Origin: Gracilibacillus sp. YIM 98692
GTDB lineage: Bacteria > Bacillota > Bacilli > Bacillales > Amphibacillaceae
NCBI RefSeq assembly: GCF_010993965.1
Contig: NZ_WIXM01000006.1
Span: 66,529 to 130,528 of the forward strand
Length of the DNA: 64,000 bases
Direction of reading: 5' to 3'
Under the pieces are notes generated by a model that worked only from the letters and a program-made list of their open reading frames with translations, made no database searches and was not told the origin of the DNA. This document shows positions 1 to 64,000 of this stretch, one piece after another. Within the stretch, counting starts at the first letter, position 1; every line of letters begins with the position of its first letter. The translations under genes were made by a program, and so were the position numbers.

Positions 1-612
1 ACCTATACCAATGGTAGATATGTCTAATTTATTAGTTATATATTCTGCTAACTTATCTGGGACACACTCTAATACAACACTAACCGCACCACTTTTTTCC
101 AACTTATAGGCATCTTCAATAAGTTTCATAGCAGTTTCTTTATCTTTTCCTTGAATACGATAACCACCTAGAACGTGCACAGATTGGGGTGTTAAGCCTA
201 AATGGCCTACAACCGGAACTCCAGCATCCGTTAAGCGCTTCACAAGCTCAAGTGTAATATCTGATGCTCCTTCTACTTTGATTGATTGAGCATTTGTTTG
301 TTGTATCATAAGTTGCGCCGTTTTCATCGCATCTTCTAATGAAATATGATAAGACATAAACGGCATATCTACTACAACAAATGTTTCTTTTGCTCCCCGA
401 GTAACAGCTTTTGCATGATGAATCATATCATCAACGGTAACTTCAATAGTAGAATCATACCCTAATACAACGTTTCCTAATGAGTCTCCTACTAGTATCA
501 TATCTACCTTTGCTTTTTCAGCTAATTTAGCACTTGGATAGTCATATGCTGTTAACATCGCTATTTTTTCACCTTGTTTTTTCATTTGCTTTAACTTAAC
601 GGTATTTAACAT
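1..612 (-). CDS. panB: 3-methyl-2-oxobutanoate hydroxymethyltransferase (partial, 3' end cut by window)
   Basis: First enzyme of the pantothenate branch: it transfers a hydroxymethyl group from 5,10-methylene-THF to 2-oxoisovalerate to give ketopantoate, in the cytoplasm. My translation of the minus strand from the ATG at 612 starts [20 protein letters not shown] and continues with the PanB signatures [23 protein letters not shown] and [11 protein letters not shown]. About 204 codons are present; family members are about 270-280 residues, so the C-terminus lies beyond position 1. An AAGGGGA ribosome site precedes the start. It lies 12 bases downstream of birA, the usual Bacillus birA-panB order, so panC and panD probably follow outside the window. 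Confidence 0.95.
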
Positions 613-624
613 AAATATTTCCCC

Positions 625-1602
625 TTACCAATTAATTTCTGCACTATATACCCTAACAAGCTCTTCCTCATCACTAAAAACCAATAACGCTCCGTCTTCT
701 GTTATACCTTTTATCGTAGCATCAAAAGACTGATTGGACATGGTGATATGAACCTTTTCATTTAATTTATATGCATTTTTGGTCCATTTTTGTTTAATTT
801 GAGAAAAACCATTATCCATATATGTTTTATAAGCTTTTTCAAAGTTATCTAAAATAGCTGTAATTAACTGCTTTCTATCCCACTGTTCACCTGTTTCCAT
901 CCGAATGGAAGTTGCCTGATGCAATAATTCTTCAGAAAAACTATGAGCGTCTTGGTTAACATTCATTCCGATACCAATAACCATATACTGAATTCCATCT
1001 AATTCTGCTTGCATTTCGGTTAAAATACCACAACATTTTTTACCATTTATAAAAAGGTCATTAGGCCATTTTATTTGAACATTCAAATTTGTCAAAGTGT
1101 TTAATGTATCAACAAGTGTAACAGCAGTAAATAAGGTCATCTGTGAGGCATTATACGGAGCCAATTTAGGTCTTAAAATAATACTCATCCAAATGCCATC
1201 TGAATGATTGGATTCCCATTTTCTATTTAACCTTCCACGACCAGATGTTTGATTATTGGTGATAACGACTGTTCCGTGTGGTGCATCGTCTTGAGCCAAC
1301 TGGTGAGCTAAAGTCTGCGTTGATCCTAGCTCTTCCTTATATATAAGATTCTTACCCAACCATTTCGTGTGCAAGTCCCATTGTAATGAACTCTCACTAA
1401 GGTGTGATGGTGTCTGTATTAACTTATATCCTTTTTTATGCACTGTTTCAAACTGATATCCATCTTTCTTTAGTTCATTTATGTGTTTCCAAACCGCAGT
1501 CCTAGAAATATTTAATATTTTGGATAATTCTGGGCCTGAAATATACTCTTGATCCATTGTGGATAAATATTCAATTAACTGATTACGTGAAGAATGCTTC
1601 AT
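625..1602 (-). CDS. birA: Bifunctional biotin ligase / biotin operon repressor BirA
   Basis: Attaches biotin to the carboxylase carrier protein through biotinyl-5'-AMP and, as the holo-repressor, controls biotin genes. At 325 residues it has the two-domain form: an N-terminal winged helix-turn-helix (about residues 20-60, with NISRTAVWKHINELKKDGY) and a catalytic domain with the biotin/ATP loop GRGRLNRKW (121-129) and KWPND (178-182). The DNA-binding domain is present, so it is not a ligase-only type. The start overlaps the end of cca by about 20 bases, so the two are probably translationally coupled. The Shine-Dalgarno is weak. Confidence 0.95.
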   Translation of the reverse strand: MKHSSRNQLIEYLSTMDQEYISGPELSKILNISRTAVWKHINELKKDGYQFETVHKKGYKLIQTPSHLSESSLQWDLHTKWLGKNLIYKEELGSTQTLAHQLAQDDAPHGTVVITNNQTSGRGRLNRKWESNHSDGIWMSIILRPKLAPYNASQMTLFTAVTLVDTLNTLTNLNVQIKWPNDLFINGKKCCGILTEMQAELDGIQYMVIGIGMNVNQDAHSFSEELLHQATSIRMETGEQWDRKQLITAILDNFEKAYKTYMDNGFSQIKQKWTKNAYKLNEKVHITMSNQSFDATIKGITEDGALLVFSDEEELVRVYSAEINW

Positions 1603-2773
1603 TTTTTAACCACTCTCTAATTTTTACTTTGTTATTCGTTACTTGTCGTTCTATGACCGCTCGTTCCACTTGTTGCAAGTATTTTGCTATCCAAGGCCCT
1701 TTAGGTTTGTCAGGAAATAATGATAGTAGATCATTTCCGGTGATAGCCAACTCCTGTCGATCTTGAATAGGTAATCGTTCTTTCTCCATTCGCAACTGAT
1801 CTAAATCAAGCTGATCCTTTATATATATACCATATAGTTTTACAAAGTCTGGCAATAGATATGTGGGTGTTTGGTAGATAGTCCATGTTGATTGATTCGG
1901 ATATTGTTTTACAGAGTCACTTAAAATCATTGCTTCATTTTTTGTCTTATTAGATAATTTCCACGCTTTTATCCAATTTTGAATCGTAATGGATGGTTGG
2001 AAAAGGTGGTATAAAGCAATAAAGGAAGCCATGTTAGGTAATGATTCCCTTTGATTTCTCAAATGTTCTTGAATTATTGTGTCTGTACGAATAATTGGTA
2101 AATACTTATATAATTCTGTTCGAAAGAGCATATCTAAGCTATATCCTAAAGATTGACCAGCAAGGGTCTTTTCCCACTCCACCGATATACGTTCTATAGC
2201 TATATGCTGTAACAGGGAAGCATGTTGATCTATGGCTTTCTGTGTTTGCGTTTCTATGTAAAAGCCTAATTGACTAGCAAAACGAATAGCACGCATCATG
2301 CGTAACGGGTCTTCTTGAAATCTGAGATTAGGGTCCCCTACAGTTCGAATAACACTTTGTGATAAGTCGTGTTGCCCTTGATAAAAATCAACCAATTGTA
2401 ATTGTTTGTTCATTGCCATTGCATTAATCGTAAAATCTCTTCTCGATAAATCACCTTCAAGATTTCCGATAAACTCTACTTGATCAGGTCTTCGAAAGTC
2501 ACTATAACCTGTTTCTGTTCTAAATGTGGTTACTTCATATGATTGGTGTTCGCAGCGGACCAAAACAGTTCCATGTTCAACCCCGACAGGTATAACCTTT
2601 TTAAAAATATTCATAACTTCTTCTGGCTTGGCAGATGTCGCAATATCGACATCGTGTACAGGTTTATTTAAAAGCATATCCCGAACAGCTCCACCTACAA
2701 TATATGCTTCAAAGCCTGCCTCTTCTATTTTTTCTATCACCTGAAGTGCTGGTTGAAACAGTTTTTCAGTCAT
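1583..2773 (-). CDS. cca: CCA tRNA nucleotidyltransferase
   Basis: Adds or repairs the 3' CCA end of tRNAs without a template. The class II nucleotidyltransferase signature is clear: GGAVRD (27-32), the metal-binding DVDIAT (41-46) and then [10 protein letters not shown]. The chosen ATG at 2773 gives 396 residues starting [10 protein letters not shown] and has AGGTG six bases upstream; an upstream in-frame start at 2782 lies inside that ribosome site. The gene overlaps bshA at its 5' end and birA at its 3' end, as in the B. subtilis bshA-cca-birA operon. Confidence 0.95.
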
Positions 2774-3899
2774 TTCCATCACCTAATACGCTGTGATATA
2801 GCTTTTCATATTGATTGAGAATTTTGTCTGAGGAAAATCTTTGTTTAGCATAGACCAACGCATTGTCCGAAAATTCCTTCCATAAAGATTCATTTTGCAG
2901 AATTTGTATCGTACGCTTAGTAAACGCTCCTATGTCCCCAACTTCTTCGATATAACCATTTTGCTCGTTTGCAATGACCTCAGGTATTCCACCAGTATTA
3001 GCTCCAATACATGGCAAACCACAAGCCATGGCTTCTAATAATACAAGGCCAAAACTTTCTTTTTCAGAAAGCAATAATTTCACATCACTAATCGAAAGTA
3101 GTTCTGGTATATTTTTCTGTTTACCAAGAAAATGCACATTAGTATCTATTCCTAACTGTTGTACAAGATTATATACTTGGCCATATTCTGGTCCATCTCC
3201 AATCAAAAGCAATCTTGAAGGTACTTCCTTATTGACTTCATAAAAGGTTTTGACAACATCTTGCACCCTTTTGACTTTTCTAAAATTAGAAATATGAATG
3301 AGAACCTTTTCGTCATTGCTTATGCCATATTTTTCTTTCACATGACAATCTGTAGATTGATGATAGTCCTTTTCATTAATAAAATTATAAATAACTTCAA
3401 TTTTACGTTCCACATCTACCATTTCATAAGTTTGATTAGCAAGACTGCGAGAAACTGCTGTCACAGCATCAGAAGCTTCAATGCCAAACTGTATCATTTT
3501 CTTTAAAACTAAATCAATCCCTAAAACCGTTATATCAGTGCCATGCAATGTAGTCACAATTTTAACAGGGTGTTTGGCCATCTGCTTGGCTAAAATAGCA
3601 CATATAGCATGTGGAACCGCATAATGTGCATGCATAATGTCTAATTTTTCTGTATCGATAACTTCCGCAATTTTGGTAGCTAGTGCGAGGTCATAGGGTG
3701 GATATTGAAATACCGGATAATGATTCATTTCAACTTCATGAAAGAAAATATTTGGATGAAATTTGTCTAATCTAAAAGGCACACTCGAAGTAATAAAATG
3801 TATTTCGTGCCCTTTTTCAGCTAACATTTTCCCCAACTCTGTTGCAATAATCCCAGATCCTCCAACAGAAGGATAACAAGCGATCCCAATTTTCAACAT
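2766..3899 (-). CDS. bshA: N-acetyl-alpha-D-glucosaminyl L-malate synthase BshA
   Basis: First step of bacillithiol synthesis: a GT-B glycosyltransferase that joins GlcNAc from UDP-GlcNAc to L-malate. The 377-residue protein starts [19 protein letters not shown], with the family's N-terminal glycine-rich loop. It carries the E(x7)E retaining-transferase motif in [20 protein letters not shown] about residues 275-295. It sits between cca and mgsA. In B. subtilis the deacetylase bshB1 (ypjG) lies between mgsA and bshA, but here the two genes are only 26 bases apart with nothing between. The ypdA gene at 37.5 kb supports a working bacillithiol system. Confidence 0.93.
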
Positions 3900-3925
3900 A
3901 ACATTACCTGCCTATTTATATTTTC

Positions 3926-4318
3926 TTACTTCATTTTTCTCCAGTCAAAAAAGCCTGCATCAAGGGCTCTTATTAACACTTCTGCGCCACCTAAGTTAGT
4001 GACTAACGGAATTTGATACACATCACACAAACGAATAAGTGCACTTATATCTGGTTCATGTGGCTGAGCTGTTAAAGGATCACGGAAAAATATCACTAAA
4101 TCCATTTCATCGTTAGCAATTTTAGCACCTATTTGTTGATCTCCGCCTAACGGACCTGACTGAAATCTTTCTAATGTTAATCCTGTTGCTTCGGAAATTC
4201 GTTTTCCGGTAGTTCCCGTTGCAAAAAGTGTATGATTTTTTAAAATATTCGAATAAGCAACCGTAAAATTGACCATATCTTGTTTCTTTTTATCATGTGC
4301 GACTAACGCTATATTCAT
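3926..4318 (-). CDS. mgsA: Methylglyoxal synthase
   Basis: Converts dihydroxyacetone phosphate to methylglyoxal and phosphate, a bypass that releases phosphate when sugar phosphates build up. The 130-residue product has the family motifs [32 protein letters not shown] and DLVIFFRDP, which contains the catalytic aspartate region. Methylglyoxal is detoxified partly through bacillithiol, which fits its place next to bshA. It is 8 bases downstream of dapB in a compact operon and has a GTAGGTG ribosome site. Confidence 0.95.
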
Positions 4319-4326
4319 AATTTCAC

Positions 4327-5127
4327 CTACTCCATGATATTTTCTAGTCCGTATACTAAGATATCTAGTTTCACTGCCTGATCTATTGCTAATTTCACAC
4401 CAGTCATAAAAGATTCTCTGTGAAATGAATCATGTTTAATCGTTAAGTTTTCACCTGCTGAACCAAATACGACTTCTTGATGAGCTACTAAACCTGGCAA
4501 TCTCATACTGTGGATTTTCATTCCATCTACATCAGCACCTCGAGCACCATCTAAAGTTTCTTTTTCATCTGGATGGCCTTGTTTCTTCGATTCTCTCACT
4601 TCTTTTATAAGTGATGCTGTCTTAACGGCAGTACCTGAAGGTGCATCGAGCTTATTATCATGATGCTTTTCAATAATCTCCACATCTGGAAAATATTTAG
4701 CCGCCCATTTTGCAAATTGCATCATTAATACAGCGCCTAATGCAAAGTTTGGTGCAATAATGGTACCTATTCCTTTTTCTTCAGATAAATCCGTTAATTC
4801 TTGTAATTGCTCATCAGTAAAGCCAGTAGTACCTACAACAGGTCTAACTCCATATTGAATAGCTGTTTTTGTATGTAAATAACCAACTTCAGGGGTTGTT
4901 AAGTCAACTAACACATCTGCTTCAACGGTCTCTAAACATTCCACAATATCATTATAAATTGTCACATCGAAGGGTGGAAGTTCATCAAATTCGCTAATTT
5001 TCATTCCTTCATATTTGTGATCTAAACAAGCAACCAAGTCTAAATCTGATTGTTTTTCAATCATTCGTAAGGCTTCACTGCCCATTTTACCTCTTGGTCC
5101 TGCTACTATTACTTTTATTTTCTCCAT
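4327..5127 (-). CDS. dapB: 4-hydroxy-tetrahydrodipicolinate reductase
   Basis: NAD(P)H-dependent reductase of the diaminopimelate/lysine pathway, which also feeds dipicolinate in the spore. The Rossmann motif (VAGPRGKMG) is at the N-terminus and the active-site and substrate motif [15 protein letters not shown] about residues 150-165. The ATG at 5127 (266 residues, [10 protein letters not shown]) follows AGGAGGAGTAAG at ideal spacing; an in-frame start 33 bases upstream is not used by the family. It lies directly after ypjD. lysA, the last enzyme of the pathway, is at 57.1 kb. Confidence 0.95.
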
Positions 5128-5129
5128 AC

Positions 5130-5471
5130 TTACTCCTCCTCTTGCTGTTTTCTTGTCCAACGGTCTTTGTCTCTTGTCTCAATTTTACTCATCGTCTTCT
5201 CAAAAGCTTCACTTAAACTAATATTCTGTGAATTAGCAAAACATATCATGACAAATAATAAATCACCAAGTTCATTTTCGATTGTATTATCATCTTCTGT
5301 ATTCTTTTTAGGCTTTTCCCCATAAGCATGATTCACTTCTCTAGCTAATTCACCAATCTCTTCTGTAAACCTAGCTAACATACTTAATGGTGAAAAATAC
5401 CCTTCTTTAAATTGTGATATGTATTCATCTACCCTTTTTTGCATATCTTTCATATCTTCTTTATTATACAT
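5130..5471 (-). CDS. ypjD: MazG-like nucleotide pyrophosphohydrolase YpjD
   Basis: Predicted all-alpha NTP pyrophosphatase of the MazG superfamily, thought to clean up non-canonical nucleotides; the physiological substrate is not known. The 113-residue protein contains the [17 protein letters not shown] and [16 protein letters not shown] helices, with the acidic EExxE and ExxD metal-binding pattern. It has an AGGGGG ribosome site, is the first gene of the ypjD-dapB-mgsA-bshA-cca-birA-panB run, and has a terminator hairpin just upstream that separates it from the protease gene. Confidence 0.88.
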
Positions 5472-5492
5472 CGCTAGTCCCCCTCAAATAAA

Positions 5493-5527
5493 GTAAAAAG
5501 ACAGATGCTGAATTAAACACCTGTCTT
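5493..5527 (-). terminator. Rho-independent terminator after the YugP-type gene
   Basis: Read on the minus strand, AAGACAG pairs with CTGTCTT (arms at 5521-5527 and 5498-5504) and is followed by a T-rich run. It lies between the protease stop at 5543 and ypjD. Confidence 0.6.
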
Positions 5528-5542
5528 CACATTATAATTATA

Positions 5543-6220
5543 TTAATCATCATTTGCTAGCAAGAACATGGATGCAAAACGGATGAGCTCTGCTAATGCG
5601 ACTAATGCAGCAGCTACATAAGTTAGTGCAGCAGCATTCAGCACTTTTTTCGTTTGTTTTTCCTCATTGTTTTTTATAATACCAGAGGAAACTAGCTGAG
5701 CCATCGCCCGATTAGATGCATCAAATTCAACAGGTAATGTGATCAATTGAAATAGTACAGCGAATGACATGAATATTACACCGACTAATACTAAATTCAT
5801 TTGTCCTAATAAAAATCCAGCAATAATGAAAATAAACGACATTTTATCTCCAAGACCTGCTACTGGAACTAAAGCATGTCTAAATCGCAAAAATGCATAA
5901 GCTTGTGCATCCTGAATAGCATGGCCAACTTCATGTGCAGCAATCGCTGCTGCTGCTGCAGAATAACCATGATAATTATCACTGGATAGTCTTACAACTT
6001 TACTTTTTGGATCATAATGGTCTGAAAGCATCCCTTTTGTTTCTTCGATTCTAACATCAAATAAGCCATTATCATCTAATATTTTCCTTGCTACTTGTGC
6101 TCCTGTGACCATATTTGAATTCATAACTTGTGAATATTTTTTATGCGTATTTTTCACTTTGGATTGTGCCCAGAGTGGTATCAAAATTAACAATGCTAAA
6201 TATACAAGATAACCAAACAT
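5543..6220 (-). CDS. yugP: Zinc metallopeptidase, YugP family
   Basis: Membrane-bound zinc protease family of unknown physiological substrate. The 225-residue protein starts with a hydrophobic segment (1-18), then has the zinc site HEVGH at 96-100 and three more hydrophobic stretches (about 123-140, 143-163 and 200-220). A GGAGG ribosome site precedes the ATG. In B. subtilis yugP lies elsewhere in the chromosome; here it sits between ypjB and ypjD, with its own terminator. Family assignment is firm; function is not. Confidence 0.9.
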   Translation of the reverse strand: MFGYLVYLALLILIPLWAQSKVKNTHKKYSQVMNSNMVTGAQVARKILDDNGLFDVRIEETKGMLSDHYDPKSKVVRLSSDNYHGYSAAAAAIAAHEVGHAIQDAQAYAFLRFRHALVPVAGLGDKMSFIFIIAGFLLGQMNLVLVGVIFMSFAVLFQLITLPVEFDASNRAMAQLVSSGIIKNNEEKQTKKVLNAAALTYVAAALVALAELIRFASMFLLANDD

Positions 6221-6278
6221 TTACATTCCTCCATCATCTTCTCTATATGGTCAATTTTAGTCAAAAATCTCTGATTTG

Positions 6279-6992
6279 TCAATTTGTATGTTTAGTGGAT
6301 GATTCCGCTTTATATCTTACCCAAGAAACATAAGATAATGAAAAAATGATAAACAATCCTACTATGGACATAAGCCAAACAAAATAGTTCTCACTATCAG
6401 CCGACTGAACTGTCGAAACATGAACATCACTAATCTGTTCATATGCTAAAGGTAGTTTGTCATCGTTTAAATGAATGATATTTTCTTTCATTTCCTTATA
6501 GGCTGCTTCTGATACATAACTTTTCAGGACAGGAGCAATAACCTCCCATTGATAATGTATCTCCATTCTATCTTCTTCAGATAATTGATTACTGCCAAGC
6601 TTCGTTTCTAAGTTATATTTGAGCTCTTCCAGCCATGCATGAAACATAGGCGCTTGTTCATTCATCACTGCATCATAATATACGACTAATTGTTGCGCAT
6701 GCTTCATTTTTTTAACTTGAGAACTGCCATTTTCATGTAAAGTCTGATAATTTTTATCTAGATACTTTTCCATATTGGAAATTTGTTCCGGTGCTCGTTC
6801 TTCTACAGATGATAGAATACTTTGTTCTCGTTGAAGCAGATACTGTTGTGCAGTATCATATTTTTTCTCTTGCACTAATTTTTCAAATTGATATAAATCA
6901 GTATTTGTATTTTCCGCATAGGCCACTTCCTTACCAGCCAAACCATATATAATAAAAATAGAAAATAACAGAATAATAAATATACCTCTCAC
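6279..6992 (-). CDS. ypjB: Sporulation protein YpjB
   Basis: Secreted or membrane-anchored protein annotated as sporulation-related in bacilli; its biochemical role is unknown. I place the start at the GTG at 6992, which follows GGAGGAAGGGA and gives 237 residues beginning with a signal-peptide-like RGIFIILLFSIFIIYGLAG. An ATG 63 bases further upstream would put 21 polar residues before the signal. A long, charged, probably helical ectodomain follows, and a C-terminal membrane segment (VWLMSIVGLFIIFSLSYVSW) ends in a short basic tail. It is next to ypjA as in B. subtilis. Confidence 0.8.
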   Translation of the reverse strand: MRGIFIILLFSIFIIYGLAGKEVAYAENTNTDLYQFEKLVQEKKYDTAQQYLLQREQSILSSVEERAPEQISNMEKYLDKNYQTLHENGSSQVKKMKHAQQLVVYYDAVMNEQAPMFHAWLEELKYNLETKLGSNQLSEEDRMEIHYQWEVIAPVLKSYVSEAAYKEMKENIIHLNDDKLPLAYEQISDVHVSTVQSADSENYFVWLMSIVGLFIIFSLSYVSWVRYKAESSTKHTN

Positions 6993-7095
6993 AAAAAATC
7001 CCTTCCTCCATTCATCTTTTAAATAATGTATGAACAGAGCAGACGAGATATGCATATAGTACTTTGGTCATATCAATTTTTTATAAAGTGATAAT

Positions 7096-7237
7096 CCCAT
7101 CAGTGGGGGGCGCTTTACCACACTGATGGTTAGCGAAACTTATTAGGGTGCTAGCATCCTTTATCCCCCACTTGTACTTTTTTCATTATTCTTAGTCTTG
7201 AAGTGGGGTTTTACGGACGATTGTTCACCGTGATAAA
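7096..7237 (-). repeat. Two-hairpin dispersed repeat, copy A
   Basis: A 142-base repeat with two more copies at 45723-45850 and 45899-46032. On the minus strand it starts TTTATCACGGTGAACAATCG and has a long imperfect hairpin: TTATCACGGTG...CGTCCGT against ATCCT...GCACCCTAATAA, extended by CCCCACTT/AAGTGGGG. A second hairpin, CATCAGTG/CCACTGATGG, follows. The first 77 bases are also the last 25 codons and stop of ypjA. No coding capacity of its own is evident. Confidence 0.85.
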
Positions 7238-7790
7238 GGGTTAAAAAATAGACGATCGCAATACTTGCTATGCTTAACCAGAAGGTAAAATAACCTATGT
7301 GATCCGAGTAGGATGTTAACGAACCATAAACAGGCATCATGTCATATACATAGTCAATGATTTCATTATGTAATGTCCATACCGCTGCTATTGCTAAGTG
7401 ATACCATTTGAATCTATATAACGGACTATACAAACAAGCTTGAAGTGCCATTGCCCCATGCGAGATCATTAACATATAGCCTGCAGGAGATAATTGGCCA
7501 CTAATTATTAAAGTCAGCAGATTCATGACGACAGCCCAAATTCCGTATTTTATTAACGTAACTGCAGCTAAAGCTTCAATTAATGGTATGTTATTACCTC
7601 TTAAGTAAAAAAATAAAAAAATGGTAAAAAATAAGCTCGCGGTAGGACTATCAGGAACAAATGGAATAAAAATAAAAGGTGTATTCTGTAATTGTGACAT
7701 GTACCAATAATATCCGTATATAGTACCTATTAGGTTGATAAAAAATAAAAGCTTCAATGTATGAGCGTGAAATAAATATGTTCTTAGCAA
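7161..7790 (-). CDS. ypjA: DUF1405 membrane protein YpjA with repeat-derived C-terminal tail
   Basis: Polytopic inner-membrane protein of unknown function, conserved beside qcrABC in bacilli. I see about six hydrophobic segments over the first 185 residues, including FFINLIGTIYGYYWYMS, ASLFFTIFLFFYL and FTFWLSIASIAIVYFLTLY. The start is a TTG at 7790 after GGGGAG. The last ~25 residues (YHGEQSSVKPHFKT, then a polar end) come from dispersed repeat copy A and are not expected of the family. A nearly identical tail ends the ECF protein at 45990. Confidence 0.85.
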   Translation of the reverse strand: MLRTYLFHAHTLKLLFFINLIGTIYGYYWYMSQLQNTPFIFIPFVPDSPTASLFFTIFLFFYLRGNNIPLIEALAAVTLIKYGIWAVVMNLLTLIISGQLSPAGYMLMISHGAMALQACLYSPLYRFKWYHLAIAAVWTLHNEIIDYVYDMMPVYGSLTSYSDHIGYFTFWLSIASIAIVYFLTLYHGEQSSVKPHFKTKNNEKSTSGG

Positions 7791-7822
7791 TAGGCTCCCC
7801 TACCTTTTATCAATATGAGAAA

Positions 7823-7846
7823 CCCCTCGCCCATATGAGCGAGGGG
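7823..7846 (-). terminator. Terminator after qcrABC
   Basis: Perfect 8-base arms CCCCTCGC/GCGAGGGG around an 8-base loop, followed on the minus strand by TTTCTC. It lies just after the qcrC stop (7854) and upstream of ypjA. Confidence 0.75.
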
Positions 7847-7853
7847 AGACAAA

Positions 7854-8648
7854 TTATTCTGCTGCTTCTTCATTTACGGATACGATAAATTCAGCTAATT
7901 GCTGTAACTCTTCTTCTGTTCCTTCGAATTGATCTGCTGGCATACCAGGATCCCCTTCAATACCATTGACTGCAATATCTTTAATCTCGTCAACCGTATA
8001 ATCAATGCCGATCAATGTCGGTGCAGCGGCTCCTCCTTCCAATTCGCCGCCGTGACATTGCAAGCAGCTATTTTCATAAGCTGCGTAACCAGGGTCTGAT
8101 GTATCGATATCCACTTGCGATTCTTCCGGTAACACTGGTTTGTTGTTTTCCGCTTTTGCTTCATAATCAACGTGAGATGCCGCTTCATATGTCAGCCAGA
8201 AAGTAGCAATAAACCCTAAAATCATTAAGGATGTGGATATAGGGCGTTTGTGTGGTCTACGGTCTTTTCCTCTGTCTAAGAATGGTGCAAGTAACAAACC
8301 ACCAAAAGCTAGACCAGGGATAACGATAGCCCCTAAAACAAAGAATGGTCCACTTGCAAATTTGTATTTCAATAATTGATATAAAAATAAGAAATACCAG
8401 TCTGGAAGCGGTAAGTATGCTGTATCAGTCGGATCAGCCATTTTCTCTAATGGTGCCGGATGCGCAATGGTAAGGCATAAAAAACCAACCAAGAATACCG
8501 CTCCAACTAGCCACTCTTTTAATAAGAAGTTTGGCCAAAACGGCTCTGTTCTGCCAGGATATTCTGAATAATCTTTAGGTATAAATTTCTGTTTGTCAGC
8601 AGGTATACGTGAATCACCGACAAACTTCATCCCTTTTCCTCTTTTCAC
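7854..8648 (-). CDS. qcrC: Menaquinol:cytochrome c reductase cytochrome b/c subunit QcrC
   Basis: Fused subunit of the Bacillus-type b6c complex: a subunit IV-like membrane part plus a C-terminal cytochrome c domain facing the outside. It has 264 residues. Membrane helices include LVGAVFLVGFLCLTIAH and FVLGAIVIPGLAFGGLLL; the PDWYFLFLYQLLKY (PEWY-like) quinol-site motif lies about 80-95. The haem c motif CLQCH is near residue 195, with a likely Met ligand in GMPADQF. The start is GTG at 8648 after AAGGAGGG. It transfers electrons from menaquinol to cytochrome c together with QcrA and QcrB. Confidence 0.96.
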   Translation of the reverse strand: MKRGKGMKFVGDSRIPADKQKFIPKDYSEYPGRTEPFWPNFLLKEWLVGAVFLVGFLCLTIAHPAPLEKMADPTDTAYLPLPDWYFLFLYQLLKYKFASGPFFVLGAIVIPGLAFGGLLLAPFLDRGKDRRPHKRPISTSLMILGFIATFWLTYEAASHVDYEAKAENNKPVLPEESQVDIDTSDPGYAAYENSCLQCHGGELEGGAAAPTLIGIDYTVDEIKDIAVNGIEGDPGMPADQFEGTEEELQQLAEFIVSVNEEAAE

Positions 8649-8674
8649 AGCTATCCCTCCTTTATTACTTTATT

Positions 8675-9349
8675 TTATAGCGGTCCAGAGATACCTTGTT
8701 TTCTAATCATAATAAAGTGAGCACCCATTAAAACAAATAATGCTGCAGGTAAGAAGAAAACATGAATTGCAAAGAAACGAGCTAATGTTTGAGCCCCTAC
8801 AATAGATGGGTCCCCATTTAACAGGGTTTTTGCCATTTCACCAATAAAAGGTATCCCTTCCACAATCTCAAGTGTAACGACTGTTGCGAAATATGCTTTA
8901 TTATCCCAAGGTAATAAATAGCCAGTTAAACCAAGTGCAAGCATGACAAAGAATATAAGCACACCAACGATCCAGTTTAACTCACGAGGTTTCTTATAAG
9001 CACCTTGGAAGAAAACACGTAACGTATGTAAAAATAGCATTACAATGACAACACTGGCTCCCCAGTGGTGCATCCCTCTAACAATTTGTCCATGTGCAAC
9101 TTCTGATTGCAAATAATAAACAGAACGCCATGCATTTTCAATATCCGGTACATAATACATGGTTAAAAACATTCCCGATAATATTTGTATAACCGTTACA
9201 AAGAATGTTAGTCCTCCGAAACAATACACAAACGCAGAAAAATGGTGTGCAGGATTCACATGCTCTGGCACTTCATGATCTGCTACATCTCGCCAAAGTG
9301 GTGTAATATCTACACGCTCATCTATCCAGTCATAAATCTTTTGAAGCAT
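8675..9349 (-). CDS. qcrB: Menaquinol:cytochrome c reductase cytochrome b subunit QcrB
   Basis: Cytochrome b6-type subunit, 224 residues, binding two b haems across the membrane. It has four predicted helices and the paired haem-ligand histidines in RGMHHWGASVVIVMLFLHTLRV and in the AIHVFFLPAALFVLMGAHFIMI helix. LNWIVGVLIFF and GYLLPWDNKAY match the quinol-site region. Length and order (qcrA-qcrB-qcrC) match B. subtilis. A 4-base gap separates it from qcrA, so the three are co-transcribed. Confidence 0.97.
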   Translation of the reverse strand: MLQKIYDWIDERVDITPLWRDVADHEVPEHVNPAHHFSAFVYCFGGLTFFVTVIQILSGMFLTMYYVPDIENAWRSVYYLQSEVAHGQIVRGMHHWGASVVIVMLFLHTLRVFFQGAYKKPRELNWIVGVLIFFVMLALGLTGYLLPWDNKAYFATVVTLEIVEGIPFIGEMAKTLLNGDPSIVGAQTLARFFAIHVFFLPAALFVLMGAHFIMIRKQGISGPL

Positions 9350-9352
9350 TCA

Positions 9353-9862
9353 TCAAACCTCCTCTCTTGGCATCGCATTGCCTAGAAATAATGTTCCATC
9401 TCTCACTTCATGTTCGTAAATATCCAACCCAGCGTTCGGTGGTGTATCTGGCACATTCATACCGTCTTTATAATAACGGCCATCATGACAAGGACAATAG
9501 AATTGATCAGGATGCGCATCATCCCCAGCCCAGTTCACCTGACAACCTAAGTGCTTACAAACAGGTGAAAGTGCGACAATGTTGTCATTATCATCTTTAT
9601 AAACCCATGCACTTTTTGTAACTTCTGATGTATACCAAGCATCTACTTGTTCAATCGTCCAATCAAAACGCTGTGGTTCTGTTGTGATCTCAGAAACTTC
9701 AACCACAGCTTTCATATCACCAATAGCAGATGCTTGTAGTACTGGGTCTATTGCAAACCGTACCATTGGTGCTAGCATTCCAGCTGCCATAAATCCCCCA
9801 ACACCTGTTAACGTATAATTCAAAAACTGGCGACGAGACACTTGCTGCTTTTTTTCTGACAT
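9353..9862 (-). CDS. qcrA: Menaquinol:cytochrome c reductase Rieske iron-sulfur subunit QcrA
   Basis: Rieske protein that takes the first electron from menaquinol. The N-terminus has a twin-arginine-like SRRQFLNY (residues 9-16) followed by a membrane anchor (about 16-36), consistent with Tat export. The [2Fe-2S] ligands are C102 and H104 in CKHLGC, and C123 and H126 in CPCHDGRY; C107 and C125 can form the family disulfide. At 169 residues it is normal length. It is the first gene of qcrABC; a 135-base gap to ypiF leaves room for a promoter. Confidence 0.97.
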   Translation of the reverse strand: MSEKKQQVSRRQFLNYTLTGVGGFMAAGMLAPMVRFAIDPVLQASAIGDMKAVVEVSEITTEPQRFDWTIEQVDAWYTSEVTKSAWVYKDDNDNIVALSPVCKHLGCQVNWAGDDAHPDQFYCPCHDGRYYKDGMNVPDTPPNAGLDIYEHEVRDGTLFLGNAMPREEV

Positions 9863-9997
9863 GATTTACCCCCCTCTACTTAGACTCCGACTTCATGGTT
9901 TTATCATCTCTTATCATACTAGGACATTACTATGATAGCGTAAACTTTTGCTATGGTCAATAAAATCTACTACAAAATAAGTGGTTATATCGACAAG

Positions 9998-10456
9998 TTA
10001 CCAAAAAGTTCGGATTAATTCACTAATTTGATGCATTTGATTTTGAATTTCTTCTTTAGCTTGTCTTGATTGATAATCCTCTATCTTAGAGGCTGGTATC
10101 CAAATCAGGGTTCCGTCTAAATAGGATTCGACCTTCTTCCATTTTACATCATATGTAAGATAAAAAATATGTGGAAATTCTTTTTGATAGATAGCTTTGA
10201 CCCATTGATTTAGCTTGGAAACTTCTTCCTCGAAGTTGCTGGATTGCGAATATATATAACCAGGGCTTAAAAATATTCTCCCCATATATTGTCTTTCTAA
10301 TTCATTTGCTAAAATATGTATCGATTTATTTTGATTAGCTAATCGACTTGCTATTTCTGCATTTTTAAGACTAATTGGTGATAATGGAACACACAATGTA
10401 TCGACATATTCTTTCGCTTCTTCATAAACCTTAACAGCTTCTTTTTCCCATTTCAT
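9998..10456 (-). CDS. ypiF: DUF2487 family protein YpiF
   Basis: Conserved cytoplasmic protein of unknown function, always near qcrABC in Bacillaceae. The ATG at 10456 (152 residues, MKWEKEAVKVYEEAKEYVDT) follows TAGGAGGG; an in-frame start 18 bases upstream lies inside that ribosome site. No transmembrane segment or catalytic motif is visible. Lying between ypiB and qcrA suggests a role in forming or regulating the bc complex, which is inference. Confidence 0.85.
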   Translation of the reverse strand: MKWEKEAVKVYEEAKEYVDTLCVPLSPISLKNAEIASRLANQNKSIHILANELERQYMGRIFLSPGYIYSQSSNFEEEVSKLNQWVKAIYQKEFPHIFYLTYDVKWKKVESYLDGTLIWIPASKIEDYQSRQAKEEIQNQMHQISELIRTFW

Positions 10457-10496
10457 ACGTTTCCCTCCTAACACATTATATTAAATTTAACATAAT

Positions 10497-10538
10497 AAAA
10501 GACGAATTTCATCTACCATTAGATAAAATTCGTCTTTT
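10497..10538 (-). terminator. Terminator after ypiB
   Basis: 13-base inverted repeat AAAAGACGAATTT/AAATTCGTCTTTT, downstream of the ypiB stop (10569). It can also act in the other orientation. Confidence 0.8.
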
Positions 10539-10568
10539 CAGTATTTAGGTTTTGCTTCTAACCTAATT

Positions 10569-11141
10569 TTAATCATTTAGAAGCGGAGACTCTGCATATT
10601 GTTGTTCTAGTTTTTCTAACTTAACAGCATAAACCTTAAATGCCGCTTGATCGCGATCATCTAAAGCCTTGTTTATTTGTTTCGTTAGCTTTTCTTTTTT
10701 AAAATAATAGATGGAATAATCCAACCATTGATCTACTACCTTTTTATCCTGCTTAGATAAAAAATAGTCATCAGGAATGAACGGATTATCTTCTAACACT
10801 TTCATAAAGGGAACACTTTGCTTAGAACCTTTAAAATTCAGTTGAATATATATCGGTTCTTGACAATGGAGTCTTATATCATGAAATGATTTATCAGCGT
10901 CTGTTGTTACAATATGCTTTTTATAAAAACGAAAAGCTACATCTTTCGAACAATGTGTCGATATAATCATGGCTCTTGGACAAAACCTTGCTTCAAGGAC
11001 AAAATGAACATGTTCTAAAATCTCTTCATGATTCATTAAATAATTAAGGATCCAAACACTTTCTCTCTTTTTTAACTGATAATGACCTAAAAACCACTGA
11101 ATGAATTCTTTTTTATCTTCAATTTTAATGGATGTTTCCAA
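10569..11141 (-). CDS. ypiB: UPF0302 family protein YpiB
   Basis: Cytoplasmic protein of about 190 residues, matching family length; molecular function not established. The N-terminal half (METSIKIEDKKEFIQWFLG, then YLMNHEEILEHVHFV) matches the conserved YpiB domain, and a charged helical C-terminus follows (LDDRDQAAFKVYAVKLEKLEQQY). It lies 19 bases after ypiA and is closed by its own terminator. Confidence 0.87.
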   Translation of the reverse strand: METSIKIEDKKEFIQWFLGHYQLKKRESVWILNYLMNHEEILEHVHFVLEARFCPRAMIISTHCSKDVAFRFYKKHIVTTDADKSFHDIRLHCQEPIYIQLNFKGSKQSVPFMKVLEDNPFIPDDYFLSKQDKKVVDQWLDYSIYYFKKEKLTKQINKALDDRDQAAFKVYAVKLEKLEQQYAESPLLND

Positions 11142-11160
11142 TAGTTTTTCCCCTCCGTTT

Positions 11161-12447
11161 TTAATAGAGAGTATCTTTTTGATTTTTTAAACGTTCTAAA
11201 AAGGCTTGGACTTCAAAATCAGATGGCTCCAGTTTTAAATAGGATTGAAAGATATCGATTGCTTTATCTGTCCTCCCTTCTTCAATAAGAAAGTAAGCAT
11301 AATCTTTTAAGAAGTCTGCATCTGCTCTCATTTTATTATATGCAGATTGATAAGCATTTAATGCCTTCTTAAATAGTTCTTCTTCATTATAAGCTTTTGC
11401 TAATTCCCAATAAAAAATCCCATCTAAAGATTCTAACTCTACTTTCTCCGTTAAAACTTGTATAATCCGATCATATGCTTCATGTTGTTTATAAGCTTCC
11501 ACTAAAAATAATAAAGCTTCCTGATATTCAGTATCTAATGTTAAGGCTTGTTCTGTATATTCAAAGGCTCTTTCATGATTGCCATATTTTAATGATATTT
11601 TCCCTGCTTCTAGCCACATCTCTTTATTATAAGGGTCCATTTCCACCCCTGCTTGAGCTGTTTCATATGCTTCCTGAATGAGTCCTTCTTCATAATAGGC
11701 TTTAGCTAAATATAAATAAACGGATGGGTATTCTAACTCTTTTTCAATCAATGATTCCCATACTTGAATTGCGATCTCAAAACGTTCTGATTTAAAGGCC
11801 ATAAATCCATATCGAAATAATGTTTCCGGATCATCAGTTTCCAAACTTTGGAAATGTTCAAAAGCTGCTTCAAATGCTCCATTAATTGCATAACATTCAG
11901 CTAACCTTGCACGTATGTTCACTCCGCCGAATTCTTCTGCCTCCTGAAGCACTTTTTCATAATAAATCGTTGCTTTTTGATATTCTCCAATAGAAAAAAG
12001 CAGCTCTCCTAAAGCAAAATCAATAATTTTTTCTTCAGGTTCTTTATTCTTTGCCTGTAGCAATTTCTCTTCTGCTACCTCAAATAACCCCTGTGCCTGA
12101 TAAAGATCTGCTAATTGCAGCAAAGCTTGTAAATAAATTTCACTTGCTTCGTTAATTTCATTTAATACAGTGATAGCTTGTTCATCTTCATGGTCATCTA
12201 TTAATATATCGGCTAACAGGACTTTAGCATCATCATTACCAGGTTCGATGGAAAGTATTTCTTCTAACAAACGTTTTGCTTCATCCTGTACACCTAGTTC
12301 TATATATATATGAGCAATTTCTAGCTTTTCTTGTGTATTTGATTCTTTTGCCAAATCATTCAATATATGAAGTCCTTTTTCTACCTCGCCACTTTGAATC
12401 ATTTGAATGGCATCTTCTATATTAAGCACTTTATTCAACCTTTCCAA
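11161..12447 (-). CDS. ypiA: Tetratricopeptide-repeat protein YpiA
   Basis: A 428-residue protein made almost entirely of TPR-type helical pairs, such as AKRLLEEILSIEPGNDDAKVL, AFEYTEQALTLDTEYQEAL and AIDIFQSYLKLEPSDFEVQ. Such proteins serve as protein-protein scaffolds; the partner here is unknown. It lacks a signal peptide, so it is probably cytoplasmic. The order ypiA-ypiB-ypiF-qcrABC is conserved. It is the first gene after the aroA terminator. Confidence 0.88.
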   Translation of the reverse strand: MERLNKVLNIEDAIQMIQSGEVEKGLHILNDLAKESNTQEKLEIAHIYIELGVQDEAKRLLEEILSIEPGNDDAKVLLADILIDDHEDEQAITVLNEINEASEIYLQALLQLADLYQAQGLFEVAEEKLLQAKNKEPEEKIIDFALGELLFSIGEYQKATIYYEKVLQEAEEFGGVNIRARLAECYAINGAFEAAFEHFQSLETDDPETLFRYGFMAFKSERFEIAIQVWESLIEKELEYPSVYLYLAKAYYEEGLIQEAYETAQAGVEMDPYNKEMWLEAGKISLKYGNHERAFEYTEQALTLDTEYQEALLFLVEAYKQHEAYDRIIQVLTEKVELESLDGIFYWELAKAYNEEELFKKALNAYQSAYNKMRADADFLKDYAYFLIEEGRTDKAIDIFQSYLKLEPSDFEVQAFLERLKNQKDTLY

Positions 12448-12537
12448 CCAGATTATTTGATTTCTCTACCCATATTATCGAATAAAAACCACATAGGCAA
12501 ACATCTAAGAATATACTTGACTATTTTTACACAGAAG

Positions 12538-12562
12538 AAAAACCCATAGAATATTCCATGGG
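12538..12562 (-). terminator. Terminator after aroA
   Basis: On the minus strand GCCCATGGAATATTCTATGGG followed by TTTTT, just after the aroA stop (12571). It closes the aromatic gene cluster. Confidence 0.8.
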
Positions 12563-12570
12563 CTTCATTT

Positions 12571-13866
12571 CTATGCATTCGATAAAAGAGATTGTAGATC
12601 CGCAAAGAAATTAGGATATGATATAGCAATACATTGATCGTCATGCAGTTCAATGGATTCTTTTGTTAGTAAAGATGCGATTGCAACCATCATCCCAATA
12701 CGATGATCTCCATATGATTGAGTGGAAGCACCATGTAGTGTGTTACCTCCTTGAATAATCATACCATCCTGTGTTGCTTCAATTTGCACACCTAGCTGTT
12801 TTAAAGTATTAACAACTGACTTAATTCTGTCTGTCTCTTTATAACGTAATTCTTCAGCATCTTTTATAATAGTAGTACCTTCTGCTTGTGATGCAAGTAG
12901 TGCAATGATTGGAATCTCATCAATAATTCTCGGAATAATATCTCCTTCAATAGTTACTGCCTTAGGAGCAGATGTTCTAACAGTAATATCACCTATCGGT
13001 TCACCGCCAATGGTTCTTTTTGTTACCACCGAAATATCAGCGTCCATTAATTTTAATACATCAATAATACCAGTACGAGTAGGATTTAGACCCACATTTT
13101 CAATCGTGATATGACTATTTGGCGTAATGGCTGCTGCTACTAAAAAGAAAGCGGCTGACGAGATATCCCCAGGTACTTCAATATCACAAGCTTGCAATGG
13201 CTGGTTTCCCTTAATCTTAACAGTGTTACCATCAATCGTTAAGTCTGCACCAAATGCTTTTAACATATTTTCAGTATGGTCACGCGTTTTGGTATCTTCT
13301 TGCACGACCGTAGTCCCTTCTGTCATAAGCCCTGCCAAAATCACGCCTGATTTTACTTGTGCACTTTTTACAGGAGTATGATAATGAATAGGTTGCAAAT
13401 TACCGCCGCGAAGGGATATAGGTAACAACCTTCCTTCCTCTCTGCCATCTATTTTAGCACCCATTTTACGTAAAGGAATGGTTATCCGATCCATTGGCCG
13501 CTTAGACAGAGAGTCATCTCCAAATAACGTAAAATGAAATGGTAATCCAGAAAGTATTCCCATTAAGAGTCTTGCTGTTGTCCCTGAATTACCGAGGTTA
13601 ATAGGTTGCGAAGGCTCTTTTAATCCATCCACACCGTTAGATTCAATCTTAACAGTTTGCCCAGACCTTTCGATAGCTACCCCCATTGCTTGAAAGGCAG
13701 CAATTGTTGATAAGCAATCTTCCCCCTCTAAAAAATGCTTGATGGTCGTTTTTCCTTTAGCAAGAGAACCAAACATTACGGCTCGGTGGGAAATAGATTT
13801 ATCTCCTGGAACAGAGATATGACCAGTTAATGTTGTTTGATCATAAGATAATACTTTTTTAGACAA
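12571..13866 (-). CDS. aroA: 3-phosphoshikimate 1-carboxyvinyltransferase (EPSP synthase)
   Basis: Sixth step of the shikimate pathway: joins shikimate-3-phosphate and PEP. The protein has 431 residues, with the N-terminal substrate motif PGDKSISHRA (18-27), the PEP-loop LGNSGTTARLL (about 92-102) and RYKETDRI near residue 345. The glyphosate-loop sequence GNSGTTARLL is of the class I/II borderline type seen in bacilli. It is last of the aroC-aroB-aroH-hisC-tyrA-aroA series, as in B. subtilis (where it is called aroE). Confidence 0.96.
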   Translation of the reverse strand: MSKKVLSYDQTTLTGHISVPGDKSISHRAVMFGSLAKGKTTIKHFLEGEDCLSTIAAFQAMGVAIERSGQTVKIESNGVDGLKEPSQPINLGNSGTTARLLMGILSGLPFHFTLFGDDSLSKRPMDRITIPLRKMGAKIDGREEGRLLPISLRGGNLQPIHYHTPVKSAQVKSGVILAGLMTEGTTVVQEDTKTRDHTENMLKAFGADLTIDGNTVKIKGNQPLQACDIEVPGDISSAAFFLVAAAITPNSHITIENVGLNPTRTGIIDVLKLMDADISVVTKRTIGGEPIGDITVRTSAPKAVTIEGDIIPRIIDEIPIIALLASQAEGTTIIKDAEELRYKETDRIKSVVNTLKQLGVQIEATQDGMIIQGGNTLHGASTQSYGDHRIGMMVAIASLLTKESIELHDDQCIAISYPNFFADLQSLLSNA

Positions 13867-13878
13867 AACAGACCTCTC

Positions 13879-14979
13879 CTATTCTTCGATCATAGTATCA
13901 TAATCATGCTTTTCTAATATTGCCTTACTTAATTCCTGATCGTTTTTGTTTTGGAAACTTAATCTTAAAACACCAGTAATGCCTTCTCTTATTTCTAATA
14001 TTTCAATATTATTAATGCTGATATCATGGTCTGCCAATAACCCTACAACTTTTAATAATGCACCTGGCTGGTCAAAAATATCCACATAAAGATCATAATA
14101 CGAAAGGATAGCACCTCTTTTTTTACTATCAAGTCCATCACGGTAGTCCTTTGCTTGCTCAAGATATTGTTGTATTTGTGCTTTTTCGCCTGTATCGATT
14201 AGTTGTTTCAGTTCTTGCATTTCTTCTATCCAATCACCTAACAAGCGACTCATCTTCTTTTTATTTTGAAAAAAAATATCTTTCCACATTAAAGGGTTAC
14301 TAGACGCAATTCTAGTAATATCTCGAAACCCGCCTGCAGCTAGTTTCGGAATATATGCATGCTTTTTTTGCCAATTCCGAGCTTGATGTACTAATGATGA
14401 TGCAATTAAATGAGGGAAATGAGAAATTACGCTTGTCATCTCATCATGCTCATTGGCATTTAAAACTAAAAATTTAGATTTAGTTGGTGTTAGTACTGCT
14501 TGTAACAATTCCCTATCTTCATCAGTAGAAGTACTTGTGGGTGTTAGGACATATATTGCATTCTCAAACAAATAGGATTTTGCTGCTTGTATTCCTTTTT
14601 TATGAGAACCTGCCATAGGATGTCCGCCAATAAAGCTTATGTTCTCTGTCTGTAATTGAGCGGCAGCTTCCATGATTGGTGATTTAACAGAAGCAACATC
14701 CGTTACAATCAGCTTTTTGTCCAGTTCTATTTCGTTTAATTGATGAATTAGACTAACTGTATGGGAAACTGGTGCTGCTAAAATACATATATCTGCTTTT
14801 TTTACAGCACTTGCGAAGTCGTAATATACTTCATCCACAATATCATTCATCTGACAGTAAGCTAACGTACTTTTATTGGAATCATAACCGATTAAGTGGA
14901 TGTTATTGGTATCTTTTATACTTAAAGCAAGCGAGCCCCCAATTAAGCCGAGACCCGCAACTAAAACCGTTTGTTTCAC
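13879..14979 (-). CDS. tyrA: Prephenate dehydrogenase with ACT domain
   Basis: Oxidative decarboxylation of prephenate to 4-hydroxyphenylpyruvate for tyrosine. It starts with the NAD-binding motif GLGLIGGSLALSIK (about 8-21) and has the catalytic/substrate regions GGHPMAGSHKKG and SHFPHLIASSL. A C-terminal ACT domain (about 295-366, with LYVDIFDQPGALLKVVGLLADHD, here cited as position only) is expected to sense tyrosine. It lies 14 bases downstream of hisC. Confidence 0.95.
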   Translation of the reverse strand: MKQTVLVAGLGLIGGSLALSIKDTNNIHLIGYDSNKSTLAYCQMNDIVDEVYYDFASAVKKADICILAAPVSHTVSLIHQLNEIELDKKLIVTDVASVKSPIMEAAAQLQTENISFIGGHPMAGSHKKGIQAAKSYLFENAIYVLTPTSTSTDEDRELLQAVLTPTKSKFLVLNANEHDEMTSVISHFPHLIASSLVHQARNWQKKHAYIPKLAAGGFRDITRIASSNPLMWKDIFFQNKKKMSRLLGDWIEEMQELKQLIDTGEKAQIQQYLEQAKDYRDGLDSKKRGAILSYYDLYVDIFDQPGALLKVVGLLADHDISINNIEILEIREGITGVLRLSFQNKNDQELSKAILEKHDYDTMIEE

Positions 14980-14993
14980 GATTTATTCTCCTT

Positions 14994-16085
14994 TTATTTG
15001 GTTGCTAAAAACGATGTAATTAACTGTTGTAATTCTTCCATGTGCTCTTTCGAACCAATTGTAATTCGTACCCCTTTAGGATGTTCTATCGCTTCACCTG
15101 AACGAACAATATATCCGTGTCTTAATAAATACTCAAACAATTGATCTCCCGAAGTTGGAAGCTTGACAAATAAGAAATTAGCTTGAGAATCATAATATTG
15201 CAAACCATTTTCATCACAAAACTTCATAAATGCATGCTTGTTTTGCACCGTTTCCTTGTGTGATTTTTCTATAAACGCTTGATCTTCAAGTGCTTTTACT
15301 GCAGAAAGCTGGGAAATAGATGTTGTGTTAAATGGTCCTCTAGTTATATTTAGCAATGTTGCAATTTCTTTTGAAGCTGCTACTCCGTACCCTACACGTA
15401 AGTTTGCTAAACCATAAGCCTTGGAAAAGGTTCGCAACACTACTAAATTTTCATATTCCTTAAGTAACGATATACTGTTGGGATTTTTGTCTTGTTCAAT
15501 ATATTCATAATAAGCTTCATCCAATACAACTAACGTACTGGACGAACATTGATCTAAGAATGAAACTAATCTTTCTTTACTAATTAGAGAACCTGTTGGG
15601 TTATTTGGAGAACATAACCAAATAACTCTTGTCTCTTTGTTTACTTTCTTAAGCATGGCATCTAAATCATGGTAACCATCTACAAGGGGAACCTCGACAA
15701 TGTCCGCTCCTTGAATTAGTGCGTTGTGCTTATACTGCGGAAAAGTTGGTGTAGCCATAATCGTATTAGTTCCTTGTTTTAGATAAGTACTGCAAATAAA
15801 AGCAATTACTTCATCAGATCCTGCTCCAAAAATCAGCTGATCTTTATCTACTTCCAAAAGAGTAGCGAGCTTCTCACGTAGAGCTGTCGCATATCCATCC
15901 GGATATATCTCTAATCCGTCCAACATATTAGGGATAGCTTGTTTCACTTGTTCAGAATATCCAAATGGGTTTTCATTCGATGCTAACTTCACAATTTGGG
16001 ATAATCCGAACTCTTTTTTCACCTCTTCAATTTGCTTCCCAGGTTTATAAGGTGTCATATTTTGAAAAACTTCTTTTGCTTGCAC
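14994..16085 (-). CDS. hisC: Histidinol-phosphate / aromatic aminotransferase HisC
   Basis: PLP-dependent fold-type I aminotransferase, 363 residues. In bacilli HisC acts both in histidine synthesis and on aromatic 2-oxoacids, which explains its place among tyr/phe genes. Visible motifs are LASNENPFGYS near the N-terminus, the cofactor-binding LCSPNNPTG, the VLDEAYYEY aspartate/tyrosine, and FSKAYGLANLRVGYG with the Schiff-base lysine. In B. subtilis the trp operon lies between aroH and this gene; here aroH is directly adjacent. Confidence 0.94.
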   Translation of the reverse strand: MQAKEVFQNMTPYKPGKQIEEVKKEFGLSQIVKLASNENPFGYSEQVKQAIPNMLDGLEIYPDGYATALREKLATLLEVDKDQLIFGAGSDEVIAFICSTYLKQGTNTIMATPTFPQYKHNALIQGADIVEVPLVDGYHDLDAMLKKVNKETRVIWLCSPNNPTGSLISKERLVSFLDQCSSSTLVVLDEAYYEYIEQDKNPNSISLLKEYENLVVLRTFSKAYGLANLRVGYGVAASKEIATLLNITRGPFNTTSISQLSAVKALEDQAFIEKSHKETVQNKHAFMKFCDENGLQYYDSQANFLFVKLPTSGDQLFEYLLRHGYIVRSGEAIEHPKGVRITIGSKEHMEELQQLITSFLATK

Positions 16086-16103
16086 CTTTCATGCTCCTTC
16101 CTC

Positions 16104-16490
16104 TTACTTCGCTGAATCACTTCTGTTGATCTCTGCTAAATCTGGTCTTAACTGAATAGCATCGTTTAAATAAATATGTTCAATGTTTTCTTGGCTTATA
16201 TTTGTATTAACAGTCATCATGATTCGAATACATTGTGGCAAACTCCCTGGTACATCAATTTCAGGCATGCACATAACCGGAACGTATTTCCATCCATCTA
16301 TCATTCGCAATGCCTTAGCAGGAAAAGTAGCATTTAGATCAGGTGTAACTGAAATAAGTACAGAAGCGATTGTTTCAGGATCAATCTGATTCGCCTCTGC
16401 CATTATTTCAATCATTTTTTTTGTTTCTTCTATCATTTCCGCCTCATCGTTGTTTCTAACAGTTGTGGCACCTCGTATTCCTCTGATCAA
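16104..16490 (-). CDS. aroH: Chorismate mutase, AroH class
   Basis: Monofunctional AroH-fold chorismate mutase, converting chorismate to prephenate. The 128-residue length fits the B. subtilis AroH trimer family. Conserved pieces seen are MIRGIRGATTV with the active-site Arg at residue 6, SVTPDLNATFPAKALR, and the PEIDVPGSLPQCIRIM loop. It is separated from aroB by two bases and followed directly by hisC. Confidence 0.95.
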   Translation of the reverse strand: MIRGIRGATTVRNNDEAEMIEETKKMIEIMAEANQIDPETIASVLISVTPDLNATFPAKALRMIDGWKYVPVMCMPEIDVPGSLPQCIRIMMTVNTNISQENIEHIYLNDAIQLRPDLAEINRSDSAK

Positions 16491-16492
16491 TG

Positions 16493-17566
16493 TTAACCCA
16501 ACTCTCTTATAAATTTTTCAAGATGATCGGCAATCTCTTGATCTGATATATGAACCATTCTAGGTTCACCAATTTTTTCTAATAAGACCATTTGAATCTT
16601 TTCATTCTCTGATTTTTTATCTTTTTTCATTCGTTGAATTAAAGGCTCCACCTTTATATCACGAATCGATAATGGATAATTATTTTTTCTTAGCCAATCA
16701 TAAAAAGATTGATAAGGAAGCTTATTTCCGTATCTTGATTCACTTAAACGAATAGCAAACAGCATACCTATTGCTACTGCCTCTCCATGTGTAATGCCAC
16801 CATAACCAAACTCTGATTCTAGTGCATGACCTAGTGTATGACCAAAGTTTAGAAATTTACGAATATTTCCTTCTTTTTCATCTTGTTCTACTATTTTTGC
16901 TTTTACTGCTATACCTTTTTGAAGATGATTTAGCGTACGCTCTGCATCTAACTCTTTTGTTAAATCTATTTTTAATACATCTTCCATAAAGCTAGTTTCA
17001 CTAATAAACCCATGCTTTACTACTTCTGCATAGCCTGACCTTTTCTCTTTATCGGGTAATGAATGTAAAGTGCGAATATCGTAAATGACAGCTTGTGGCG
17101 GATAAAAGTTGCCTATCATATTTTTACCCTCTGGATGGTTAATGGCCACCTTTCCTCCTACACTGCTATCATGGGCTAAAATGGTAGTAGGAACTTGGAT
17201 GAAATCTATTCCACGCATATAGGTCGCTGCAACAAATCCAGCTAAATCACCAATCATTCCACCGCCAAGAGCTATAATAAGAGATTTTCTATCTAACGGA
17301 TGATTGATGGCATCCGTTAATAATCGGTAGTATTGATCGATGCTTTTAGATGCTTCTCCTGCTGGGACTACGGATACAGAAACTTTGACGTTTTTACCTA
17401 GTGCTTTTTTTACCGTATTCGTATACAGATCGTGTACAACAGAGTCTGTAATAATTAGAACATTTTTATATTCTTTAGGAAAATAATCAGTTATTTGTTC
17501 AAGTAAACCTTCACCAACAACCACATTATATTGATTGGAACTTGTTTTAATTAGCTGCTTATGCAT
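16493..17566 (-). CDS. aroB: 3-dehydroquinate synthase
   Basis: Second shikimate-pathway enzyme; NAD- and metal-dependent cyclisation of DAHP. At 357 residues it has the NAD site GGGMIGDLAGFVAATYMRGID (position about 98-118), PTTILAHDSSVGGKVAINHPEGKN and the metal histidines of FLNFGHTLGHALE and GITHGEAVAIGM. The ATG at 17566 overlaps the aroC stop (TAATG) and has AGGTG six bases upstream; a GTG three codons earlier is inside that site. Confidence 0.96.
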   Translation of the reverse strand: MHKQLIKTSSNQYNVVVGEGLLEQITDYFPKEYKNVLIITDSVVHDLYTNTVKKALGKNVKVSVSVVPAGEASKSIDQYYRLLTDAINHPLDRKSLIIALGGGMIGDLAGFVAATYMRGIDFIQVPTTILAHDSSVGGKVAINHPEGKNMIGNFYPPQAVIYDIRTLHSLPDKEKRSGYAEVVKHGFISETSFMEDVLKIDLTKELDAERTLNHLQKGIAVKAKIVEQDEKEGNIRKFLNFGHTLGHALESEFGYGGITHGEAVAIGMLFAIRLSESRYGNKLPYQSFYDWLRKNNYPLSIRDIKVEPLIQRMKKDKKSENEKIQMVLLEKIGEPRMVHISDQEIADHLEKFIRELG

Positions 17567-18732
17567 TAAAAGCACCTAATTTCCTCACGGTATTGATCAA
17601 TCGCTTCTTTTAATTTAGGGAATTGATCATTTGGGAATTGCTCTAATACAGCTTTCGCTACTTCAAAAGCTACTACGTGCTCCATAACTACTGATGCTGC
17701 AGGGACTGCACATGAATCAGAACGTTCAATACTTGCATTAAATGGTTCTTTTGATTCAATGTCCACACTTTGAAGTGGTTTATATAAAGTCGGGATTGGC
17801 TTCATAACACCTTTTACAACAACAGGCATGCCTGTTGTCATCCCACCTTCAAACCCGCCTAATCGGTTTGTCTTACGGTAGTAGCCATCCTCTTTTGTCC
17901 ATGCAATTTCATCATGCACTTGACTGCCGTTTTTACGAGCTGCTTCAAATCCAATTCCGAATTCTACTCCTTTAAATGCATTAATACTTTGAACAGCACC
18001 TGCAATTCTACCGTCTAGCTTTCGGTCATAGTGGACATAAGATCCCACTCCTGCTGGCATTCCTTCAATGTATACTTCACATACACCACCAATGGAATCT
18101 CCTTCTTTTTTTGCCTCATCTATAGCATTCATCATTTTCTTTCCTGCCTCTTCATCCAACGAACGAACGGGTGAAGCCTCAGATATTTTAATACGCTCAT
18201 CTATTGATAAGTCTGGACGCTCTTCAGCTTTAATACCAGCAATTTCTTTCACATATCCTATCACTTGGATATCTAATTGCTTTAATAAGGTTTTCGCAAC
18301 AGCACCTGCTGCTACACGAGCAGTCGTTTCCCTTGCTGATGAACGTTCTAAAATGTTGCGCATATCACGGTGACCATATTTCAATGCACCATTTAAATCA
18401 GCATGACCCGGACGAGGCCTTGTCACTACTCGGCGTATTTTTTGATCTTCTGATACTGGATCTTCTCCCATTACATCTAACCAATGCTTAAAATCATCAT
18501 TATGTACTACTAACGCAATTGGTGATCCCAATGTATAGCCGTGTCGAACACCGCCAACAATATCCACCAAATCTTTTTCAATCTGCATTCTCTTTCCGCG
18601 ACCATGGCCTTTTTGTCGACGTAATAGTGATTGATTTATATCATCTGTTGATAAAGGCATTCTAGCTGGTAAGCCTTCTACAATTGTCGTTTGTTGTTTA
18701 CCATGTGATTCTCCTGCTGTTAAATAACGCAT
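17566..18732 (-). CDS. aroC: Chorismate synthase
   Basis: Final shikimate step: FMN-dependent 1,4-elimination of phosphate from EPSP to chorismate. The protein (388 residues) starts [15 protein letters not shown], has [35 protein letters not shown] and [17 protein letters not shown], all family signatures for flavin and substrate binding. The start at 18732 follows a GGGGGG-like ribosome site; a longer in-frame extension of 17 codons is not conserved. Called aroF in B. subtilis. First gene of the aromatic block. Confidence 0.96.
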
Positions 18733-18808
18733 AAGTATCCCCCCGTAAATTTTATTTTTTGTACTACTATACCACAGCTTCAAGTAAATGTAATGATAGA
18801 TTAGAAAT

Positions 18809-19591
18809 TTATTTGGATCTGCTTATCTTTTTATAAAAAAATGTATCTAATACTGTTAAGTCATATTTCTCAGGATGGAAAATTTGTTCTGTGCTGCCAA
18901 CAAAAAAAATCCCATTAACCGTCATTGCTTCTCTAAATTTTTGATAAATTTGCTCTTTTGCTTGGTCTGTAAAATAAATGAGTACATTTCTACACACAAT
19001 CAAATCCATTTGTTTAGGAAATTCATCTGCAAGTAAGTTATGTTTTTTAAAGGTTACCATTTTTTTGATTTGTGGGCTTACGAGGTAAGAAGAGCCTTCC
19101 TTATGGAAGAATTGGTCTAACATCACCTTCGGAACTTCCTGTAATGCTCTTTCACTATAAATGCCTTGTTTAGCTCGTGCAAGAACATTAGAATCAATAT
19201 CTGTTGCTAATATTTCTATTTCATTAGAATTCCAAAATTGTTGAGCAATCATCGCTAATGTATAAGGCTCTTCTCCTGTAGAGCAAGCTGCACTCCAGAT
19301 TTTGATTTTTTTCTTTTGTTTCACTAAATCTGGGAATAGATCCTTTTCCAAAACTTTCCACCTGCTAGGGTTTCGATAAAACTCAGAAACATTAATGGTT
19401 ACTTTATCCAAAAATTCATGTAACAACTGTTGATCTTTTTCTAAAGCTTTAAAATATTGTGAAAATTCTGTAAAACCACGTTTATTCCGAAGCGATGTTA
19501 ACCTTCGTTTCATCTGTGCTTCTTTATATAAAGACAAATCCAATCCTATCAAAGAATAAATTTGCTTAATAAATGTCTGATAATCCTCCAT
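18809..19591 (-). CDS. cheR: Chemotaxis protein methyltransferase CheR
   Basis: SAM-dependent methylation of glutamates on chemoreceptors for adaptation. The 260-residue protein has the small N-terminal CheR domain (about 1-70) and the methyltransferase domain with [17 protein letters not shown] (SAM-binding), [10 protein letters not shown] and [12 protein letters not shown]. The start [10 protein letters not shown] at 19591 has a better fit to the family than the ATG seven codons upstream. Its location between ndk and aroC is the same as in B. subtilis and implies that the organism is motile. Confidence 0.93.
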
Positions 19592-19623
19592 CACTTTTCC
19601 CCTACAATTCATCTACTTCAATC

Positions 19624-20073
19624 TTAGGATAACCAGTTATCTACATCTTTCTTATACGAAACTAGCTCCTCTTTATCAAAAAACAGGTTTATTTCTCTTT
19701 CGGCACTTTCTGTGGAGTCAGAGCCGTGAATAATATTACGCGACATGACTACACCATAATCTCCACGAATCGTCCCTACTTCTGCTTCTTGAGGGTTTGT
19801 TTTACCCATCATTTTCCTCGATGTTTCAATAACCTTTTCCCCTTCCCAAACCATAGCAAAGACAGGGCCTGATGTAATAAAGTTTACAAGATCGTTAAAA
19901 AACGGCTTATCTACATGTTCTTCGTAATGTTTTTTAGCAAGGTTTTCTGAGATCGTCATTAATTTAGCAGCAACTAATTTAAACCCTTTTTTTTCGAATC
20001 TGCTTACAATATCACCAATTAAATTACGTTGTACCGCATCCGGTTTAATCATTAAAAAAGTCTGTTCCATCAT
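19624..20073 (-). CDS. ndk: Nucleoside diphosphate kinase
   Basis: Transfers the gamma phosphate between NTPs and NDPs via a phosphohistidine. Length (149) and motifs are canonical: [17 protein letters not shown] with the ATP-site lysine, [20 protein letters not shown] and the active-site histidine in [18 protein letters not shown]. There are two adjacent ATGs after GAGGTGATAA; the first is used here, the second would shorten it by one residue. Confidence 0.96.
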
Positions 20074-20090
20074 TTATCACCTCATAATTT

Positions 20091-21062
20091 TTAGATTTTT
20101 CGTTTTCCAATATAATTTGCGATATGTTCGAGAGCATGTTTCGCTTTTTGATCTGGCAGTACCTTTAATGAGTCATATGCTTTTTGTAAATATTGGTCAC
20201 TCACCTTCCTTGCTCTATCTATTGCACTAGAATGAGCGATTCTTTGAATAATAGGCTTTAACGCCTTTTCATCTAATTGATCTAATTCCAAAAATACTTT
20301 TGTTAAATCCTGTTTAATGGTATCATCTTCTAATGCATAAAGAGCAGGTAAAGTAATATTTCCTTGCATTAAATCACTGCCGGCAGGCTTACCAAGTTGT
20401 TTCTCCGATGCTGTAAAATCTAATATATCATCTATTATTTGGTAGGACATCCCCATATTATACCCATACCTATACAAAGCTTGCTCTGTTTCACGAGAAG
20501 CATTTGCTGCAATCGCACCGATCTGACAACTTGAAGAAATTAATAATGCTGTTTTTCGGCGAATTCGACGTAAGTATGTGCGCAGGTTTTGCCTTAAATT
20601 ATACTTATCTTTGATTTGTTCAATTTCTCCAACTGTTAATTGAATCATCGTTTCAGACAAAACTTGGTGTGCTCTCTCATTTTTGATTTCAGATAATTGT
20701 TCCAAGGCACGTGCAAAAATATAATCACCGGTTAACATTGCAACTTGATTATCCCAGCTAGCTTTCACTGTAGGCTTTCCTCTTCGTATGTCAGAATTAT
20801 CAATCACATCATCATGTACTAAGGAAGCCATATGTATGAGTTCTAATGAGCTAGCTACCTTTTTTATCTGCTCTACTTGATAGTCACCAAACTGTGCTGC
20901 TAATAGAACAAAAACAGGCCTCAACCTTTTTCCTCCTGCCTTTAATAATTGTAAAGCAGCTTCCTTCATAACAGGTTGATCTGCGTTTATGGTTTTTTCT
21001 AAAGTTGCTTCTATTTGATTTAAGTCTTTTTTAATAAATGCATAAGATTTAGCAAGCTTCAT
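20091..21062 (-). CDS. hepT: Heptaprenyl diphosphate synthase component II (catalytic)
   Basis: Catalytic subunit making the C35 side chain of menaquinone-7 from FPP and IPP. The protein has 323 residues with both aspartate-rich motifs of trans-prenyltransferases, LVHDDVIDNSDIRRGKP (FARM) about 81-97 and IDDILDF (SARM) about 215, plus GGKRLRP near residue 44. It needs the small component HepS, encoded two genes upstream at 21787-22578. Confidence 0.95.
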   Translation of the reverse strand: MKLAKSYAFIKKDLNQIEATLEKTINADQPVMKEAALQLLKAGGKRLRPVFVLLAAQFGDYQVEQIKKVASSLELIHMASLVHDDVIDNSDIRRGKPTVKASWDNQVAMLTGDYIFARALEQLSEIKNERAHQVLSETMIQLTVGEIEQIKDKYNLRQNLRTYLRRIRRKTALLISSSCQIGAIAANASRETEQALYRYGYNMGMSYQIIDDILDFTASEKQLGKPAGSDLMQGNITLPALYALEDDTIKQDLTKVFLELDQLDEKALKPIIQRIAHSSAIDRARKVSDQYLQKAYDSLKVLPDQKAKHALEHIANYIGKRKI

Positions 21063-21082
21063 ATTGTCACCTTTACTTCTTT

Positions 21083-21790
21083 CTATCTTTTTACTCCCAT
21101 ATGCATGGCCGCAACACCACCTGTATAACTTTTAACTGTTAAATTTCGGAAGCCAGCCTCTTCAAATAACTTTTTTAACTCCTCTTTTCCAGGGAAGTTT
21201 TTGGCAGATTCATGTAACCATACATATTCTTGATAACTTTTCGCGAAAATCTTTCCGAATAATGGCATAATATTTTTAAAATAAAAATAGTAAAGTTGCT
21301 TGTATATAGGGAACGTTGGTTGAGATGTTTCTAAGCAAACTACTTTTCCATTTGGTTTTACAACTCTATACATTTCTTTTAGTACTTGAAAGTAGTCTGG
21401 TACATTCCGTAATCCAAACCCAATAGTTACATAGTCAAACTGATTATCATCAAACGGAAGTTCCATAGCGTTCCCATTCAGAAAAGTCAGATTACGATAA
21501 TTATATTGTTGATTTCGTTCTTCTGCTACAGATAACATATTTTTACTAAAATCTAAGCCTATAACTTCTCCATCTTTACCAACCTGACCTGCTAATGAAA
21601 AGGACCAGTCGCCAGTTCCGCAACATACATCTAAAGCTTTTGCCCCTTGTTTTACTTCCATTCTCTTCATCACATCATTACGCCATTTCTTATGTCTTTG
21701 AAAAGAGATAATAGCATTCATCTCGTCATAATTATTATAAATCTTCTCAAATACTTGATGTACTTTTTCTTCTTTTGATCGATTTCTCAT
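21083..21790 (-). CDS. menG: Demethylmenaquinone methyltransferase
   Basis: Final step of menaquinone synthesis: SAM-dependent C-methylation of the naphthoquinone ring (UbiE/COQ5 family). The SAM motif is [12 protein letters not shown], and the family signatures [20 protein letters not shown] and [14 protein letters not shown] near the end are present. At 235 residues it is normal. The ATG overlaps the hepS stop by four bases, showing translational coupling within hepS-menG-hepT. Confidence 0.96.
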
Positions 21791-22578
21791 TTTGATAGTC
21801 CTTCTTCCATTAATGAACTTGATGATTGAATAAAGTCATATATGTTATACATGTTAAAATCATGAAGAGGTTGTAAATATGCTGGAAGATTTGATGCTAA
21901 TATTTCTAATTTGCCTGTTATTTTATCGATCCATTCTGTAAAGTGTTTATCAATAAGTTCTATCGTAAGTGGTTGTTTGACATTGTTTAATATTAGTTCA
22001 TGAAAAAAAGTAAGCTGATTTTGCTGTATGAGATAACGTTCATACTTTAATTTCATTAACATTAACCAATTTTCTATATATTCAAAGTGTTCAGCTTTTT
22101 CCATATAATGTGCTACATGTTTTATAATCATTGATTCTACCTTTATAAAGTCCTGAAAAAAATCATTCATTTGCTCATATTCATGGTAATAAACGGATAA
22201 CTTCAACTTGGTTATATCTTTTATACCTCTTGCTAATGCTGGAATAAAATCTCTATTGCCATGGTGTGCCAATAAATGATAATAAATACCAGAAAAATAG
22301 TCTCCTGCTAGAACCGTTAGCTGCTGACCTTTAAAAAGTTTCGTTGAACTATGTTTATATTGCTTGTCTACTCGGTCATGTGTATTTAAAGCAATTTGTA
22401 CAAGCATAGCAGACAAAAGTAATGATTCTTGTTGATCATTCTCCTCTGTAAGCACATGTAAAGCTAAAACCTTATACTTTTCTATTGTAGGTTGATCCAA
22501 GTATAATTCTAAATACTCATAACTCGTATATTGGTTCAACTGTTTTATATATTTATCAATCGTTTCATTATGCCGCAT
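21787..22578 (-). CDS. hepS: Heptaprenyl diphosphate synthase component I
   Basis: Small, non-catalytic partner that sets product chain length with HepT. The protein is 263 residues, mostly helical, with [18 protein letters not shown] and [16 protein letters not shown] matching the HEPPP_synt_1 family. The family is poorly conserved, so identity rests on these motifs and position. In B. subtilis mtrB and folE separate hepS from hbs; here only 195 non-coding bases and the HU terminator intervene. Confidence 0.88.
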
Positions 22579-22730
22579 CGGGTATTCACCACAATTCTAC
22601 ATTTATGTACTTTACTATATTAACATAGATTATCATCGGTTTTCATCTAACAAATTTCATTTACCAATATTCTTATAAGTATTTCCATAGTTTTTTATCA
22701 TATGCAGTGCATTTGTTTACATATTGAAAA

Positions 22731-22752
22731 AAGGGTGCAATCATGCACCCTT
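22731..22752 (-). terminator. Terminator after the HU gene
   Basis: GGGTGCA/TGCACCC arms with a 4-base loop and TTTTTT on the minus strand, just after the HU stop at 22774. Confidence 0.85.
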
Positions 22753-22773
22753 TATAGCCCATATGTAAATATC

Positions 22774-23046
22774 TTATTTTACGATATCTTTAAGGGCTTT
22801 ACCCGGTTTAAAAGCAGGAACTTTGCTTGCTGGAATTTCGATTTCATCCCCAGTTTGTGGATTACGCCCTTTACGTGCAGCACGTTCGCGTACTTCAAAA
22901 TTTCCAAAGCCAATTAGCTGTACCTTTTCACCGTCTTTAAGTGAATCCATGATAGATTCAAAAACTGAATCTACAGCTTTTGTTGCATCTTTTTTAGACA
23001 ATTCGCTTTTTTCGGCAACTGCATTAATTAGATCTGTTTTGTTCAT
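22774..23046 (-). CDS. hup: DNA-binding protein HU (HBsu-like)
   Basis: Abundant histone-like protein that bends DNA and organises the nucleoid. The 90-residue product has the full HU form: [20 protein letters not shown], the [21 protein letters not shown] beta-arm with its conserved NPQTG tip, and [15 protein letters not shown]. The start at 23046 follows GGAGGAGGTGAATATC; the GTG three codons earlier overlaps this site. It has its own strong terminator and an upstream sigma-A-like promoter, so it is transcribed alone. Confidence 0.97.
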
Positions 23047-23111
23047 GATATTCACCTCCTCCCAAAATAAGCTATAAAACTTAAACTTTTAAACACCATT
23101 TTTATAGCTAA

Positions 23112-23134
23112 TTGTCATCATAGGTTGATGACAA
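23112..23134 (-). promoter_or_regulatory. Inverted repeat in the HU leader
   Basis: Perfect 9-base arms TTGTCATCA/TGATGACAA around a 5-base loop, about 65 bases upstream of the HU start. It lacks a following T-run, so it is not a terminator; it could shape the 5' untranslated region or bind a protein. Confidence 0.45.
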
Positions 23135-23233
23135 GGCTTATAATAACTGAGATTCCGTATAAATTCAACAATTATCAGCATTTTCTAGTAGAAAAAATCT
23201 CCAATAAACCTAATTACTTGTGAATTAACAAAA

Positions 23234-23262
23234 ATACTAACATACGTTTCCTAGGTATGCAA
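23234..23262 (-). promoter_or_regulatory. Sigma-A-like promoter for the HU gene
   Basis: TTGCAT, 17 bases, TAGTAT on the minus strand, about 190 bases upstream of the HU start. This would give a long leader of roughly 180 bases. The remaining sequence between 23047 and 23376 shows nothing else recognisable. Confidence 0.5.
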
Positions 23263-23375
23263 GTGTTTTCAAACATTGATTTTATAGGGTTTTACGCATG
23301 TTAAGTTTAATTATAAAATCCTTATTGGAATTTATTCACTATTATGGACAAGTAATGCTAGTTTTATACAAAATA

Positions 23376-23408
23376 AAAAAGCGTAATGCCTTGTGCATTA
23401 TCGCTTTT
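23376..23408 (-). terminator. Terminator after spoIVA
   Basis: AAAAGCGATAATGC/GCATTACGCTTTT on the minus strand followed by a T-run, 26 bases past the spoIVA stop. Confidence 0.85.
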
Positions 23409-23433
23409 GAACTAAATATGATGGGATACTTTT

Positions 23434-24912
23434 TTAAAGTATAATGGCAATAAGTCCTCCTGACCCTTCATTAATGATTCGTTCTAATGTATCTTTTAAT
23501 TTAAAACGAGCATTCTCTGGCATTAAAGACAGTTTTGCTTGAATCCCCTCACGCACTATAGAGCTTAAGGACCTTCCGAAAATATCTGAATTCCAAATAG
23601 ATAACGGATCCTCTTCAAAATCCTGCATTAAATAACGCACGAGTTCTTCACTCTGCTTTTCTGTGCCGATAATTGGGGCGAACTCGGATTCAACATCCAC
23701 ACTTATCATATGAATAGATGGAGCAACAGCTTTTAACCGAACTCCAAAACGTGACCCCTGTCTGATAATTTCCGGCTCTTCTAAACTCATATCTGTTAAT
23801 GCAGGAGATGCAACACCATACCCCGTTTGTCTTACCATTTTTAAAGCATCAGAAACTTGGTCATATTCTTTCTTTGCATTCGTAAATTCCTGCATTAATT
23901 GAAGCAGATGATCTTTTCCTCTGATCTCTTCTCCCACAATCTCTTTTAACACTTGGTCATATAATTCATTAGGAGCATGCAGGTCAATATCGGCGACACC
24001 CTCCCCCATTTCAATACCGGCAAGTGCCGCTTGTTCAATATAGTCATATTGATCGAATTGTCCGATTACATGATCTACATCTCTTAATCTTTTAATATCC
24101 TTGACAGTCTCCTCAATGGCTGATTGATAGCTTTGTCTTAACCAATGCTCTTCATCTAAAACCAATACCCAACTTGGCAAATTAACATTTACCTCTAGTA
24201 CTGGGAATTCATAAAGAGCCTCTCGTAAAACATTGTTAACATCATGCTCTGACATGCTTTCCACGCTCATTGTTAGGACTGGGATATCAAACTTTTCTTG
24301 CAGCTCTTGTCGCAATAATTCTGTATCTTGATGATATGGCTGAACAGAGTTAACGATCATAATAAATGGCTTTCCAACTTCTTTTAATTCTTCCACAATA
24401 CGCGCTTCTGCTTCTACGTATTCATCTCTTGGAATCTCACCAATAGTCCCATCAGTCGTTACAACAATTCCCATTGTCGAATGTTCTTGAATTACTTTTC
24501 TGGTTCCAATTTCTGCAGCATCATGAAAAGGTATAGGCTCTTCATACCATGGAGTATGAATCATTCTAGGTCCATTTTCATCTTCAAACCCTTGCGCTCC
24601 ATTTACTGTGTAACCAACACAATCAACAAGCCTTACATTAACCTCCAGTCCTTCTTCTACTTCTAAATGCACCGCTTGATTCGGTACAAACTTTGGCTCA
24701 GTCGTCATAATCGTTTTCCCTGCTGCGCTTTGAGGTAATTCGTCTTGAGCTCTTAATCGATCACTTTCATCTGGGATGTTTGGTAAAACAGTTTTTTCCA
24801 TGAATTTTTTAATAAATGTTGACTTTCCTGTCCTAACGGCTCCTACAATTCCAAGATAAATATCTCCATTGGTGCGTTTTGAAATATCCTTAAAGATATC
24901 TACTCTTTCCAA
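23434..24912 (-). CDS. spoIVA: Stage IV sporulation protein A (coat ATPase)
   Basis: ATPase that polymerises into the basement layer of the spore coat on the forespore surface. At 492 residues it matches the family exactly. It starts MERVDIFKDISKRTNGDIYL, has the Walker A GAVRTGKST (24-32), the Walker B-like VRLVDCVGY region and the conserved C-terminus ending LIAIIL, needed for localisation. A sigma-E-like promoter lies about 56 bases upstream. It flanks a long stretch of non-coding repeats that has no equivalent in B. subtilis. Confidence 0.97.
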   Translation of the reverse strand: MERVDIFKDISKRTNGDIYLGIVGAVRTGKSTFIKKFMEKTVLPNIPDESDRLRAQDELPQSAAGKTIMTTEPKFVPNQAVHLEVEEGLEVNVRLVDCVGYTVNGAQGFEDENGPRMIHTPWYEEPIPFHDAAEIGTRKVIQEHSTMGIVVTTDGTIGEIPRDEYVEAEARIVEELKEVGKPFIMIVNSVQPYHQDTELLRQELQEKFDIPVLTMSVESMSEHDVNNVLREALYEFPVLEVNVNLPSWVLVLDEEHWLRQSYQSAIEETVKDIKRLRDVDHVIGQFDQYDYIEQAALAGIEMGEGVADIDLHAPNELYDQVLKEIVGEEIRGKDHLLQLMQEFTNAKKEYDQVSDALKMVRQTGYGVASPALTDMSLEEPEIIRQGSRFGVRLKAVAPSIHMISVDVESEFAPIIGTEKQSEELVRYLMQDFEEDPLSIWNSDIFGRSLSSIVREGIQAKLSLMPENARFKLKDTLERIINEGSGGLIAIIL

Positions 24913-24967
24913 GTGATCCCCTCCCGATCTATTAGACCTAATCTACACTCGAATCATTGACAGTTTT

Positions 24968-24997
24968 ATTCTATGATGTTGTCCTATTAAAATATGC
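24968..24997 (-). promoter_or_regulatory. Sigma-E-like promoter of spoIVA
   Basis: On the minus strand GCATATT, 15 bases, CATAGAAT, close to the sigma-E consensus (ATA-type -35 and CATACAnT -10). spoIVA is a sigma-E regulon gene in B. subtilis. The -10 is about 56 bases from the spoIVA start. Confidence 0.5.
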
Positions 24998-25012
24998 TAA
25001 ATAATTAGCATA
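24993..25012. promoter_or_regulatory. 20-base palindrome overlapping the spoIVA -35 region
   Basis: TATGCTAAATAATTAGCATA is a perfect inverted repeat (8-base arms, 4-base centre). It touches the -35 of the proposed spoIVA promoter, so it could be an operator, but no regulator can be named. Confidence 0.4.
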
Positions 25013-25237
25013 TATTTTTCTGTTGACTCATGAAAGATAAGGTAGTATTCATTTACTCTTAAAGTTATGAAAGGAGATAATCAAATATTCCATTATTTTT
25101 TACATAATAAAAAAACTCATTTTCTAAAAGGTTTGTTACTTTTCAAAATAAAAACCTCATGCACAATAAAACATATACTACGACGTAATCCTATCATGAC
25201 TTTCTAACATTCTTTCTTAGATGAGTGCTAGTCCGGC

Positions 25238-25566
25238 GCTGTGGAAAAACACTCGCTTTCCGGGGGCTGTACCTCAGCCAGGGAGCTACTTGAAATAACA
25301 TCTTTGCTCCCTTGCACCGAGGAAGCCTACTACGAAGCTTTACTAGAAGACGCAGGTGCATCCTGTGGGATCTTCGGAAGCTACTCTTCGAAGCCACTGA
25401 AAAAGTGTCCATTTTGAAAATCGCACAACACTCACCCACTATATATAGTTATTCCAGTTTATTAAAGCTTTTATATATAGTAGGTGTTTGAGTTGACTTA
25501 AACAATTTAGGGACTTTTTCAGTGACCTCCTACTCTTCCCCCAGGAGTCTCGCACTTTTCCACAGC
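25238..25566. repeat. GC-rich intergenic repeat, copy 1 (decayed, interrupted)
   Basis: A GC-rich island in AT-rich sequence with 11-base inverted ends GCTGTGGAAAA (25238-25248) and TTTTCCACAGC (25556-25566). Pieces such as CTCGCTTTCCGGGGGC, CCTCAGCC, GAGGAAGC and CCAGGAGTCTCGC resemble a GC-rich repeat family common between genes of Bacillaceae. Its right part is interrupted by a 130-base MITE-like insertion. The apparent open frame at 25194-25439 has arginine-rich, low-complexity content and is not a gene. Confidence 0.6.
25395..25524. mobile_element. MITE-like 130-base element nested in the GC-rich repeat
   Basis: Terminal inverted repeats CACTGAAAAAGTGTCC (25395-25410) and GGACTTTTTCAGTG (25511-25524) enclose AT-rich sequence with an inner near-palindrome (CACTATATATAG ... 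TATATATAGTAGGTG). The termini look like those of IS1182-type elements in bacilli, from memory only. No transposase is encoded and I see no clear target duplication, so this is a non-autonomous remnant at best. Confidence 0.5.
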
Positions 25567-25650
25567 TTGTGTGAGTTTTCGTATTTAGTAAGAAAAAATT
25601 CTAGTAGCTTTTATATATGATGCGTTTGCACAAAAAATTCACCATCCTAA

Positions 25651-25773
25651 CAGCGTAGGAAATATACGTAGAATCCTGCTCAGAACACGAGCTGAAAATC
25701 CCGGAGGCAGCGGGGGTCTGCCGAGGAAGTTGAAGCCGCGCCCGTGGAAAGTGAAGTATATTTCCGAAGCGTC
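25651..25773. repeat. GC-rich intergenic repeat, copy 2
   Basis: Inverted ends CAGCGTAGGAAATATACGTA and GAAGTATATTTCCGAAGCG (perfect core GGAAATATAC/GTATATTTCC at 25658-25667 and 25756-25765) enclose a GC-rich centre with GAGCTGAAAATCCCGGAGGC and TGCCGAGGAAG. It shares the GAGGAAG and TTTCC...G building blocks with copy 1 and belongs to the same general repeat type. The open frame at 25639-25887 crosses it and is not credible as a gene. Confidence 0.55.
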
Positions 25774-25855
25774 ATTTAAACTCTCGCCCCACAGTATTGC
25801 GCAGTTTTGTTCTACTGTGAAATAAAACAAAGAATGAGAAAAGAGGCAAAAAAAT

Positions 25856-25881
25856 AAGAACTTGTACAGGTACAAGTTCTT
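25856..25881 (-). terminator. Terminator overlapping the yphF stop codon
   Basis: AAGAACTTGTAC/GTACAAGTTCTT perfect stem followed by TTATTTTTTTG on the minus strand. It reaches into the last codon of yphF. Confidence 0.8.
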
Positions 25882-26605
25882 ATTCATTCAGCTCTGGAGC
25901 AAATACTGGCTCATCATTTTTTATTGTATATGGAACAGAATATGCAGGGACTACAGCATGATGATCTGTTATAATAGAGCGAATATCTTCCCCTTCTTTG
26001 TATGAATGTTCTTCATTTTCTAATAATGGATATAACTCCATTCGATAATCAATGGTTAACTGACCATCCGTATCTATGTAGATAGGCAAGTTTTTATCTG
26101 AATATGGACTCTTGATATATGGATCCTCATCTAAATTTAATTCCTGTTCATCTAGTTTATATACAGAATTTGCAACTTTCTCACCAAATGGTGGGTATAC
26201 GTGCTCACTTCGATAAACATTTAATCTCTGTTGTACAATTCTTATTTCTTCAGCTATTCTTAAATCAATCACCTTTACAGTAGGATTTGTTTCCACATCG
26301 ATTAAGACATATTGATAACTCCCGCCATTTTCAAATGCAGTTCCTGGTATAGTCTGTAATAATCCTTGTTGTTTTAATAAAGAAAAGTCAATAATGTACT
26401 TTTGGTAGATGGGGGTGTCACTTTCCTTTGTGAAAATAGGTAGCAATCCATTGTTTTGTGCCGCATATTGATCGATTGCTTGTTGTACCATTTGTAATTG
26501 TGCATCGTTTGCTATCTGATTTTTACTAAGGTTTTCTGATGGGTACATACATCCTGTTAACAATAATAATATGAATATAGTACCTGTTAAACACTTATGT
26601 ACCAT
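25880..26605 (-). CDS. yphF: YphF-like lipoprotein
   Basis: Predicted membrane lipoprotein, 241 residues: a short basic N-terminus, a hydrophobic core and the lipobox LLTGC (residues about 15-19), with Cys as the lipidated residue. The rest is a soluble extracytoplasmic domain with no recognised catalytic motif. The position between yphE and spoIVA identifies it as the YphF family of B. subtilis, function unknown. Confidence 0.82.
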   Translation of the reverse strand: MVHKCLTGTIFILLLLTGCMYPSENLSKNQIANDAQLQMVQQAIDQYAAQNNGLLPIFTKESDTPIYQKYIIDFSLLKQQGLLQTIPGTAFENGGSYQYVLIDVETNPTVKVIDLRIAEEIRIVQQRLNVYRSEHVYPPFGEKVANSVYKLDEQELNLDEDPYIKSPYSDKNLPIYIDTDGQLTIDYRMELYPLLENEEHSYKEGEDIRSIITDHHAVVPAYSVPYTIKNDEPVFAPELNE

Positions 26606-26626
26606 TTGCTTTCTAATTCCTCCCGC

Positions 26627-26821
26627 TTATGCTGTTGGCCCACTTAATACAACAAATGCTATAATAATGCCTCCGATTATGAGGGAAATATATGCAAAAA
26701 AAGCAACAATAAAGGATAATAACCCTTTTAATTTATATCTGCTTAATAAAATTAACCCGATTGATAAAAGGAGTGCAAACATCCCAATAAAGGATATCCA
26801 CATCTTCATCATTGGATCCAA
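26627..26821 (-). CDS. yphE: DUF2768 small membrane protein YphE
   Basis: A 64-residue protein with two transmembrane segments (WISFIGMFALLLSIGLILLS and LLSFIVAFFAYISLIIGGII) joined by a short basic loop. It fits the DUF2768/YphE family in size and position upstream of yphF. The start used is TTG at 26821; ATG codons three to four positions later are alternatives. Function unknown; sporulation-related expression is likely from context. Confidence 0.75.
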   Translation of the reverse strand: MDPMMKMWISFIGMFALLLSIGLILLSRYKLKGLLSFIVAFFAYISLIIGGIIIAFVVLSGPTA

Positions 26822-26900
26822 TTACAGCCATCCTCTCTAAAATTATTAAATTTATTATATCATAAAGCATTTCATTTCCATATGATCACGAAATAAAAGG

Positions 26901-26930
26901 CCGAAGTAGAAGGGGCAAAGTCTACTTCGG
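26901..26930 (-). terminator. Terminator after spoVIF
   Basis: Perfect 10-base stem CCGAAGTAGA/TCTACTTCGG followed by CCTTTTATTT on the minus strand, downstream of spoVIF (stop 27032). Confidence 0.8.
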
Positions 26931-27031
26931 ATTGACTAAATAAATACCCAGTGACACCCTGAAAGTGAATGCTTGTGCGATTTATCATATGCGAAGCAAT
27001 CTATTATTGCATCCTCAAGTGCCTATAACAG

Positions 27032-27298
27032 TTACTTTTTAAAGAATTTATTTAATGTATTCATATCTGCTGGCATATTATTTTTTGTAATGGCTTGAAC
27101 AATCTTATCTTCCTTTTCTTTTGAAACTGGCTTTCCTGCCATTTGTGCAAGCTGTCTCACCAATTTTCTAACAGTAATTTCATTAGAAAAATCAGCATTT
27201 TGAACCGATTGAGCAACTTTTAGAATTTCGTCTGGATTTATATTAGAATTTTTACTAATTTGCTCAAACATCTTCTGTTTTTTATCACTCAACTTCAT
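27032..27298 (-). CDS. spoVIF: Stage VI sporulation protein F
   Basis: Late sporulation regulator (YjcC/SpoVIF family) needed for coat assembly through GerE-dependent genes in B. subtilis. The 88-residue length matches and the sequence MKLSDKKQKMFEQISKNSN, then VRKLVRQLAQMAGKPVSKE, fits the family. An AAGGAGGAATG ribosome site precedes it. In B. subtilis the gene lies elsewhere; here it is placed between gpsA and yphE, with its own terminator. Confidence 0.85.
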   Translation of the reverse strand: MKLSDKKQKMFEQISKNSNINPDEILKVAQSVQNADFSNEITVRKLVRQLAQMAGKPVSKEKEDKIVQAITKNNMPADMNTLNKFFKK

Positions 27299-27350
27299 TC
27301 CTCCTTACAACATCATTCAATGGTATTGTATGCAAGGAAGAAGGAAACAG

Positions 27351-28391
27351 TTAATGTGAATATTTATCAACTAAAACAGAAATAATGTCTTCTACTTCAT
27401 TAGTTCGAGTCCGTGCCATTAAATGATCAACGACATCCTTAGGGGTTTTATGGTTAAAAATCACATCAAATATGCCATTGGTGATAGGCATTTCAACTTG
27501 TTGTTGTTCGGAAAGCTGATGAACAGCCTCTGTTGTTTTTATTCCTTCAACGATCATCCCCATTTGATCTAAAACTTGGTCTAAGGCATAACCTTGCCCT
27601 AATAAGTTACCTGCACGCCAATTTCTGCTATGTACACTAGTACATGTTACGATCAAGTCACCAACACCAGAGAGACCAATAAATGTTAATGGGTTTGCAC
27701 CTAATACCGTTGCCAAACGACTTATTTCTGCTAACCCGCGAGTAATCAGAGCTGCTTTTGCATTATCACCATATCCTAAACCATCAGATATGCCAGCACC
27801 CAGTGCTATGATATTCTTTAATGCACCACCTAGTTCTACTCCAACAACATCATTACTTGTGTATACGCGAAAGTATTGGTTCATAAATAAATCCTGTGCA
27901 AATTGCGCATGTTCTTCATGAAGAGCACCTGCCGTCAATGTTGTCGGGTGTTTTAAACTAACCTCTTCTGCATGACTAGGACCTGATAAAGCAACGATAC
28001 CCTCTAATAATGAATCGTCTAATTCTTCCTGTATCATCTCTGAAACGCGATAATGTGTATTTGGTTCAATACCCTTTGTACCGTGTATAATCATCATACT
28101 TTTATCTAAGACATGATTTAACCGTTGGCAAGTTTCACGAATAGCCTTTGTTGGCACTACTATGATAATCGCATCGACATTTGAAATAGCTTTCTCTAAT
28201 TCATCGAATATTTGTAAATCCTTTGGCAATATAATATCAGGTAGGTATTTTTCATTTTTACCTGTAGTTATCATTAACTCTTTTTGCTGCTTATTGTGAG
28301 TCCATAAACGTACGTCATGTTTGTTATCAGCTAAGACCATCGCAAGCGCTGTTCCCCAACTGCCTGCACCCAATACTGCCAATTTTGCCAT
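27351..28391 (-). CDS. gpsA: Glycerol-3-phosphate dehydrogenase [NAD(P)+]
   Basis: Makes sn-glycerol-3-phosphate from DHAP for phospholipid synthesis. The protein has 346 residues, the N-terminal dinucleotide motif LGAGSWGTALA (7-17), the GTKGIE and LSGPSHAEEV motifs, and the catalytic-lysine region VGVELGGALKNIIALGAGI. Together with plsC at 31.8 kb it supplies the start of membrane lipid synthesis. It follows der after 14 bases, as in B. subtilis. Confidence 0.96.
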   Translation of the reverse strand: MAKLAVLGAGSWGTALAMVLADNKHDVRLWTHNKQQKELMITTGKNEKYLPDIILPKDLQIFDELEKAISNVDAIIIVVPTKAIRETCQRLNHVLDKSMMIIHGTKGIEPNTHYRVSEMIQEELDDSLLEGIVALSGPSHAEEVSLKHPTTLTAGALHEEHAQFAQDLFMNQYFRVYTSNDVVGVELGGALKNIIALGAGISDGLGYGDNAKAALITRGLAEISRLATVLGANPLTFIGLSGVGDLIVTCTSVHSRNWRAGNLLGQGYALDQVLDQMGMIVEGIKTTEAVHQLSEQQQVEMPITNGIFDVIFNHKTPKDVVDHLMARTRTNEVEDIISVLVDKYSH

Positions 28392-28405
28392 ACTTGTTCT
28401 CCCCT

Positions 28406-29716
28406 CTAACTTCGCTTTCGAGCATAAATTTTAATAGGTGTACCCTCAAACCCAAAGGCTTCTCTTATTTTATTTTCCAAAAATCTTTCATATGAAAAAT
28501 GCATTAAATCAGGATCATTAACAAATACAACAAAGGTCGGAGGTTTTACGGCTACCTGAGTGGCATATAAAACCTTCAGTCTTCTGCCGTTTTTAGTTGG
28601 TGTTGGATTAATAGCTAATGCGTCCATGATTACATCGTTAAGTACATTTGTCTCTACACGTTTTGTATGATTTTCACTAGCCTCAATGACTTTAGGTAAA
28701 AGTGTATGAATTCGCTTTTTTGTGGTTGCAGATAAGTAAACAATAGGAGCATAGTCCAGAAATTGAAAATGCATTCTAACCTTCTCTTCAAATTCTTTTA
28801 TAGCATGTTCGTGTTGTTTAATTGTATCCCATTTATTCACAACAATAAGAACCGCTTTCCCTGCTTCGTGTGCATAACCTGCAATTTTTTTATCTTGTTC
28901 AATAATACCAGTATCTGCATCGATAAGTGTTAGAACGACATCTGACCGTTCAATTGCTTTTAGTGCCCTTAGTATACTGTATTTTTCTGTAGTTTCATAG
29001 ATTTTTCCTCTTTTTCTCATTCCTGCTGTATCAATAATGACAAAATCACGATCATCCTTAGAAAAATTGGTGTCAATTGCATCCCTCGTTGTTCCGGCGA
29101 TATCACTGACAATCACTCTTTCTTCATTCAACATGGCATTGACTAATGATGATTTTCCAACATTTGGTCGTCCAATTAAACTAAAATATATGGTATCTTC
29201 CTCTATAGGATTTGGATCTGTTTCTGGAAATAAATCCACTACCTGGTCTAATAAATCTCCTAAACCAAGACCATGTGTTCCAGATATCGGATATGGTTCA
29301 CCAAATCCTAAAGCATAGAATTCATAGATCTCTTCTCGCATCTCTGGATTATCTACTTTATTCACGCCTAATACTACTGGTTTATTCGATTTGTACAAAA
29401 TTTTTGATACTTCTTCGTCAGCTGCGGTGATTCCTTCTCTTCCATTGACGAGAAAAATGATAACATCAGCTTCTCTAATAGCAACCTCTGCTTGTTCTCG
29501 CATTTGTATTAGAAGTGGTTCATCCCCAATTTCAATACCACCAGTATCAATTAAATTAAATGTGTTGTTTAACCATTCTGCTTTCGCATATATTCTATCT
29601 CTTGTTACCCCTGGAATATCTTCCACAATCGATATACGTTCTCCTACTAATCGATTAAAAATGGTTGATTTTCCAACATTCGGCCTTCCAACGATAGCAA
29701 CAACAGAATTTCTCAT
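28406..29716 (-). CDS. der: Ribosome biogenesis GTPase Der (EngA)
   Basis: Essential GTPase with two consecutive G domains, needed for 50S subunit assembly. The first P-loop is GRPNVGKST (10-18) and the second GRPNVGKSS (about 182-190); each domain has its DTGG/DTAG and NKVD/NKWD motif. A C-terminal KH-like domain follows (about 350-436). At 436 residues it is exactly family length. Confidence 0.97.
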
Positions 29717-29848
29717 GAAGGCACATCCTTCCTCATATATTTCATGTTTGATTTACTTAACTAAGTTACCATAAAGTATGTAAAATAGACAAGTTCCGCC
29801 TTATATTTAAAGTTAACACAAATATAATCATGTTAACAAAAGAACCCT

Positions 29849-30448
29849 TCAGTGTATCCATTTTTTCTTCACTTCTACCCATTTCACTAAGTTTTCCACT
29901 CGTATAAGAAAAAGTCTCCAAACATAATGTAACACTAATAAAATGAGAACTAACGTATACAACAGAAAAAATCGATCACTATTAATACCATATAGTAAAT
30001 AATAGCTACTGCATATAGCATTATATAAAATTTGACCTAAAGACATCCCAATACTCCAAATCACAACCTGTTTGGCAAAAGATTTAGATGCAAGTTTTAA
30101 CACCAGATAACCGATCAACACGCCAAAAAAATAAAACAGCGCTTCACTTACAATCGGACTGGTTAATTTCCATAAAAAATAAATAACGAATAAATAGCAA
30201 ATGAAAAAAATATAGACGTATTGTTTGATCGGAAATCTATAATATACAAGTAAAACAATAGACAAACCAAGTAAAAACAGTGTAGAAATATTAATAGGTA
30301 TTTCAAAAACGATTAATTGATAGGGACTGGTTGTAATTAAGGTTAAGATGGTGAGTCCATAAATCGTTCTTGTATACGATTTATCCATGTAAAAAGTGAC
30401 GACACACCATAGTATCCATAATAACCATATATAAATATATCCACTCAT
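29849..30448 (-). CDS. yphA: YphA-like integral membrane protein
   Basis: Polytopic membrane protein, 199 residues, with about six hydrophobic segments (for example YIYIWLLWILWCVVTFYM and FLLYTLVLILLVLHYVW) and a basic C-terminus. I set the start at the ATG at 30448, which has AAAGGTG at proper spacing and gives a length close to B. subtilis YphA; longer versions would run through the upstream terminator. Function unknown. Position between rpsA-like ypfD and der supports the name. Confidence 0.75.
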   Translation of the reverse strand: MSGYIYIWLLWILWCVVTFYMDKSYTRTIYGLTILTLITTSPYQLIVFEIPINISTLFLLGLSIVLLVYYRFPIKQYVYIFFICYLFVIYFLWKLTSPIVSEALFYFFGVLIGYLVLKLASKSFAKQVVIWSIGMSLGQILYNAICSSYYLLYGINSDRFFLLYTLVLILLVLHYVWRLFLIRVENLVKWVEVKKKWIH

Positions 30449-30515
30449 TGTCATCACCTTTACCATTATGGACACTATAACAAATCTTAAACTTACAAAT
30501 AGCGAAATAAAGAAA

Positions 30516-30550
30516 AAGGTGTTGCATGTTAAAATAACATGCAACACCTT
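30516..30550 (-). terminator. Terminator after the S1-domain gene
   Basis: 15-base perfect stem AAGGTGTTGCATGTT/AACATGCAACACCTT with a 5-base loop and a TTTTTC tail on the minus strand. Confidence 0.85.
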
Positions 30551-30596
30551 AATGATTAAAGAAGAGTTAGTTTGAAGTATACCGTACATTTACATA

Positions 30597-31739
30597 TTAA
30601 TTTTTATACTTATCAAGTTTATTTCCAATCATATCTCCTAATTGAAATCCAGATTGATCCTCATCATTTTCATATTGTTTGATTTCTTCTTGTTGTTTCT
30701 GTCCTTGTAATTCCTTGATACTCAGTGAAATTCTCTTTTCAGATTCATTCACATCTAATACTTTCACTTCCACTTTTTGTCCAACTTCTAACACTTCACC
30801 AGGTGTTCCGATATGTTCTGCTGCAATCTGTGAAATATGAACAAGACCTTCTACTCCAGGTAATACCTCTACAAAAGCACCAAAGCTTACTAGACGTTTA
30901 ACCGTTCCTTCTAAAATATCATTTGGACTAATTTTTTCTTCTATATTATCCCAAGGTCCAGGTAAAGTCGCTTTATGTGATAGAGAAACACGTTCATTTT
31001 CCTTATCAACAGAAAGTACTTTTACTTGGATAGTATCCCCTTCTGTGACAACTTCTGAAGCTTTTTCAACATGAGTATGAGCCAACTGAGATATATGTAC
31101 TAAGCCATCTAAACCACCTATATCTACAAATACACCAAAGTCTGTTATTCGTTGAACAGTACCTTCGATTTCTTGTCCTTCTTCTAAACGGTCTAAGATC
31201 TCTTGTTTCTTCTTCAGTGCCTCATCTTCTAAAACAGCTCGATGAGATAAAATAATACGGTTTTGGTCTTTATCTAACTCTACTATCTTTAAAGTTAATG
31301 GCTTGTCCTGGTAATCAGCAAAATCTTCCACATAATGTGTTTCTACTAAAGAAGCTGGAATAAATCCTCTAACTCCAACATCTACTACCAAGCCACCTTT
31401 TACTACATCTTTAACTGTGGCTTCAAACACTTCATTATTATCAAATTTCTCTTGTAGGTTTTCCCATGCTCGTTCTGCCATCACTGCTTTCTTCGATAGG
31501 ACTACCTCTTCATCTTCCAGCTTTTTCACTTGTAGATCTAGCTCATCACCTTCTTGTACTACATCTTTAGCGGTTTCAATTCTGAGCGGGGAAAGTTCAC
31601 TAATAGGAACAATTCCTTCCACTTTGTAGCCGATGTCCACAAGAGCGTGTTTCTCTTCAACCTTAACCACTTTCCCTTTTACAATATCTCCTACGGAAAG
31701 CTCCTTAATCTCAGAAACTTCTTGATTCATTTCTTCCAT
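30597..31739 (-). CDS. ypfD: Ribosomal protein S1 homologue YpfD (four S1 domains)
   Basis: RNA-binding protein related to ribosomal S1. The 380-residue protein contains four S1 repeats: start points near residues 15 (VGDIVKGKVVKVEEKHALVDIG), 100, 185 (GQEIEGTVQRITDFGVFVDIGG) and 270 (ILEGTVKRLVSFGAFVEVLPG). It is shorter than the six-domain S1 of Gram-negatives, and its firmicute role at the ribosome is uncertain. The ATG at 31739 follows AGGAGGTCTTTGTC; a longer start ten codons upstream has no site. Confidence 0.92.
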   Translation of the reverse strand: MEEMNQEVSEIKELSVGDIVKGKVVKVEEKHALVDIGYKVEGIVPISELSPLRIETAKDVVQEGDELDLQVKKLEDEEVVLSKKAVMAERAWENLQEKFDNNEVFEATVKDVVKGGLVVDVGVRGFIPASLVETHYVEDFADYQDKPLTLKIVELDKDQNRIILSHRAVLEDEALKKKQEILDRLEEGQEIEGTVQRITDFGVFVDIGGLDGLVHISQLAHTHVEKASEVVTEGDTIQVKVLSVDKENERVSLSHKATLPGPWDNIEEKISPNDILEGTVKRLVSFGAFVEVLPGVEGLVHISQIAAEHIGTPGEVLEVGQKVEVKVLDVNESEKRISLSIKELQGQKQQEEIKQYENDEDQSGFQLGDMIGNKLDKYKN

Positions 31740-31837
31740 GACAAAGACCTCCTTCAAATTCCAACACAAAAAACAAAAATGTGCTTTTTTCTAACTTCTA
31801 ACATTTAAGCAAATTTGTCAAGTTATAAACAATGAAG

Positions 31838-32416
31838 TTAGAAATTTTCTTTGATATTTTTGATTTCATCCATAATTCTGTCAGTCACTTCTTGTGCTGA
31901 TAACTTTTCGTTTCTTATCGAATTCATATCAATCGGTTTGCCATATACAACATATAATGGTTCTTTACTTCTATAGTCGCCAATAATGGCACAAGGAACA
32001 ACCTTTGCTTTTGATCTTAAAGCAAAGAAGCCAGCACCTGCTAAACCTTTTTTTAGCTCTCCCGTTTTACTCCTTGTCCCTTCAGGGAACAGGCCTAGCA
32101 CCTTCCCTTCCTTTAGAACATCCAGGCCCTTTCTTAAGGCATTTCGGTCCTTCATTCCTCTCTTAATTGGGAATGCATGAACATTTCTCAATATAAATCC
32201 AAAAATTTTATTTTCAAACAATTCCTCTTTAGCCATAAAATGTATATCTCTTGGACAGGTCATACCTACTATAGGAGGATCATAATTCGAAATATGATTA
32301 GAGCAAATGATAACAGGTCCTGTTTGGGGAATATTTTCTTTTCCAACTACTTTAACACGATATTTTGGCTTCAACCATGACTTTACAATAAATTTCGCAA
32401 AAGTATAAAAACTCAT
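31838..32416 (-). CDS. plsC: 1-acyl-sn-glycerol-3-phosphate acyltransferase
   Basis: Acylates lysophosphatidic acid to phosphatidic acid at the membrane. The 192-residue protein has the four acyltransferase blocks: SNHISNYDPP (H(x4)D), FPIKRG, FPEGTRSKTGELKKG and VPCAIIGDY. The start codon overlaps the cmk stop (TAATG), so the two genes are coupled. In B. subtilis plsC lies elsewhere; cmk and ypfD are the conserved neighbours here. Confidence 0.9.
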   Translation of the reverse strand: MSFYTFAKFIVKSWLKPKYRVKVVGKENIPQTGPVIICSNHISNYDPPIVGMTCPRDIHFMAKEELFENKIFGFILRNVHAFPIKRGMKDRNALRKGLDVLKEGKVLGLFPEGTRSKTGELKKGLAGAGFFALRSKAKVVPCAIIGDYRSKEPLYVVYGKPIDMNSIRNEKLSAQEVTDRIMDEIKNIKENF

Positions 32417-33090
32417 TATGCTTTCTCCTTATATTGTTTTACTAATTGTAAGATGCGTTGTGTCACTTCATCTATATCAAGCGAAGTCGTATCAATCTCG
32501 ATAGCATCATCGGCTTTTTTAAGCGGAGATACTTTTCTCTCTGAATCCATCTTATCACGTAACTCAATGTCTTTCCTTAATTGATCCAAATCTGACGGAA
32601 TTCCTTTTTGAAGATTTTCTTGATGCCTTCTCATAGCCCTTTCTTCTACGCTTGCTATAAGGAACACTTTAATCTCCGCATCCGGCAAAACAGAAGTGCC
32701 AATATCTCTTCCGTCCATTACAACGCCTCGGTTCGCAGCTAACACTTGTTGGCGATGAACCAATTCCTTTCGAACAGAAGAGATAGAAGCTATTTTTGAA
32801 ACATGATTCGTGACATCAGTTGACCTTATTTCTTCAGTAATATTTTTTTTGTTTACATAAACTTGTTGATTTTGATCAAGTGATATCGTAATACTATGCA
32901 GTAATTCGATAATTGAAGATTCGTCATTTATATCCAGTCCCTCTTGTAACGCCTGATAAGTAAGTGAACGATACATCGCACCCGTATCAATATAAATATA
33001 CGCTAATGCTTTTGCAACTCTCTTAGCTACTGTACTTTTTCCAGCAGCAGCAGGGCCATCGATTGCTATGGCTAATGGTAAATCTGACAT
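32416..33090 (-). CDS. cmk: Cytidylate kinase
   Basis: Phosphorylates CMP and dCMP. It carries the P-loop [13 protein letters not shown] (12-24), the CMP-binding [15 protein letters not shown] and the [19 protein letters not shown] segment, with [19 protein letters not shown] near the lid. Length of 224 is standard for the long bacterial form. Order cmk-plsC-ypfD. Confidence 0.96.
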
Positions 33091-33193
33091 TTAAAGCTTC
33101 CTTTCCATATTCTTTTTTCATATAGCAAAAATCATGTTTTAAGATACTTTGCATCGACTAAAGTTATCTCTACATCATTATCTCAAAAAAAGA

Positions 33194-33220
33194 AGAGAAG
33201 GAAAAGTGCTTTCCTTCTCT
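33194..33220 (-). terminator. Terminator after ypeB
   Basis: AGAGAAGGAAA/TTTCCTTCTCT stem with a TTCTTTTTTT tail on the minus strand, next to the ypeB stop at 33221. Confidence 0.8.
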
Positions 33221-34555
33221 TTAATCATATTTCATTTCAGCTTTTTTTAGTTTCTCAACCCGTTCTTCTCGTCCATCTTCAGCGTTAATAAATATTTTGT
33301 ACGTATCTTGATTTAATTGTCCTAAAAATGCGTAAGCAAGTATTTCCTCACCTAAATCATTTTCGATAACAGCTAAGTGGTGCTCTTGTATTTTTAAGTT
33401 AGGGTTTACCTTTTCTTTTGCTTCCTCTTCACTTAAACTTGCATCTGCGATGGTTCTATCATGATGGTTCTCGAAGAAATCCTTTGCAACAAATCCAATT
33501 ACTTCACCATCATCTAAAGCTACTTTTACCTGGATTGCATCAGGATATATTAAAACATCATCTGAACTTGGAACAAAGTGAAACACACCCACATTGTCAT
33601 ATTGATTACTTTCCAACAATTCTACTTCATCAAAATTATGCTCATGTAAATATTCTTGTGCTTTATTCATCCCTTCGTGCAGGCTTATTTTTTTATCATT
33701 CACTTCTCTGCTGATCATGATTTGAATCGGATAACCTCCCTGCTGAGTTAAATCTACATATCCAGAACGGTTATCTCCATGATATGAACCACTATACAAA
33801 GGTACATCAGCACCTTCTCCAGTAGAAGCAATGTTAAACTCTGTATCATTTTCTACTTTAAGCAGTTCTTTCATTTTTTCTTCTGCTTCGTTTTCGCTTA
33901 TTTTTTCTTCACCTAATGAGCTATACGAATCTTTCTTACTTGATGTTCCCATTAAGCTAGCATTTAATTGCCCTTCAGAGTATCCTTCCACCGTTTTTTC
34001 TACTGTTTGAAATCCGTCTATAATGGTATTATCGGCTTGCTCCTCATTATCAACAAGGGCTAATTGAACATCCATCCAACGTAAATTATCAGTAAGTACC
34101 ATATTTTGAACTTTTCGCAATTCTGATTCAATCTCACCTGACATTTGATACAGGGAGTCCAAAGTTTCTACTTCTTCTTCACTTAAAGGTTTTTGTTCTA
34201 AGTCGCGAATAGCTGTTCTATAACTAAAATCACCCATTTGTGATAAAAACTCTTCTGTTTTATTAAATGGCATCAAAACAAGTGGCAGCTGACCAACATC
34301 ACCATGTGCCAAAGAGGTTAAGCGCCAAATCTCAGCAAGTTGTGGTGACAATTGCTCTCTAGTATTCATCGCTAATGTAGAACCAATTTTATCATGTAAC
34401 AAATCCATGTGATAAGCTAAATCATGGAAAGACCGTTGATAGCTATTTTCCGCTTGAATTAAAATAGCATTTTTTTCTTGATGTTCTTTATACCCCCACA
34501 CTGCAACACCAATTACAGCAATACTTAAAAGAGTTATTAGTGTCCATCGAAGCAT
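33221..34555 (-). CDS. ypeB: Germination protein YpeB
   Basis: Spore inner-membrane protein needed to place and stabilise the cortex-lytic enzyme SleB. The 444-residue product has an N-terminal membrane anchor (about 5-21) and C-terminal PepSY-like domains (about 245-440, with DVPLYSGSYHGDNRSGYVDL and VIGFVAKDFFENHHDRTI). The ATG at 34555 follows TAGGAGGTG; the in-frame GTG upstream is part of that site. It is directly downstream of sleB, the standard bicistronic sleB-ypeB arrangement. Confidence 0.94.
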   Translation of the reverse strand: MLRWTLITLLSIAVIGVAVWGYKEHQEKNAILIQAENSYQRSFHDLAYHMDLLHDKIGSTLAMNTREQLSPQLAEIWRLTSLAHGDVGQLPLVLMPFNKTEEFLSQMGDFSYRTAIRDLEQKPLSEEEVETLDSLYQMSGEIESELRKVQNMVLTDNLRWMDVQLALVDNEEQADNTIIDGFQTVEKTVEGYSEGQLNASLMGTSSKKDSYSSLGEEKISENEAEEKMKELLKVENDTEFNIASTGEGADVPLYSGSYHGDNRSGYVDLTQQGGYPIQIMISREVNDKKISLHEGMNKAQEYLHEHNFDEVELLESNQYDNVGVFHFVPSSDDVLIYPDAIQVKVALDDGEVIGFVAKDFFENHHDRTIADASLSEEEAKEKVNPNLKIQEHHLAVIENDLGEEILAYAFLGQLNQDTYKIFINAEDGREERVEKLKKAEMKYD

Positions 34556-34572
34556 CAAATACACCTCCTAGA

Positions 34573-35424
34573 TTACTTACAGAATATATGTTTACCAATC
34601 CTTTTTATTTGCGGTCTTGACCAGATCCAATCAGAGGTGGCTGTGTCTGGATTAAAGTAATATAAAGCTTCTCCGGTTGGATCCATACCATTTATAGCAT
34701 CTAAAACAGCCCTTCTGGCTGAATCATCAGGTGTTAACCAAATCTGACCATCACTGACTGCTGTGAACGCTCTAGGCTCAAATATGACTCCCGAAGCCGT
34801 ATTTGGAAAAGTCGGGCTTTCGACACGATTTAAAATGACAGCCGCAACGGCAACCTTTCCTTCATATGGCTCCCCTCTTGCTTCACCATGAACTGCATTT
34901 GCCATGATTTTTATATCATTTTGAGAAAAACCTGCTGGAATGTTAACAGCTGTCGGTTCTATCGGTTCACCTGTCTCATTACCAGGTGTATCATTCGGGT
35001 TAGCACCCTGATTTTCTGCTTGATTATTCGGTTGATCAGTTTGTTGTTGATTATCCATGCCACCATAATGGGTAAAGTCATTACCTTGTTGTATTTGTTC
35101 TTTCACATACGCTTTATCATACTCACTAGCTTGGACTAATTTATCTTTCGTTTGTCTCCCAGCAAGACCATCTACTTCTAATCCAAACTCATATTGAAAG
35201 TTCCGTAAAGCCCAATACGTTCCCCAGCCAAAGACACCATCTATGTTTCCGTTATAGAATCCTAAATACTGTAATCTAGCTTGTAATTCTATAACATCTT
35301 CTCCAACAGCTCCGTGCTGAATAACTTGATCAGTAAAGCCTTGGATTTCTTTATGATCGGGACCAACGTAACTCATTGTTGTGAAAATGACGATAAACAG
35401 GACAACGAGCTTTGCATTTTTCAC
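34573..35424 (-). CDS. sleB: Spore cortex-lytic enzyme SleB
   Basis: Lytic transglycosylase that cleaves cortex peptidoglycan at muramic-delta-lactam during germination. I choose the GTG start at 35424 because GGAGGG lies seven bases upstream; it gives 283 residues beginning with a signal peptide (KNAKLVVLFIVIFTTMSYVG). A peptidoglycan-binding domain follows (about 45-100, LQARLQYLGFYNGNIDGVFG), then a Pro/Asn/Gln-rich linker, then the hydrolase-2 catalytic domain with MANAVHGEARGEPYEGKVAV (catalytic Glu) to the end. Confidence 0.94.
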   Translation of the reverse strand: MKNAKLVVLFIVIFTTMSYVGPDHKEIQGFTDQVIQHGAVGEDVIELQARLQYLGFYNGNIDGVFGWGTYWALRNFQYEFGLEVDGLAGRQTKDKLVQASEYDKAYVKEQIQQGNDFTHYGGMDNQQQTDQPNNQAENQGANPNDTPGNETGEPIEPTAVNIPAGFSQNDIKIMANAVHGEARGEPYEGKVAVAAVILNRVESPTFPNTASGVIFEPRAFTAVSDGQIWLTPDDSARRAVLDAINGMDPTGEALYYFNPDTATSDWIWSRPQIKRIGKHIFCK

Positions 35425-35502
35425 TATATTACCCTCCATCTTTTTATGATTCTTTGTGTAAAGATAGCTTTTATAAATGGAATAAAATTTATACATAAAA
35501 AA

Positions 35503-35534
35503 AGGATAAGGATGCTTGAAACATACCTTATCCT
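35503..35534 (-). terminator. Terminator after prsW
   Basis: AGGATAAGG/CCTTATCCT stem followed by TTTTTTT on the minus strand, in front of the prsW stop at 35528. Confidence 0.75.
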
Positions 35535-36204
35535 GATAATCGGGTGGTATTTACTTCAGATAATTCATTCGCAACCTTCACTTTACGCAGTCCTAATATC
35601 CAAAGCATAATCATAAACGGAACGAGTCCATATACCCAAAAGTTTGTAATAGATGCTATAATAAAATCGTAGGTGCCATGTAATACAAAGGGAAGGCATA
35701 ATGCCAAGATGATATTAAAACGTTTAAGCTTGTCTTTACTGTTACATTTAGCTTTTCCTAAATAATATCCCATAATAACCCCAAACAAAGCATGAGAGGA
35801 TACAGGAAAAATAGCTCGGCTGAAGGCAAATTCAATACCATGTGCAAACAAATATAAAATATTTTCAACAGTTGCGAAACCGAGACTTATGGAAACTCCA
35901 TATACGATACCGTCATACACAGTTGTAAATTTAGAATACTTATAAGTTGTAAATATAAATATAAACCACTTAAAAAATTCTTCTAATAATCCATATATAA
36001 AATAGGATTCATAGAATGCCGATTGAGCAACGCCTTCTTCTTGAAAAGCATATTGAATGAACATTATTGGAAAACAAGTAATGCCCCATAAATAAAAGTA
36101 CGTATAATGGCATGAATGGGCTCTAGTTCATATTCGTCCTTTAAGTAAAAAAAGGATAATAATGCAAAAGCTGGGGCTATAGATACAGAAAACAAAGCAA
36201 ACAA
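35528..36204 (-). pseudogene. prsW: Frameshifted PrsW site-1 protease (RsiW-degrading) gene
   Basis: PrsW is a membrane protease that starts destruction of the anti-sigma factor RsiW, releasing sigma-W. On the minus strand translation from TTG at 36204 (after an AGAGGGTG site) gives LFALFSVSIAPAFALLSFFY, the PrsW N-terminus, through to LLVF; a stop then follows. One base less in a G/C run at 36069-36070 puts the next residues, MFIQYAF onwards (ATG at 36064), in another frame. Restoring one base gives 225 residues, close to the family length. The active-site elements GLLEEFFKW, GFATVENILY and the histidine in SSHALFG are intact. This is either a real inactivating mutation or a sequencing error. 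Confidence 0.8.
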
Positions 36205-36221
36205 TAAATCACCCTCTTTCC

Positions 36222-36257
36222 CACTGGTCAGTTAGTTCAAATATGACTGGTCAGTCA
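36222..36257. promoter_or_regulatory. Pair of ACTGGTCAGT operator-like sites upstream of ansA
   Basis: CACTGGTCAGTT (36222-36233) and TGACTGGTCAGTCA (36244-36257) are two copies of one palindromic motif, centres 23 bases apart, in the divergent gap between prsW and ansA. The arms TGACTG/CAGTCA are perfect in the second copy. The motif resembles TetR-family operators (inference). Confidence 0.5.
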
Positions 36258-36296
36258 AAAATGAATAAAATAAAAAAGTAATAGGTAGGTGCTAAT

Positions 36297-37262
36297 ATGA
36301 AAAAAATATTAATTGTACATACAGGTGGTACGATATCGATGGAAGAAGATCCATCCGGTCATGTTGTAGAAACCAAAAAACACCCATTATCTCATGTTGA
36401 AAGTCATATTTCCTGTCAAATCGAACAAGAGAATCTCTTTCATATACCATCACCGCATATGACTCCAAGCCATATGTTGGAATTGTCACAATTTATTAAA
36501 AGAAAGATTGCAAGTGAACAATATACTGGTATTGTCATTACTCACGGCACTGATACATTAGAGGAAACAGCATATTTTGTTGATCTATGTGTAAATACTG
36601 CTACTCCGATCATATTTACAGGTGCAATGCGATCAAGTAACGAAATTGGGGCAGATGGTCTATATAATTTAATCTGTTCTGTTTGTGTAGCAACTCATCA
36701 TTCTGCACCAAACCGCGGAGTTTTAGTCGTGATGAATGATGAAATTCATACAGCGCAATACGTAACCAAAACATCAACTAGCAGTGTGGCGACATTCCAA
36801 AGTCCCCAATTTGGACCGATAGGCATAGTAACGAAGAAGGATGTCATCTTCTATGCAACTTTACCACAAACAGAATGTTACTCCATTGACTCCTTAGAAA
36901 AAGAAGTCATATTGTTAAAGACATTCTCAGGTATGCCTTCTTTCCTTCTTGATAACGTGCAAACGAACAGTGTAGACGGCGTCGTCATAGAAGGTTTTGG
37001 CCAGGGGAATGTCCCTCCATCCATTGTACCTTCGATTGAATCCCTTATCTATCAAGGGGTACCGATTGTTTTAGTATCTAGGTCTTACCAAGGTATGGTA
37101 CAACCCAATTATGATTATCAAGGTGGCGGGAAATCACTAGAACAACTTGGAGTTATATTTGCAAACCAAATAAATGGACCTAAAGCAAGATTGAAATTAC
37201 AAGTACTTCTAGAAAATGAATATACCAACCAACAATTAAAAGAAGTACTTTCTGCTTATTAA
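36297..37262 (+). CDS. ansA: Type I/II L-asparaginase
   Basis: Hydrolyses L-asparagine to aspartate and ammonia. The two catalytic threonine motifs are clear: HTGGTISME (residues 8-16) and ITHGTDTLEETAYF (81-94), and TGAMRSSNEIGADGLYNL follows. With 321 residues and no signal peptide it is probably the cytoplasmic form. It is a single-gene unit on the plus strand, with two operator-like palindromes before it and a hairpin directly after it. Confidence 0.92.
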   Translation: MKKILIVHTGGTISMEEDPSGHVVETKKHPLSHVESHISCQIEQENLFHIPSPHMTPSHMLELSQFIKRKIASEQYTGIVITHGTDTLEETAYFVDLCVNTATPIIFTGAMRSSNEIGADGLYNLICSVCVATHHSAPNRGVLVVMNDEIHTAQYVTKTSTSSVATFQSPQFGPIGIVTKKDVIFYATLPQTECYSIDSLEKEVILLKTFSGMPSFLLDNVQTNSVDGVVIEGFGQGNVPPSIVPSIESLIYQGVPIVLVSRSYQGMVQPNYDYQGGGKSLEQLGVIFANQINGPKARLKLQVLLENEYTNQQLKEVLSAY

Positions 37263-37287
37263 CTAATACGTACTGATTTTATCACAC

Positions 37288-37316
37288 CTTTTATAGAAAT
37301 TAAATTCTATAAAAGG
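37288..37316 (+). terminator. Hairpin after ansA
   Basis: Perfect 12-base stem CCTTTTATAGAA/TTCTATAAAAGG with a 5-base loop, then ATGTTTCTCTTTTTT. It probably ends ansA transcription. Confidence 0.65.
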
Positions 37317-37408
37317 ATGTTTCTCTTTTTTCATAAGTGGAAATTATTCAATAAAGAAAAACTTTGCTTATCGCTATGGGACTATGCTAAAATTTTATAC
37401 TCATGTGC

Positions 37409-37451
37409 AAAAAGGCTATCACTGACTTTCTATGTCAGTGATAGCCTTTTT
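37409..37451. terminator. Bidirectional terminator between ansA and ypdA
   Basis: AAAAAGGCTATCACTGAC/GTCAGTGATAGCCTTTTT, an 18-base near-perfect stem with T-runs on both strands. It lies between the convergent genes ansA and ypdA. Confidence 0.9.
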
Positions 37452-37456
37452 GTCGT

Positions 37457-38449
37457 TTATATTGCAACAGATTCTTTTTCTTTTATCGAGTCCGCGATAT
37501 AACGTCCATGAAACCTTCCATTTTCTATAAATATTTCATTATTATCATAACCAGCTGCGATAACACCAGCAATATAAATATTAGAAACGTTTGTTTCCAT
37601 TGAGTCTTTATCAAAGTGAGGCCTACCCGTTTCTTTATCGATCGTAACACCCATTTTCTTTAAAAATGATTGATTCGGTTGATATCCAGTCATGGCAAAA
37701 ACATAGTCATTCGAAATGGAATGCTCTGTTTGTTCAACCTCATAGATAACTTCTGTTTCGGTAATCTCTTTTACTTCAGCATTAAATATCATATTGATTT
37801 TTCGATGACGAACTAACGACTCAAATTCTGGCAAAATCCATGGTTTTACACTAGATGAATAATCGCTCCCTCTATAAAGAACGGTTACACGAGCACCTGC
37901 TCTTTCCAATTCTAATGTTGCATCTACAGCTGAATTTTTACCACCTATAACGACAACATCTCTATTATAGAAAGGGTGTGCTTCTTTAAAATAATGAAAG
38001 ACTTTATCTAATTCTTCTCCATTTATTCCCATCATATTTGGCTGACCGTAATAGCCAGTCGCTACTATCACATAATCAGCTTGATAACTTTTCTTTATTT
38101 GACGTTGATTGATGGTTTCCATGACAAAATGGTTTGTTTCTTTATGAACATCTACCACTTCCTCATAGCTGTTAATTCTTAAATCCTTCTTTTTAGCCAC
38201 AGTACGATAGTAAGACAATGCTTGATTTCTGACTGGTTTTGGTTTTTCTGTTACAAAAGCTACGTCTCCAATCTCTAATTTATCACTTGAGCTGAAAAAA
38301 GTTTGATGAGTCGGGTATTGATAAATCGAATGTACAATATTTCCTTTCTCTATAATAAGTGGATCAATTCCAATATTTTGTAATTGAATGGCAGCAGACA
38401 TTCCACAGGGGCCCGCACCAATTATAATCGCTTTTTCCTGTTGAACCAT
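37457..38449 (-). CDS. ypdA: FAD-dependent bacillithiol disulfide reductase YpdA (Bdr)
   Basis: Flavoprotein proposed to reduce bacillithiol disulfide with NADPH. At 330 residues it has the FAD-binding motif IGAGPCGMSAAIQL (11-24), including the conserved Cys of the YpdA family, a second nucleotide-binding motif VVIGGKNSAVDATLELERAG (about 167-186), and YIAGVIAAGYDNNEIFIENG near the C-terminus. With bshA at 2.8 kb it indicates that bacillithiol is the thiol buffer. Confidence 0.9.
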   Translation of the reverse strand: MVQQEKAIIIGAGPCGMSAAIQLQNIGIDPLIIEKGNIVHSIYQYPTHQTFFSSSDKLEIGDVAFVTEKPKPVRNQALSYYRTVAKKKDLRINSYEEVVDVHKETNHFVMETINQRQIKKSYQADYVIVATGYYGQPNMMGINGEELDKVFHYFKEAHPFYNRDVVVIGGKNSAVDATLELERAGARVTVLYRGSDYSSSVKPWILPEFESLVRHRKINMIFNAEVKEITETEVIYEVEQTEHSISNDYVFAMTGYQPNQSFLKKMGVTIDKETGRPHFDKDSMETNVSNIYIAGVIAAGYDNNEIFIENGRFHGRYIADSIKEKESVAI

Positions 38450-38598
38450 TTATGACACTCCTTGCTAAAATTGAAAATAAGGTATATTTAGCTTTCACAC
38501 ATGCTTTGTTCCTAACCATGTACATATTAACATTTTTCTAGTCAAAATGTGAAAAACTTGCTCAATCTTACTAGTATTACCAACTGAACAAAAAAGTG

Positions 38599-38627
38599 AC
38601 ATAGGACAACTTATCACGCCATAAAAT
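38599..38627 (+). promoter_or_regulatory. Sigma-E-like promoter of cotJ
   Basis: ACATAGG, 14 bases, CATAAAAT, close to the sigma-E consensus, 40 bases upstream of cotJA. B. subtilis cotJ is a sigma-E operon, which supports this. Confidence 0.45.
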
Positions 38628-38666
38628 GCACTGATGCTAATTTTGGATGAAAGGAGTTAAAATGAT

Positions 38667-38885
38667 ATGACCTATACACCGTTTAAAACATACTATCCTT
38701 ATGTAAGTCCGTTTGATCCTTGTCCACCAATTTATAAGAAGACCTATTCCACTCCACCAAATTTATATATACCATTTCAAGGCTATCAATCCGAGCAATT
38801 CACTTCACCAAAAGAAGCCCTGTATAAAGGAACTTTATGGGTATGTCTATATGACCCTTATCCTCACCGAAGGGATGATGCGTAA
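38667..38885 (+). CDS. cotJA: Spore coat-associated protein CotJA
   Basis: Small spore coat component. The 72-residue protein is rich in Pro and Tyr (MTYTPFKTYYPYVSPFDPCPP) and ends with LWVCLYDPYPHRR, matching the CotJA family. A GAAAGGAG ribosome site precedes it. The stop overlaps the cotJB start (TAATGG), so the genes are coupled. First gene of cotJABC on the plus strand. Confidence 0.92.
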   Translation: MTYTPFKTYYPYVSPFDPCPPIYKKTYSTPPNLYIPFQGYQSEQFTSPKEALYKGTLWVCLYDPYPHRRDDA

Positions 38886-39154
38886 TGGATAAGCAAAAGC
38901 AGTTACCTGAATCATATTACCAACTGCTTGAACAGATTCAAGCAATCGATTTTGTGTTGGTGGATCTTACGCTTTATTTAGATACACATCCTGATGACAT
39001 GCAGGCAATCGAACAATTTAATCAAGCTGCCTATCAAAGCAAGCAATTAAAAAAACAATTTGAACATCATTTTGGGCCACTTGATCAGTTTGGTAAAAGC
39101 TATTCCAGCTACCCATTCGATTGGAAAGATGCACCATGGCCATGGCAAGTCTAA
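38885..39154 (+). CDS. cotJB: Spore coat protein CotJB
   Basis: 89-residue inner-coat protein of the cotJ operon. It contains the family signature YYQLLEQIQAIDFVLVDLTLYLDTHPDD, with a conserved HF(G)PL...W segment at the end (WKDAPWPWQV). The start codon overlaps the end of cotJA; the next gene follows after 15 bases with AAGGAGGGG. Confidence 0.93.
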   Translation: MDKQKQLPESYYQLLEQIQAIDFVLVDLTLYLDTHPDDMQAIEQFNQAAYQSKQLKKQFEHHFGPLDQFGKSYSSYPFDWKDAPWPWQV

Positions 39155-39169
39155 GGAGGGGAAAACTTT

Positions 39170-39739
39170 ATGTGGTATTATGAAAAAAAGTTACAGTATC
39201 CTGTAAAGGTCAGTACGTGTAATCCTAGGTTAGCAAAATATTTGATTGAACAGTATGGCGGAGCCGACGGTGAATTATCAGCGGCTCTGAGGTATTTAAA
39301 TCAACGCTATACGATACCTGACAAAGTAGTAGGACTATTAAATGATATTGGAACAGAAGAGTTTGCACATTTAGAGATGATTGCTACTATGATTTATAAA
39401 TTAACCAAAGACGCTACCCCGCAACAACTAGAAGAAGCTGGATTAGGACCTCATTTTGTTAATCATGATCATGCTCTATTCTATCATAATGCTGCTGGTT
39501 CTCCATGGACTGCAACATATATCCAAGCCAAAGGAGATCCTATTGCTGATTTATATGAAGACATTGCAGCAGAAGAAAAAGCAAGAGCAACTTATCAATG
39601 GATTATTGATTTATCAGACGATCCTTATTTAAACGATTCCCTTCGATTCCTTCGGGAGCGAGAGATTGTTCATTCCCAGCGCTTCCATGAAGCAGTGGAA
39701 ATATTAAAAGATGAGAGAGAGCAGAAAAAAGTTTTTTAA
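39170..39739 (+). CDS. cotJC: Spore coat protein CotJC (manganese catalase-like)
   Basis: Member of the manganese catalase family, assembled in the inner spore coat. The 189-residue protein has the ferritin-like di-metal carboxylate motifs: GADGELSAALRYL, GTEEFAHLEMIATMIY (EExxH), AAEEKARATYQWI and EREIVHSQRFHEAVE (ExxH). Some homologues decompose peroxide; activity here is inferred from intact metal ligands. No clear terminator is visible in the 22 bases before ypbE. Confidence 0.93.
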   Translation: MWYYEKKLQYPVKVSTCNPRLAKYLIEQYGGADGELSAALRYLNQRYTIPDKVVGLLNDIGTEEFAHLEMIATMIYKLTKDATPQQLEEAGLGPHFVNHDHALFYHNAAGSPWTATYIQAKGDPIADLYEDIAAEEKARATYQWIIDLSDDPYLNDSLRFLREREIVHSQRFHEAVEILKDEREQKKVF

Positions 39740-39761
39740 AGGGAAGCCCTCAAATGAAGAA

Positions 39762-40271
39762 TCACTCTATTGTATCCATAAAGGTCTCATTCATTTGTTT
39801 TTGATCTTCAGGTATAATAAGTTCCATTCCAACAACTAATGTACGATTTTCTAATTGATTTGCCTCCACAATCCAGTTCGCTTTTGTAGGATCACTATAA
39901 TATTGTTCTGCAATTGAAAACAACGTATCCTCCTTTTTCACTGTATGATATAGAGTAGACATAGATTGTTGTCCAACTGTTACGTTTGAAGATTGTTTGA
40001 TCCTAACTTGCTGACCAATTGTTTCTTGTTCTGCACTTGTAATACCAACTGAGTTTAAGTATTCCTTACCCCATATTTTAAATGTCATTATTAAAACCGT
40101 CATCAATATAAATAGAAATAAAAGTATGCGAATAAAAGGAAAAGAAATTTTCCTTTTATTCTTTTTTCTTTGATGAACAGCACTTCTAGGAGGTAACTTA
40201 CCTTTATTTATTTGTGTATCAGACGTGGATACGAAATCTTGATCAAGAGGTAATACTTGTTTTTCTTTCAT
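39762..40271 (-). CDS. ypbE: LysM-domain membrane protein YpbE
   Basis: Single-pass membrane protein with an external LysM domain. It has a basic cytoplasmic N-terminus, a membrane segment about residues 43-66 (FIRILLFLFILMTVLIMTF) and a LysM repeat about 112-155 (TVKKEDTLFSIAEQYYSDP to GMELIIPE), which binds peptidoglycan. It overlaps the 3' end of ypbD by 29 bases in another frame; AGGGAGGATATGGA precedes the ATG. Order recQ-ypbD-ypbE as in B. subtilis. Confidence 0.87.
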   Translation of the reverse strand: MKEKQVLPLDQDFVSTSDTQINKGKLPPRSAVHQRKKNKRKISFPFIRILLFLFILMTVLIMTFKIWGKEYLNSVGITSAEQETIGQQVRIKQSSNVTVGQQSMSTLYHTVKKEDTLFSIAEQYYSDPTKANWIVEANQLENRTLVVGMELIIPEDQKQMNETFMDTIE

Positions 40272-40845
40272 TCCATATCCTCCCTGTTCTAATTAACATA
40301 GCTAATGTTGCATTATTAAAAAAATGTACAAAAATGACGACGAATAAATTGTTTGTCCATTCAAATAGTATACCTAACCCAAAACTTATTACTAAAATCG
40401 ATAAAAATAACCATAATTTTCTTAAATATCTAAAATGAATAAGAGCAAAAACAATGCTTGCTAAAAATATGCCAAAAGTCGATTGGATGATTCCACGAAA
40501 TAATACTTCCTCTATTATAGCTACAAATAAACATAAAAAAACAATTTCTAAATAAGAACCTTCAGAAAACAGTTTATGATTAATCCCTCCATCATCCCAG
40601 TAACGTCTAGGGAAATAATACATAAACAGTAAATCTAAAATTACAATAAGGACCACCGAAGAACCACCATATAGAAAGATGGTTCTCCAATCCCATTGAA
40701 AAAAAACATAGAGATCAGAAAATGAGTTTAAAAAAAGAAAACCCAAAATACATGAAATAACCAGTAAAATAAATTGTGAGATCCAGACTTGTTGCTTTAA
40801 TTGCTGACTTGTAAACAGATCAATAATTGATGTATTATCTTTCAT
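40243..40845 (-). CDS. ypbD: CPBP-family intramembrane metalloprotease YpbD
   Basis: Polytopic protein of the CAAX protease/bacteriocin-processing (Abi) family. The 200-residue protein has the motif IIEEVLFRGIIQSTFG (EExxxR), a second helix ASIVFALIHFRYL (FxxxH) and VIFVHFFNNA (HxxxN/D), so the predicted catalytic glutamates and histidines are present. The ATG at 40845 has AAGGTG at six bases; the ATG at 40854 lies too near it. Substrate unknown. Confidence 0.88.
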   Translation of the reverse strand: MKDNTSIIDLFTSQQLKQQVWISQFILLVISCILGFLFLNSFSDLYVFFQWDWRTIFLYGGSSVVLIVILDLLFMYYFPRRYWDDGGINHKLFSEGSYLEIVFLCLFVAIIEEVLFRGIIQSTFGIFLASIVFALIHFRYLRKLWLFLSILVISFGLGILFEWTNNLFVVIFVHFFNNATLAMLIRTGRIWNERKTSITS

Positions 40846-40846
40846 A

Positions 40847-42370
40847 TCATTCACCTTGTAATAATAAGTGAGCCAATTTATCTTTCCAATTCCACTTTTG
40901 TTCTTTTCTTAAACGTTTTTCCAATGCTACTTCTGCCCAATCAAAGTCACAATGATCACAGCACATATGAATGGGTGTTCGTACATTAGGTTGAAAATAC
41001 TTATACAACTCTTTTCGTCTACATCCACTTGTCTGTACCCATTGCAACATTTCTTGTATTTTTCTCTTTTTAAGTACCGTTCTTTGATATATAACGGTTT
41101 CCAGTCTTTTCAAAACATCTTCTTGTTCAAACATAGAAGTTTGGCAGATATGTTGTTGAATAAGGCCTATTTTTTCTAATTGAAATTGTAGAAAACGCCA
41201 TTTCGTCTCTGCGTTATCTGATACTTGCAGGAAAAAGGTTTCTAATTCTTTTACATCCATGATACTTTGTGTAAATAAATAATTTAACACATATCTAATT
41301 AACGAGAAGTCTGGCAATTCTGAATCAATTAATCTTCTTGGTATGACAATGTCAGAATCTTGATAATAAAGCACACTGATACATGGTTGACCGTCTCTTC
41401 CTGCGCGTCCCACTTCCTGTATAAAGGATTCAATTTGTGTAGGCATATGGTAATGGATCACTAGTCGAACATCTGATTTATCAATTCCCATTCCAAAAGC
41501 ACTTGTGCAGCAAATCACATCTAATTGATTAGCCATAAATTGCTGTTGAATAAGCAGCCTGTCATCAGTATCCAGGTCACCGTGATAATAGGCTATCCGA
41601 AGGGATGAGAGTTTTTGTTGTAATTCGTAGCAAACACTTTCAGCTTCTTTCTTGCTTGAGAAATATATCATTGTTGGTACTGGATATTGTTGTAGTAATT
41701 CACTTATACCACTTGTTTTTTCAGCAATATGAACTACTTTGTTTACAACAAAACTTATATTAGGTTTATCCATTGCGTGAATATGAGTAGATACTTCTTT
41801 TAACTCAAGTGTGTCCATGATGTCTTTTTGTACCTCTCTTGTTGCTGTTGCTGTTAGAGCTAGAACTGGTGGCTGTTGTAATTTCTCATAAACTTCTTTT
41901 AAACGTAAATAGTCCGGCCTAAATTCATGGCCCCATTGTGATATACAGTGAGCTTCATCTACTACGAATAAGGAAATATTTGCTTGAGACAACTTTTCTA
42001 TTAATAATTGATTTTGTAACATTTCGGGAGATACATAAATTAAATCGTATGAGTTTAAACGTTTCAGCACGGTTTTCTTTGTATGTATCGAAAGCATACT
42101 ATTAATGGCTATCACATTCTTCATTCCCAATGCTTTCATCTTTTTCACTTGATCTACCATTAAAGAAAGGAGTGGAGAAACGACAATGACCGTTCCTTTT
42201 TGTATCATAGCAGGTAATTGATAACAAATAGATTTGCCAGAACCTGTTGGCAACACGGCAAAAACATTCTTTTGATTTAAAACACTTTGAATGATTTCTT
42301 TTTGTCCATCTCTAAAAGATGTATACCCAAAATATTGTTGTAATGCGGCTTCTAGATTTTTGGTAGCCAT
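40847..42370 (-). CDS. recQ: RecQ-family ATP-dependent DNA helicase
   Basis: 3'-5' superfamily 2 helicase used in recombination and fork repair; in B. subtilis the gene here is recS (ypbC). The 507-residue protein has motif I VLPTGSGKSICYQLPA (about 39-54), the DEAH box VVDEAHCISQWGHEFRPDY, TATATREVQ and the motif VI QEVGRAGRDGQP. The zinc-binding cysteines are RRKELYKYF then CCDHCDF near 470-480. It is short, without an HRDC domain, as in RecS. Confidence 0.92.
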   Translation of the reverse strand: MATKNLEAALQQYFGYTSFRDGQKEIIQSVLNQKNVFAVLPTGSGKSICYQLPAMIQKGTVIVVSPLLSLMVDQVKKMKALGMKNVIAINSMLSIHTKKTVLKRLNSYDLIYVSPEMLQNQLLIEKLSQANISLFVVDEAHCISQWGHEFRPDYLRLKEVYEKLQQPPVLALTATATREVQKDIMDTLELKEVSTHIHAMDKPNISFVVNKVVHIAEKTSGISELLQQYPVPTMIYFSSKKEAESVCYELQQKLSSLRIAYYHGDLDTDDRLLIQQQFMANQLDVICCTSAFGMGIDKSDVRLVIHYHMPTQIESFIQEVGRAGRDGQPCISVLYYQDSDIVIPRRLIDSELPDFSLIRYVLNYLFTQSIMDVKELETFFLQVSDNAETKWRFLQFQLEKIGLIQQHICQTSMFEQEDVLKRLETVIYQRTVLKKRKIQEMLQWVQTSGCRRKELYKYFQPNVRTPIHMCCDHCDFDWAEVALEKRLRKEQKWNWKDKLAHLLLQGE

Positions 42371-42390
42371 TATATATATTTCCTTTCTTA

Positions 42391-43428
42391 CTATTGATAC
42401 TTTAAAGCTAAAGCCAATTTAATCTGAAAATAGCTAATTTCCTCAGGTAAGGATTGTTTTATCTCTTTTAATTTATTTGTTTGCAGATTGGAGGTTGTGT
42501 TGATAATACTTTGCCTTGTCATTTCAGAAACAAAAACAGACCAATCCACCTCTCTATCAACATATGCTATTTCTACGATATGATCTTGAATAGTATTTAC
42601 CCTTAATTGACGCATCACAGCAATTTGATTGATGGTATAGCCTTTTTTTAATAGCAAGAATGTATTCTTAGCTGATGCCGTTAACCTCGTCGCTTTTTCT
42701 CTTTGAGGCATTAACAACTTTAGTACCCGGTAATTCGCTCCCTTTTTTAATTGCATATATATAAAATAAACAATATTCATAAACACACAATAGGTGTCAT
42801 GTTTAGATAAATGATATTGTTGTGCTAATTGCTCATACGTAGACCCTATTTTTTGAACAGATGTTAATCTATCCAAAAACATATGGATATGTGAGGTTGA
42901 AAAGTTGTCCAGTAACATTAATAGTTCCTTATATAATTGGTTTAATAGAGTTGCCGGTTCATCTGGAATGTTTCGCCATATATTTTTAACATGCTTCTGT
43001 ATTTCCTGTTCGTCTATGATAGGAATAAAAGAACGTTGATCGGCGGCTATGTGTGTACAAGTCTGAATAAAAAGAATAAGGGAATTGGCAAAAATAAGTA
43101 CTTCCTTACTATGATCCATTCCCTGAAAATGGTACTGTAAAAAGTCTTTTTGATGGTGTGCTAGAATTTCGTTTCCCTCACTTGTAACTAGTACATATCC
43201 ATTTTTATTAAAATCTATGTAATCTAACTGATCTAATTTATCTACTTCTATTTGAAAATCACTGCGTTTTAACGCAGGATAAATGCCAAAATACTCCGTT
43301 AATTGGTAAGCAAAACTGTCCTGAATCGTTTGTGTTGACTTTTTTCCTGTCAGTAAATGATATATGTTATAGACGGTTCTTTCTCCATTTAATTTAGAAA
43401 TACAATTTAATAGTATGAAAGTAAACAT
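42391..43428 (-). CDS. ypbB: YpbB helix-turn-helix protein
   Basis: 345-residue cytoplasmic protein of unknown function that always precedes recQ in bacilli. The C-terminal part has a helix-turn-helix of the RecQ/YpbB type (about 260-310, LLLKKGYTINQIAVMRQLRVNTIQDHIVEIAY is the region; only positions matter). The ATG at 43428 (MFTFILLNC) follows AAGGAAGATT; a longer start 31 codons upstream has no site. It stops 20 bases before recQ, so the two are co-transcribed and probably act together. Confidence 0.85.
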   Translation of the reverse strand: MFTFILLNCISKLNGERTVYNIYHLLTGKKSTQTIQDSFAYQLTEYFGIYPALKRSDFQIEVDKLDQLDYIDFNKNGYVLVTSEGNEILAHHQKDFLQYHFQGMDHSKEVLIFANSLILFIQTCTHIAADQRSFIPIIDEQEIQKHVKNIWRNIPDEPATLLNQLYKELLMLLDNFSTSHIHMFLDRLTSVQKIGSTYEQLAQQYHLSKHDTYCVFMNIVYFIYMQLKKGANYRVLKLLMPQREKATRLTASAKNTFLLLKKGYTINQIAVMRQLRVNTIQDHIVEIAYVDREVDWSVFVSEMTRQSIINTTSNLQTNKLKEIKQSLPEEISYFQIKLALALKYQ

Positions 43429-43569
43429 ATAATCTTCCTTTCCTATCACACCATTTATTTTAACAAGAATAAAGTAAAATAGATACTTATTTTCTTTATA
43501 TTCAGTTGTAGTGTTTCGCATTGATTTGATAAAATATATATAAAACCATTTATAGAAAGAGGCGTTTTG

Positions 43570-43794
43570 ATGCCATTATATACATGGATTGATCAAGAGA
43601 CATGCATTGCATGTGGAGTTTGCGGTGCTACAAGCCCCAATGTATATGATTATGATGAAGAAGGAATAGCATACTCCAAAGTAGATAACAACAATGGTAC
43701 AAAACCAATAGCTAAAAGGGATGAAGAGGATGTTTTAGATGCAACAGACAACTGTCCTACAGAATCTGTAAAAATATCTAAATGCCCACGTTAA
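43570..43794 (+). CDS. fer: [4Fe-4S] ferredoxin
   Basis: Small electron carrier, 74 residues. It has the pattern CIACGVC (C12, C15, C18) and a CP motif near residue 60 (ATDNCPTES), giving the four ligands of a single [4Fe-4S] cluster. The ATG at 43570 is used; an in-frame TTG directly before it is not. It is divergent from ypbB and followed by its own terminator, in the same place as fer in B. subtilis. Confidence 0.94.
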   Translation: MPLYTWIDQETCIACGVCGATSPNVYDYDEEGIAYSKVDNNNGTKPIAKRDEEDVLDATDNCPTESVKISKCPR

Positions 43795-43796
43795 AT

Positions 43797-43830
43797 GAGC
43801 GAACACTTGCAGTATCACGGGTGTTCGCTC
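43797..43830 (+). terminator. Terminator after fer
   Basis: 10-base stem GAGCGAACAC/GTGTTCGCTC followed by TTTATTTAT, just past the ferredoxin stop. Confidence 0.85.
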
Positions 43831-43926
43831 TTTATTTATCATTAATGCAGGCAGCTTTCCAAAGGGCAGTTACTTTAATAAAAAAATTTCAATGCACAAT
43901 AGCTATACCCTGCGACATAAAGAAGC

Positions 43927-45114
43927 TTAATGTAATATGATTGGGTTCATTTGTTTTGGGATCTCTACAGGCGTAGAAAGGTCGTATTTCCCTGCCTGTT
44001 GTATACCTATTTCAAAATCTACTTGTTCGTAACCAAAGCTTTTTGCAGACATTAAAATTGCTTCTACCATATTAATGGTTTGCTGATTATCTTGAATACT
44101 AGATGAGTCAATGTGTATATTTACCATCTCCCCTTCTCTTTCTACATTTAAATCAGCATCTAAAGGAATGGTTGCTTGAATAGTGGATACCTCCTCATGT
44201 GTTTTCATTTCTGTTAATGCATCTTCCAAGCTGTTCAGGTTTTCAGAAGATATAGGCACCAACCAAGTAGGTGAATCAACTTGATATTGATATATTTTAT
44301 AAGCGACATTCTGCATTAGTTGAACATCTAATTCCATATTACCATTATTATCGGATAATGCTTCCACAAACGGATGGGGGCCGCTTAACGTGATCTGTTC
44401 TATACCATACGGCGCAAACATTAAGGATATTATTTTTTGATACATTGGAGCTGTCAATTGATTATCCGTACCATAATTTTGGTTATCCATATGAATATTC
44501 ACATGAGATTCAGCTAAACGAATATCAAAATCCAACAACCTTATCTGAGGATCTTGCAATCCATTTTCATCGATATCGATAAATCTTCTTAAATCTTGAA
44601 AGAAATAATCAAATTCGCCTCCGCCACTTGGATCCATGATTGTTATGGGGATAAAGTATGGTGCGTTATTAATTTTCCATGCAGTATAAACTTCAAAAAG
44701 CTCAGGATGACCCTCATCTTCTAAATGATAAGTTTCTGATCTTATTTCATCATCTTGATCTAAAGTAGAGAATTCTGCTTGCTCTTCTTCTGCTGTATCA
44801 TCTGCTTGCCTTTCACTTTCCTGAATGGCCATATTATGATTAGCATCATTACTATTTTCAGATCTTGTTTCATCTGAAGCCATATCATTCGTTTGAAAGT
44901 CGATACTTCTTACAATTAGAAAAATAAGCACTATAGAACAAGCGGTCGCAGCTGCTGGTATCCAGAGTTTCCATTTCTTCCTTTTAGTTGTTTGATGATG
45001 CAACTCTTCTTGAACACGTTGATAAACATGATGTTTAGATCGTTTATCTTCTATTTTAGGTAATTTCTGTAACATATCTTCTACTGACTTATTCTTTTTG
45101 GGATCTCTCGGCAT
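43927..45114 (-). CDS. rsiX: Anti-sigma-X factor RsiX
   Basis: Membrane anti-sigma factor partner of the ECF factor encoded just upstream. The ATG at 45114 (395 residues, MPRDPKKNKSVEDML) follows GGAAGGAGG; earlier in-frame starts extend into sigX. A cytoplasmic N-terminal region is followed by one membrane segment near residues 47-65 (LWIPAAATACSIVLIFLIV) and a long acidic extracytoplasmic domain with repeated GerM-like pieces. It overlaps the sigX end by 26 bases. Assigned by position and membrane topology, since anti-sigma sequences diverge quickly. Confidence 0.82.
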   Translation of the reverse strand: MPRDPKKNKSVEDMLQKLPKIEDKRSKHHVYQRVQEELHHQTTKRKKWKLWIPAAATACSIVLIFLIVRSIDFQTNDMASDETRSENSNDANHNMAIQESERQADDTAEEEQAEFSTLDQDDEIRSETYHLEDEGHPELFEVYTAWKINNAPYFIPITIMDPSGGGEFDYFFQDLRRFIDIDENGLQDPQIRLLDFDIRLAESHVNIHMDNQNYGTDNQLTAPMYQKIISLMFAPYGIEQITLSGPHPFVEALSDNNGNMELDVQLMQNVAYKIYQYQVDSPTWLVPISSENLNSLEDALTEMKTHEEVSTIQATIPLDADLNVEREGEMVNIHIDSSSIQDNQQTINMVEAILMSAKSFGYEQVDFEIGIQQAGKYDLSTPVEIPKQMNPIILH

Positions 45115-45646
45115 CGTTTCCATCCTCCTTCCGTGTGGAAACATCCATACACTTTTGCAACTCTTTAATGGCACGATGTTGGGTTGTTTTAACTTTACTT
45201 GTCGTCCAATTTAAAACCTCTGCCGTTTCTTTAATATTAAAGCCTTGCAAATATCGCAATATCACAACCTGTTTTTGATTGGGGGTACAGTTATCCAGAC
45301 AATGGTACACTTGTTGCATTTGATCATCTAACACAGCGACCTCTTCTGGGATTGGTTGATTTGCTTTTAATTTTTCCCCTTCATCCTCCCAGTTAAAAAA
45401 CTCTAAAAAACGATTGCGTTTCCTTTTCACCTTTCGAAAGTGATCAAACGTTACATGTCTTGCTATGGAAAACAGCCACGTTTTTTCTGTACTGTCCCCT
45501 TTAAAGAATTCGTAGGATTTCAGCACCCGAATATAGACATCTTGTAAAAGATCTTCTGTTTGCTCTTTATTTTTTACCATATAAAAAATAAAATGATATA
45601 AATCCTGATGATATTTGTCGTATAAATGATCAAAAGTGGTCTTCAC
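45089..45646 (-). CDS. sigX: ECF RNA polymerase sigma factor SigX
   Basis: Group 4 sigma factor (185 residues) that in B. subtilis controls cell-surface charge genes. It has region 2 (FIFYMVKNKEQTEDLLQDVYIRVLKSYEFF with the DxxQ/Y -10 helix; position about 18-47) and region 4 (about 108-160, CTPNQKQVVILRYLQGFNIKETAEVL, cited in part as FNIKETAEVLNWTTSKVKTT). A sigma-X-type promoter is just upstream, so it is probably autoregulated. Cotranscribed with rsiX. Confidence 0.93.
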   Translation of the reverse strand: MKTTFDHLYDKYHQDLYHFIFYMVKNKEQTEDLLQDVYIRVLKSYEFFKGDSTEKTWLFSIARHVTFDHFRKVKRKRNRFLEFFNWEDEGEKLKANQPIPEEVAVLDDQMQQVYHCLDNCTPNQKQVVILRYLQGFNIKETAEVLNWTTSKVKTTQHRAIKELQKCMDVSTRKEDGNDAERSQKE

Positions 45647-45671
45647 TTCAAGACCCCCTTCAGTATTATTT

Positions 45672-45697
45672 GTCGTATAAAGTAAATAAAAGTTTCA
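45672..45697 (-). promoter_or_regulatory. ECF (sigma-X-type) promoter of sigX
   Basis: On the minus strand TGAAAC, 16 bases, CGAC, matching the ECF consensus of sigma-X/sigma-W (TGTAAC/TGAAAC with CGAC). It lies 26 bases upstream of the sigX start codon and supports autoregulation. Confidence 0.65.
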
Positions 45698-45722
45698 CCT
45701 TATGTATCATAAAGAGAAACTT

Positions 45723-45850
45723 CCATCAGCAGGAGTTTTCTTCATGGTTAGCGTTACTTATCAGGGTGCTAGCGTCCGTTATCCCCACTTATCCTCTTTT
45801 CATTATTCTAAGTCTTGAAGGGGCTTACGGACGATTGTTCACCGTGATAA
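45723..45850 (-). repeat. Two-hairpin dispersed repeat, copy B
   Basis: 128-base copy of the family at 7096-7237. On the minus strand: TTTTATCACGGTGAACAATC, GTCCGTAAGCCCCTTCAAG, ACTTAGAATAATGAAAAGAG, then AAGTGGGGATAACGGACGCT, and AGCACCCTGATAAGT. The second hairpin (CATGAAGAAAACTCCTGCTG) is poorly kept. This copy lies wholly between genes, 26 bases upstream of the sigX promoter. Confidence 0.85.
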
Positions 45851-45882
45851 AAATACCACAGTATGTATAACTGTGGTATTTT
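45850..45882. terminator. Terminator between repeat copies B and C
   Basis: Perfect 11-base stem AAATACCACAG/CTGTGGTATTT with T-runs on both strands. Probably the end of the resD-to-ECF transcript on the minus strand. Confidence 0.75.
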
Positions 45883-45898
45883 TATCAAGTGTTACTTT

Positions 45899-46032
45899 CA
45901 TCAGTGGTTTTCTTTATCCCCACTGATGGTTAGCTATACTTATCAGGGTGCTATCGCCCGTTATCCCCCATCGATTCTTTTTCATTACTCTAAGTCTTGA
46001 AGGGGGGGACGGACGATTGTTCGTCGTGATAA
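45899..46032 (-). repeat. Two-hairpin dispersed repeat, copy C
   Basis: 134-base copy, 48 bases from copy B and in the same orientation. Minus strand: TTTTATCACGACGAACAATC, GTCCGTCCCCCCCTTCAAGA, CTTAGAGTAATGAAAAAGAA, GATGGGGGATAACGGGCGAT, AGCACCCTGATAAGT, then a CATCAGTGG/CCACTGATG hairpin. The first 43 bases are the last 13 codons and stop of the ECF gene. Confidence 0.85.
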
Positions 46033-46514
46033 AAGAGTGAAAAGATGTAAGTACACGTCGGGTAAAGAATGATCATAAAAAGGACATTACCTATGGCATG
46101 AAAGGTGTCGAATGGTAATCCAGCCATATAATAAGGAAGAAAAGCGCCGGAAAAACTGAAGGTTCCGACTGTTAATAATAAACCATATAAGTAGGCACTA
46201 ATAAAGCCGAAAATTATCGACATCGCAAACCGAATTTTTTCGTGCTTTATTTTGCCTATCCATCCAGATAAAACACCTATTAACCCCCATGCCAAAGTTT
46301 GCCATATTGTCCAGAATCCTAACCCCAATACTAAATTGCTTACAAAAGTCGTTACAACAGCTAATAATACGGCATATATCGGACCTAAATAACCGCCACA
46401 AATGATTAGCAGACTAGTAACAGGCTGAACATTTGGAATCCATTGAAAAGCGATCCGACCAACTACTGCTAATGCAGCCATAAGAGATATAATCGTTAAT
46501 TTTCGCGTTTGCAT
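45990..46514 (-). CDS. ECF transporter S component (vitamin/cobalamin-type) with repeat-derived tail
   Basis: Substrate-binding membrane subunit of an energy-coupling factor transporter, 174 residues, six predicted helices, starting MQTRKLTIISLMAALAVVGR. The upstream gene encodes a DUF4430 (transcobalamin-C-like) lipoprotein; that pairing is typical of cobalamin uptake modules, so B12 or a relative is the likely ligand (inference). The last ~14 residues, YHDEQSSVPPFKT, come from dispersed repeat copy C. Two bases separate it from the lipoprotein gene. No riboswitch is visible. It takes the place where resE lies in B. subtilis. Confidence 0.8.
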   Translation of the reverse strand: MQTRKLTIISLMAALAVVGRIAFQWIPNVQPVTSLLIICGGYLGPIYAVLLAVVTTFVSNLVLGLGFWTIWQTLAWGLIGVLSGWIGKIKHEKIRFAMSIIFGFISAYLYGLLLTVGTFSFSGAFLPYYMAGLPFDTFHAIGNVLFMIILYPTCTYIFSLFYHDEQSSVPPFKT

Positions 46515-46516
46515 TA

Positions 46517-46903
46517 TTAATTAACCGTTTGTAGTTCAAATATTACATGGTCATCATCTTCTAATTGATACTCATTTGCTCCCACATTGGGCATTTCATT
46601 ATTTACTTCATACATCCAGTATAAGTTTTCCTCTGGATTCTGCTCATACCCCTCTATACTGGTTATAAATCCGTCATTTGTAACTTCCACATCATATTGA
46701 TTCTTTAAGACATCCAAAAGAATGGAATTTTTCTCCACTTGTAACTCTTCATTCACTAATAACTCTTCTTCACTATTAATTGCAATTTCCATCAGAATAG
46801 AAATTGGGTTATCATTTTCAGTTTGAGGTGAATCTTGTGTACAAGCAGTACTAAATAAAAGTAAAAGAAATCCTAAAGTAACAGACTGAAAAGCTTTTTT
46901 CAT
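46517..46903 (-). CDS. DUF4430-domain lipoprotein
   Basis: Lipoprotein of 128 residues: signal MKKAFQSVTLGFLLLLFSTAC with the lipidated Cys in FSTAC (residue about 21). The mature part holds the DUF4430 (transcobalamin C-terminal-like) fold: NSILLDVLKNQYDVEVTNDG, then NLYWMYEVNNEMPNVGANEY. The domain binds cobalamin-like ligands in other families; here it likely captures substrate for the adjacent ECF S component. Starts 14 bases after the resD stop, so it is likely in the resD transcript. Confidence 0.8.
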   Translation of the reverse strand: MKKAFQSVTLGFLLLLFSTACTQDSPQTENDNPISILMEIAINSEEELLVNEELQVEKNSILLDVLKNQYDVEVTNDGFITSIEGYEQNPEENLYWMYEVNNEMPNVGANEYQLEDDDHVIFELQTVN

Positions 46904-46919
46904 TGGTTACCTCCATCTA

Positions 46920-47642
46920 TTATTCGTGATTTACTTCAAACTTATAGCCAACTCCCCAAACAGTGACAATCATTTTTGCAGCATTTGAGGACACTTTGCT
47001 TAATTTTTCTCTCAATCTCTTTACATGTGTATCAACTGTACGTAAGTCACCAAAGAATTCATACTTCCATACTTCTTTTAATAAAGCTTCTCTTTCAAAA
47101 ACTTTATCAGGCGATTTAGCGAGGAATAATAATAATTCATATTCCTTCGGTGTTAATCCTACTTCTTTATTATCTGCCAAAACACGGTGTGCATCATTAT
47201 CAATTATTAAATGAGGAAATTCCAAAATATCTTTCGGTTTACTAGTTGAATTCATCACTTGACTAGAATTGGCCCTTCTTAACAATGCTTTTACTCTTAA
47301 AACAACTTCACGTGGACTAAATGGCTTGACAATGTAGTCATCCGTACCTGCTTCAAAACCATGAATTCTGCTTACCTCTTCTCCTTTAGCTGTAAGCATA
47401 ATGATAGGTGTTGATTTTTTGGTACGTATTTCCTTACATACCTCCATACCATCTTTCCCAGGCATCATTAAATCTAATATAATCAGTTCATATTCATTTA
47501 ATAGCGCTTGTTGTAAACCTAATTCCCCATCTGATGCTTCATCAACCTCAAAACCTTCCCTTTCTAAATACATGCGTAATAAACGTCGTATACGATCTTC
47601 ATCATCAACTACTAGGATTTTCATTGCTTCATGATCTTGCAT
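46920..47642 (-). CDS. resD: Response regulator ResD
   Basis: OmpR-family transcription factor that activates anaerobic and aerobic respiration genes (res, nas, hmp, ctaA in B. subtilis). The 240-residue protein has the receiver domain (ILVVDDEDRIRRLLRMYLER, phosphoacceptor Asp in LIILDLMMPGKDG, Lys in VKPFSP) and a winged-helix DNA-binding domain (EVWKYEFFGDLRTVDTHVKR). The start at 47642 has GGAGG eight bases upstream; two earlier in-frame ATGs flank it. The sensor kinase gene resE, normally next, is absent from this window. Confidence 0.95.
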   Translation of the reverse strand: MQDHEAMKILVVDDEDRIRRLLRMYLEREGFEVDEASDGELGLQQALLNEYELIILDLMMPGKDGMEVCKEIRTKKSTPIIMLTAKGEEVSRIHGFEAGTDDYIVKPFSPREVVLRVKALLRRANSSQVMNSTSKPKDILEFPHLIIDNDAHRVLADNKEVGLTPKEYELLLFLAKSPDKVFEREALLKEVWKYEFFGDLRTVDTHVKRLREKLSKVSSNAAKMIVTVWGVGYKFEVNHE

Positions 47643-47687
47643 GTGCATTACCTCCATCAATTATCGTATCCAAATAAGTCCTGTAGA

Positions 47688-48878
47688 TTATGCATAGGAA
47701 TGTAAGCCAGCTAAAACTAGGTTTACAACGATAAGGTTGAACATAATAATAGCAAAACCTACTACTGCTAACCACGCTGATTTTTCACCATGCCAGCCTC
47801 TGGAAAGTCTTAAATGAAGAAAAATAGCATAAAAGAAAAATGTAATTAATGCCCAAACTTCTTTCGGATCCCATCCCCAATATCGATTCCATGCTTCTTG
47901 CGCCCAAATAGAAGCAAAAATCAGTCCACCTAAGGAGAATACAGGAAATCCAATAGCAACAGATCGATAACATACTTCATCCAACAATTCTGGATTCGCT
48001 TTATTCACAAATGGTTGAATGGAAGCAGCAACCCGTTTACGAAGGATAAGTCTAACAATCCAATAAAAAATCAATCCGACAAGCAACGACCAAACAAGTG
48101 TATTCCACTTTCTAGGCGCTTCTGCACCATGCATCCACGTTGGTGTATCAAAAAGTGCACCCATTCTGTTTTCCGTGACTTGCTCTCCACCTGCCGGTCC
48201 AAATATTGGAGGTAAATGATACTCTAAATTTATCACTTCATCATTCGGCTGGTGCTCAAAAGTTACGGAATAATCCAAGGCCGAAAATAGCGTAGTTACT
48301 ACAATAAAAGCTAAAGTGGCAAACAATGAATACATAATAAACTCCAGCCATCTTGTTTTTGCAGAACTTTTCGATTGATCTACTTGACGTATTAAATAAA
48401 TAATACCTGCAACAAAGCTTACAGCAAGTATAGCTTCTCCTAATGCGACCGTCGTGACATGTATATAAAGCCAGTGACTTTTTAAAGATGGTACTAAAGG
48501 TGAAAGTTCACTAGGGTACATACTTGCATACGCAATCACTAACAACGCAATGGGTAAAGCAAACAAACCTAGTAATTCAATACGATAAATTGCATATAAT
48601 ATAATAAATGCCAAAACCAGCATCATACCGAAAAATGTAACAAACTCAAACATATTACTTACCGGAATATGTCCACTTGCTATCCATCTCGTAACAAAAT
48701 ACCCAAGTTGTGAAATAAATCCTATTATCGTTGTTGATAAGGCCAATACATGCAGTTTAGTAAATTGCTTTTCTCTTTTCTTATCTTTTATCGTTGCAGC
48801 AAATAAAACAGTTGCTATTAAATATATGATAAATGAAGCATATAAAAAACTAGAGCTCCAATCTGTTAAGCTAGTCAT
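47688..48878 (-). CDS. resC: Cytochrome c biogenesis protein ResC (CcsA/CcsB-like)
   Basis: Haem-handling membrane protein of cytochrome c maturation system II. The 396-residue protein has about eight helices and the tryptophan-rich WD signature [20 protein letters not shown] that binds haem, with further conserved histidines ([16 protein letters not shown] and [12 protein letters not shown]). Works with ResB to attach haem to apo-cytochrome c. Placed between resB and resD as expected. Confidence 0.95.
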
Positions 48879-48908
48879 TATGAACCTCCTATCGCCTCCA
48901 ACTGAGAA

Positions 48909-50534
48909 TTACTCATGTTGTTTTTCTTCTTGATCTTGAGGCATTGTAAAGTTGGTATGCTTGATTATTTTTTCGATTTCTTTATTTAGACCAAACCAAT
49001 TTTTATTTGTATGACCAGCCATCCATAATTTATTATCAGTTGGATGCAGCCAAATCCGCCTGTGCTGCCAATACATCCCTTGGATAAGACCAATCATGAA
49101 AATAAATGCACCTACTCCGAGGATAGGTAACGTTAAGTCTTTCCGGATTTTTAACCCACTTACATCTCTTACATCAAAGCCTGTTAACCCTAACTTATAA
49201 TCATTTTCTTGTGTAGGATCAATATTATGTCCAATGGCTAAAAAACTAATCTCTGGTTGTTCAGTTTCTGGCGGATAGACAAAAAATACAAATCCTGGAT
49301 TTCTAGGATAATTTGTTTTGGACCTTGGCTCACCGTCATCCAGTTCATAATCTGGATAATACTGATCTAGTTTAATACGAAAACCATTATCAAATGTATA
49401 TTCTCTAGAAGGGTTGGTTAAATCCACTGTGAATTGTACAATTGATTCTTCAGCATCATCGCCTGATTCATGTAATTTAAAAGACATACTTTGAAATTCA
49501 TTTAATTGATAACTATCTTGATATAATGCTAACCGATTTATTTTAAGCGGTTGATTCACAATAATATTACCACTCTTCACTTCTTCTAATTCAGGTTCTG
49601 AACCAGTTATATCATCTGATATATCACGATAAATAGTGGCACTAGTTTCAAAGTGTTTAGCAATTGGAGCATTTTGTTGTGCTAGAATTTCAGCGAATTT
49701 TTGGTCTTCTTCGTCATCACCATATGTTTCAAAAATAAATTCTTCGTTTTCTATGTAGTAGGTTTGCTCTGTACTTGGTATGACCTTTGTTTCCCCTTCA
49801 CGAACCCAAACAAAATCATCAATATACATAAAAGGTACAAAACGTAATAAAGTTCCGATTAGAAAGATAATTAAACCACAATGGTTCACATATGGTCCCC
49901 AACGCGAAAACCTTCCTTTTTCTGCAAGAAAATGCCCATCTTTTTCTATTATCTTATATCTATATTTACGTAAATTACTTAAAAGTTGTTTTTTGTCTTC
50001 CTTTGTATAATCTGCATAACTTGCAAACAATTTTTGCCGTTTTAAAAAGTTAGGATGCCTTTTTGGATTTTGATATTTTAATGCTTTATATAGTGGAACT
50101 CCTCTGTCAATACTAACGATGAATATAGACATCCCTATAAGTGCTATTAACACCATATACCACCAGGAACCATATAACTGATGAAAACCGAACTGATAGT
50201 AAATTTGCCCCATCAACCCATACTGCTCGCGATAATGAGCTTCTGGTGATACGGTTTGTGGTATATACATCTCTTGCGGATAGATAGTACCAATCGCTGA
50301 TGCAACTAATGCTATCGCAATCAATGTTACACCGACCTTAACAGAGGAAAAGAAGTTCCATATTTTATCAATAATGGAACGATTCCTTGTTTTAGAGCGA
50401 ATGGATGTCCCATCATATCTCATATTTAACAATTGACTATTCTCTGCTTGATCATGAGGCTTCCCACACTTTTTACAAATGGTTGTCCCTTCTTTATTTT
50501 CATATCCACACGCATCACATTTAAATGATCTCAT
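48909..50534 (-). CDS. resB: Cytochrome c biogenesis protein ResB (Ccs1-like)
   Basis: Second system II component, 541 residues. The N-terminus has a CxxC zinc-ribbon-like segment (CDACGYENKEGTTICKKCG, residues 5-22), unusual but known in this family. Four membrane helices follow, with a large external domain between about 245 and 435, and a last helix LPILGVGAFIFMIGLIQGMY. Start and end match resB and it overlaps nothing. Order resA-resB-resC. Confidence 0.95.
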   Translation of the reverse strand: MRSFKCDACGYENKEGTTICKKCGKPHDQAENSQLLNMRYDGTSIRSKTRNRSIIDKIWNFFSSVKVGVTLIAIALVASAIGTIYPQEMYIPQTVSPEAHYREQYGLMGQIYYQFGFHQLYGSWWYMVLIALIGMSIFIVSIDRGVPLYKALKYQNPKRHPNFLKRQKLFASYADYTKEDKKQLLSNLRKYRYKIIEKDGHFLAEKGRFSRWGPYVNHCGLIIFLIGTLLRFVPFMYIDDFVWVREGETKVIPSTEQTYYIENEEFIFETYGDDEEDQKFAEILAQQNAPIAKHFETSATIYRDISDDITGSEPELEEVKSGNIIVNQPLKINRLALYQDSYQLNEFQSMSFKLHESGDDAEESIVQFTVDLTNPSREYTFDNGFRIKLDQYYPDYELDDGEPRSKTNYPRNPGFVFFVYPPETEQPEISFLAIGHNIDPTQENDYKLGLTGFDVRDVSGLKIRKDLTLPILGVGAFIFMIGLIQGMYWQHRRIWLHPTDNKLWMAGHTNKNWFGLNKEIEKIIKHTNFTMPQDQEEKQHE

Positions 50535-50550
50535 TGTTACCCCTCATTAA

Positions 50551-51123
50551 TTAACTAGGTTCTATTTGCTGTAAATATCCTTCCAATTTTTCTAAAGTTA
50601 ACTCCCCTAATACTCTTTCTACCACAACCCCATTTTCATCTATAAAAAAGGAAGTTGGTAATGGTTTAATACCATAAGCATCGAGCACCTGACTATTTTT
50701 ATCATGTAAAACAGGAAAAGTTAGATTATAATCTTCCACAAAATTATGAACGACTAATTCAGTAGCATCAACACTAACTGCTACAATTTCTACACCTCTA
50801 TCCTGATATTGGGAATAAAGTGACTCCATATAAGGCATTTCTCTTTCACATGGCTCACAGTAAGTTGCCCAAAAATTCAGCATAACACCTTTTCCTTCGA
50901 AGTCAGACAAGCGTACGGTTTGCTCTCCACTTCCATTTAGGTGTTTTAATTGAAAATCAGGGGCCTCATCCCCGACATCAACCGCTGCTTCATCCGCTGA
51001 GAGGTTGGACACAACTGCAAATATAAGCGCTGCAAATAGCAGCATAATGATTATTGTTCGAAATATCAAACGCCTGCGTTTTTTAATTTGTTTTTTTTGC
51101 TTGCCTAGTTCAACCTTGTTCAT
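50551..51123 (-). CDS. resA: Thiol-disulfide oxidoreductase ResA
   Basis: Extracytoplasmic thioredoxin-fold reductase that keeps apo-cytochrome c cysteines reduced. The 190-residue protein has a basic N-terminus, a membrane anchor (about 20-40) and the CEPC active site at C89 and C92, with the conserved cis-Pro loop PLPTSFFIDENG. First gene of resABCD, downstream of rluB. Confidence 0.95.
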   Translation of the reverse strand: MNKVELGKQKKQIKKRRRLIFRTIIIMLLFAALIFAVVSNLSADEAAVDVGDEAPDFQLKHLNGSGEQTVRLSDFEGKGVMLNFWATYCEPCEREMPYMESLYSQYQDRGVEIVAVSVDATELVVHNFVEDYNLTFPVLHDKNSQVLDAYGIKPLPTSFFIDENGVVVERVLGELTLEKLEGYLQQIEPS

Positions 51124-51183
51124 ATTGCGACACTCCCACGAATCATTATATCATTTAACAGCTGTTACAGTTGTGACAGTTGT

Positions 51184-51912
51184 TTAACAATTTTTTTGTG
51201 CTAAAACCTTCAGTTGTTTAACCTCATGAGGTGTTAAAGCGCGGGATTCACCAGGTTGTAAACCAGCTAAGGTTAAGAATCCAAACCTTTCTCTTTTAAG
51301 CTTGTCCACCTCACACCCAATAGCTTCAAACATACGTCGAATTTGACGGTTTTTTCCTTGATGTAAAATAACTTTCACAATCGCTGTATTTTTTTTCTTA
51401 TCTGTAGATAATACTTTAACATGTTTCGCTTTTAATTTTTCCCCATCTGATGTAATACCTTTTTTAAGATTTTTCAATTCCTCATTTGATGGAATTTTTT
51501 TTGTTTTCACAACATATTCTTTTTCAATTTGATATCGAGGGTGAAGCAATAGGTTTGTAAACTCCCCATCATTCGTCAAAATAATCAATCCAGATGTATC
51601 ATAATCCAGCCTACCTACAGGATAAATACGTTTGTCTAATTCTTCAAAGAAATCTGTTACGGTTTTTCGGTTTTTATCATCTGAAACACTGGATATAACC
51701 CCACGTGGCTTATATAGTAAGAAATAAACTGGTTCTTCTTTTTCCACTGGTACACCATTTACTTCAATTTCATCTTGACTTGTCACTTTTGTCCCTAACT
51801 CTTTTACTACTTTTCCATTCACACGTACTTTACCATCTTCGATCAGATTTTCGGCCTTTCTTCTTGATGTAATACCGCTATTTGCAATAACTTTTTGTAA
51901 TCGTTCACTCAT
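51184..51912 (-). CDS. rluB: 23S rRNA pseudouridine synthase RluB
   Basis: Makes pseudouridine in 23S rRNA helix 93. The 242-residue protein has an N-terminal S4 RNA-binding domain (ERLQKVIANSGITSRRKAENLIEDGKVRVNG; first ~60 residues) and the RsuA-type catalytic motif YPVGRLDYDTSGLIILTNDG with its catalytic Asp. Conserved end: GKNRQIRRMFEAIGCEVDKL. Order spmB-rluB-resA is conserved. Confidence 0.95.
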   Translation of the reverse strand: MSERLQKVIANSGITSRRKAENLIEDGKVRVNGKVVKELGTKVTSQDEIEVNGVPVEKEEPVYFLLYKPRGVISSVSDDKNRKTVTDFFEELDKRIYPVGRLDYDTSGLIILTNDGEFTNLLLHPRYQIEKEYVVKTKKIPSNEELKNLKKGITSDGEKLKAKHVKVLSTDKKKNTAIVKVILHQGKNRQIRRMFEAIGCEVDKLKRERFGFLTLAGLQPGESRALTPHEVKQLKVLAQKNC

Positions 51913-51978
51913 GGTTGCTTACTCACTCTTTCTTTTAGTTATATTTCGAATCGCTTGGATTACTGTCCAAATAAAAGC

Positions 51979-52009
51979 AGTAGCGTTAACCACTCAAGTT
52001 AACGCTACT
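51979..52009 (-). terminator. Terminator after spmB
   Basis: AGTAGCGTTAAC/GTTAACGCTACT perfect 12-base stem with a TTTTATTTGG tail on the minus strand, overlapping the spmB stop (52008). Confidence 0.75.
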
Positions 52010-52541
52010 ACAAAAACATCCAAGACACAACTATTACGGATACTATTATACCAATTAAATCTGCAATCAGTCCAACTTTTAATGCATCTCCCATTTTCTT
52101 AATACCAACAGCTCCAAAATACACGGTTAATATATATAAGGTTGTATCTGTACTTCCTTGCATGGTTGAAGCCAATCTGCCAAGAAAAGAATCAGGTCCG
52201 TAAAGTTGAATCATTTCTGATGTCACACTCAATGCAGCTGTACCAGATATAGGTCGAATGAGTGCTAACGGTGCTAATTCTGCCGGGAAACCAAGCGAGG
52301 ATAGAATCGGTTTGATTAATTCTATAAAAGCATCTAAAGCCCCAGAACTTCTAAGGATTGAAATGGCCACCATCATCCCTAATAAAAACGGCAATAGAGA
52401 AACCGCCATCTTCAATCCTTCTTTACCACCTTCGACGAATACTTCGTATGCAGGCACTCTCTTGACAACCGCTACCATAAGGACAAAACAAATGATACAT
52501 GGGACAAGCCAAATGCTAATCATTGTCATCCATTGAATCAA
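52008..52541 (-). CDS. spmB: Spore maturation protein B
   Basis: Membrane protein needed for spore core dehydration, with SpmA. The 177-residue protein carries the nucleoside-transporter gate domain: EGGKEGLKMAVSLLPFLLGMMVAI, LALIRPISGTAALSVTSEMI, and GSTDTTLYILTVYFGAVGI. It overlaps spmA by four bases. Confidence 0.94.
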   Translation of the reverse strand: MIQWMTMISIWLVPCIICFVLMVAVVKRVPAYEVFVEGGKEGLKMAVSLLPFLLGMMVAISILRSSGALDAFIELIKPILSSLGFPAELAPLALIRPISGTAALSVTSEMIQLYGPDSFLGRLASTMQGSTDTTLYILTVYFGAVGIKKMGDALKVGLIADLIGIIVSVIVVSWMFL

Positions 52542-53134
52542 TGTCTCATCTTCTCCCTTCTTCGACGAAGTAAACGATCTACGAGAATAGCCGATATGGT
52601 AGTAACGAGAGTTGCAACTAAAGTGCTGCTTACGATCTCTGTAGGCGCCTGGGAACCATATTCCATTCGTATAGCAATAACAGTTGTCGGCACAATGGTA
52701 ATACTTGAGGTATTGATAACTAAAAAAGTAATCATGGAGTTACTCGCCTTTTCAGAGCCACTTAATTTTTTCATTTCTTCCATTGCTTTAATACCCATTG
52801 GAGTAGCAGCATTTCCAAGACCAAATAAGTTAGCACTAAAATTGGCTAAAATGTAACCCATAGCAGGATGATTGTCTGGTATCTCTGGAAAGACTTTTTT
52901 GACAACTGGTTTAAAAAGGGTTGAGAGTCCTCTTAAAATTCCAGCTTTTTCTGCAATTCTCATCATCCCTAACCAAAATACAAGAACACTCGTAAGACTA
53001 ATAACAAGCGTAACTGCTTCATCTGCACCTTCAAATAGGGCTTTATTTACCTCTTCCATGGTTCCATTTATCATGGCATAAACAATCCCTATTATGGCCA
53101 TTAATGCCCAAATTACATTAATCACTTGGATCAC
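52538..53134 (-). CDS. spmA: Spore maturation protein A
   Basis: SpmB partner, 198 residues, several membrane helices. Motifs: NKALFEGADEAVTLVISLTS, LGNAATPMGIKAMEEMK and NTSSITIVPTTVIAIRM, all of the gate-domain family. Overlaps the 3' end of dacB by 17 bases, supporting a dacB-spmA-spmB operon under sigma-E control as in B. subtilis. Confidence 0.94.
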   Translation of the reverse strand: MIQVINVIWALMAIIGIVYAMINGTMEEVNKALFEGADEAVTLVISLTSVLVFWLGMMRIAEKAGILRGLSTLFKPVVKKVFPEIPDNHPAMGYILANFSANLFGLGNAATPMGIKAMEEMKKLSGSEKASNSMITFLVINTSSITIVPTTVIAIRMEYGSQAPTEIVSSTLVATLVTTISAILVDRLLRRRREKMRH

Positions 53135-54245
53135 CTAAAACTTGTTGGAATAACCTTGTCACACTTGTCCAAAAACCATTACCTGCTTCTGTATAAGAGT
53201 TGTTAATCTTAGCATGTATATTCGTTTCTGCTATCTTTTCTCCATTTAGATAAAAAAATTTTTTCCCAATATGATGGTCATGATTTTCTACATTTTTATA
53301 GAGGTATGTCTTTGCTTGAATCGCTTGTTTTTCTTCTTCAGTTAAGGGATAAAAGATTGGTCGTATAATTTGACCAGTAATCTCTTCATCTGCCGCTTTT
53401 ATGGAGTATTGGAATTCCCCTTTATCTTGAATTTGTTCTTTATCAAAGTTTTCAAACCCCCACTCAAATAACTGTATATGATCTTGCCAATCATCTGGTG
53501 CGTTTAATGTGACAGCTATTAATGTATGACCATTTTTTTCCGCAGTCGATACTAATGTTCTGCCAGCCGCTTTCGTATAACCGGTTTTACCTCCCGTACA
53601 ATACTCGTAATATGCCGTTAACAGCTTATTTTTATTACGCCAAGCATAATCTCTGTCATTTGCTTTATATACTTCCGTTCCCGAAACCTTTTGAAAGGTC
53701 TCATTAGTCATAGCATATTGCATGAGAATAGCCATATCCTTTGCAGTAGAATGATGTGTATCACCGTCTAATCCATGGGGATTCTCAAAATTGGTATTTG
53801 TCATGCCTAACCATTTAGCTTTCTCGTTCATTAAGTAAACAAATCCTTCTTGACTACCACCTACTTGTTCACTAATAGCTGTAGCAGCATCATTCCCAGA
53901 TCGCAGCATTAAACCATATACTAATTCTTCAAGTGTAAAAGAATCTTCTTGCTTTAAATAAATGGACGATCCTTCTACCCTCGTTGCTTTTTCACTTATT
54001 TTCACCTTCTCTGAAAGATCTCCAGACTCAATCGCTACTATAGCAGTCATAATTTTTGTAATGCTTGCTATCAATTTTTTTTGATCGGCATTTTTTTCAA
54101 ATAATATTCTTCCTGATGACTGATCCATCAAAATGGCATTTTCTGCTGACACATTTATATTTGCCTGTAAAGTAAAAGGATGGGATAAGATCCCAATACA
54201 AATCACCAATATAGCAAATTTATAACGCACACTATTCCACCTCAT
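53118..54245 (-). CDS. dacB: Sporulation D-alanyl-D-alanine carboxypeptidase DacB (PBP5*)
   Basis: Serine DD-carboxypeptidase that limits cortex cross-linking. It has 375 residues with an N-terminal signal sequence, then motif 1 SITK (in KLIASITKIMTAIVAI), motif 2 SGN (RSGNDAATA) and motif 3 KTG (TGGKTGYTKAAG). The start could be the ATG at 54245 or the GTG at 54230, which has AGGTGG six bases upstream; the latter gives a cleaner signal peptide. Confidence 0.93.
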   Translation of the reverse strand: MRWNSVRYKFAILVICIGILSHPFTLQANINVSAENAILMDQSSGRILFEKNADQKKLIASITKIMTAIVAIESGDLSEKVKISEKATRVEGSSIYLKQEDSFTLEELVYGLMLRSGNDAATAISEQVGGSQEGFVYLMNEKAKWLGMTNTNFENPHGLDGDTHHSTAKDMAILMQYAMTNETFQKVSGTEVYKANDRDYAWRNKNKLLTAYYEYCTGGKTGYTKAAGRTLVSTAEKNGHTLIAVTLNAPDDWQDHIQLFEWGFENFDKEQIQDKGEFQYSIKAADEEITGQIIRPIFYPLTEEEKQAIQAKTYLYKNVENHDHHIGKKFFYLNGEKIAETNIHAKINNSYTEAGNGFWTSVTRLFQQVLGDPSD

Positions 54246-54305
54246 CTCACTTTCCACCCAGTTTGTACCATTCTATGCGTTAAAGACAAGCATATGCTTT
54301 TAGAT

Positions 54306-54348
54306 AAAGAAAAACTTGACCTTAATGATGTAGGTCAAGTTTTTCTTT
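54306..54348 (-). terminator. Terminator after scpB
   Basis: 17-base stem AAAGAAAAACTTGACCT/AGGTCAAGTTTTTCTTT, reaching the scpB stop (54347). Confidence 0.85.
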
Positions 54349-54919
54349 ACTCATTCAATTTGTCAAAAAATAAATCAGCTTCTTGTTCCATCTCACTATC
54401 TTGAATGTGATCAGGCAAAGGGGGTAAATCATCAATAGACTTCAAGCCAAAGTATGTTAAGAAATCAAGGGTTGTACCAAATAAAATCGGCCTTCCAATT
54501 CCTTCTTTTCGCCCCACCTCTTCCACTAATGCTCTGGCAATCAATGTTTGCACAGGTCGTTCACTTTTCACGCCTCTAATCTGTTCAATTTCGGTTCGAG
54601 TAATAGGCTGTAAATAGGCAATGATAGCTAACGTTTCTAAAGCCGCTTGAGATAATTTCGAACTTGTTTTGGTTTCACGTAATTTTGCGAAATATTCACT
54701 ATGCTCAGGCTTTGTAGTGAAATACAAAGTTTCCTGTGTCTCCACTATCATCATACCTCTACCCGTATTCTCATAATCAAATTTTAATTCATTAATTAGA
54801 TGTTCCGCCATATCTGTTTCTAAATCAAGAACCTTTCTTATCTCTCTCTTTCTAATCCCTTCATCACCAGATGCAAAAATTAAACCTTCTAAAACAGCTT
54901 TTACTTCTTGTATGTCCAA
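54347..54919 (-). CDS. scpB: Segregation and condensation protein B
   Basis: Accessory subunit of the SMC condensin: two winged-helix domains (about 5-75 and 88-150), with GLIFASGDEGIRKREI and SQAALETLAIIAYLQPITRTEIEQIRG in the second. The TTG at 54919 is taken because GGAGG lies eight bases upstream and the first residues then read LDIQEVKAVLEG. Starts further upstream fall inside scpA's end. 190 residues. Confidence 0.93.
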   Translation of the reverse strand: MDIQEVKAVLEGLIFASGDEGIRKREIRKVLDLETDMAEHLINELKFDYENTGRGMMIVETQETLYFTTKPEHSEYFAKLRETKTSSKLSQAALETLAIIAYLQPITRTEIEQIRGVKSERPVQTLIARALVEEVGRKEGIGRPILFGTTLDFLTYFGLKSIDDLPPLPDHIQDSEMEQEADLFFDKLNE

Positions 54920-54933
54920 TACCTTTACCTCCA

Positions 54934-55692
54934 TCAATTTTCATGCGTTGTCTGATCTTCCGTTGCTGCTTCTGCTTTATATACCATAAGGTCATCAAAT
55001 TGCTTCTCTTGTCTACATAGAACTCTTCTTTGTTTCATTAATTCTAGAATGGCAATAAATGTAGCTACAATGTAAGACCGGGAAGGCTCAGGGAATAATT
55101 GATAAAACGAGATACCTTGATGGCTTTGTGATATAGTTTTCATCACTTCATCCATGCGTTTCTCAATCGGAATTTCCGTTCTTTGTACAGTTGTTTCTAA
55201 CGGTTGATTCCATTTTTTTCTCTCAAACACTTTACCTATCGCGCTTAACATATCGTATACATCTGCACCGCCTTCAGGGAGTTGGTATGTATCTATTTCT
55301 CTAAACGATAATGGGGGCCTTGTGTGTACTTGGCTTTGCTCCATTTCTCTTTCTTTCAACTGAGTGGCAGCTTCTTTATATTTTCGGTATTCAATTAACC
55401 GTTTCATTAAATCTTCTCTCGGATCTTCCTCATACTCTTCTTCTACTTCTATAGTAGGGTTTGGCAACAACAGCTTACTTTTTATTTCCAATAAGGTAGC
55501 CGCCATAACTAAATATTCACTGGCGATATTCAACTCTAACTCCTGCATCGTTTGAATATAGGAGAAGTATTGTGAGGTGATTTCTGAAACAGGAATATCA
55601 TATATATCAATCTCGTATTTATTAATTAGATGCAGGAGTAAATCCAAAGGTCCTTCAAAGGCATCTAACTTTACTTGATAATGTTTTGACAT
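54934..55692 (-). CDS. scpA: Segregation and condensation protein A (kleisin)
   Basis: Kleisin subunit that bridges the SMC heads in chromosome segregation. The 252-residue protein starts MSKHYQVKLDAFEGPLDLLL and has LLLHLINKYEIDIYDIPVSE at the N-terminus, which contacts the SMC neck, and a C-terminal winged helix (IVATFIAILELMKQRRVLCRQ). The ATG at 55692 has GGAGG; the reading frame extends upstream by 19 codons without support. Confidence 0.95.
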   Translation of the reverse strand: MSKHYQVKLDAFEGPLDLLLHLINKYEIDIYDIPVSEITSQYFSYIQTMQELELNIASEYLVMAATLLEIKSKLLLPNPTIEVEEEYEEDPREDLMKRLIEYRKYKEAATQLKEREMEQSQVHTRPPLSFREIDTYQLPEGGADVYDMLSAIGKVFERKKWNQPLETTVQRTEIPIEKRMDEVMKTISQSHQGISFYQLFPEPSRSYIVATFIAILELMKQRRVLCRQEKQFDDLMVYKAEAATEDQTTHEN

Positions 55693-55762
55693 TATGGAAC
55701 CTCCACTAACTATAATAGTATCTCTCACAAACAAATCCTTTTTAACCATTATATCTGCCTAT

Positions 55763-55790
55763 ACCATTCATGATATCTCTGCATACATTA
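55763..55790 (+). promoter_or_regulatory. Sigma-K-like promoter of the YjcZ-type gene
   Basis: AC, 17 bases, CATACATTA, matching the sigma-K pattern (AC ... CATAnnnTA), about 58 bases upstream of the small gene. Confidence 0.35.
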
Positions 55791-55847
55791 ATTGCGAAAG
55801 ATCAATTAAATACAATTGATTCAAAATTCATTATAGGAGGTATTAAC

Positions 55848-55931
55848 ATGGGCTACTCTTATGGTGGCGGCTTTGCTTTAATTGTTGTACTGTTCATTTT
55901 GTTAATCATTGTTGGAGCTGCATGGTTCTAA
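55848..55931 (+). CDS. YjcZ-family small sporulation protein (27 residues)
   Basis: Very short membrane protein, read as MGYSYGGGFALIVVLFILL and then IIVGAAWF. A Gly-Tyr-rich head with a single hydrophobic helix is the hallmark of the YjcZ family, expressed in the mother cell during sporulation. An AGGAGG site (55835-55840) and a strong bidirectional terminator surround it. It is divergent from scpA. Molecular role unknown. Confidence 0.8.
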   Translation: MGYSYGGGFALIVVLFILLIIVGAAWF

Positions 55932-55964
55932 GTTAACCTTAAATAAAAACAGCATTTTGATTGA

Positions 55965-56001
55965 AAAGAACCTTTGCTATAGTCTTAGCAAAGGTTCTTT
56001 T
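55965..56001. terminator. Bidirectional terminator between yjcZ-like and ribT
   Basis: AAAAGAACCTTTGCTA/TAGCAAAGGTTCTTTT stem with T-runs on both sides; serves the convergent genes. Confidence 0.85.
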
Positions 56002-56029
56002 CATACATATTATCAAGAAACGTTCAACA

Positions 56030-56374
56030 TTATTGACATTTCGCGAAAAACATTTCTGTGCTTTTATTTGGCTTCACTTCAAATGAAGGACCATAATAAT
56101 CCTTTACTGCATTTACCATATTTTTACCGATGCCCATATTACGGTGAGACGGATTAACTGTAATATGCTGTACTGTTACCGTATTGTTTTCAATCTCAAC
56201 ACCTATTGCACCGAGAACATCTTCTTCTACTTTCCATAAAAATAATTGCCACTGATCATTTTCTTCATACTCTTTTATGGTATACTGTAGCTTTTTAACT
56301 TCTTTTTCATCAGGCATAAATGATAATAAGCCCATTGCAATTTTTTCAAACCTTTTCTTAAATCTAATTAACAT
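56030..56374 (-). CDS. ribT: RibT-like GNAT acetyltransferase
   Basis: 114-residue protein matching RibT, the last gene of the B. subtilis riboflavin operon: MLIRFKKRFEKIAMGLLSFM, QLFLWKVEEDVLGAIGVE and VNPSHRNMGIGKNMVNAVK (acetyl-CoA-binding motif A). A GAGGGG site precedes the ATG at 56374; an earlier in-frame start lies seven codons up. ribDEAH are absent here, so the gene stands alone. Substrate unknown. Confidence 0.87.
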   Translation of the reverse strand: MLIRFKKRFEKIAMGLLSFMPDEKEVKKLQYTIKEYEENDQWQLFLWKVEEDVLGAIGVEIENNTVTVQHITVNPSHRNMGIGKNMVNAVKDYYGPSFEVKPNKSTEMFFAKCQ

Positions 56375-56461
56375 ATTGAACCCCTCATTATTCATAACAT
56401 ATTGTATTTTAATGATATGTTATGTTATATCGGAGAAGTCGTTACTAGAGAATAATACATT

Positions 56462-56563
56462 TCAAGACGAAAAAACAATACCAAACCAATAGTAACAACC
56501 CCATACAGTTCCTAAAACAAGTAATATGATAAACAATAGCCAATTTTTCGTTGATTGTTTCAT
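56462..56563 (-). CDS. Possible 33-residue membrane peptide
   Basis: Small reading frame, beginning MKQSTKNWLLFIILLVLG and continuing with a Trp/Tyr-rich end (TVWGCYYWFGIVFSS). One hydrophobic helix, AAGGGAT ribosome-like site eight bases upstream. It lies between ppiB and ribT. No family is recognised and it might be a chance frame. Confidence 0.4.
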   Translation of the reverse strand: MKQSTKNWLLFIILLVLGTVWGCYYWFGIVFSS

Positions 56564-56657
56564 AAAAATCTATCCCTTATAGCAATTCCACTATTAACCT
56601 ATTTCAACCTTAGTTTTACAATAGTATATTCCACCACACATGTCAATGTATTATCCT

Positions 56658-57092
56658 TTAATTATCAAATACACGTACAGATTCCATGACATCCCCTTTT
56701 TTAATGCTTAACACTGTATCCATACCTTCCACTACTTGTCCAAACACAGTATGCACACCATCTAAATGTGGCTGCGGTTCATGAACGATAAAAAATTGAC
56801 TTCCTCCCGTGTCTTTACCTGCATGAGCCATAGATAAAGAACCAGCCACATGCTTATGCGGGTTACCTTCTGTTTCACATTTTATGGTATAACCTGGCCC
56901 ACCAGCACCTGTTCCAGTTGGGTCTCCACCCTGTGCAACAAATCCTGGTATTACACGGTGAAAAGTAACACCATCATAAAATTGATCATTCGCCAATTTT
57001 TCAAAATTCGCTACTGTATTAGGTGCTGCTTCTTCATACATTTCAATTTTGATTTTTTCTCCATTTTCAAACTCAATAATTGCGTGCTTCAT
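56658..57092 (-). CDS. ppiB: Peptidyl-prolyl cis-trans isomerase (cyclophilin) PpiB
   Basis: Cytoplasmic cyclophilin, 144 residues. The catalytic motifs [38 protein letters not shown] and [17 protein letters not shown] are complete. Lies 14 bases downstream of lysA. Confidence 0.95.
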
Positions 57093-57106
57093 TACTTTTA
57101 TCCTCC

Positions 57107-58405
57107 CTATTCATATGATCGATCATTTTGTATGACATCTTGATAAGTTTCTCTCTCGATTACTAGTTTATCTATTCCATTTTCAACAAAAACAACAGCT
57201 GCCTTTGGAAATCGATTATAATGATTTGACATAGAATATCCATAGGCCCCTGTACTGAAAACGGCTAAAATATCATTTGAATTTATTTTGGGTAAAGCAA
57301 TATCCCAAATTAACATATCACCGGATTCACAACATTTTCCAGCAACAGAAACTGTTTCGTCCAAACTACTATTCATTTTGTTAGCCAGTACTGCATCATA
57401 TTTTGCCTGGTATAAGGCAGGTCGCAAGTTATCTGTCATGCCTCCATCTACTGAAACATACTTTCTAACATCCGGTATTTCTTTTACGGAACCTACTGAA
57501 TATAAGGTTAAACCAGCATCTCCGACAATGGAGCGGCCTGGTTCAATCCATATCTCAGGAAAATCCATTCCATACTTCTCAGTTTGAATCGTAATTTCAT
57601 CTATCAGTGCTTCCACATATTTTTCTAATGGCAATGGTTCATCTTCATCAGTATAACGAATTCCGAAACCGCCACCTAAGTTTAAAACACTTGCAACAAA
57701 TTGATATTGATCTCTCCATGTACTTAATGTTTCAAACAGTCGCTGAACAGCCATCATAAAACCATCTGTTTCAAAAATTTGTGAGCCAATATGACAATGC
57801 AACCCTTTAACGTGGATAGAATCTATGGATATAAGGTTAAGCAATGCCTTTTCTGCTTGACCATTTGTTAAATTAAAACCAAATTTTGAATCATCATGAC
57901 CAGTCAAAATATAATCATGAGTATGTGCTTCAATCCCAGGTGTTACTCGAATTAAAACATCCATCGTTGTATTATATTCCTCGAGTATAGACTGCAACAA
58001 TTCGATTTCATAAAAATTATCAATAACAATACAGCCTATTTGATGTTTGACTGCCATTTCAAGCTCTTCAAGACTTTTATTATTACCGTGCAAATGAATT
58101 TTGTCAACTGGAAAATCAGCTTTTAACGCAGTATAAAGCTCTCCTTGGGAAACAACATCCAGGCTTAAGTTTTCTTGTTTTGCTACTTGTACCATCGCAA
58201 TGGAAGAAAACGCCTTGCTGGCATAAGCAACTTGTGCATTGACATCATGCTTTTTAAATGTTTCAACAAAAGCGCGAGCATGTTGTCTAATTCTTTCTAC
58301 ATCATAAACAAATAAAGGAGTGCCATATTTATTTGCTAAATCTATAGCATCTATACCACCAATGGATAAATGCCCCTTTTCATTCACATCAAACGGGTGT
58401 AACAT
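57107..58405 (-). CDS. lysA: Diaminopimelate decarboxylase
   Basis: PLP-dependent decarboxylation of meso-DAP to lysine. The 432-residue protein has the PLP lysine in [10 protein letters not shown] (about 59-68), HGNNKS, the glycine-rich [11 protein letters not shown], and the active-site CCESGD (C near 357) that contacts substrate. Upstream, a structured GC-rich stretch (58462-58510) looks like a terminator for spoVAF. Confidence 0.96.
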
Positions 58406-58461
58406 CTAGTAAACCTCCACATAGATATTTCGAATAATATGTTGAAATGTGCAAAGAAAAA

Positions 58462-58510
58462 CCCCTTATCCTCATTTCCTAACAATGTAGAGAATGAGCA
58501 GATAAAGGGA
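58462..58510 (-). terminator. Imperfect hairpin between spoVAF and lysA
   Basis: On the minus strand CCCTTTATC...CTCATTC pairs with GAAATGAGGATAAGGGG, followed by TTTTTC. Best read as the terminator of the spoVA operon; a lysine-controlled attenuator for lysA is a weaker possibility, since no L-box core is recognised. Confidence 0.5.
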
Positions 58511-58593
58511 TCTCTCGCGTTCCCATTTTCGTCTTTTTTATTCAAAGTATAGAAATAATTTATCACACGTCCTTTAACAGTTCAAGTTTTATA

Positions 58594-60066
58594 TTATGAA
58601 GATTGTTTTTTATTGTTTTTGGGATGAACAATACTTGGTCTTGTCTGTGATAATGGATAAGATAATCGAAATAAAATTTGAGCTAAAGCTTTATCGTTAA
58701 ATGGTATTAATGGCCATAAATAAGGTGTATTTAATGATCTTGTCGATATCAGAAAAAGTAAAAAAACAGTAACACCAATTACAAACCCTTGTACTTGAAA
58801 AAGGAAAGTAACGATAACTAAAAGAAGCCTTACCATTTTATTAGCAACACTTAACTCGTAGCTAGGTGTAGCAAAAGAGCCGACCGCACTAATCGCCACA
58901 TATAAAATCACTTCTGCACTAAATAAACCGACTTGTATGGCAATTTCACCAATTAATACGGCAGCAATGAGGCCCATCGCCGTAGACAAAGGAGTTGGGG
59001 TGTGAATAGCTGCCATCCTCAAAAATTCAATACCAATATCTGCTAACAATATTTGGACTAGAATGGGGACATTTCCTGTTTCATTAGGCCCGATAAAATG
59101 CAGTTGTTCCGGTAATAAAGCTGGTTCAATTACTAATAACAGCCAGAACGGTAGTAAAAACAAAGCTGCAAATATTCCAAAAAAGCGTACCCAGCGAACA
59201 AATGTACCGACACTAGGTGATTCCCGATACTCTTCAGCGTGCTGGACATGATGAAAATAGGTGGTAGGCAGGATGATCATACTAGGGGAAGTATCCACCA
59301 TGATTAGAACATGTCCCTCAAATAAATGAGTGGAAGCTACATCAGGCCTTTCCGTATAACGTACTTGCGGGTATGGATTAAAGCCTTGATGAACTAAATA
59401 TTCTTCAATCGTTTTATCTGCCATGGATATCCCATCCACATCAATTTGATTGAGTTCATCTTTAACTAAATTTATTAAGCCTTCATCGGCTACATCTTGT
59501 ATATAGGAAATGCAAATATCTGTTTTTGATCTTTCTCCAACTTGCAGGATTTCATGACGCAATCGCTCATCTCTCACTCTACGTCTAGTTAAAGCTGTGT
59601 TCTCAATAATATTCTCTGTATAGCCATCACGAGACCCTCTGATAACCTTTTCTGTATCCGGCTCCTGAGGTGATCTCCCCGGATAGCTTCTTACATCTAC
59701 AATAAAACATTCTTCTTCTCCATCAATAAAGATAACCAATAGACCAGAAAGCATTTGATCAATCGCTTCATCATATGTCTTGGATTTTTCTACTTGTTGA
59801 TGGACAATACGATTATCAACAACACTATACAGATCCGTTCCATCTAATTCATCATCATTAATCGATATTAATTTTTTTATAATTTCAATCACATAATCAG
59901 TATCAACTAGTCCTGTCACGTAGTATAGCTGTACATCTTTTTTTAATATCTTTATTTCCCTAAAACCTACATCAAAAGAAACTCCTATACCTAATTTCGA
60001 CTCCATGTATGACTGAGTTTGCTTTAAAGATGCATAAATATTCGTCATATTTTTGTTCTTTGCCAT
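58594..60066 (-). CDS. spoVAF: Stage V sporulation protein AF
   Basis: GerA-family-like membrane protein, 490 residues. The cytoplasmic N-terminal half resembles germinant receptor A subunits (RDGYTENIIENTALTRRRVRD), followed by five to six helices (for example WVRFFGIFAALFLLPFWLLLV) and a Ser/Lys-rich tail. In B. subtilis it is the last spoVA gene. Here it follows spoVAB directly. Confidence 0.92.
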   Translation of the reverse strand: MAKNKNMTNIYASLKQTQSYMESKLGIGVSFDVGFREIKILKKDVQLYYVTGLVDTDYVIEIIKKLISINDDELDGTDLYSVVDNRIVHQQVEKSKTYDEAIDQMLSGLLVIFIDGEEECFIVDVRSYPGRSPQEPDTEKVIRGSRDGYTENIIENTALTRRRVRDERLRHEILQVGERSKTDICISYIQDVADEGLINLVKDELNQIDVDGISMADKTIEEYLVHQGFNPYPQVRYTERPDVASTHLFEGHVLIMVDTSPSMIILPTTYFHHVQHAEEYRESPSVGTFVRWVRFFGIFAALFLLPFWLLLVIEPALLPEQLHFIGPNETGNVPILVQILLADIGIEFLRMAAIHTPTPLSTAMGLIAAVLIGEIAIQVGLFSAEVILYVAISAVGSFATPSYELSVANKMVRLLLVIVTFLFQVQGFVIGVTVFLLFLISTRSLNTPYLWPLIPFNDKALAQILFRLSYPLSQTRPSIVHPKNNKKQSS

Positions 60067-60091
60067 GATGTATCCCTCATTACTATATTTT

Positions 60092-60535
60092 TTAACTATT
60101 AAATTTATCTACAAAAATAATCCACTGAAATAATGATCCTAAAATTTTCCCGATCACAATAGCCATTAACAACCACAATAATTCTTTATCAATTCCTAAT
60201 CGTTTCATTAAAATTGGAAATACATTTAATACTTCCGTGAGTGCTGCTGCCAGCATACCAACAAAAATGCCTTGTAATAATCCCCAAAAAGCTAAGATAA
60301 TCATTGGTACTTCTATCGTTCCACTTGTAAACGAAAGATATGTACCAAGTACCGCTCCAAAAATGACACTTGCCTGATAATATTTTAAAGATTGTACACT
60401 TTTACTTAATTGCACTAATCTAGGAATAATACCTAATACTGCTAAAAACGCTACAAACCCAGATCCAACAATTAATCCTGAACCAAACCCAATAAAAATC
60501 TCAGCGAAAGTGTGAAATATATGCCCTTTAATCAT
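60092..60535 (-). CDS. spoVAB: Stage V sporulation protein AB
   Basis: Integral membrane protein, 147 residues, with about four helices (FAEIFIGFGSGLIVGSGFVAF at the start) and GAVLGTYLSF. Size and position match SpoVAB of the dipicolinate-transport operon. It overlaps the end of spoVAA by eight bases. spoVAC, AD and AE, which should follow, are missing. Confidence 0.88.
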   Translation of the reverse strand: MIKGHIFHTFAEIFIGFGSGLIVGSGFVAFLAVLGIIPRLVQLSKSVQSLKYYQASVIFGAVLGTYLSFTSGTIEVPMIILAFWGLLQGIFVGMLAAALTEVLNVFPILMKRLGIDKELLWLLMAIVIGKILGSLFQWIIFVDKFNS

Positions 60536-61142
60536 TTTTGTTTTTCAACAACACATTTTCATGATGAATAAGATATTGATCTAAGTCTTGTTGATAATTA
60601 AACATTTCTACTTCCAGTGGGCTTGGTTCTTCATTAAAGCGTTTCTTGAAAATATGATTAAAAAACAGAATCATACCGACACCTAATCCGATTGAATATG
60701 GGATTTGAATCCATAATGGCTTTTCTGTTTCCCTGCCAGTTAAATACAAGGAAAGACTTTGATGTACTTCCTGCATACTAACGTCATAGTGAAAATTCAT
60801 GATAGCCATTGCAGATCCCACACATAATAAAAGCCAAATGAACAAAATGATGAAAATATTTGCTTTTCTTTCTTGCTTTTTCACTTCAATAATGACTTGA
60901 TTAGGACCTATTAAATCAAAAGCAAGCTTAGGATATGAAACCATTAAAGTATCCAACAGATGGAACCCATCAATAACGGAAACATTTTTATCTTGTTCTG
61001 TTATTTGGTATATTTTTATATTTTTTACTTGTTCTAAGTAGGGAACATTACCCGTTACAAAAGCAATATGATCAAGCTTAATCAGATGGTTATGTTCGAC
61101 GGTTATTTTTTTCTTTAGTTGTATATATACTTTCTCTTCCAT
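60528..61142 (-). CDS. spoVAA: Stage V sporulation protein AA
   Basis: First spoVA gene, 204 residues: a cytoplasmic N-terminal domain (MEEKVYIQLKKKITVEHN) and two helices near residues 92-114 and 143-160. The ATG at 61142 has AAAGGA upstream; an in-frame start eight codons earlier lies inside that site. A sigma-G/sigma-F-type promoter is 38 bases before the start. Role: dipicolinic acid uptake into the forespore together with other SpoVA proteins. Confidence 0.9.
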   Translation of the reverse strand: MEEKVYIQLKKKITVEHNHLIKLDHIAFVTGNVPYLEQVKNIKIYQITEQDKNVSVIDGFHLLDTLMVSYPKLAFDLIGPNQVIIEVKKQERKANIFIILFIWLLLCVGSAMAIMNFHYDVSMQEVHQSLSLYLTGRETEKPLWIQIPYSIGLGVGMILFFNHIFKKRFNEEPSPLEVEMFNYQQDLDQYLIHHENVLLKNKND

Positions 61143-61179
61143 AGACCATCGTCCTTTCGCCATCATTTCTTCTTTTTCT

Positions 61180-61209
61180 TAGTATGGAACGATTAAAATA
61201 AAACATACA
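61180..61209 (-). promoter_or_regulatory. Forespore (sigma-G/F-type) promoter of spoVAA
   Basis: On the minus strand TGTATG, 17 bases, CATACTA, close to the sigma-G/sigma-F consensus. It is just after the sigF terminator and 38 bases upstream of the start. Confidence 0.5.
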
Positions 61210-61226
61210 AAAGAAGAGAAAGAAAA

Positions 61227-61254
61227 AAAGATTATCGATAACTCGATAATCTTT
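61227..61254 (-). terminator. Terminator after sigF
   Basis: AAAGATTATCGA/TCGATAATCTTT 12-base stem with a TTTTTTTC tail on the minus strand, at the sigF stop. Confidence 0.85.
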
Positions 61255-61999
61255 AACTCTGCATTTCTTCTTTTATTTTGTCCAATATCTTTTTTTCAAT
61301 TCTAGATACTTGCACTTGGGAAATTCCTAATCTATTCGCTACTTCTGACTGTGTTTGATCTTTATAGTAACGGAGATAGACAATTAGTCTTTCTCGTTGG
61401 CCTAAGTCATTAATAACCTGCTCCACTGTGATTTTGTCAAACCAATTATCATTGGAATCAGCAATTTGATCTAGCAAAGTAATAGGATCTCCGTCATTTT
61501 CAAACACTGTTTCATGAATAGATTGAGGTTTTTTAGTCGCTTCCTGAGCATGGATAACATCTTCAGGAGTAATCTTTAGTGCTTCTGCAATCTCTTGTAC
61601 AGTAGGGGCACGCCCAAACTCTTTCGTCAATTCATCTGTCATACGACGTATTTTATTACCTACTTCTTTCAAGGAACGACTAACTTTAACGGTTCCATCA
61701 TCTCGAATAAACCTTTGAATCTCTCCTATAATCATAGGGACGGCATAAGTGGAAAATTTCACATCATATTCTAAATCAAATTTATCAATGGACTTTAAAA
61801 GCCCTATAGAACCTATTTGAAATAAATCATCCTGATCATACCCTCTATTTATAAAGCGTTGAACGACAGACCATACTAAACGGACATTTTTTTCTACTAG
61901 TATAGACCTCGCTTCTTCGTCTCCTTGTTGACTCAAAGCTATATATCGCTTTACTTCCTTATCGTCTAAAGTAGATGCATTTGAAATTTGTGTTTTCAT
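61253..61999 (-). CDS. sigF: RNA polymerase sigma-F factor
   Basis: First forespore-specific sigma factor. The 248-residue protein has region 2 (LVWSVVQRFINRGYDQDDLFQIGSIGLLKSIDKFD; position about 40-75), region 3 and region 4 (QSEVANRLGISQVQVSRIEKKIL at the end). The ATG at 61999 has AGGTG six bases upstream; earlier in-frame ATGs lie within that site. Last gene of spoIIAA-spoIIAB-sigF. Confidence 0.97.
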   Translation of the reverse strand: MKTQISNASTLDDKEVKRYIALSQQGDEEARSILVEKNVRLVWSVVQRFINRGYDQDDLFQIGSIGLLKSIDKFDLEYDVKFSTYAVPMIIGEIQRFIRDDGTVKVSRSLKEVGNKIRRMTDELTKEFGRAPTVQEIAEALKITPEDVIHAQEATKKPQSIHETVFENDGDPITLLDQIADSNDNWFDKITVEQVINDLGQRERLIVYLRYYKDQTQSEVANRLGISQVQVSRIEKKILDKIKEEMQS

Positions 62000-62008
62000 T
62001 TGCATCAC

Positions 62009-62449
62009 CTAATTAATGTAACTTTTGCTTTTTTGAAAATCTTTCATCATCATGACTTTCGTTCCTTGACCAGGATTTGATGTGATTTTTACTTTATCCA
62101 TGAAATTTTCCATTATGGTAAAACCCATTCCCGATCTCTCTAGTTCAGGTTTAGAAGTAAATAATGGTTCTTTCGCTAAATCAATATTATCAATACCTAT
62201 ACCTCTATCTTCAATAGTTAATGAAAATGTATGATCATTTAATTCACACGTAATATAAACAGACTGTGTAGGGTCTTCATCATAAGCATGAATAATCGCA
62301 TTTGTTACCGCTTCTGATACAACGGTTTTGATTTCGGTTAATTCGTCCATCGTTGGATCTACTTGTGAAACAAATGCTGCTACAGATACTCGAGCAAAAG
62401 CTTCGTTAGCACTTACACTTTTGAATTCTAATTGCATGGAATTGTTCAT
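62009..62449 (-). CDS. spoIIAB: Anti-sigma-F factor / serine kinase SpoIIAB
   Basis: Holds sigma-F inactive and phosphorylates SpoIIAA. The 146-residue GHKL ATPase has the N-box [13 protein letters not shown], the G1-box [13 protein letters not shown] and the G2-box [15 protein letters not shown]. It starts in the last codons of spoIIAA (four-base overlap). Confidence 0.97.
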
Positions 62450-62799
62450 GACGCCACCCCCAAAGATAACAATGCGAAGGATTCATCTGACTCTAATCGA
62501 ACAATCTTAAATATACCTGACATATCAAATAATCGCTTAACGGAAGGAGAAACAGAACAAACAATCATTTCCCCTCCTAATTGTTTCACTTCCTTGTAAC
62601 GTCCTAAAACGACACCAAGTCCTGAACTATCCATGAAATGTAAGTTTTCAAGATTTAAAATAACATGCTTAATCCTTTCATTTTTCAGATACTCTTGCCA
62701 CTCCATTTTCAGCCGAGATGCTGAATGGTGATCTAATTCCCCTTCTAAACGAACAATTAGCACTTCTTCAATTGTTGAAAATTGCATGCTTAGTTGCAA
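62446..62799 (-). CDS. spoIIAA: Anti-anti-sigma factor SpoIIAA
   Basis: STAS-domain protein that displaces SpoIIAB from sigma-F when unphosphorylated. It carries [13 protein letters not shown] and the phosphorylation-site segment [19 protein letters not shown], with the target serine in DSSG. The TTG at 62799 follows GGGAGG at seven bases and gives 117 residues, matching the family; the next ATG (62787) is four codons later. Confidence 0.95.
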
Positions 62800-62828
62800 T
62801 ATAATCCCTCCCTGCGAATTCTTAAATA

Positions 62829-62861
62829 TATTTTCTCTATTTATGCAGCTAAATCCTGCCA
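62829..62861 (-). promoter_or_regulatory. Sigma-H-like promoter of the spoIIA operon
   Basis: On the minus strand GCAGGATTT, 12 bases, AGAGAAAAT, a good sigma-H match (RnAGGAwww ... RnnGAATww with one mismatch). A TTTGTCGGG (62862-62870) resembling the Spo0A box TTTGTCRAA lies just upstream. spoIIA is sigma-H/Spo0A controlled in B. subtilis. Confidence 0.5.
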
Positions 62862-62920
62862 CCCGACAAAACTAGTACTCATTCGATGCAACTTATGATG
62901 ATTCCCTATAATTCAACAGA

Positions 62921-64000
62921 CTACTTTTTAAAGAAAGTTTGGAATGTTCGTTGAATTAATTGGAATACATTAGCTTTATCTACTTCATCCAATAACACTA
63001 AATCTGTTTCATTAACAATAGTATCTCCTTCTTTTACTTCAAGCATACCTACTGAGGTACCTGCTTCTAATGGAAGTTCAATATTTTTTCGTATACGAAT
63101 AGTTGTCTCAATATCATTAATATTTGTTCCTTTTTCATACACTAATGATATTGAGTCATTGGTCACTACATTAATTTCCTTCTTATCAGCTTTTAACCAA
63201 TCAAGTGTTGTAACAGTTTGATGTTTTTCAAATAGTGGCTTTGTTTCATACTTTGCATAGGCGTAATCTAATAACTGACTAACATCACTATTACGGTTTT
63301 TCGTCGTATCTGCTCCCATTACCACCGCAATCGTACGCATTCCATTTATCTCTGCAGTTGCAGTAAGACAGTATTTCGCTTCGCTAGTATATCCGGTTTT
63401 TAAACCATCTACTCCATCATAGAACTTAACAAGCTTATTTGTATTTACTAACCAAAACTCGTTTTCTTCACCTTTACGTAAATAGTCCTCATATATACTG
63501 GTATAGTCTGTAATAGATTCGTATTTCAACAATTCTTTTGCCATTACAGCCATATCATGAGCAGTAGATATATGATTATCTGCAGGTAGGCCTGTAGCAT
63601 TTTGAAAGTGTGTATCTTCTAACCCTAGTTGTTCTACTCTCTCATTCATCATTTGAACAAAACTTTCTTCGCTGCCTGCAATCCTTTCGGCTAATGCTAC
63701 GCTAGCGTCATTACCGGAAGCCACCGCTACTCCTTTTAATAAATCCTCCACAGTCATTTCTTCTCCTTCTTCAAGGAAAATCTGGGATCCGCCCATAGAA
63801 GCAGCATTTTCACTAATGCGCACCTTCTCGTCTAATGTTAATTGGCCTTTCTCTAATGCTTCCATAATGAGTAACATTGTCATAATTTTCGTCATGCTTG
63901 CAGGGGGTAATTGCTTCCCAGCGCTTTTTTCATATAAAACAGTACCTGTATCCCGTTCCATTAAAATGGCAGACTTCGAATGTGTTGCCAAGTCTACACC
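62921..64000 (-). CDS. dacF: D-alanyl-D-alanine carboxypeptidase DacF (partial, 5' end cut by window)
   Basis: Sporulation DD-carboxypeptidase that works with DacB in cortex formation. The frame is open to the end of the window, so the signal peptide and start lie outside. Seen are SAILMERDTGTVLYEKSAGK, motif 1 in ASMTKIMTMLLIM (SxxK), SGN in VASGNDASVA and KTG in GLKTGYTSEAKY, then a C-terminal PBP5-type domain. The position upstream of spoIIAA is standard. Confidence 0.93.
   Translation of the reverse strand, partial: GVDLATHSKSAILMERDTGTVLYEKSAGKQLPPASMTKIMTMLLIMEALEKGQLTLDEKVRISENAASMGGSQIFLEEGEEMTVEDLLKGVAVASGNDASVALAERIAGSEESFVQMMNERVEQLGLEDTHFQNATGLPADNHISTAHDMAVMAKELLKYESITDYTSIYEDYLRKGEENEFWLVNTNKLVKFYDGVDGLKTGYTSEAKYCLTATAEINGMRTIAVVMGADTTKNRNSDVSQLLDYAYAKYETKPLFEKHQTVTTLDWLKADKKEINVVTNDSISLVYEKGTNINDIETTIRIRKNIELPLEAGTSVGMLEVKEGDTIVNETDLVLLDEVDKANVFQLIQRTFQTFFKK

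Follow-up and report, generated by a model that had tools for sequence, protein, structure and literature searches.

A TTTAT-ended, two-hairpin mobile repeat in Gracilibacillus and many other Bacilli

The closest known system to the repeat analysed here is bcr1 of the Bacillus cereus group, a chromosomal repeat with a TTTAT motif and conserved stem-loops that has been termed MITE-like. A second system for comparison is IS200/IS605, in which the peel-and-paste logic combines subterminal hairpins, a fixed short target at the left end, the absence of inverted repeats and the re-use of ends in tandem copies. In the passages cited here, bcr1 is given a length of 147–167 bp (PMC2267715), an average of 39 copies per strain and a distribution restricted to the B. 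cereus group (PMC6542083), and REP sequences are defined as tagged palindromes of 20–40 bp (PMC3733652).

In this study, we analysed a repeat with three copies in a 64-kb stretch of Gracilibacillus sp. YIM 98692 (the whole stretch is referred to as the window). Like bcr1, with which it is compared by description and not by sequence homology, the element is approximately 155 bp long, dispersed in tens of copies and bounded by TTTAT at both ends. Unlike bcr1 as described, it spans many Bacilli, with a covarying fold and cargo; no B. cereus plasmid was among the blastn matches of the element queries. It shares with non-autonomous derivatives of IS200/IS605 the subterminal hairpins, the lack of terminal inverted repeats, the fixed left target and the re-use of ends in tandem, and differs from them in that neither a Y1 gene in its own genome nor an insertion sequence (IS) with the same ends was found. 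The high-copy, palindromic and intergenic character recalls REP/BIME repeats with TnpA-REP, from which the element is distinguished by its 155-bp length, its two long hairpins and the lack of Y1 in its own genome. Short non-autonomous repeats are an ordinary kind; what we have not seen in print is such a wide distribution, a fold that covaries and an RNA family as cargo; none of these was found in the open-access papers searched, where the family itself was not found outside papers on bcr1. In the MITE review PMC10969869, no passage on bcr1, Bacillus or IS200 was found.

Limits and fold of the element

All three copies in the window are read on the minus strand. Copy 1 (7083–7237, 155 bp) and copy 2 (45709–45851, 143 bp, with part of hairpin II missing) have TTTAT at either end, and copy 3 (45884–46033, 150 bp) has a 5′ TTTAT and a 3′ end decayed to TTGAT. 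The sequence-only reading had recognized a three-copy repeat with common blocks, and all three copies and their blocks are present in the sequence, but the limits that it assigned fall short of the TTTAT ends and the true elements are wider. These limits are sharp and the flanks unrelated in an alignment of 32 copies with flanks from the same genome (three from the window and 29 others). TTTAT itself occurs at 0.36% of window positions. The cross-genus covariance model (R2) identified no further copies in the window, its sole extra match being an antisense shadow cast by copy 2. The interval between copies 2 and 3 contains, at 45853–45883, a short palindrome without mismatches (ATACCACAG...CTGTGGTAT) and then T's, an arrangement that is terminator-like by eye.

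The layout is TTTAT, hairpin I, linker, hairpin II and TTTAT; the minus strand reads TTTAT, then CACGG, and closes with a second TTTAT. In copy 1, the left (5′) TTTAT on the target side (7233–7237) and the right (3′) TTTAT (7083–7087) were placed by sequence and by empty sites in relatives. In hairpin I, covariation marks CGTCCGT (7213–7219) as an arm of the central helix (helix 2). The predicted fold and covariation together support the inner helix of hairpin I, formed by CCCCACTT (7201–7208) and its partner AAGTGGGG (7166–7173; helices 3 and 4), as well as the CCATCAGTG (7121–7129) and CACTGATGG (7097–7105) arms of hairpin II (helix 7). Common to the 32 aligned copies are TTTAT followed by CACGGTGAACAATCGTCCGTAAG, the inner CCCCACTT/AAGTGGGG helix and ACGGACGCTAGCACCCTGATAAGTTTCGCTAAC; in the 3′ part, the CATCAGTG/CACTGATG hairpin is followed by AAGTCTC(T/A)C and TTTAT. 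The pairings proposed from the sequence (TTATCA/TGATAAG with GGTG/CACC, CCCCACTT/AAGTGGGG and the CATCAGTG/CACTGATG hairpin) are correct, and the CGTCCGT/ACGGACG helix and the TTTAT ends had been overlooked. The 5′ feet of the hairpins carry GTAA and CTAA with almost no variation.

Copy 1 folds with a z-score of −3.5 when treated as RNA; its two DNA strands give −3.1 and −3.4. Among 26 copies from 24 genomes, the covariation check that had been proposed revealed compensatory double changes, in which at least one sequence has both sides changed and the pair kept, at 24 of 41 predicted pairs. Shuffled alignments equalled this in 0 of 500 cases on every measure, a figure that is not a probability because shuffles do not preserve relatedness; when partners were slid by 1–3 columns, which does preserve it, paired cells fell from 94.7% to 36–47%. 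Copies at the class level also covary, for example CGTCCGT/ACGGACG versus GGGCAGT/ACTGCCC. RNAalifold predicted hardly any structure from the initial alignment of own-genome copies, to which relatives had yet to be added. Own-genome copies have a mean identity of 82% and their departures at paired columns are mostly one-sided, and therefore selection seems to act on moving lineages and not on resident copies, which look like a decaying population. G.U exceeds A.C by 37 to 14 of 1066 cells in alignment A4, with 12 of the 37 G.U in one column, and by 39 to 33 of 1200 cells in 31 class copies; G.U is thus not clearly favoured, and nothing points to RNA, as opposed to DNA, as the folding molecule. 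The element core had no Rfam match in the window at the gathering score and none around copy 1 up to E 5.

Copy number, spread and insertion sites

Searches of the genome and its relatives, as the sequence-only reading had suggested, show that the three copies belong to a large population. With one copy as query, blastn found 41 places in the own genome (weakest E 2.5e-25), well outside what chance would give. A covariance model built from the 32 own-genome copies (R1) gave 104 matches at E ≤ 0.001, of which 83 reach at least 60 bits; because the fold is nearly palindromic, some weak matches may be antisense shadows, as seen elsewhere. Within the family, R1 matches 103 of 159 genomes, the own genome counted in, which belong to 33 of 46 genera; across the class, R2 matches 51 of 398 sampled genomes, from 30 of 145 genera. 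An exact-pattern scan of named genomes returned at least 120 stretches; the genera among the matches listed include Sporosarcina, Lysinibacillus, Psychrobacillus, Rummeliibacillus, Domibacillus, Cytobacillus, Neobacillus, Peribacillus, Priestia, Oceanobacillus and Gottfriedia. Phage and viral collections gave no element match at the sensitivity used, and plasmid records gave none with copy 1 as query. Other queries matched 3, 5 and 3 plasmid records, among them Pseudalkalibacillus, Peribacillus, Cytobacillus, Niallia and one labelled Klebsiella. The latter (CP079755.1, labelled as a Klebsiella grimontii plasmid) contains an end fragment of the element and is possibly mislabelled or a mixed assembly. 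Local duplication, to which the finding of three copies only, with no relatives and no covariation, would have pointed, is ruled out by the own-genome copy number and the matches across the family, and each of those three points is contradicted.

The element is mobile, with precise insertion that leaves TTTAT on both sides. Two relatives, G023 and G033, are largely collinear along a 400-kb stretch in which R2 identified 18 copies, three in G023 and 15 in G033. Four of these entries represent two loci common to both genomes, seen from either side (one with an internal deletion in G033), another four could not be placed between both flanks and one (L300) is unclear. The remaining nine are empty in the other genome, where the orthologous place spans 832–1074 bases per 1000 bases of flank. 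Ten alignments were inspected (the nine empty sites and one locus common to both genomes), and three junctions are readable to the base (L333, 8999; L319, 16469; L337, 15537); at the other six empty-length sites the junction alignment is too poor to read. The clean junctions have a single TTTAT in the empty site and TTTAT flanking the insert on either side, with decay at L337, where the TTTAT of the empty site has become AATAT and the left TTTAT of the insert ATTAT. For the window copies themselves, relatives are approximately 75% identical and the spacers too diverged for such a comparison. Tandem copies that overlap by exactly 5 bases occur in six genomes (G031 and G143 in the family; G066, G424, G441 and G464 in the class), which would fit the insertion of one copy at the end of another.

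The suggestion of a MITE-like or hairpin-mobilised element thus holds for a mobile, hairpin-bearing repeat, given its copy number, empty and filled sites and spread over many Bacilli, and not for a MITE in the strict sense: the 5′ end CACGGTGAAC is no inverted copy of the 3′ end AAGTCTC(T/A)C, and TTTAT is repeated directly. One TTTAT in empty sites versus two in filled sites resembles a target duplication, but a fixed element end of TTTAT would look identical. Both ends are TTTAT in 47 of 72 own copies and 35 of 47 copies from relatives; deviant ends mostly do not match each other, which is a weak guide to duplication versus a fixed end.

Linker cargo and the Bacillaceae-1 RNA

Separate searches for the two halves of the element (5′ and 3′) in 379 sequences (2.4 Mb) yielded 262 normal pairs, 48 pairs with a wider gap and 150 unpaired halves. 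Seventeen of the 48 wider-gap pairs were inspected and represent elements of 171–344 bp with extra hairpins in the linker. Rfam identified a Bacillaceae-1 (RF01690) cassette in six of eight loci (E 1.1e-4 to 4.5e-13), in either orientation and twice in two loci; the remaining two (L202 and L279) carry other inserts. Among 18 further loci, RF01690 was found in 10 (16 matches) and was absent from eight, including the long forms of L237 and L252. Nineteen Rummeliibacillus loci contained 21 RF01690 matches, 15 of them inside the element; one, next to a 3′ half, is truncated at the edge of its locus, and five lie apart. These loci were chosen for carrying the element, and the nested fraction is therefore biased upward. 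Composites have multiplied as units: forms of 217–222 bp in Rummeliibacillus are 93–95% identical, 317-bp forms in Psychrobacillus 95% and 278-bp forms in Cytobacillus, outside the Rfam scans, 98%.

Bacillaceae-1 is listed as an RNA motif of Bacillaceae (PMC2864571). Although it nests in long forms of the element in either orientation, it is a separate 67-nt family that is also free-standing; it is cargo and not the element itself. Of 250 class genomes, 55 contain it, including some (G172 and G319) in which R2 has no match. Among 30 Bacillaceae-1 loci fetched, it is nested in the element only in L421. Bacillaceae-1 is known from the vicinity of rRNA operons, and two of the loci (L425 and L426) lie beside 16S rRNA genes. 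The own genome has at least 18 Bacillaceae-1 matches, none of them in the window. Some lie near contig ends (G000:C15:88–154, G000:C26:115–182 and G000:C9:595–660), which is expected if they stand beside collapsed repeats such as rRNA operons.

Candidate mechanisms and implications

Our main reading, to which we assign a probability of roughly 0.45, is that this is a non-autonomous TTTAT element moved in trans as folded single-stranded DNA in an IS200/IS605-like manner. The element encodes nothing, and its folded strand would serve as the recognition signal. A Y1-type transposase might bind hairpins I and II, cut on the 3′ side of the left and of the right TTTAT, and join the excised strand 3′ of another TTTAT ("peel and paste"). 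The linker between the hairpins takes up extra hairpin cassettes, often Bacillaceae-1, which are then carried as cargo. The resemblance to peel and paste lies in the fixed left TTTAT, the TTTAT at the right end, the lack of inverted repeats, the GTAA- and CTAA-footed hairpins and the re-use of ends in tandem; we infer from it a single-stranded intermediate, a Y1 enzyme and any guide role of GTAA and CTAA.

The anatomy expected of an IS200/IS605-like passenger, an option named by the sequence-only reading, is accordingly present, but the partner transposase was not found, which weakens the Y1 model. No Y1_Tnp was detected in the own genome; Y1 occurs in 119 of 159 family genomes, and of the 40 genomes without Y1, the 20 listed include 15 with the element. 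Element-like ends were seen at none of 30 Y1 loci, where R2 gave just two matches (E 0.21 and 1.7). No IS with ends like those of the element was found among seven IS groups, five of which have a T-rich target and a right end GATT. Several candidates for an autonomous version or partner were rejected. The half-search yielded two pairs with gaps above 350 bases: at L377 in G061 (gap 725; 1308–2136), the 5′ and 3′ halves are separated by an IS200-like transposase gene, which was read as an IS inside a variant copy, and the L208 pair (gap 6391) was taken as chance. Weak 3′-end matches beside an IS605-type gene at L348 looked coincidental. Another multi-copy repeat of approximately 600 bp with roughly inverted ends was observed at G023:C1 ~2188520–2189211, with at least seven similar places in the part of G033 fetched; it has no credible ORF as a partner and looks like another non-autonomous element of that genus.

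Strand placement is compatible with insertion into the lagging-strand template, without constituting proof. Of 180 copies with usable gene context, 117 lie on the locally G-rich strand. By its GC skew, G033 has its origin at about 2.85 Mb and its terminus at about 0.45 Mb, and the element has leading-strand sense in 24 of 30 copies (30 of 31 matches, an antisense shadow in L404 being omitted) and in nine of 10 where neighbouring genes disagree. The 24/30 bias is indistinguishable from the 73% coding bias (p 0.54), which also weakens the Y1 model, and in the 400-kb stretch of G023 one of three copies has leading-strand sense.

The Y1 model is further weakened because target duplication or a recombinase crossover would equally leave TTTAT on both sides. 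A double-stranded circle moved by a site-specific tyrosine or serine recombinase with TTTAT as the crossover would account for the single TTTAT of empty sites, the lack of inverted repeats and the tandem arrays with a common TTTAT, and a route resembling site-specific recombination is among the proposals for B. cereus repeats (PMC6542083); we nevertheless regard this explanation as unlikely, as it leaves the compensatory conservation of a strand-wide fold unexplained. That conservation, together with the stable fold, is what a structured RNA would provide, either copied into TTTAT sites via an RNA intermediate or retained for an RNA function, and the structured-RNA option was kept because the pairing covaries. 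The nesting of an Rfam RNA family in the element agrees with it, as does one account in which transcripts contained roughly half of the bcr repeats of B. cereus, with all 18 families pooled (PMC3446304). However, G.U has no clear advantage over A.C, the decay of resident copies affects single sides of pairs, and there is no orientation preference towards genes, with 57 of the 180 copies running with both neighbours and 55 against both; an RNA-based origin is therefore improbable in our estimation.

The same gene contexts bear on a further explanation, a cis-acting regulator or terminator that ordinary genome processes have duplicated; this would fit the mostly intergenic location (12 copies overlap an ORF of at least 80 aa) and the terminator-like hairpin II. 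All four contexts are occupied, since 38 more copies have the upstream gene against and the downstream gene with the element and 30 have the reverse arrangement, and this argues against a cis-acting RNA. Absence of nine of 18 copies from the orthologous place in the collinear stretch and the divergence among own-genome copies also stand against this explanation, which we consider very improbable.

Transposition in trans as single-stranded DNA can be extended to a broader and more tentative proposal, which we hold with some doubt, that an old, TTTAT-specific folded mobile family carries RNA-like cassettes. The Bacillaceae-1 "sRNA" would then be a mobile linker cassette, inserted in either orientation and spread by its carrier, whose own movement would depend on a candidate single-strand transposase acting in trans.

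What appeared to be a three-copy curiosity thus becomes a mobile family of many Bacilli, with a fold backed by covariation and with empty and filled sites, and it raises the question of which enzyme moves the element. Part of an Rfam "sRNA" family travels as cargo of a mobile element, which calls for caution in RNA discovery by conservation. It is also a testable possibility that bcr1 may be one branch of a wider and older family.
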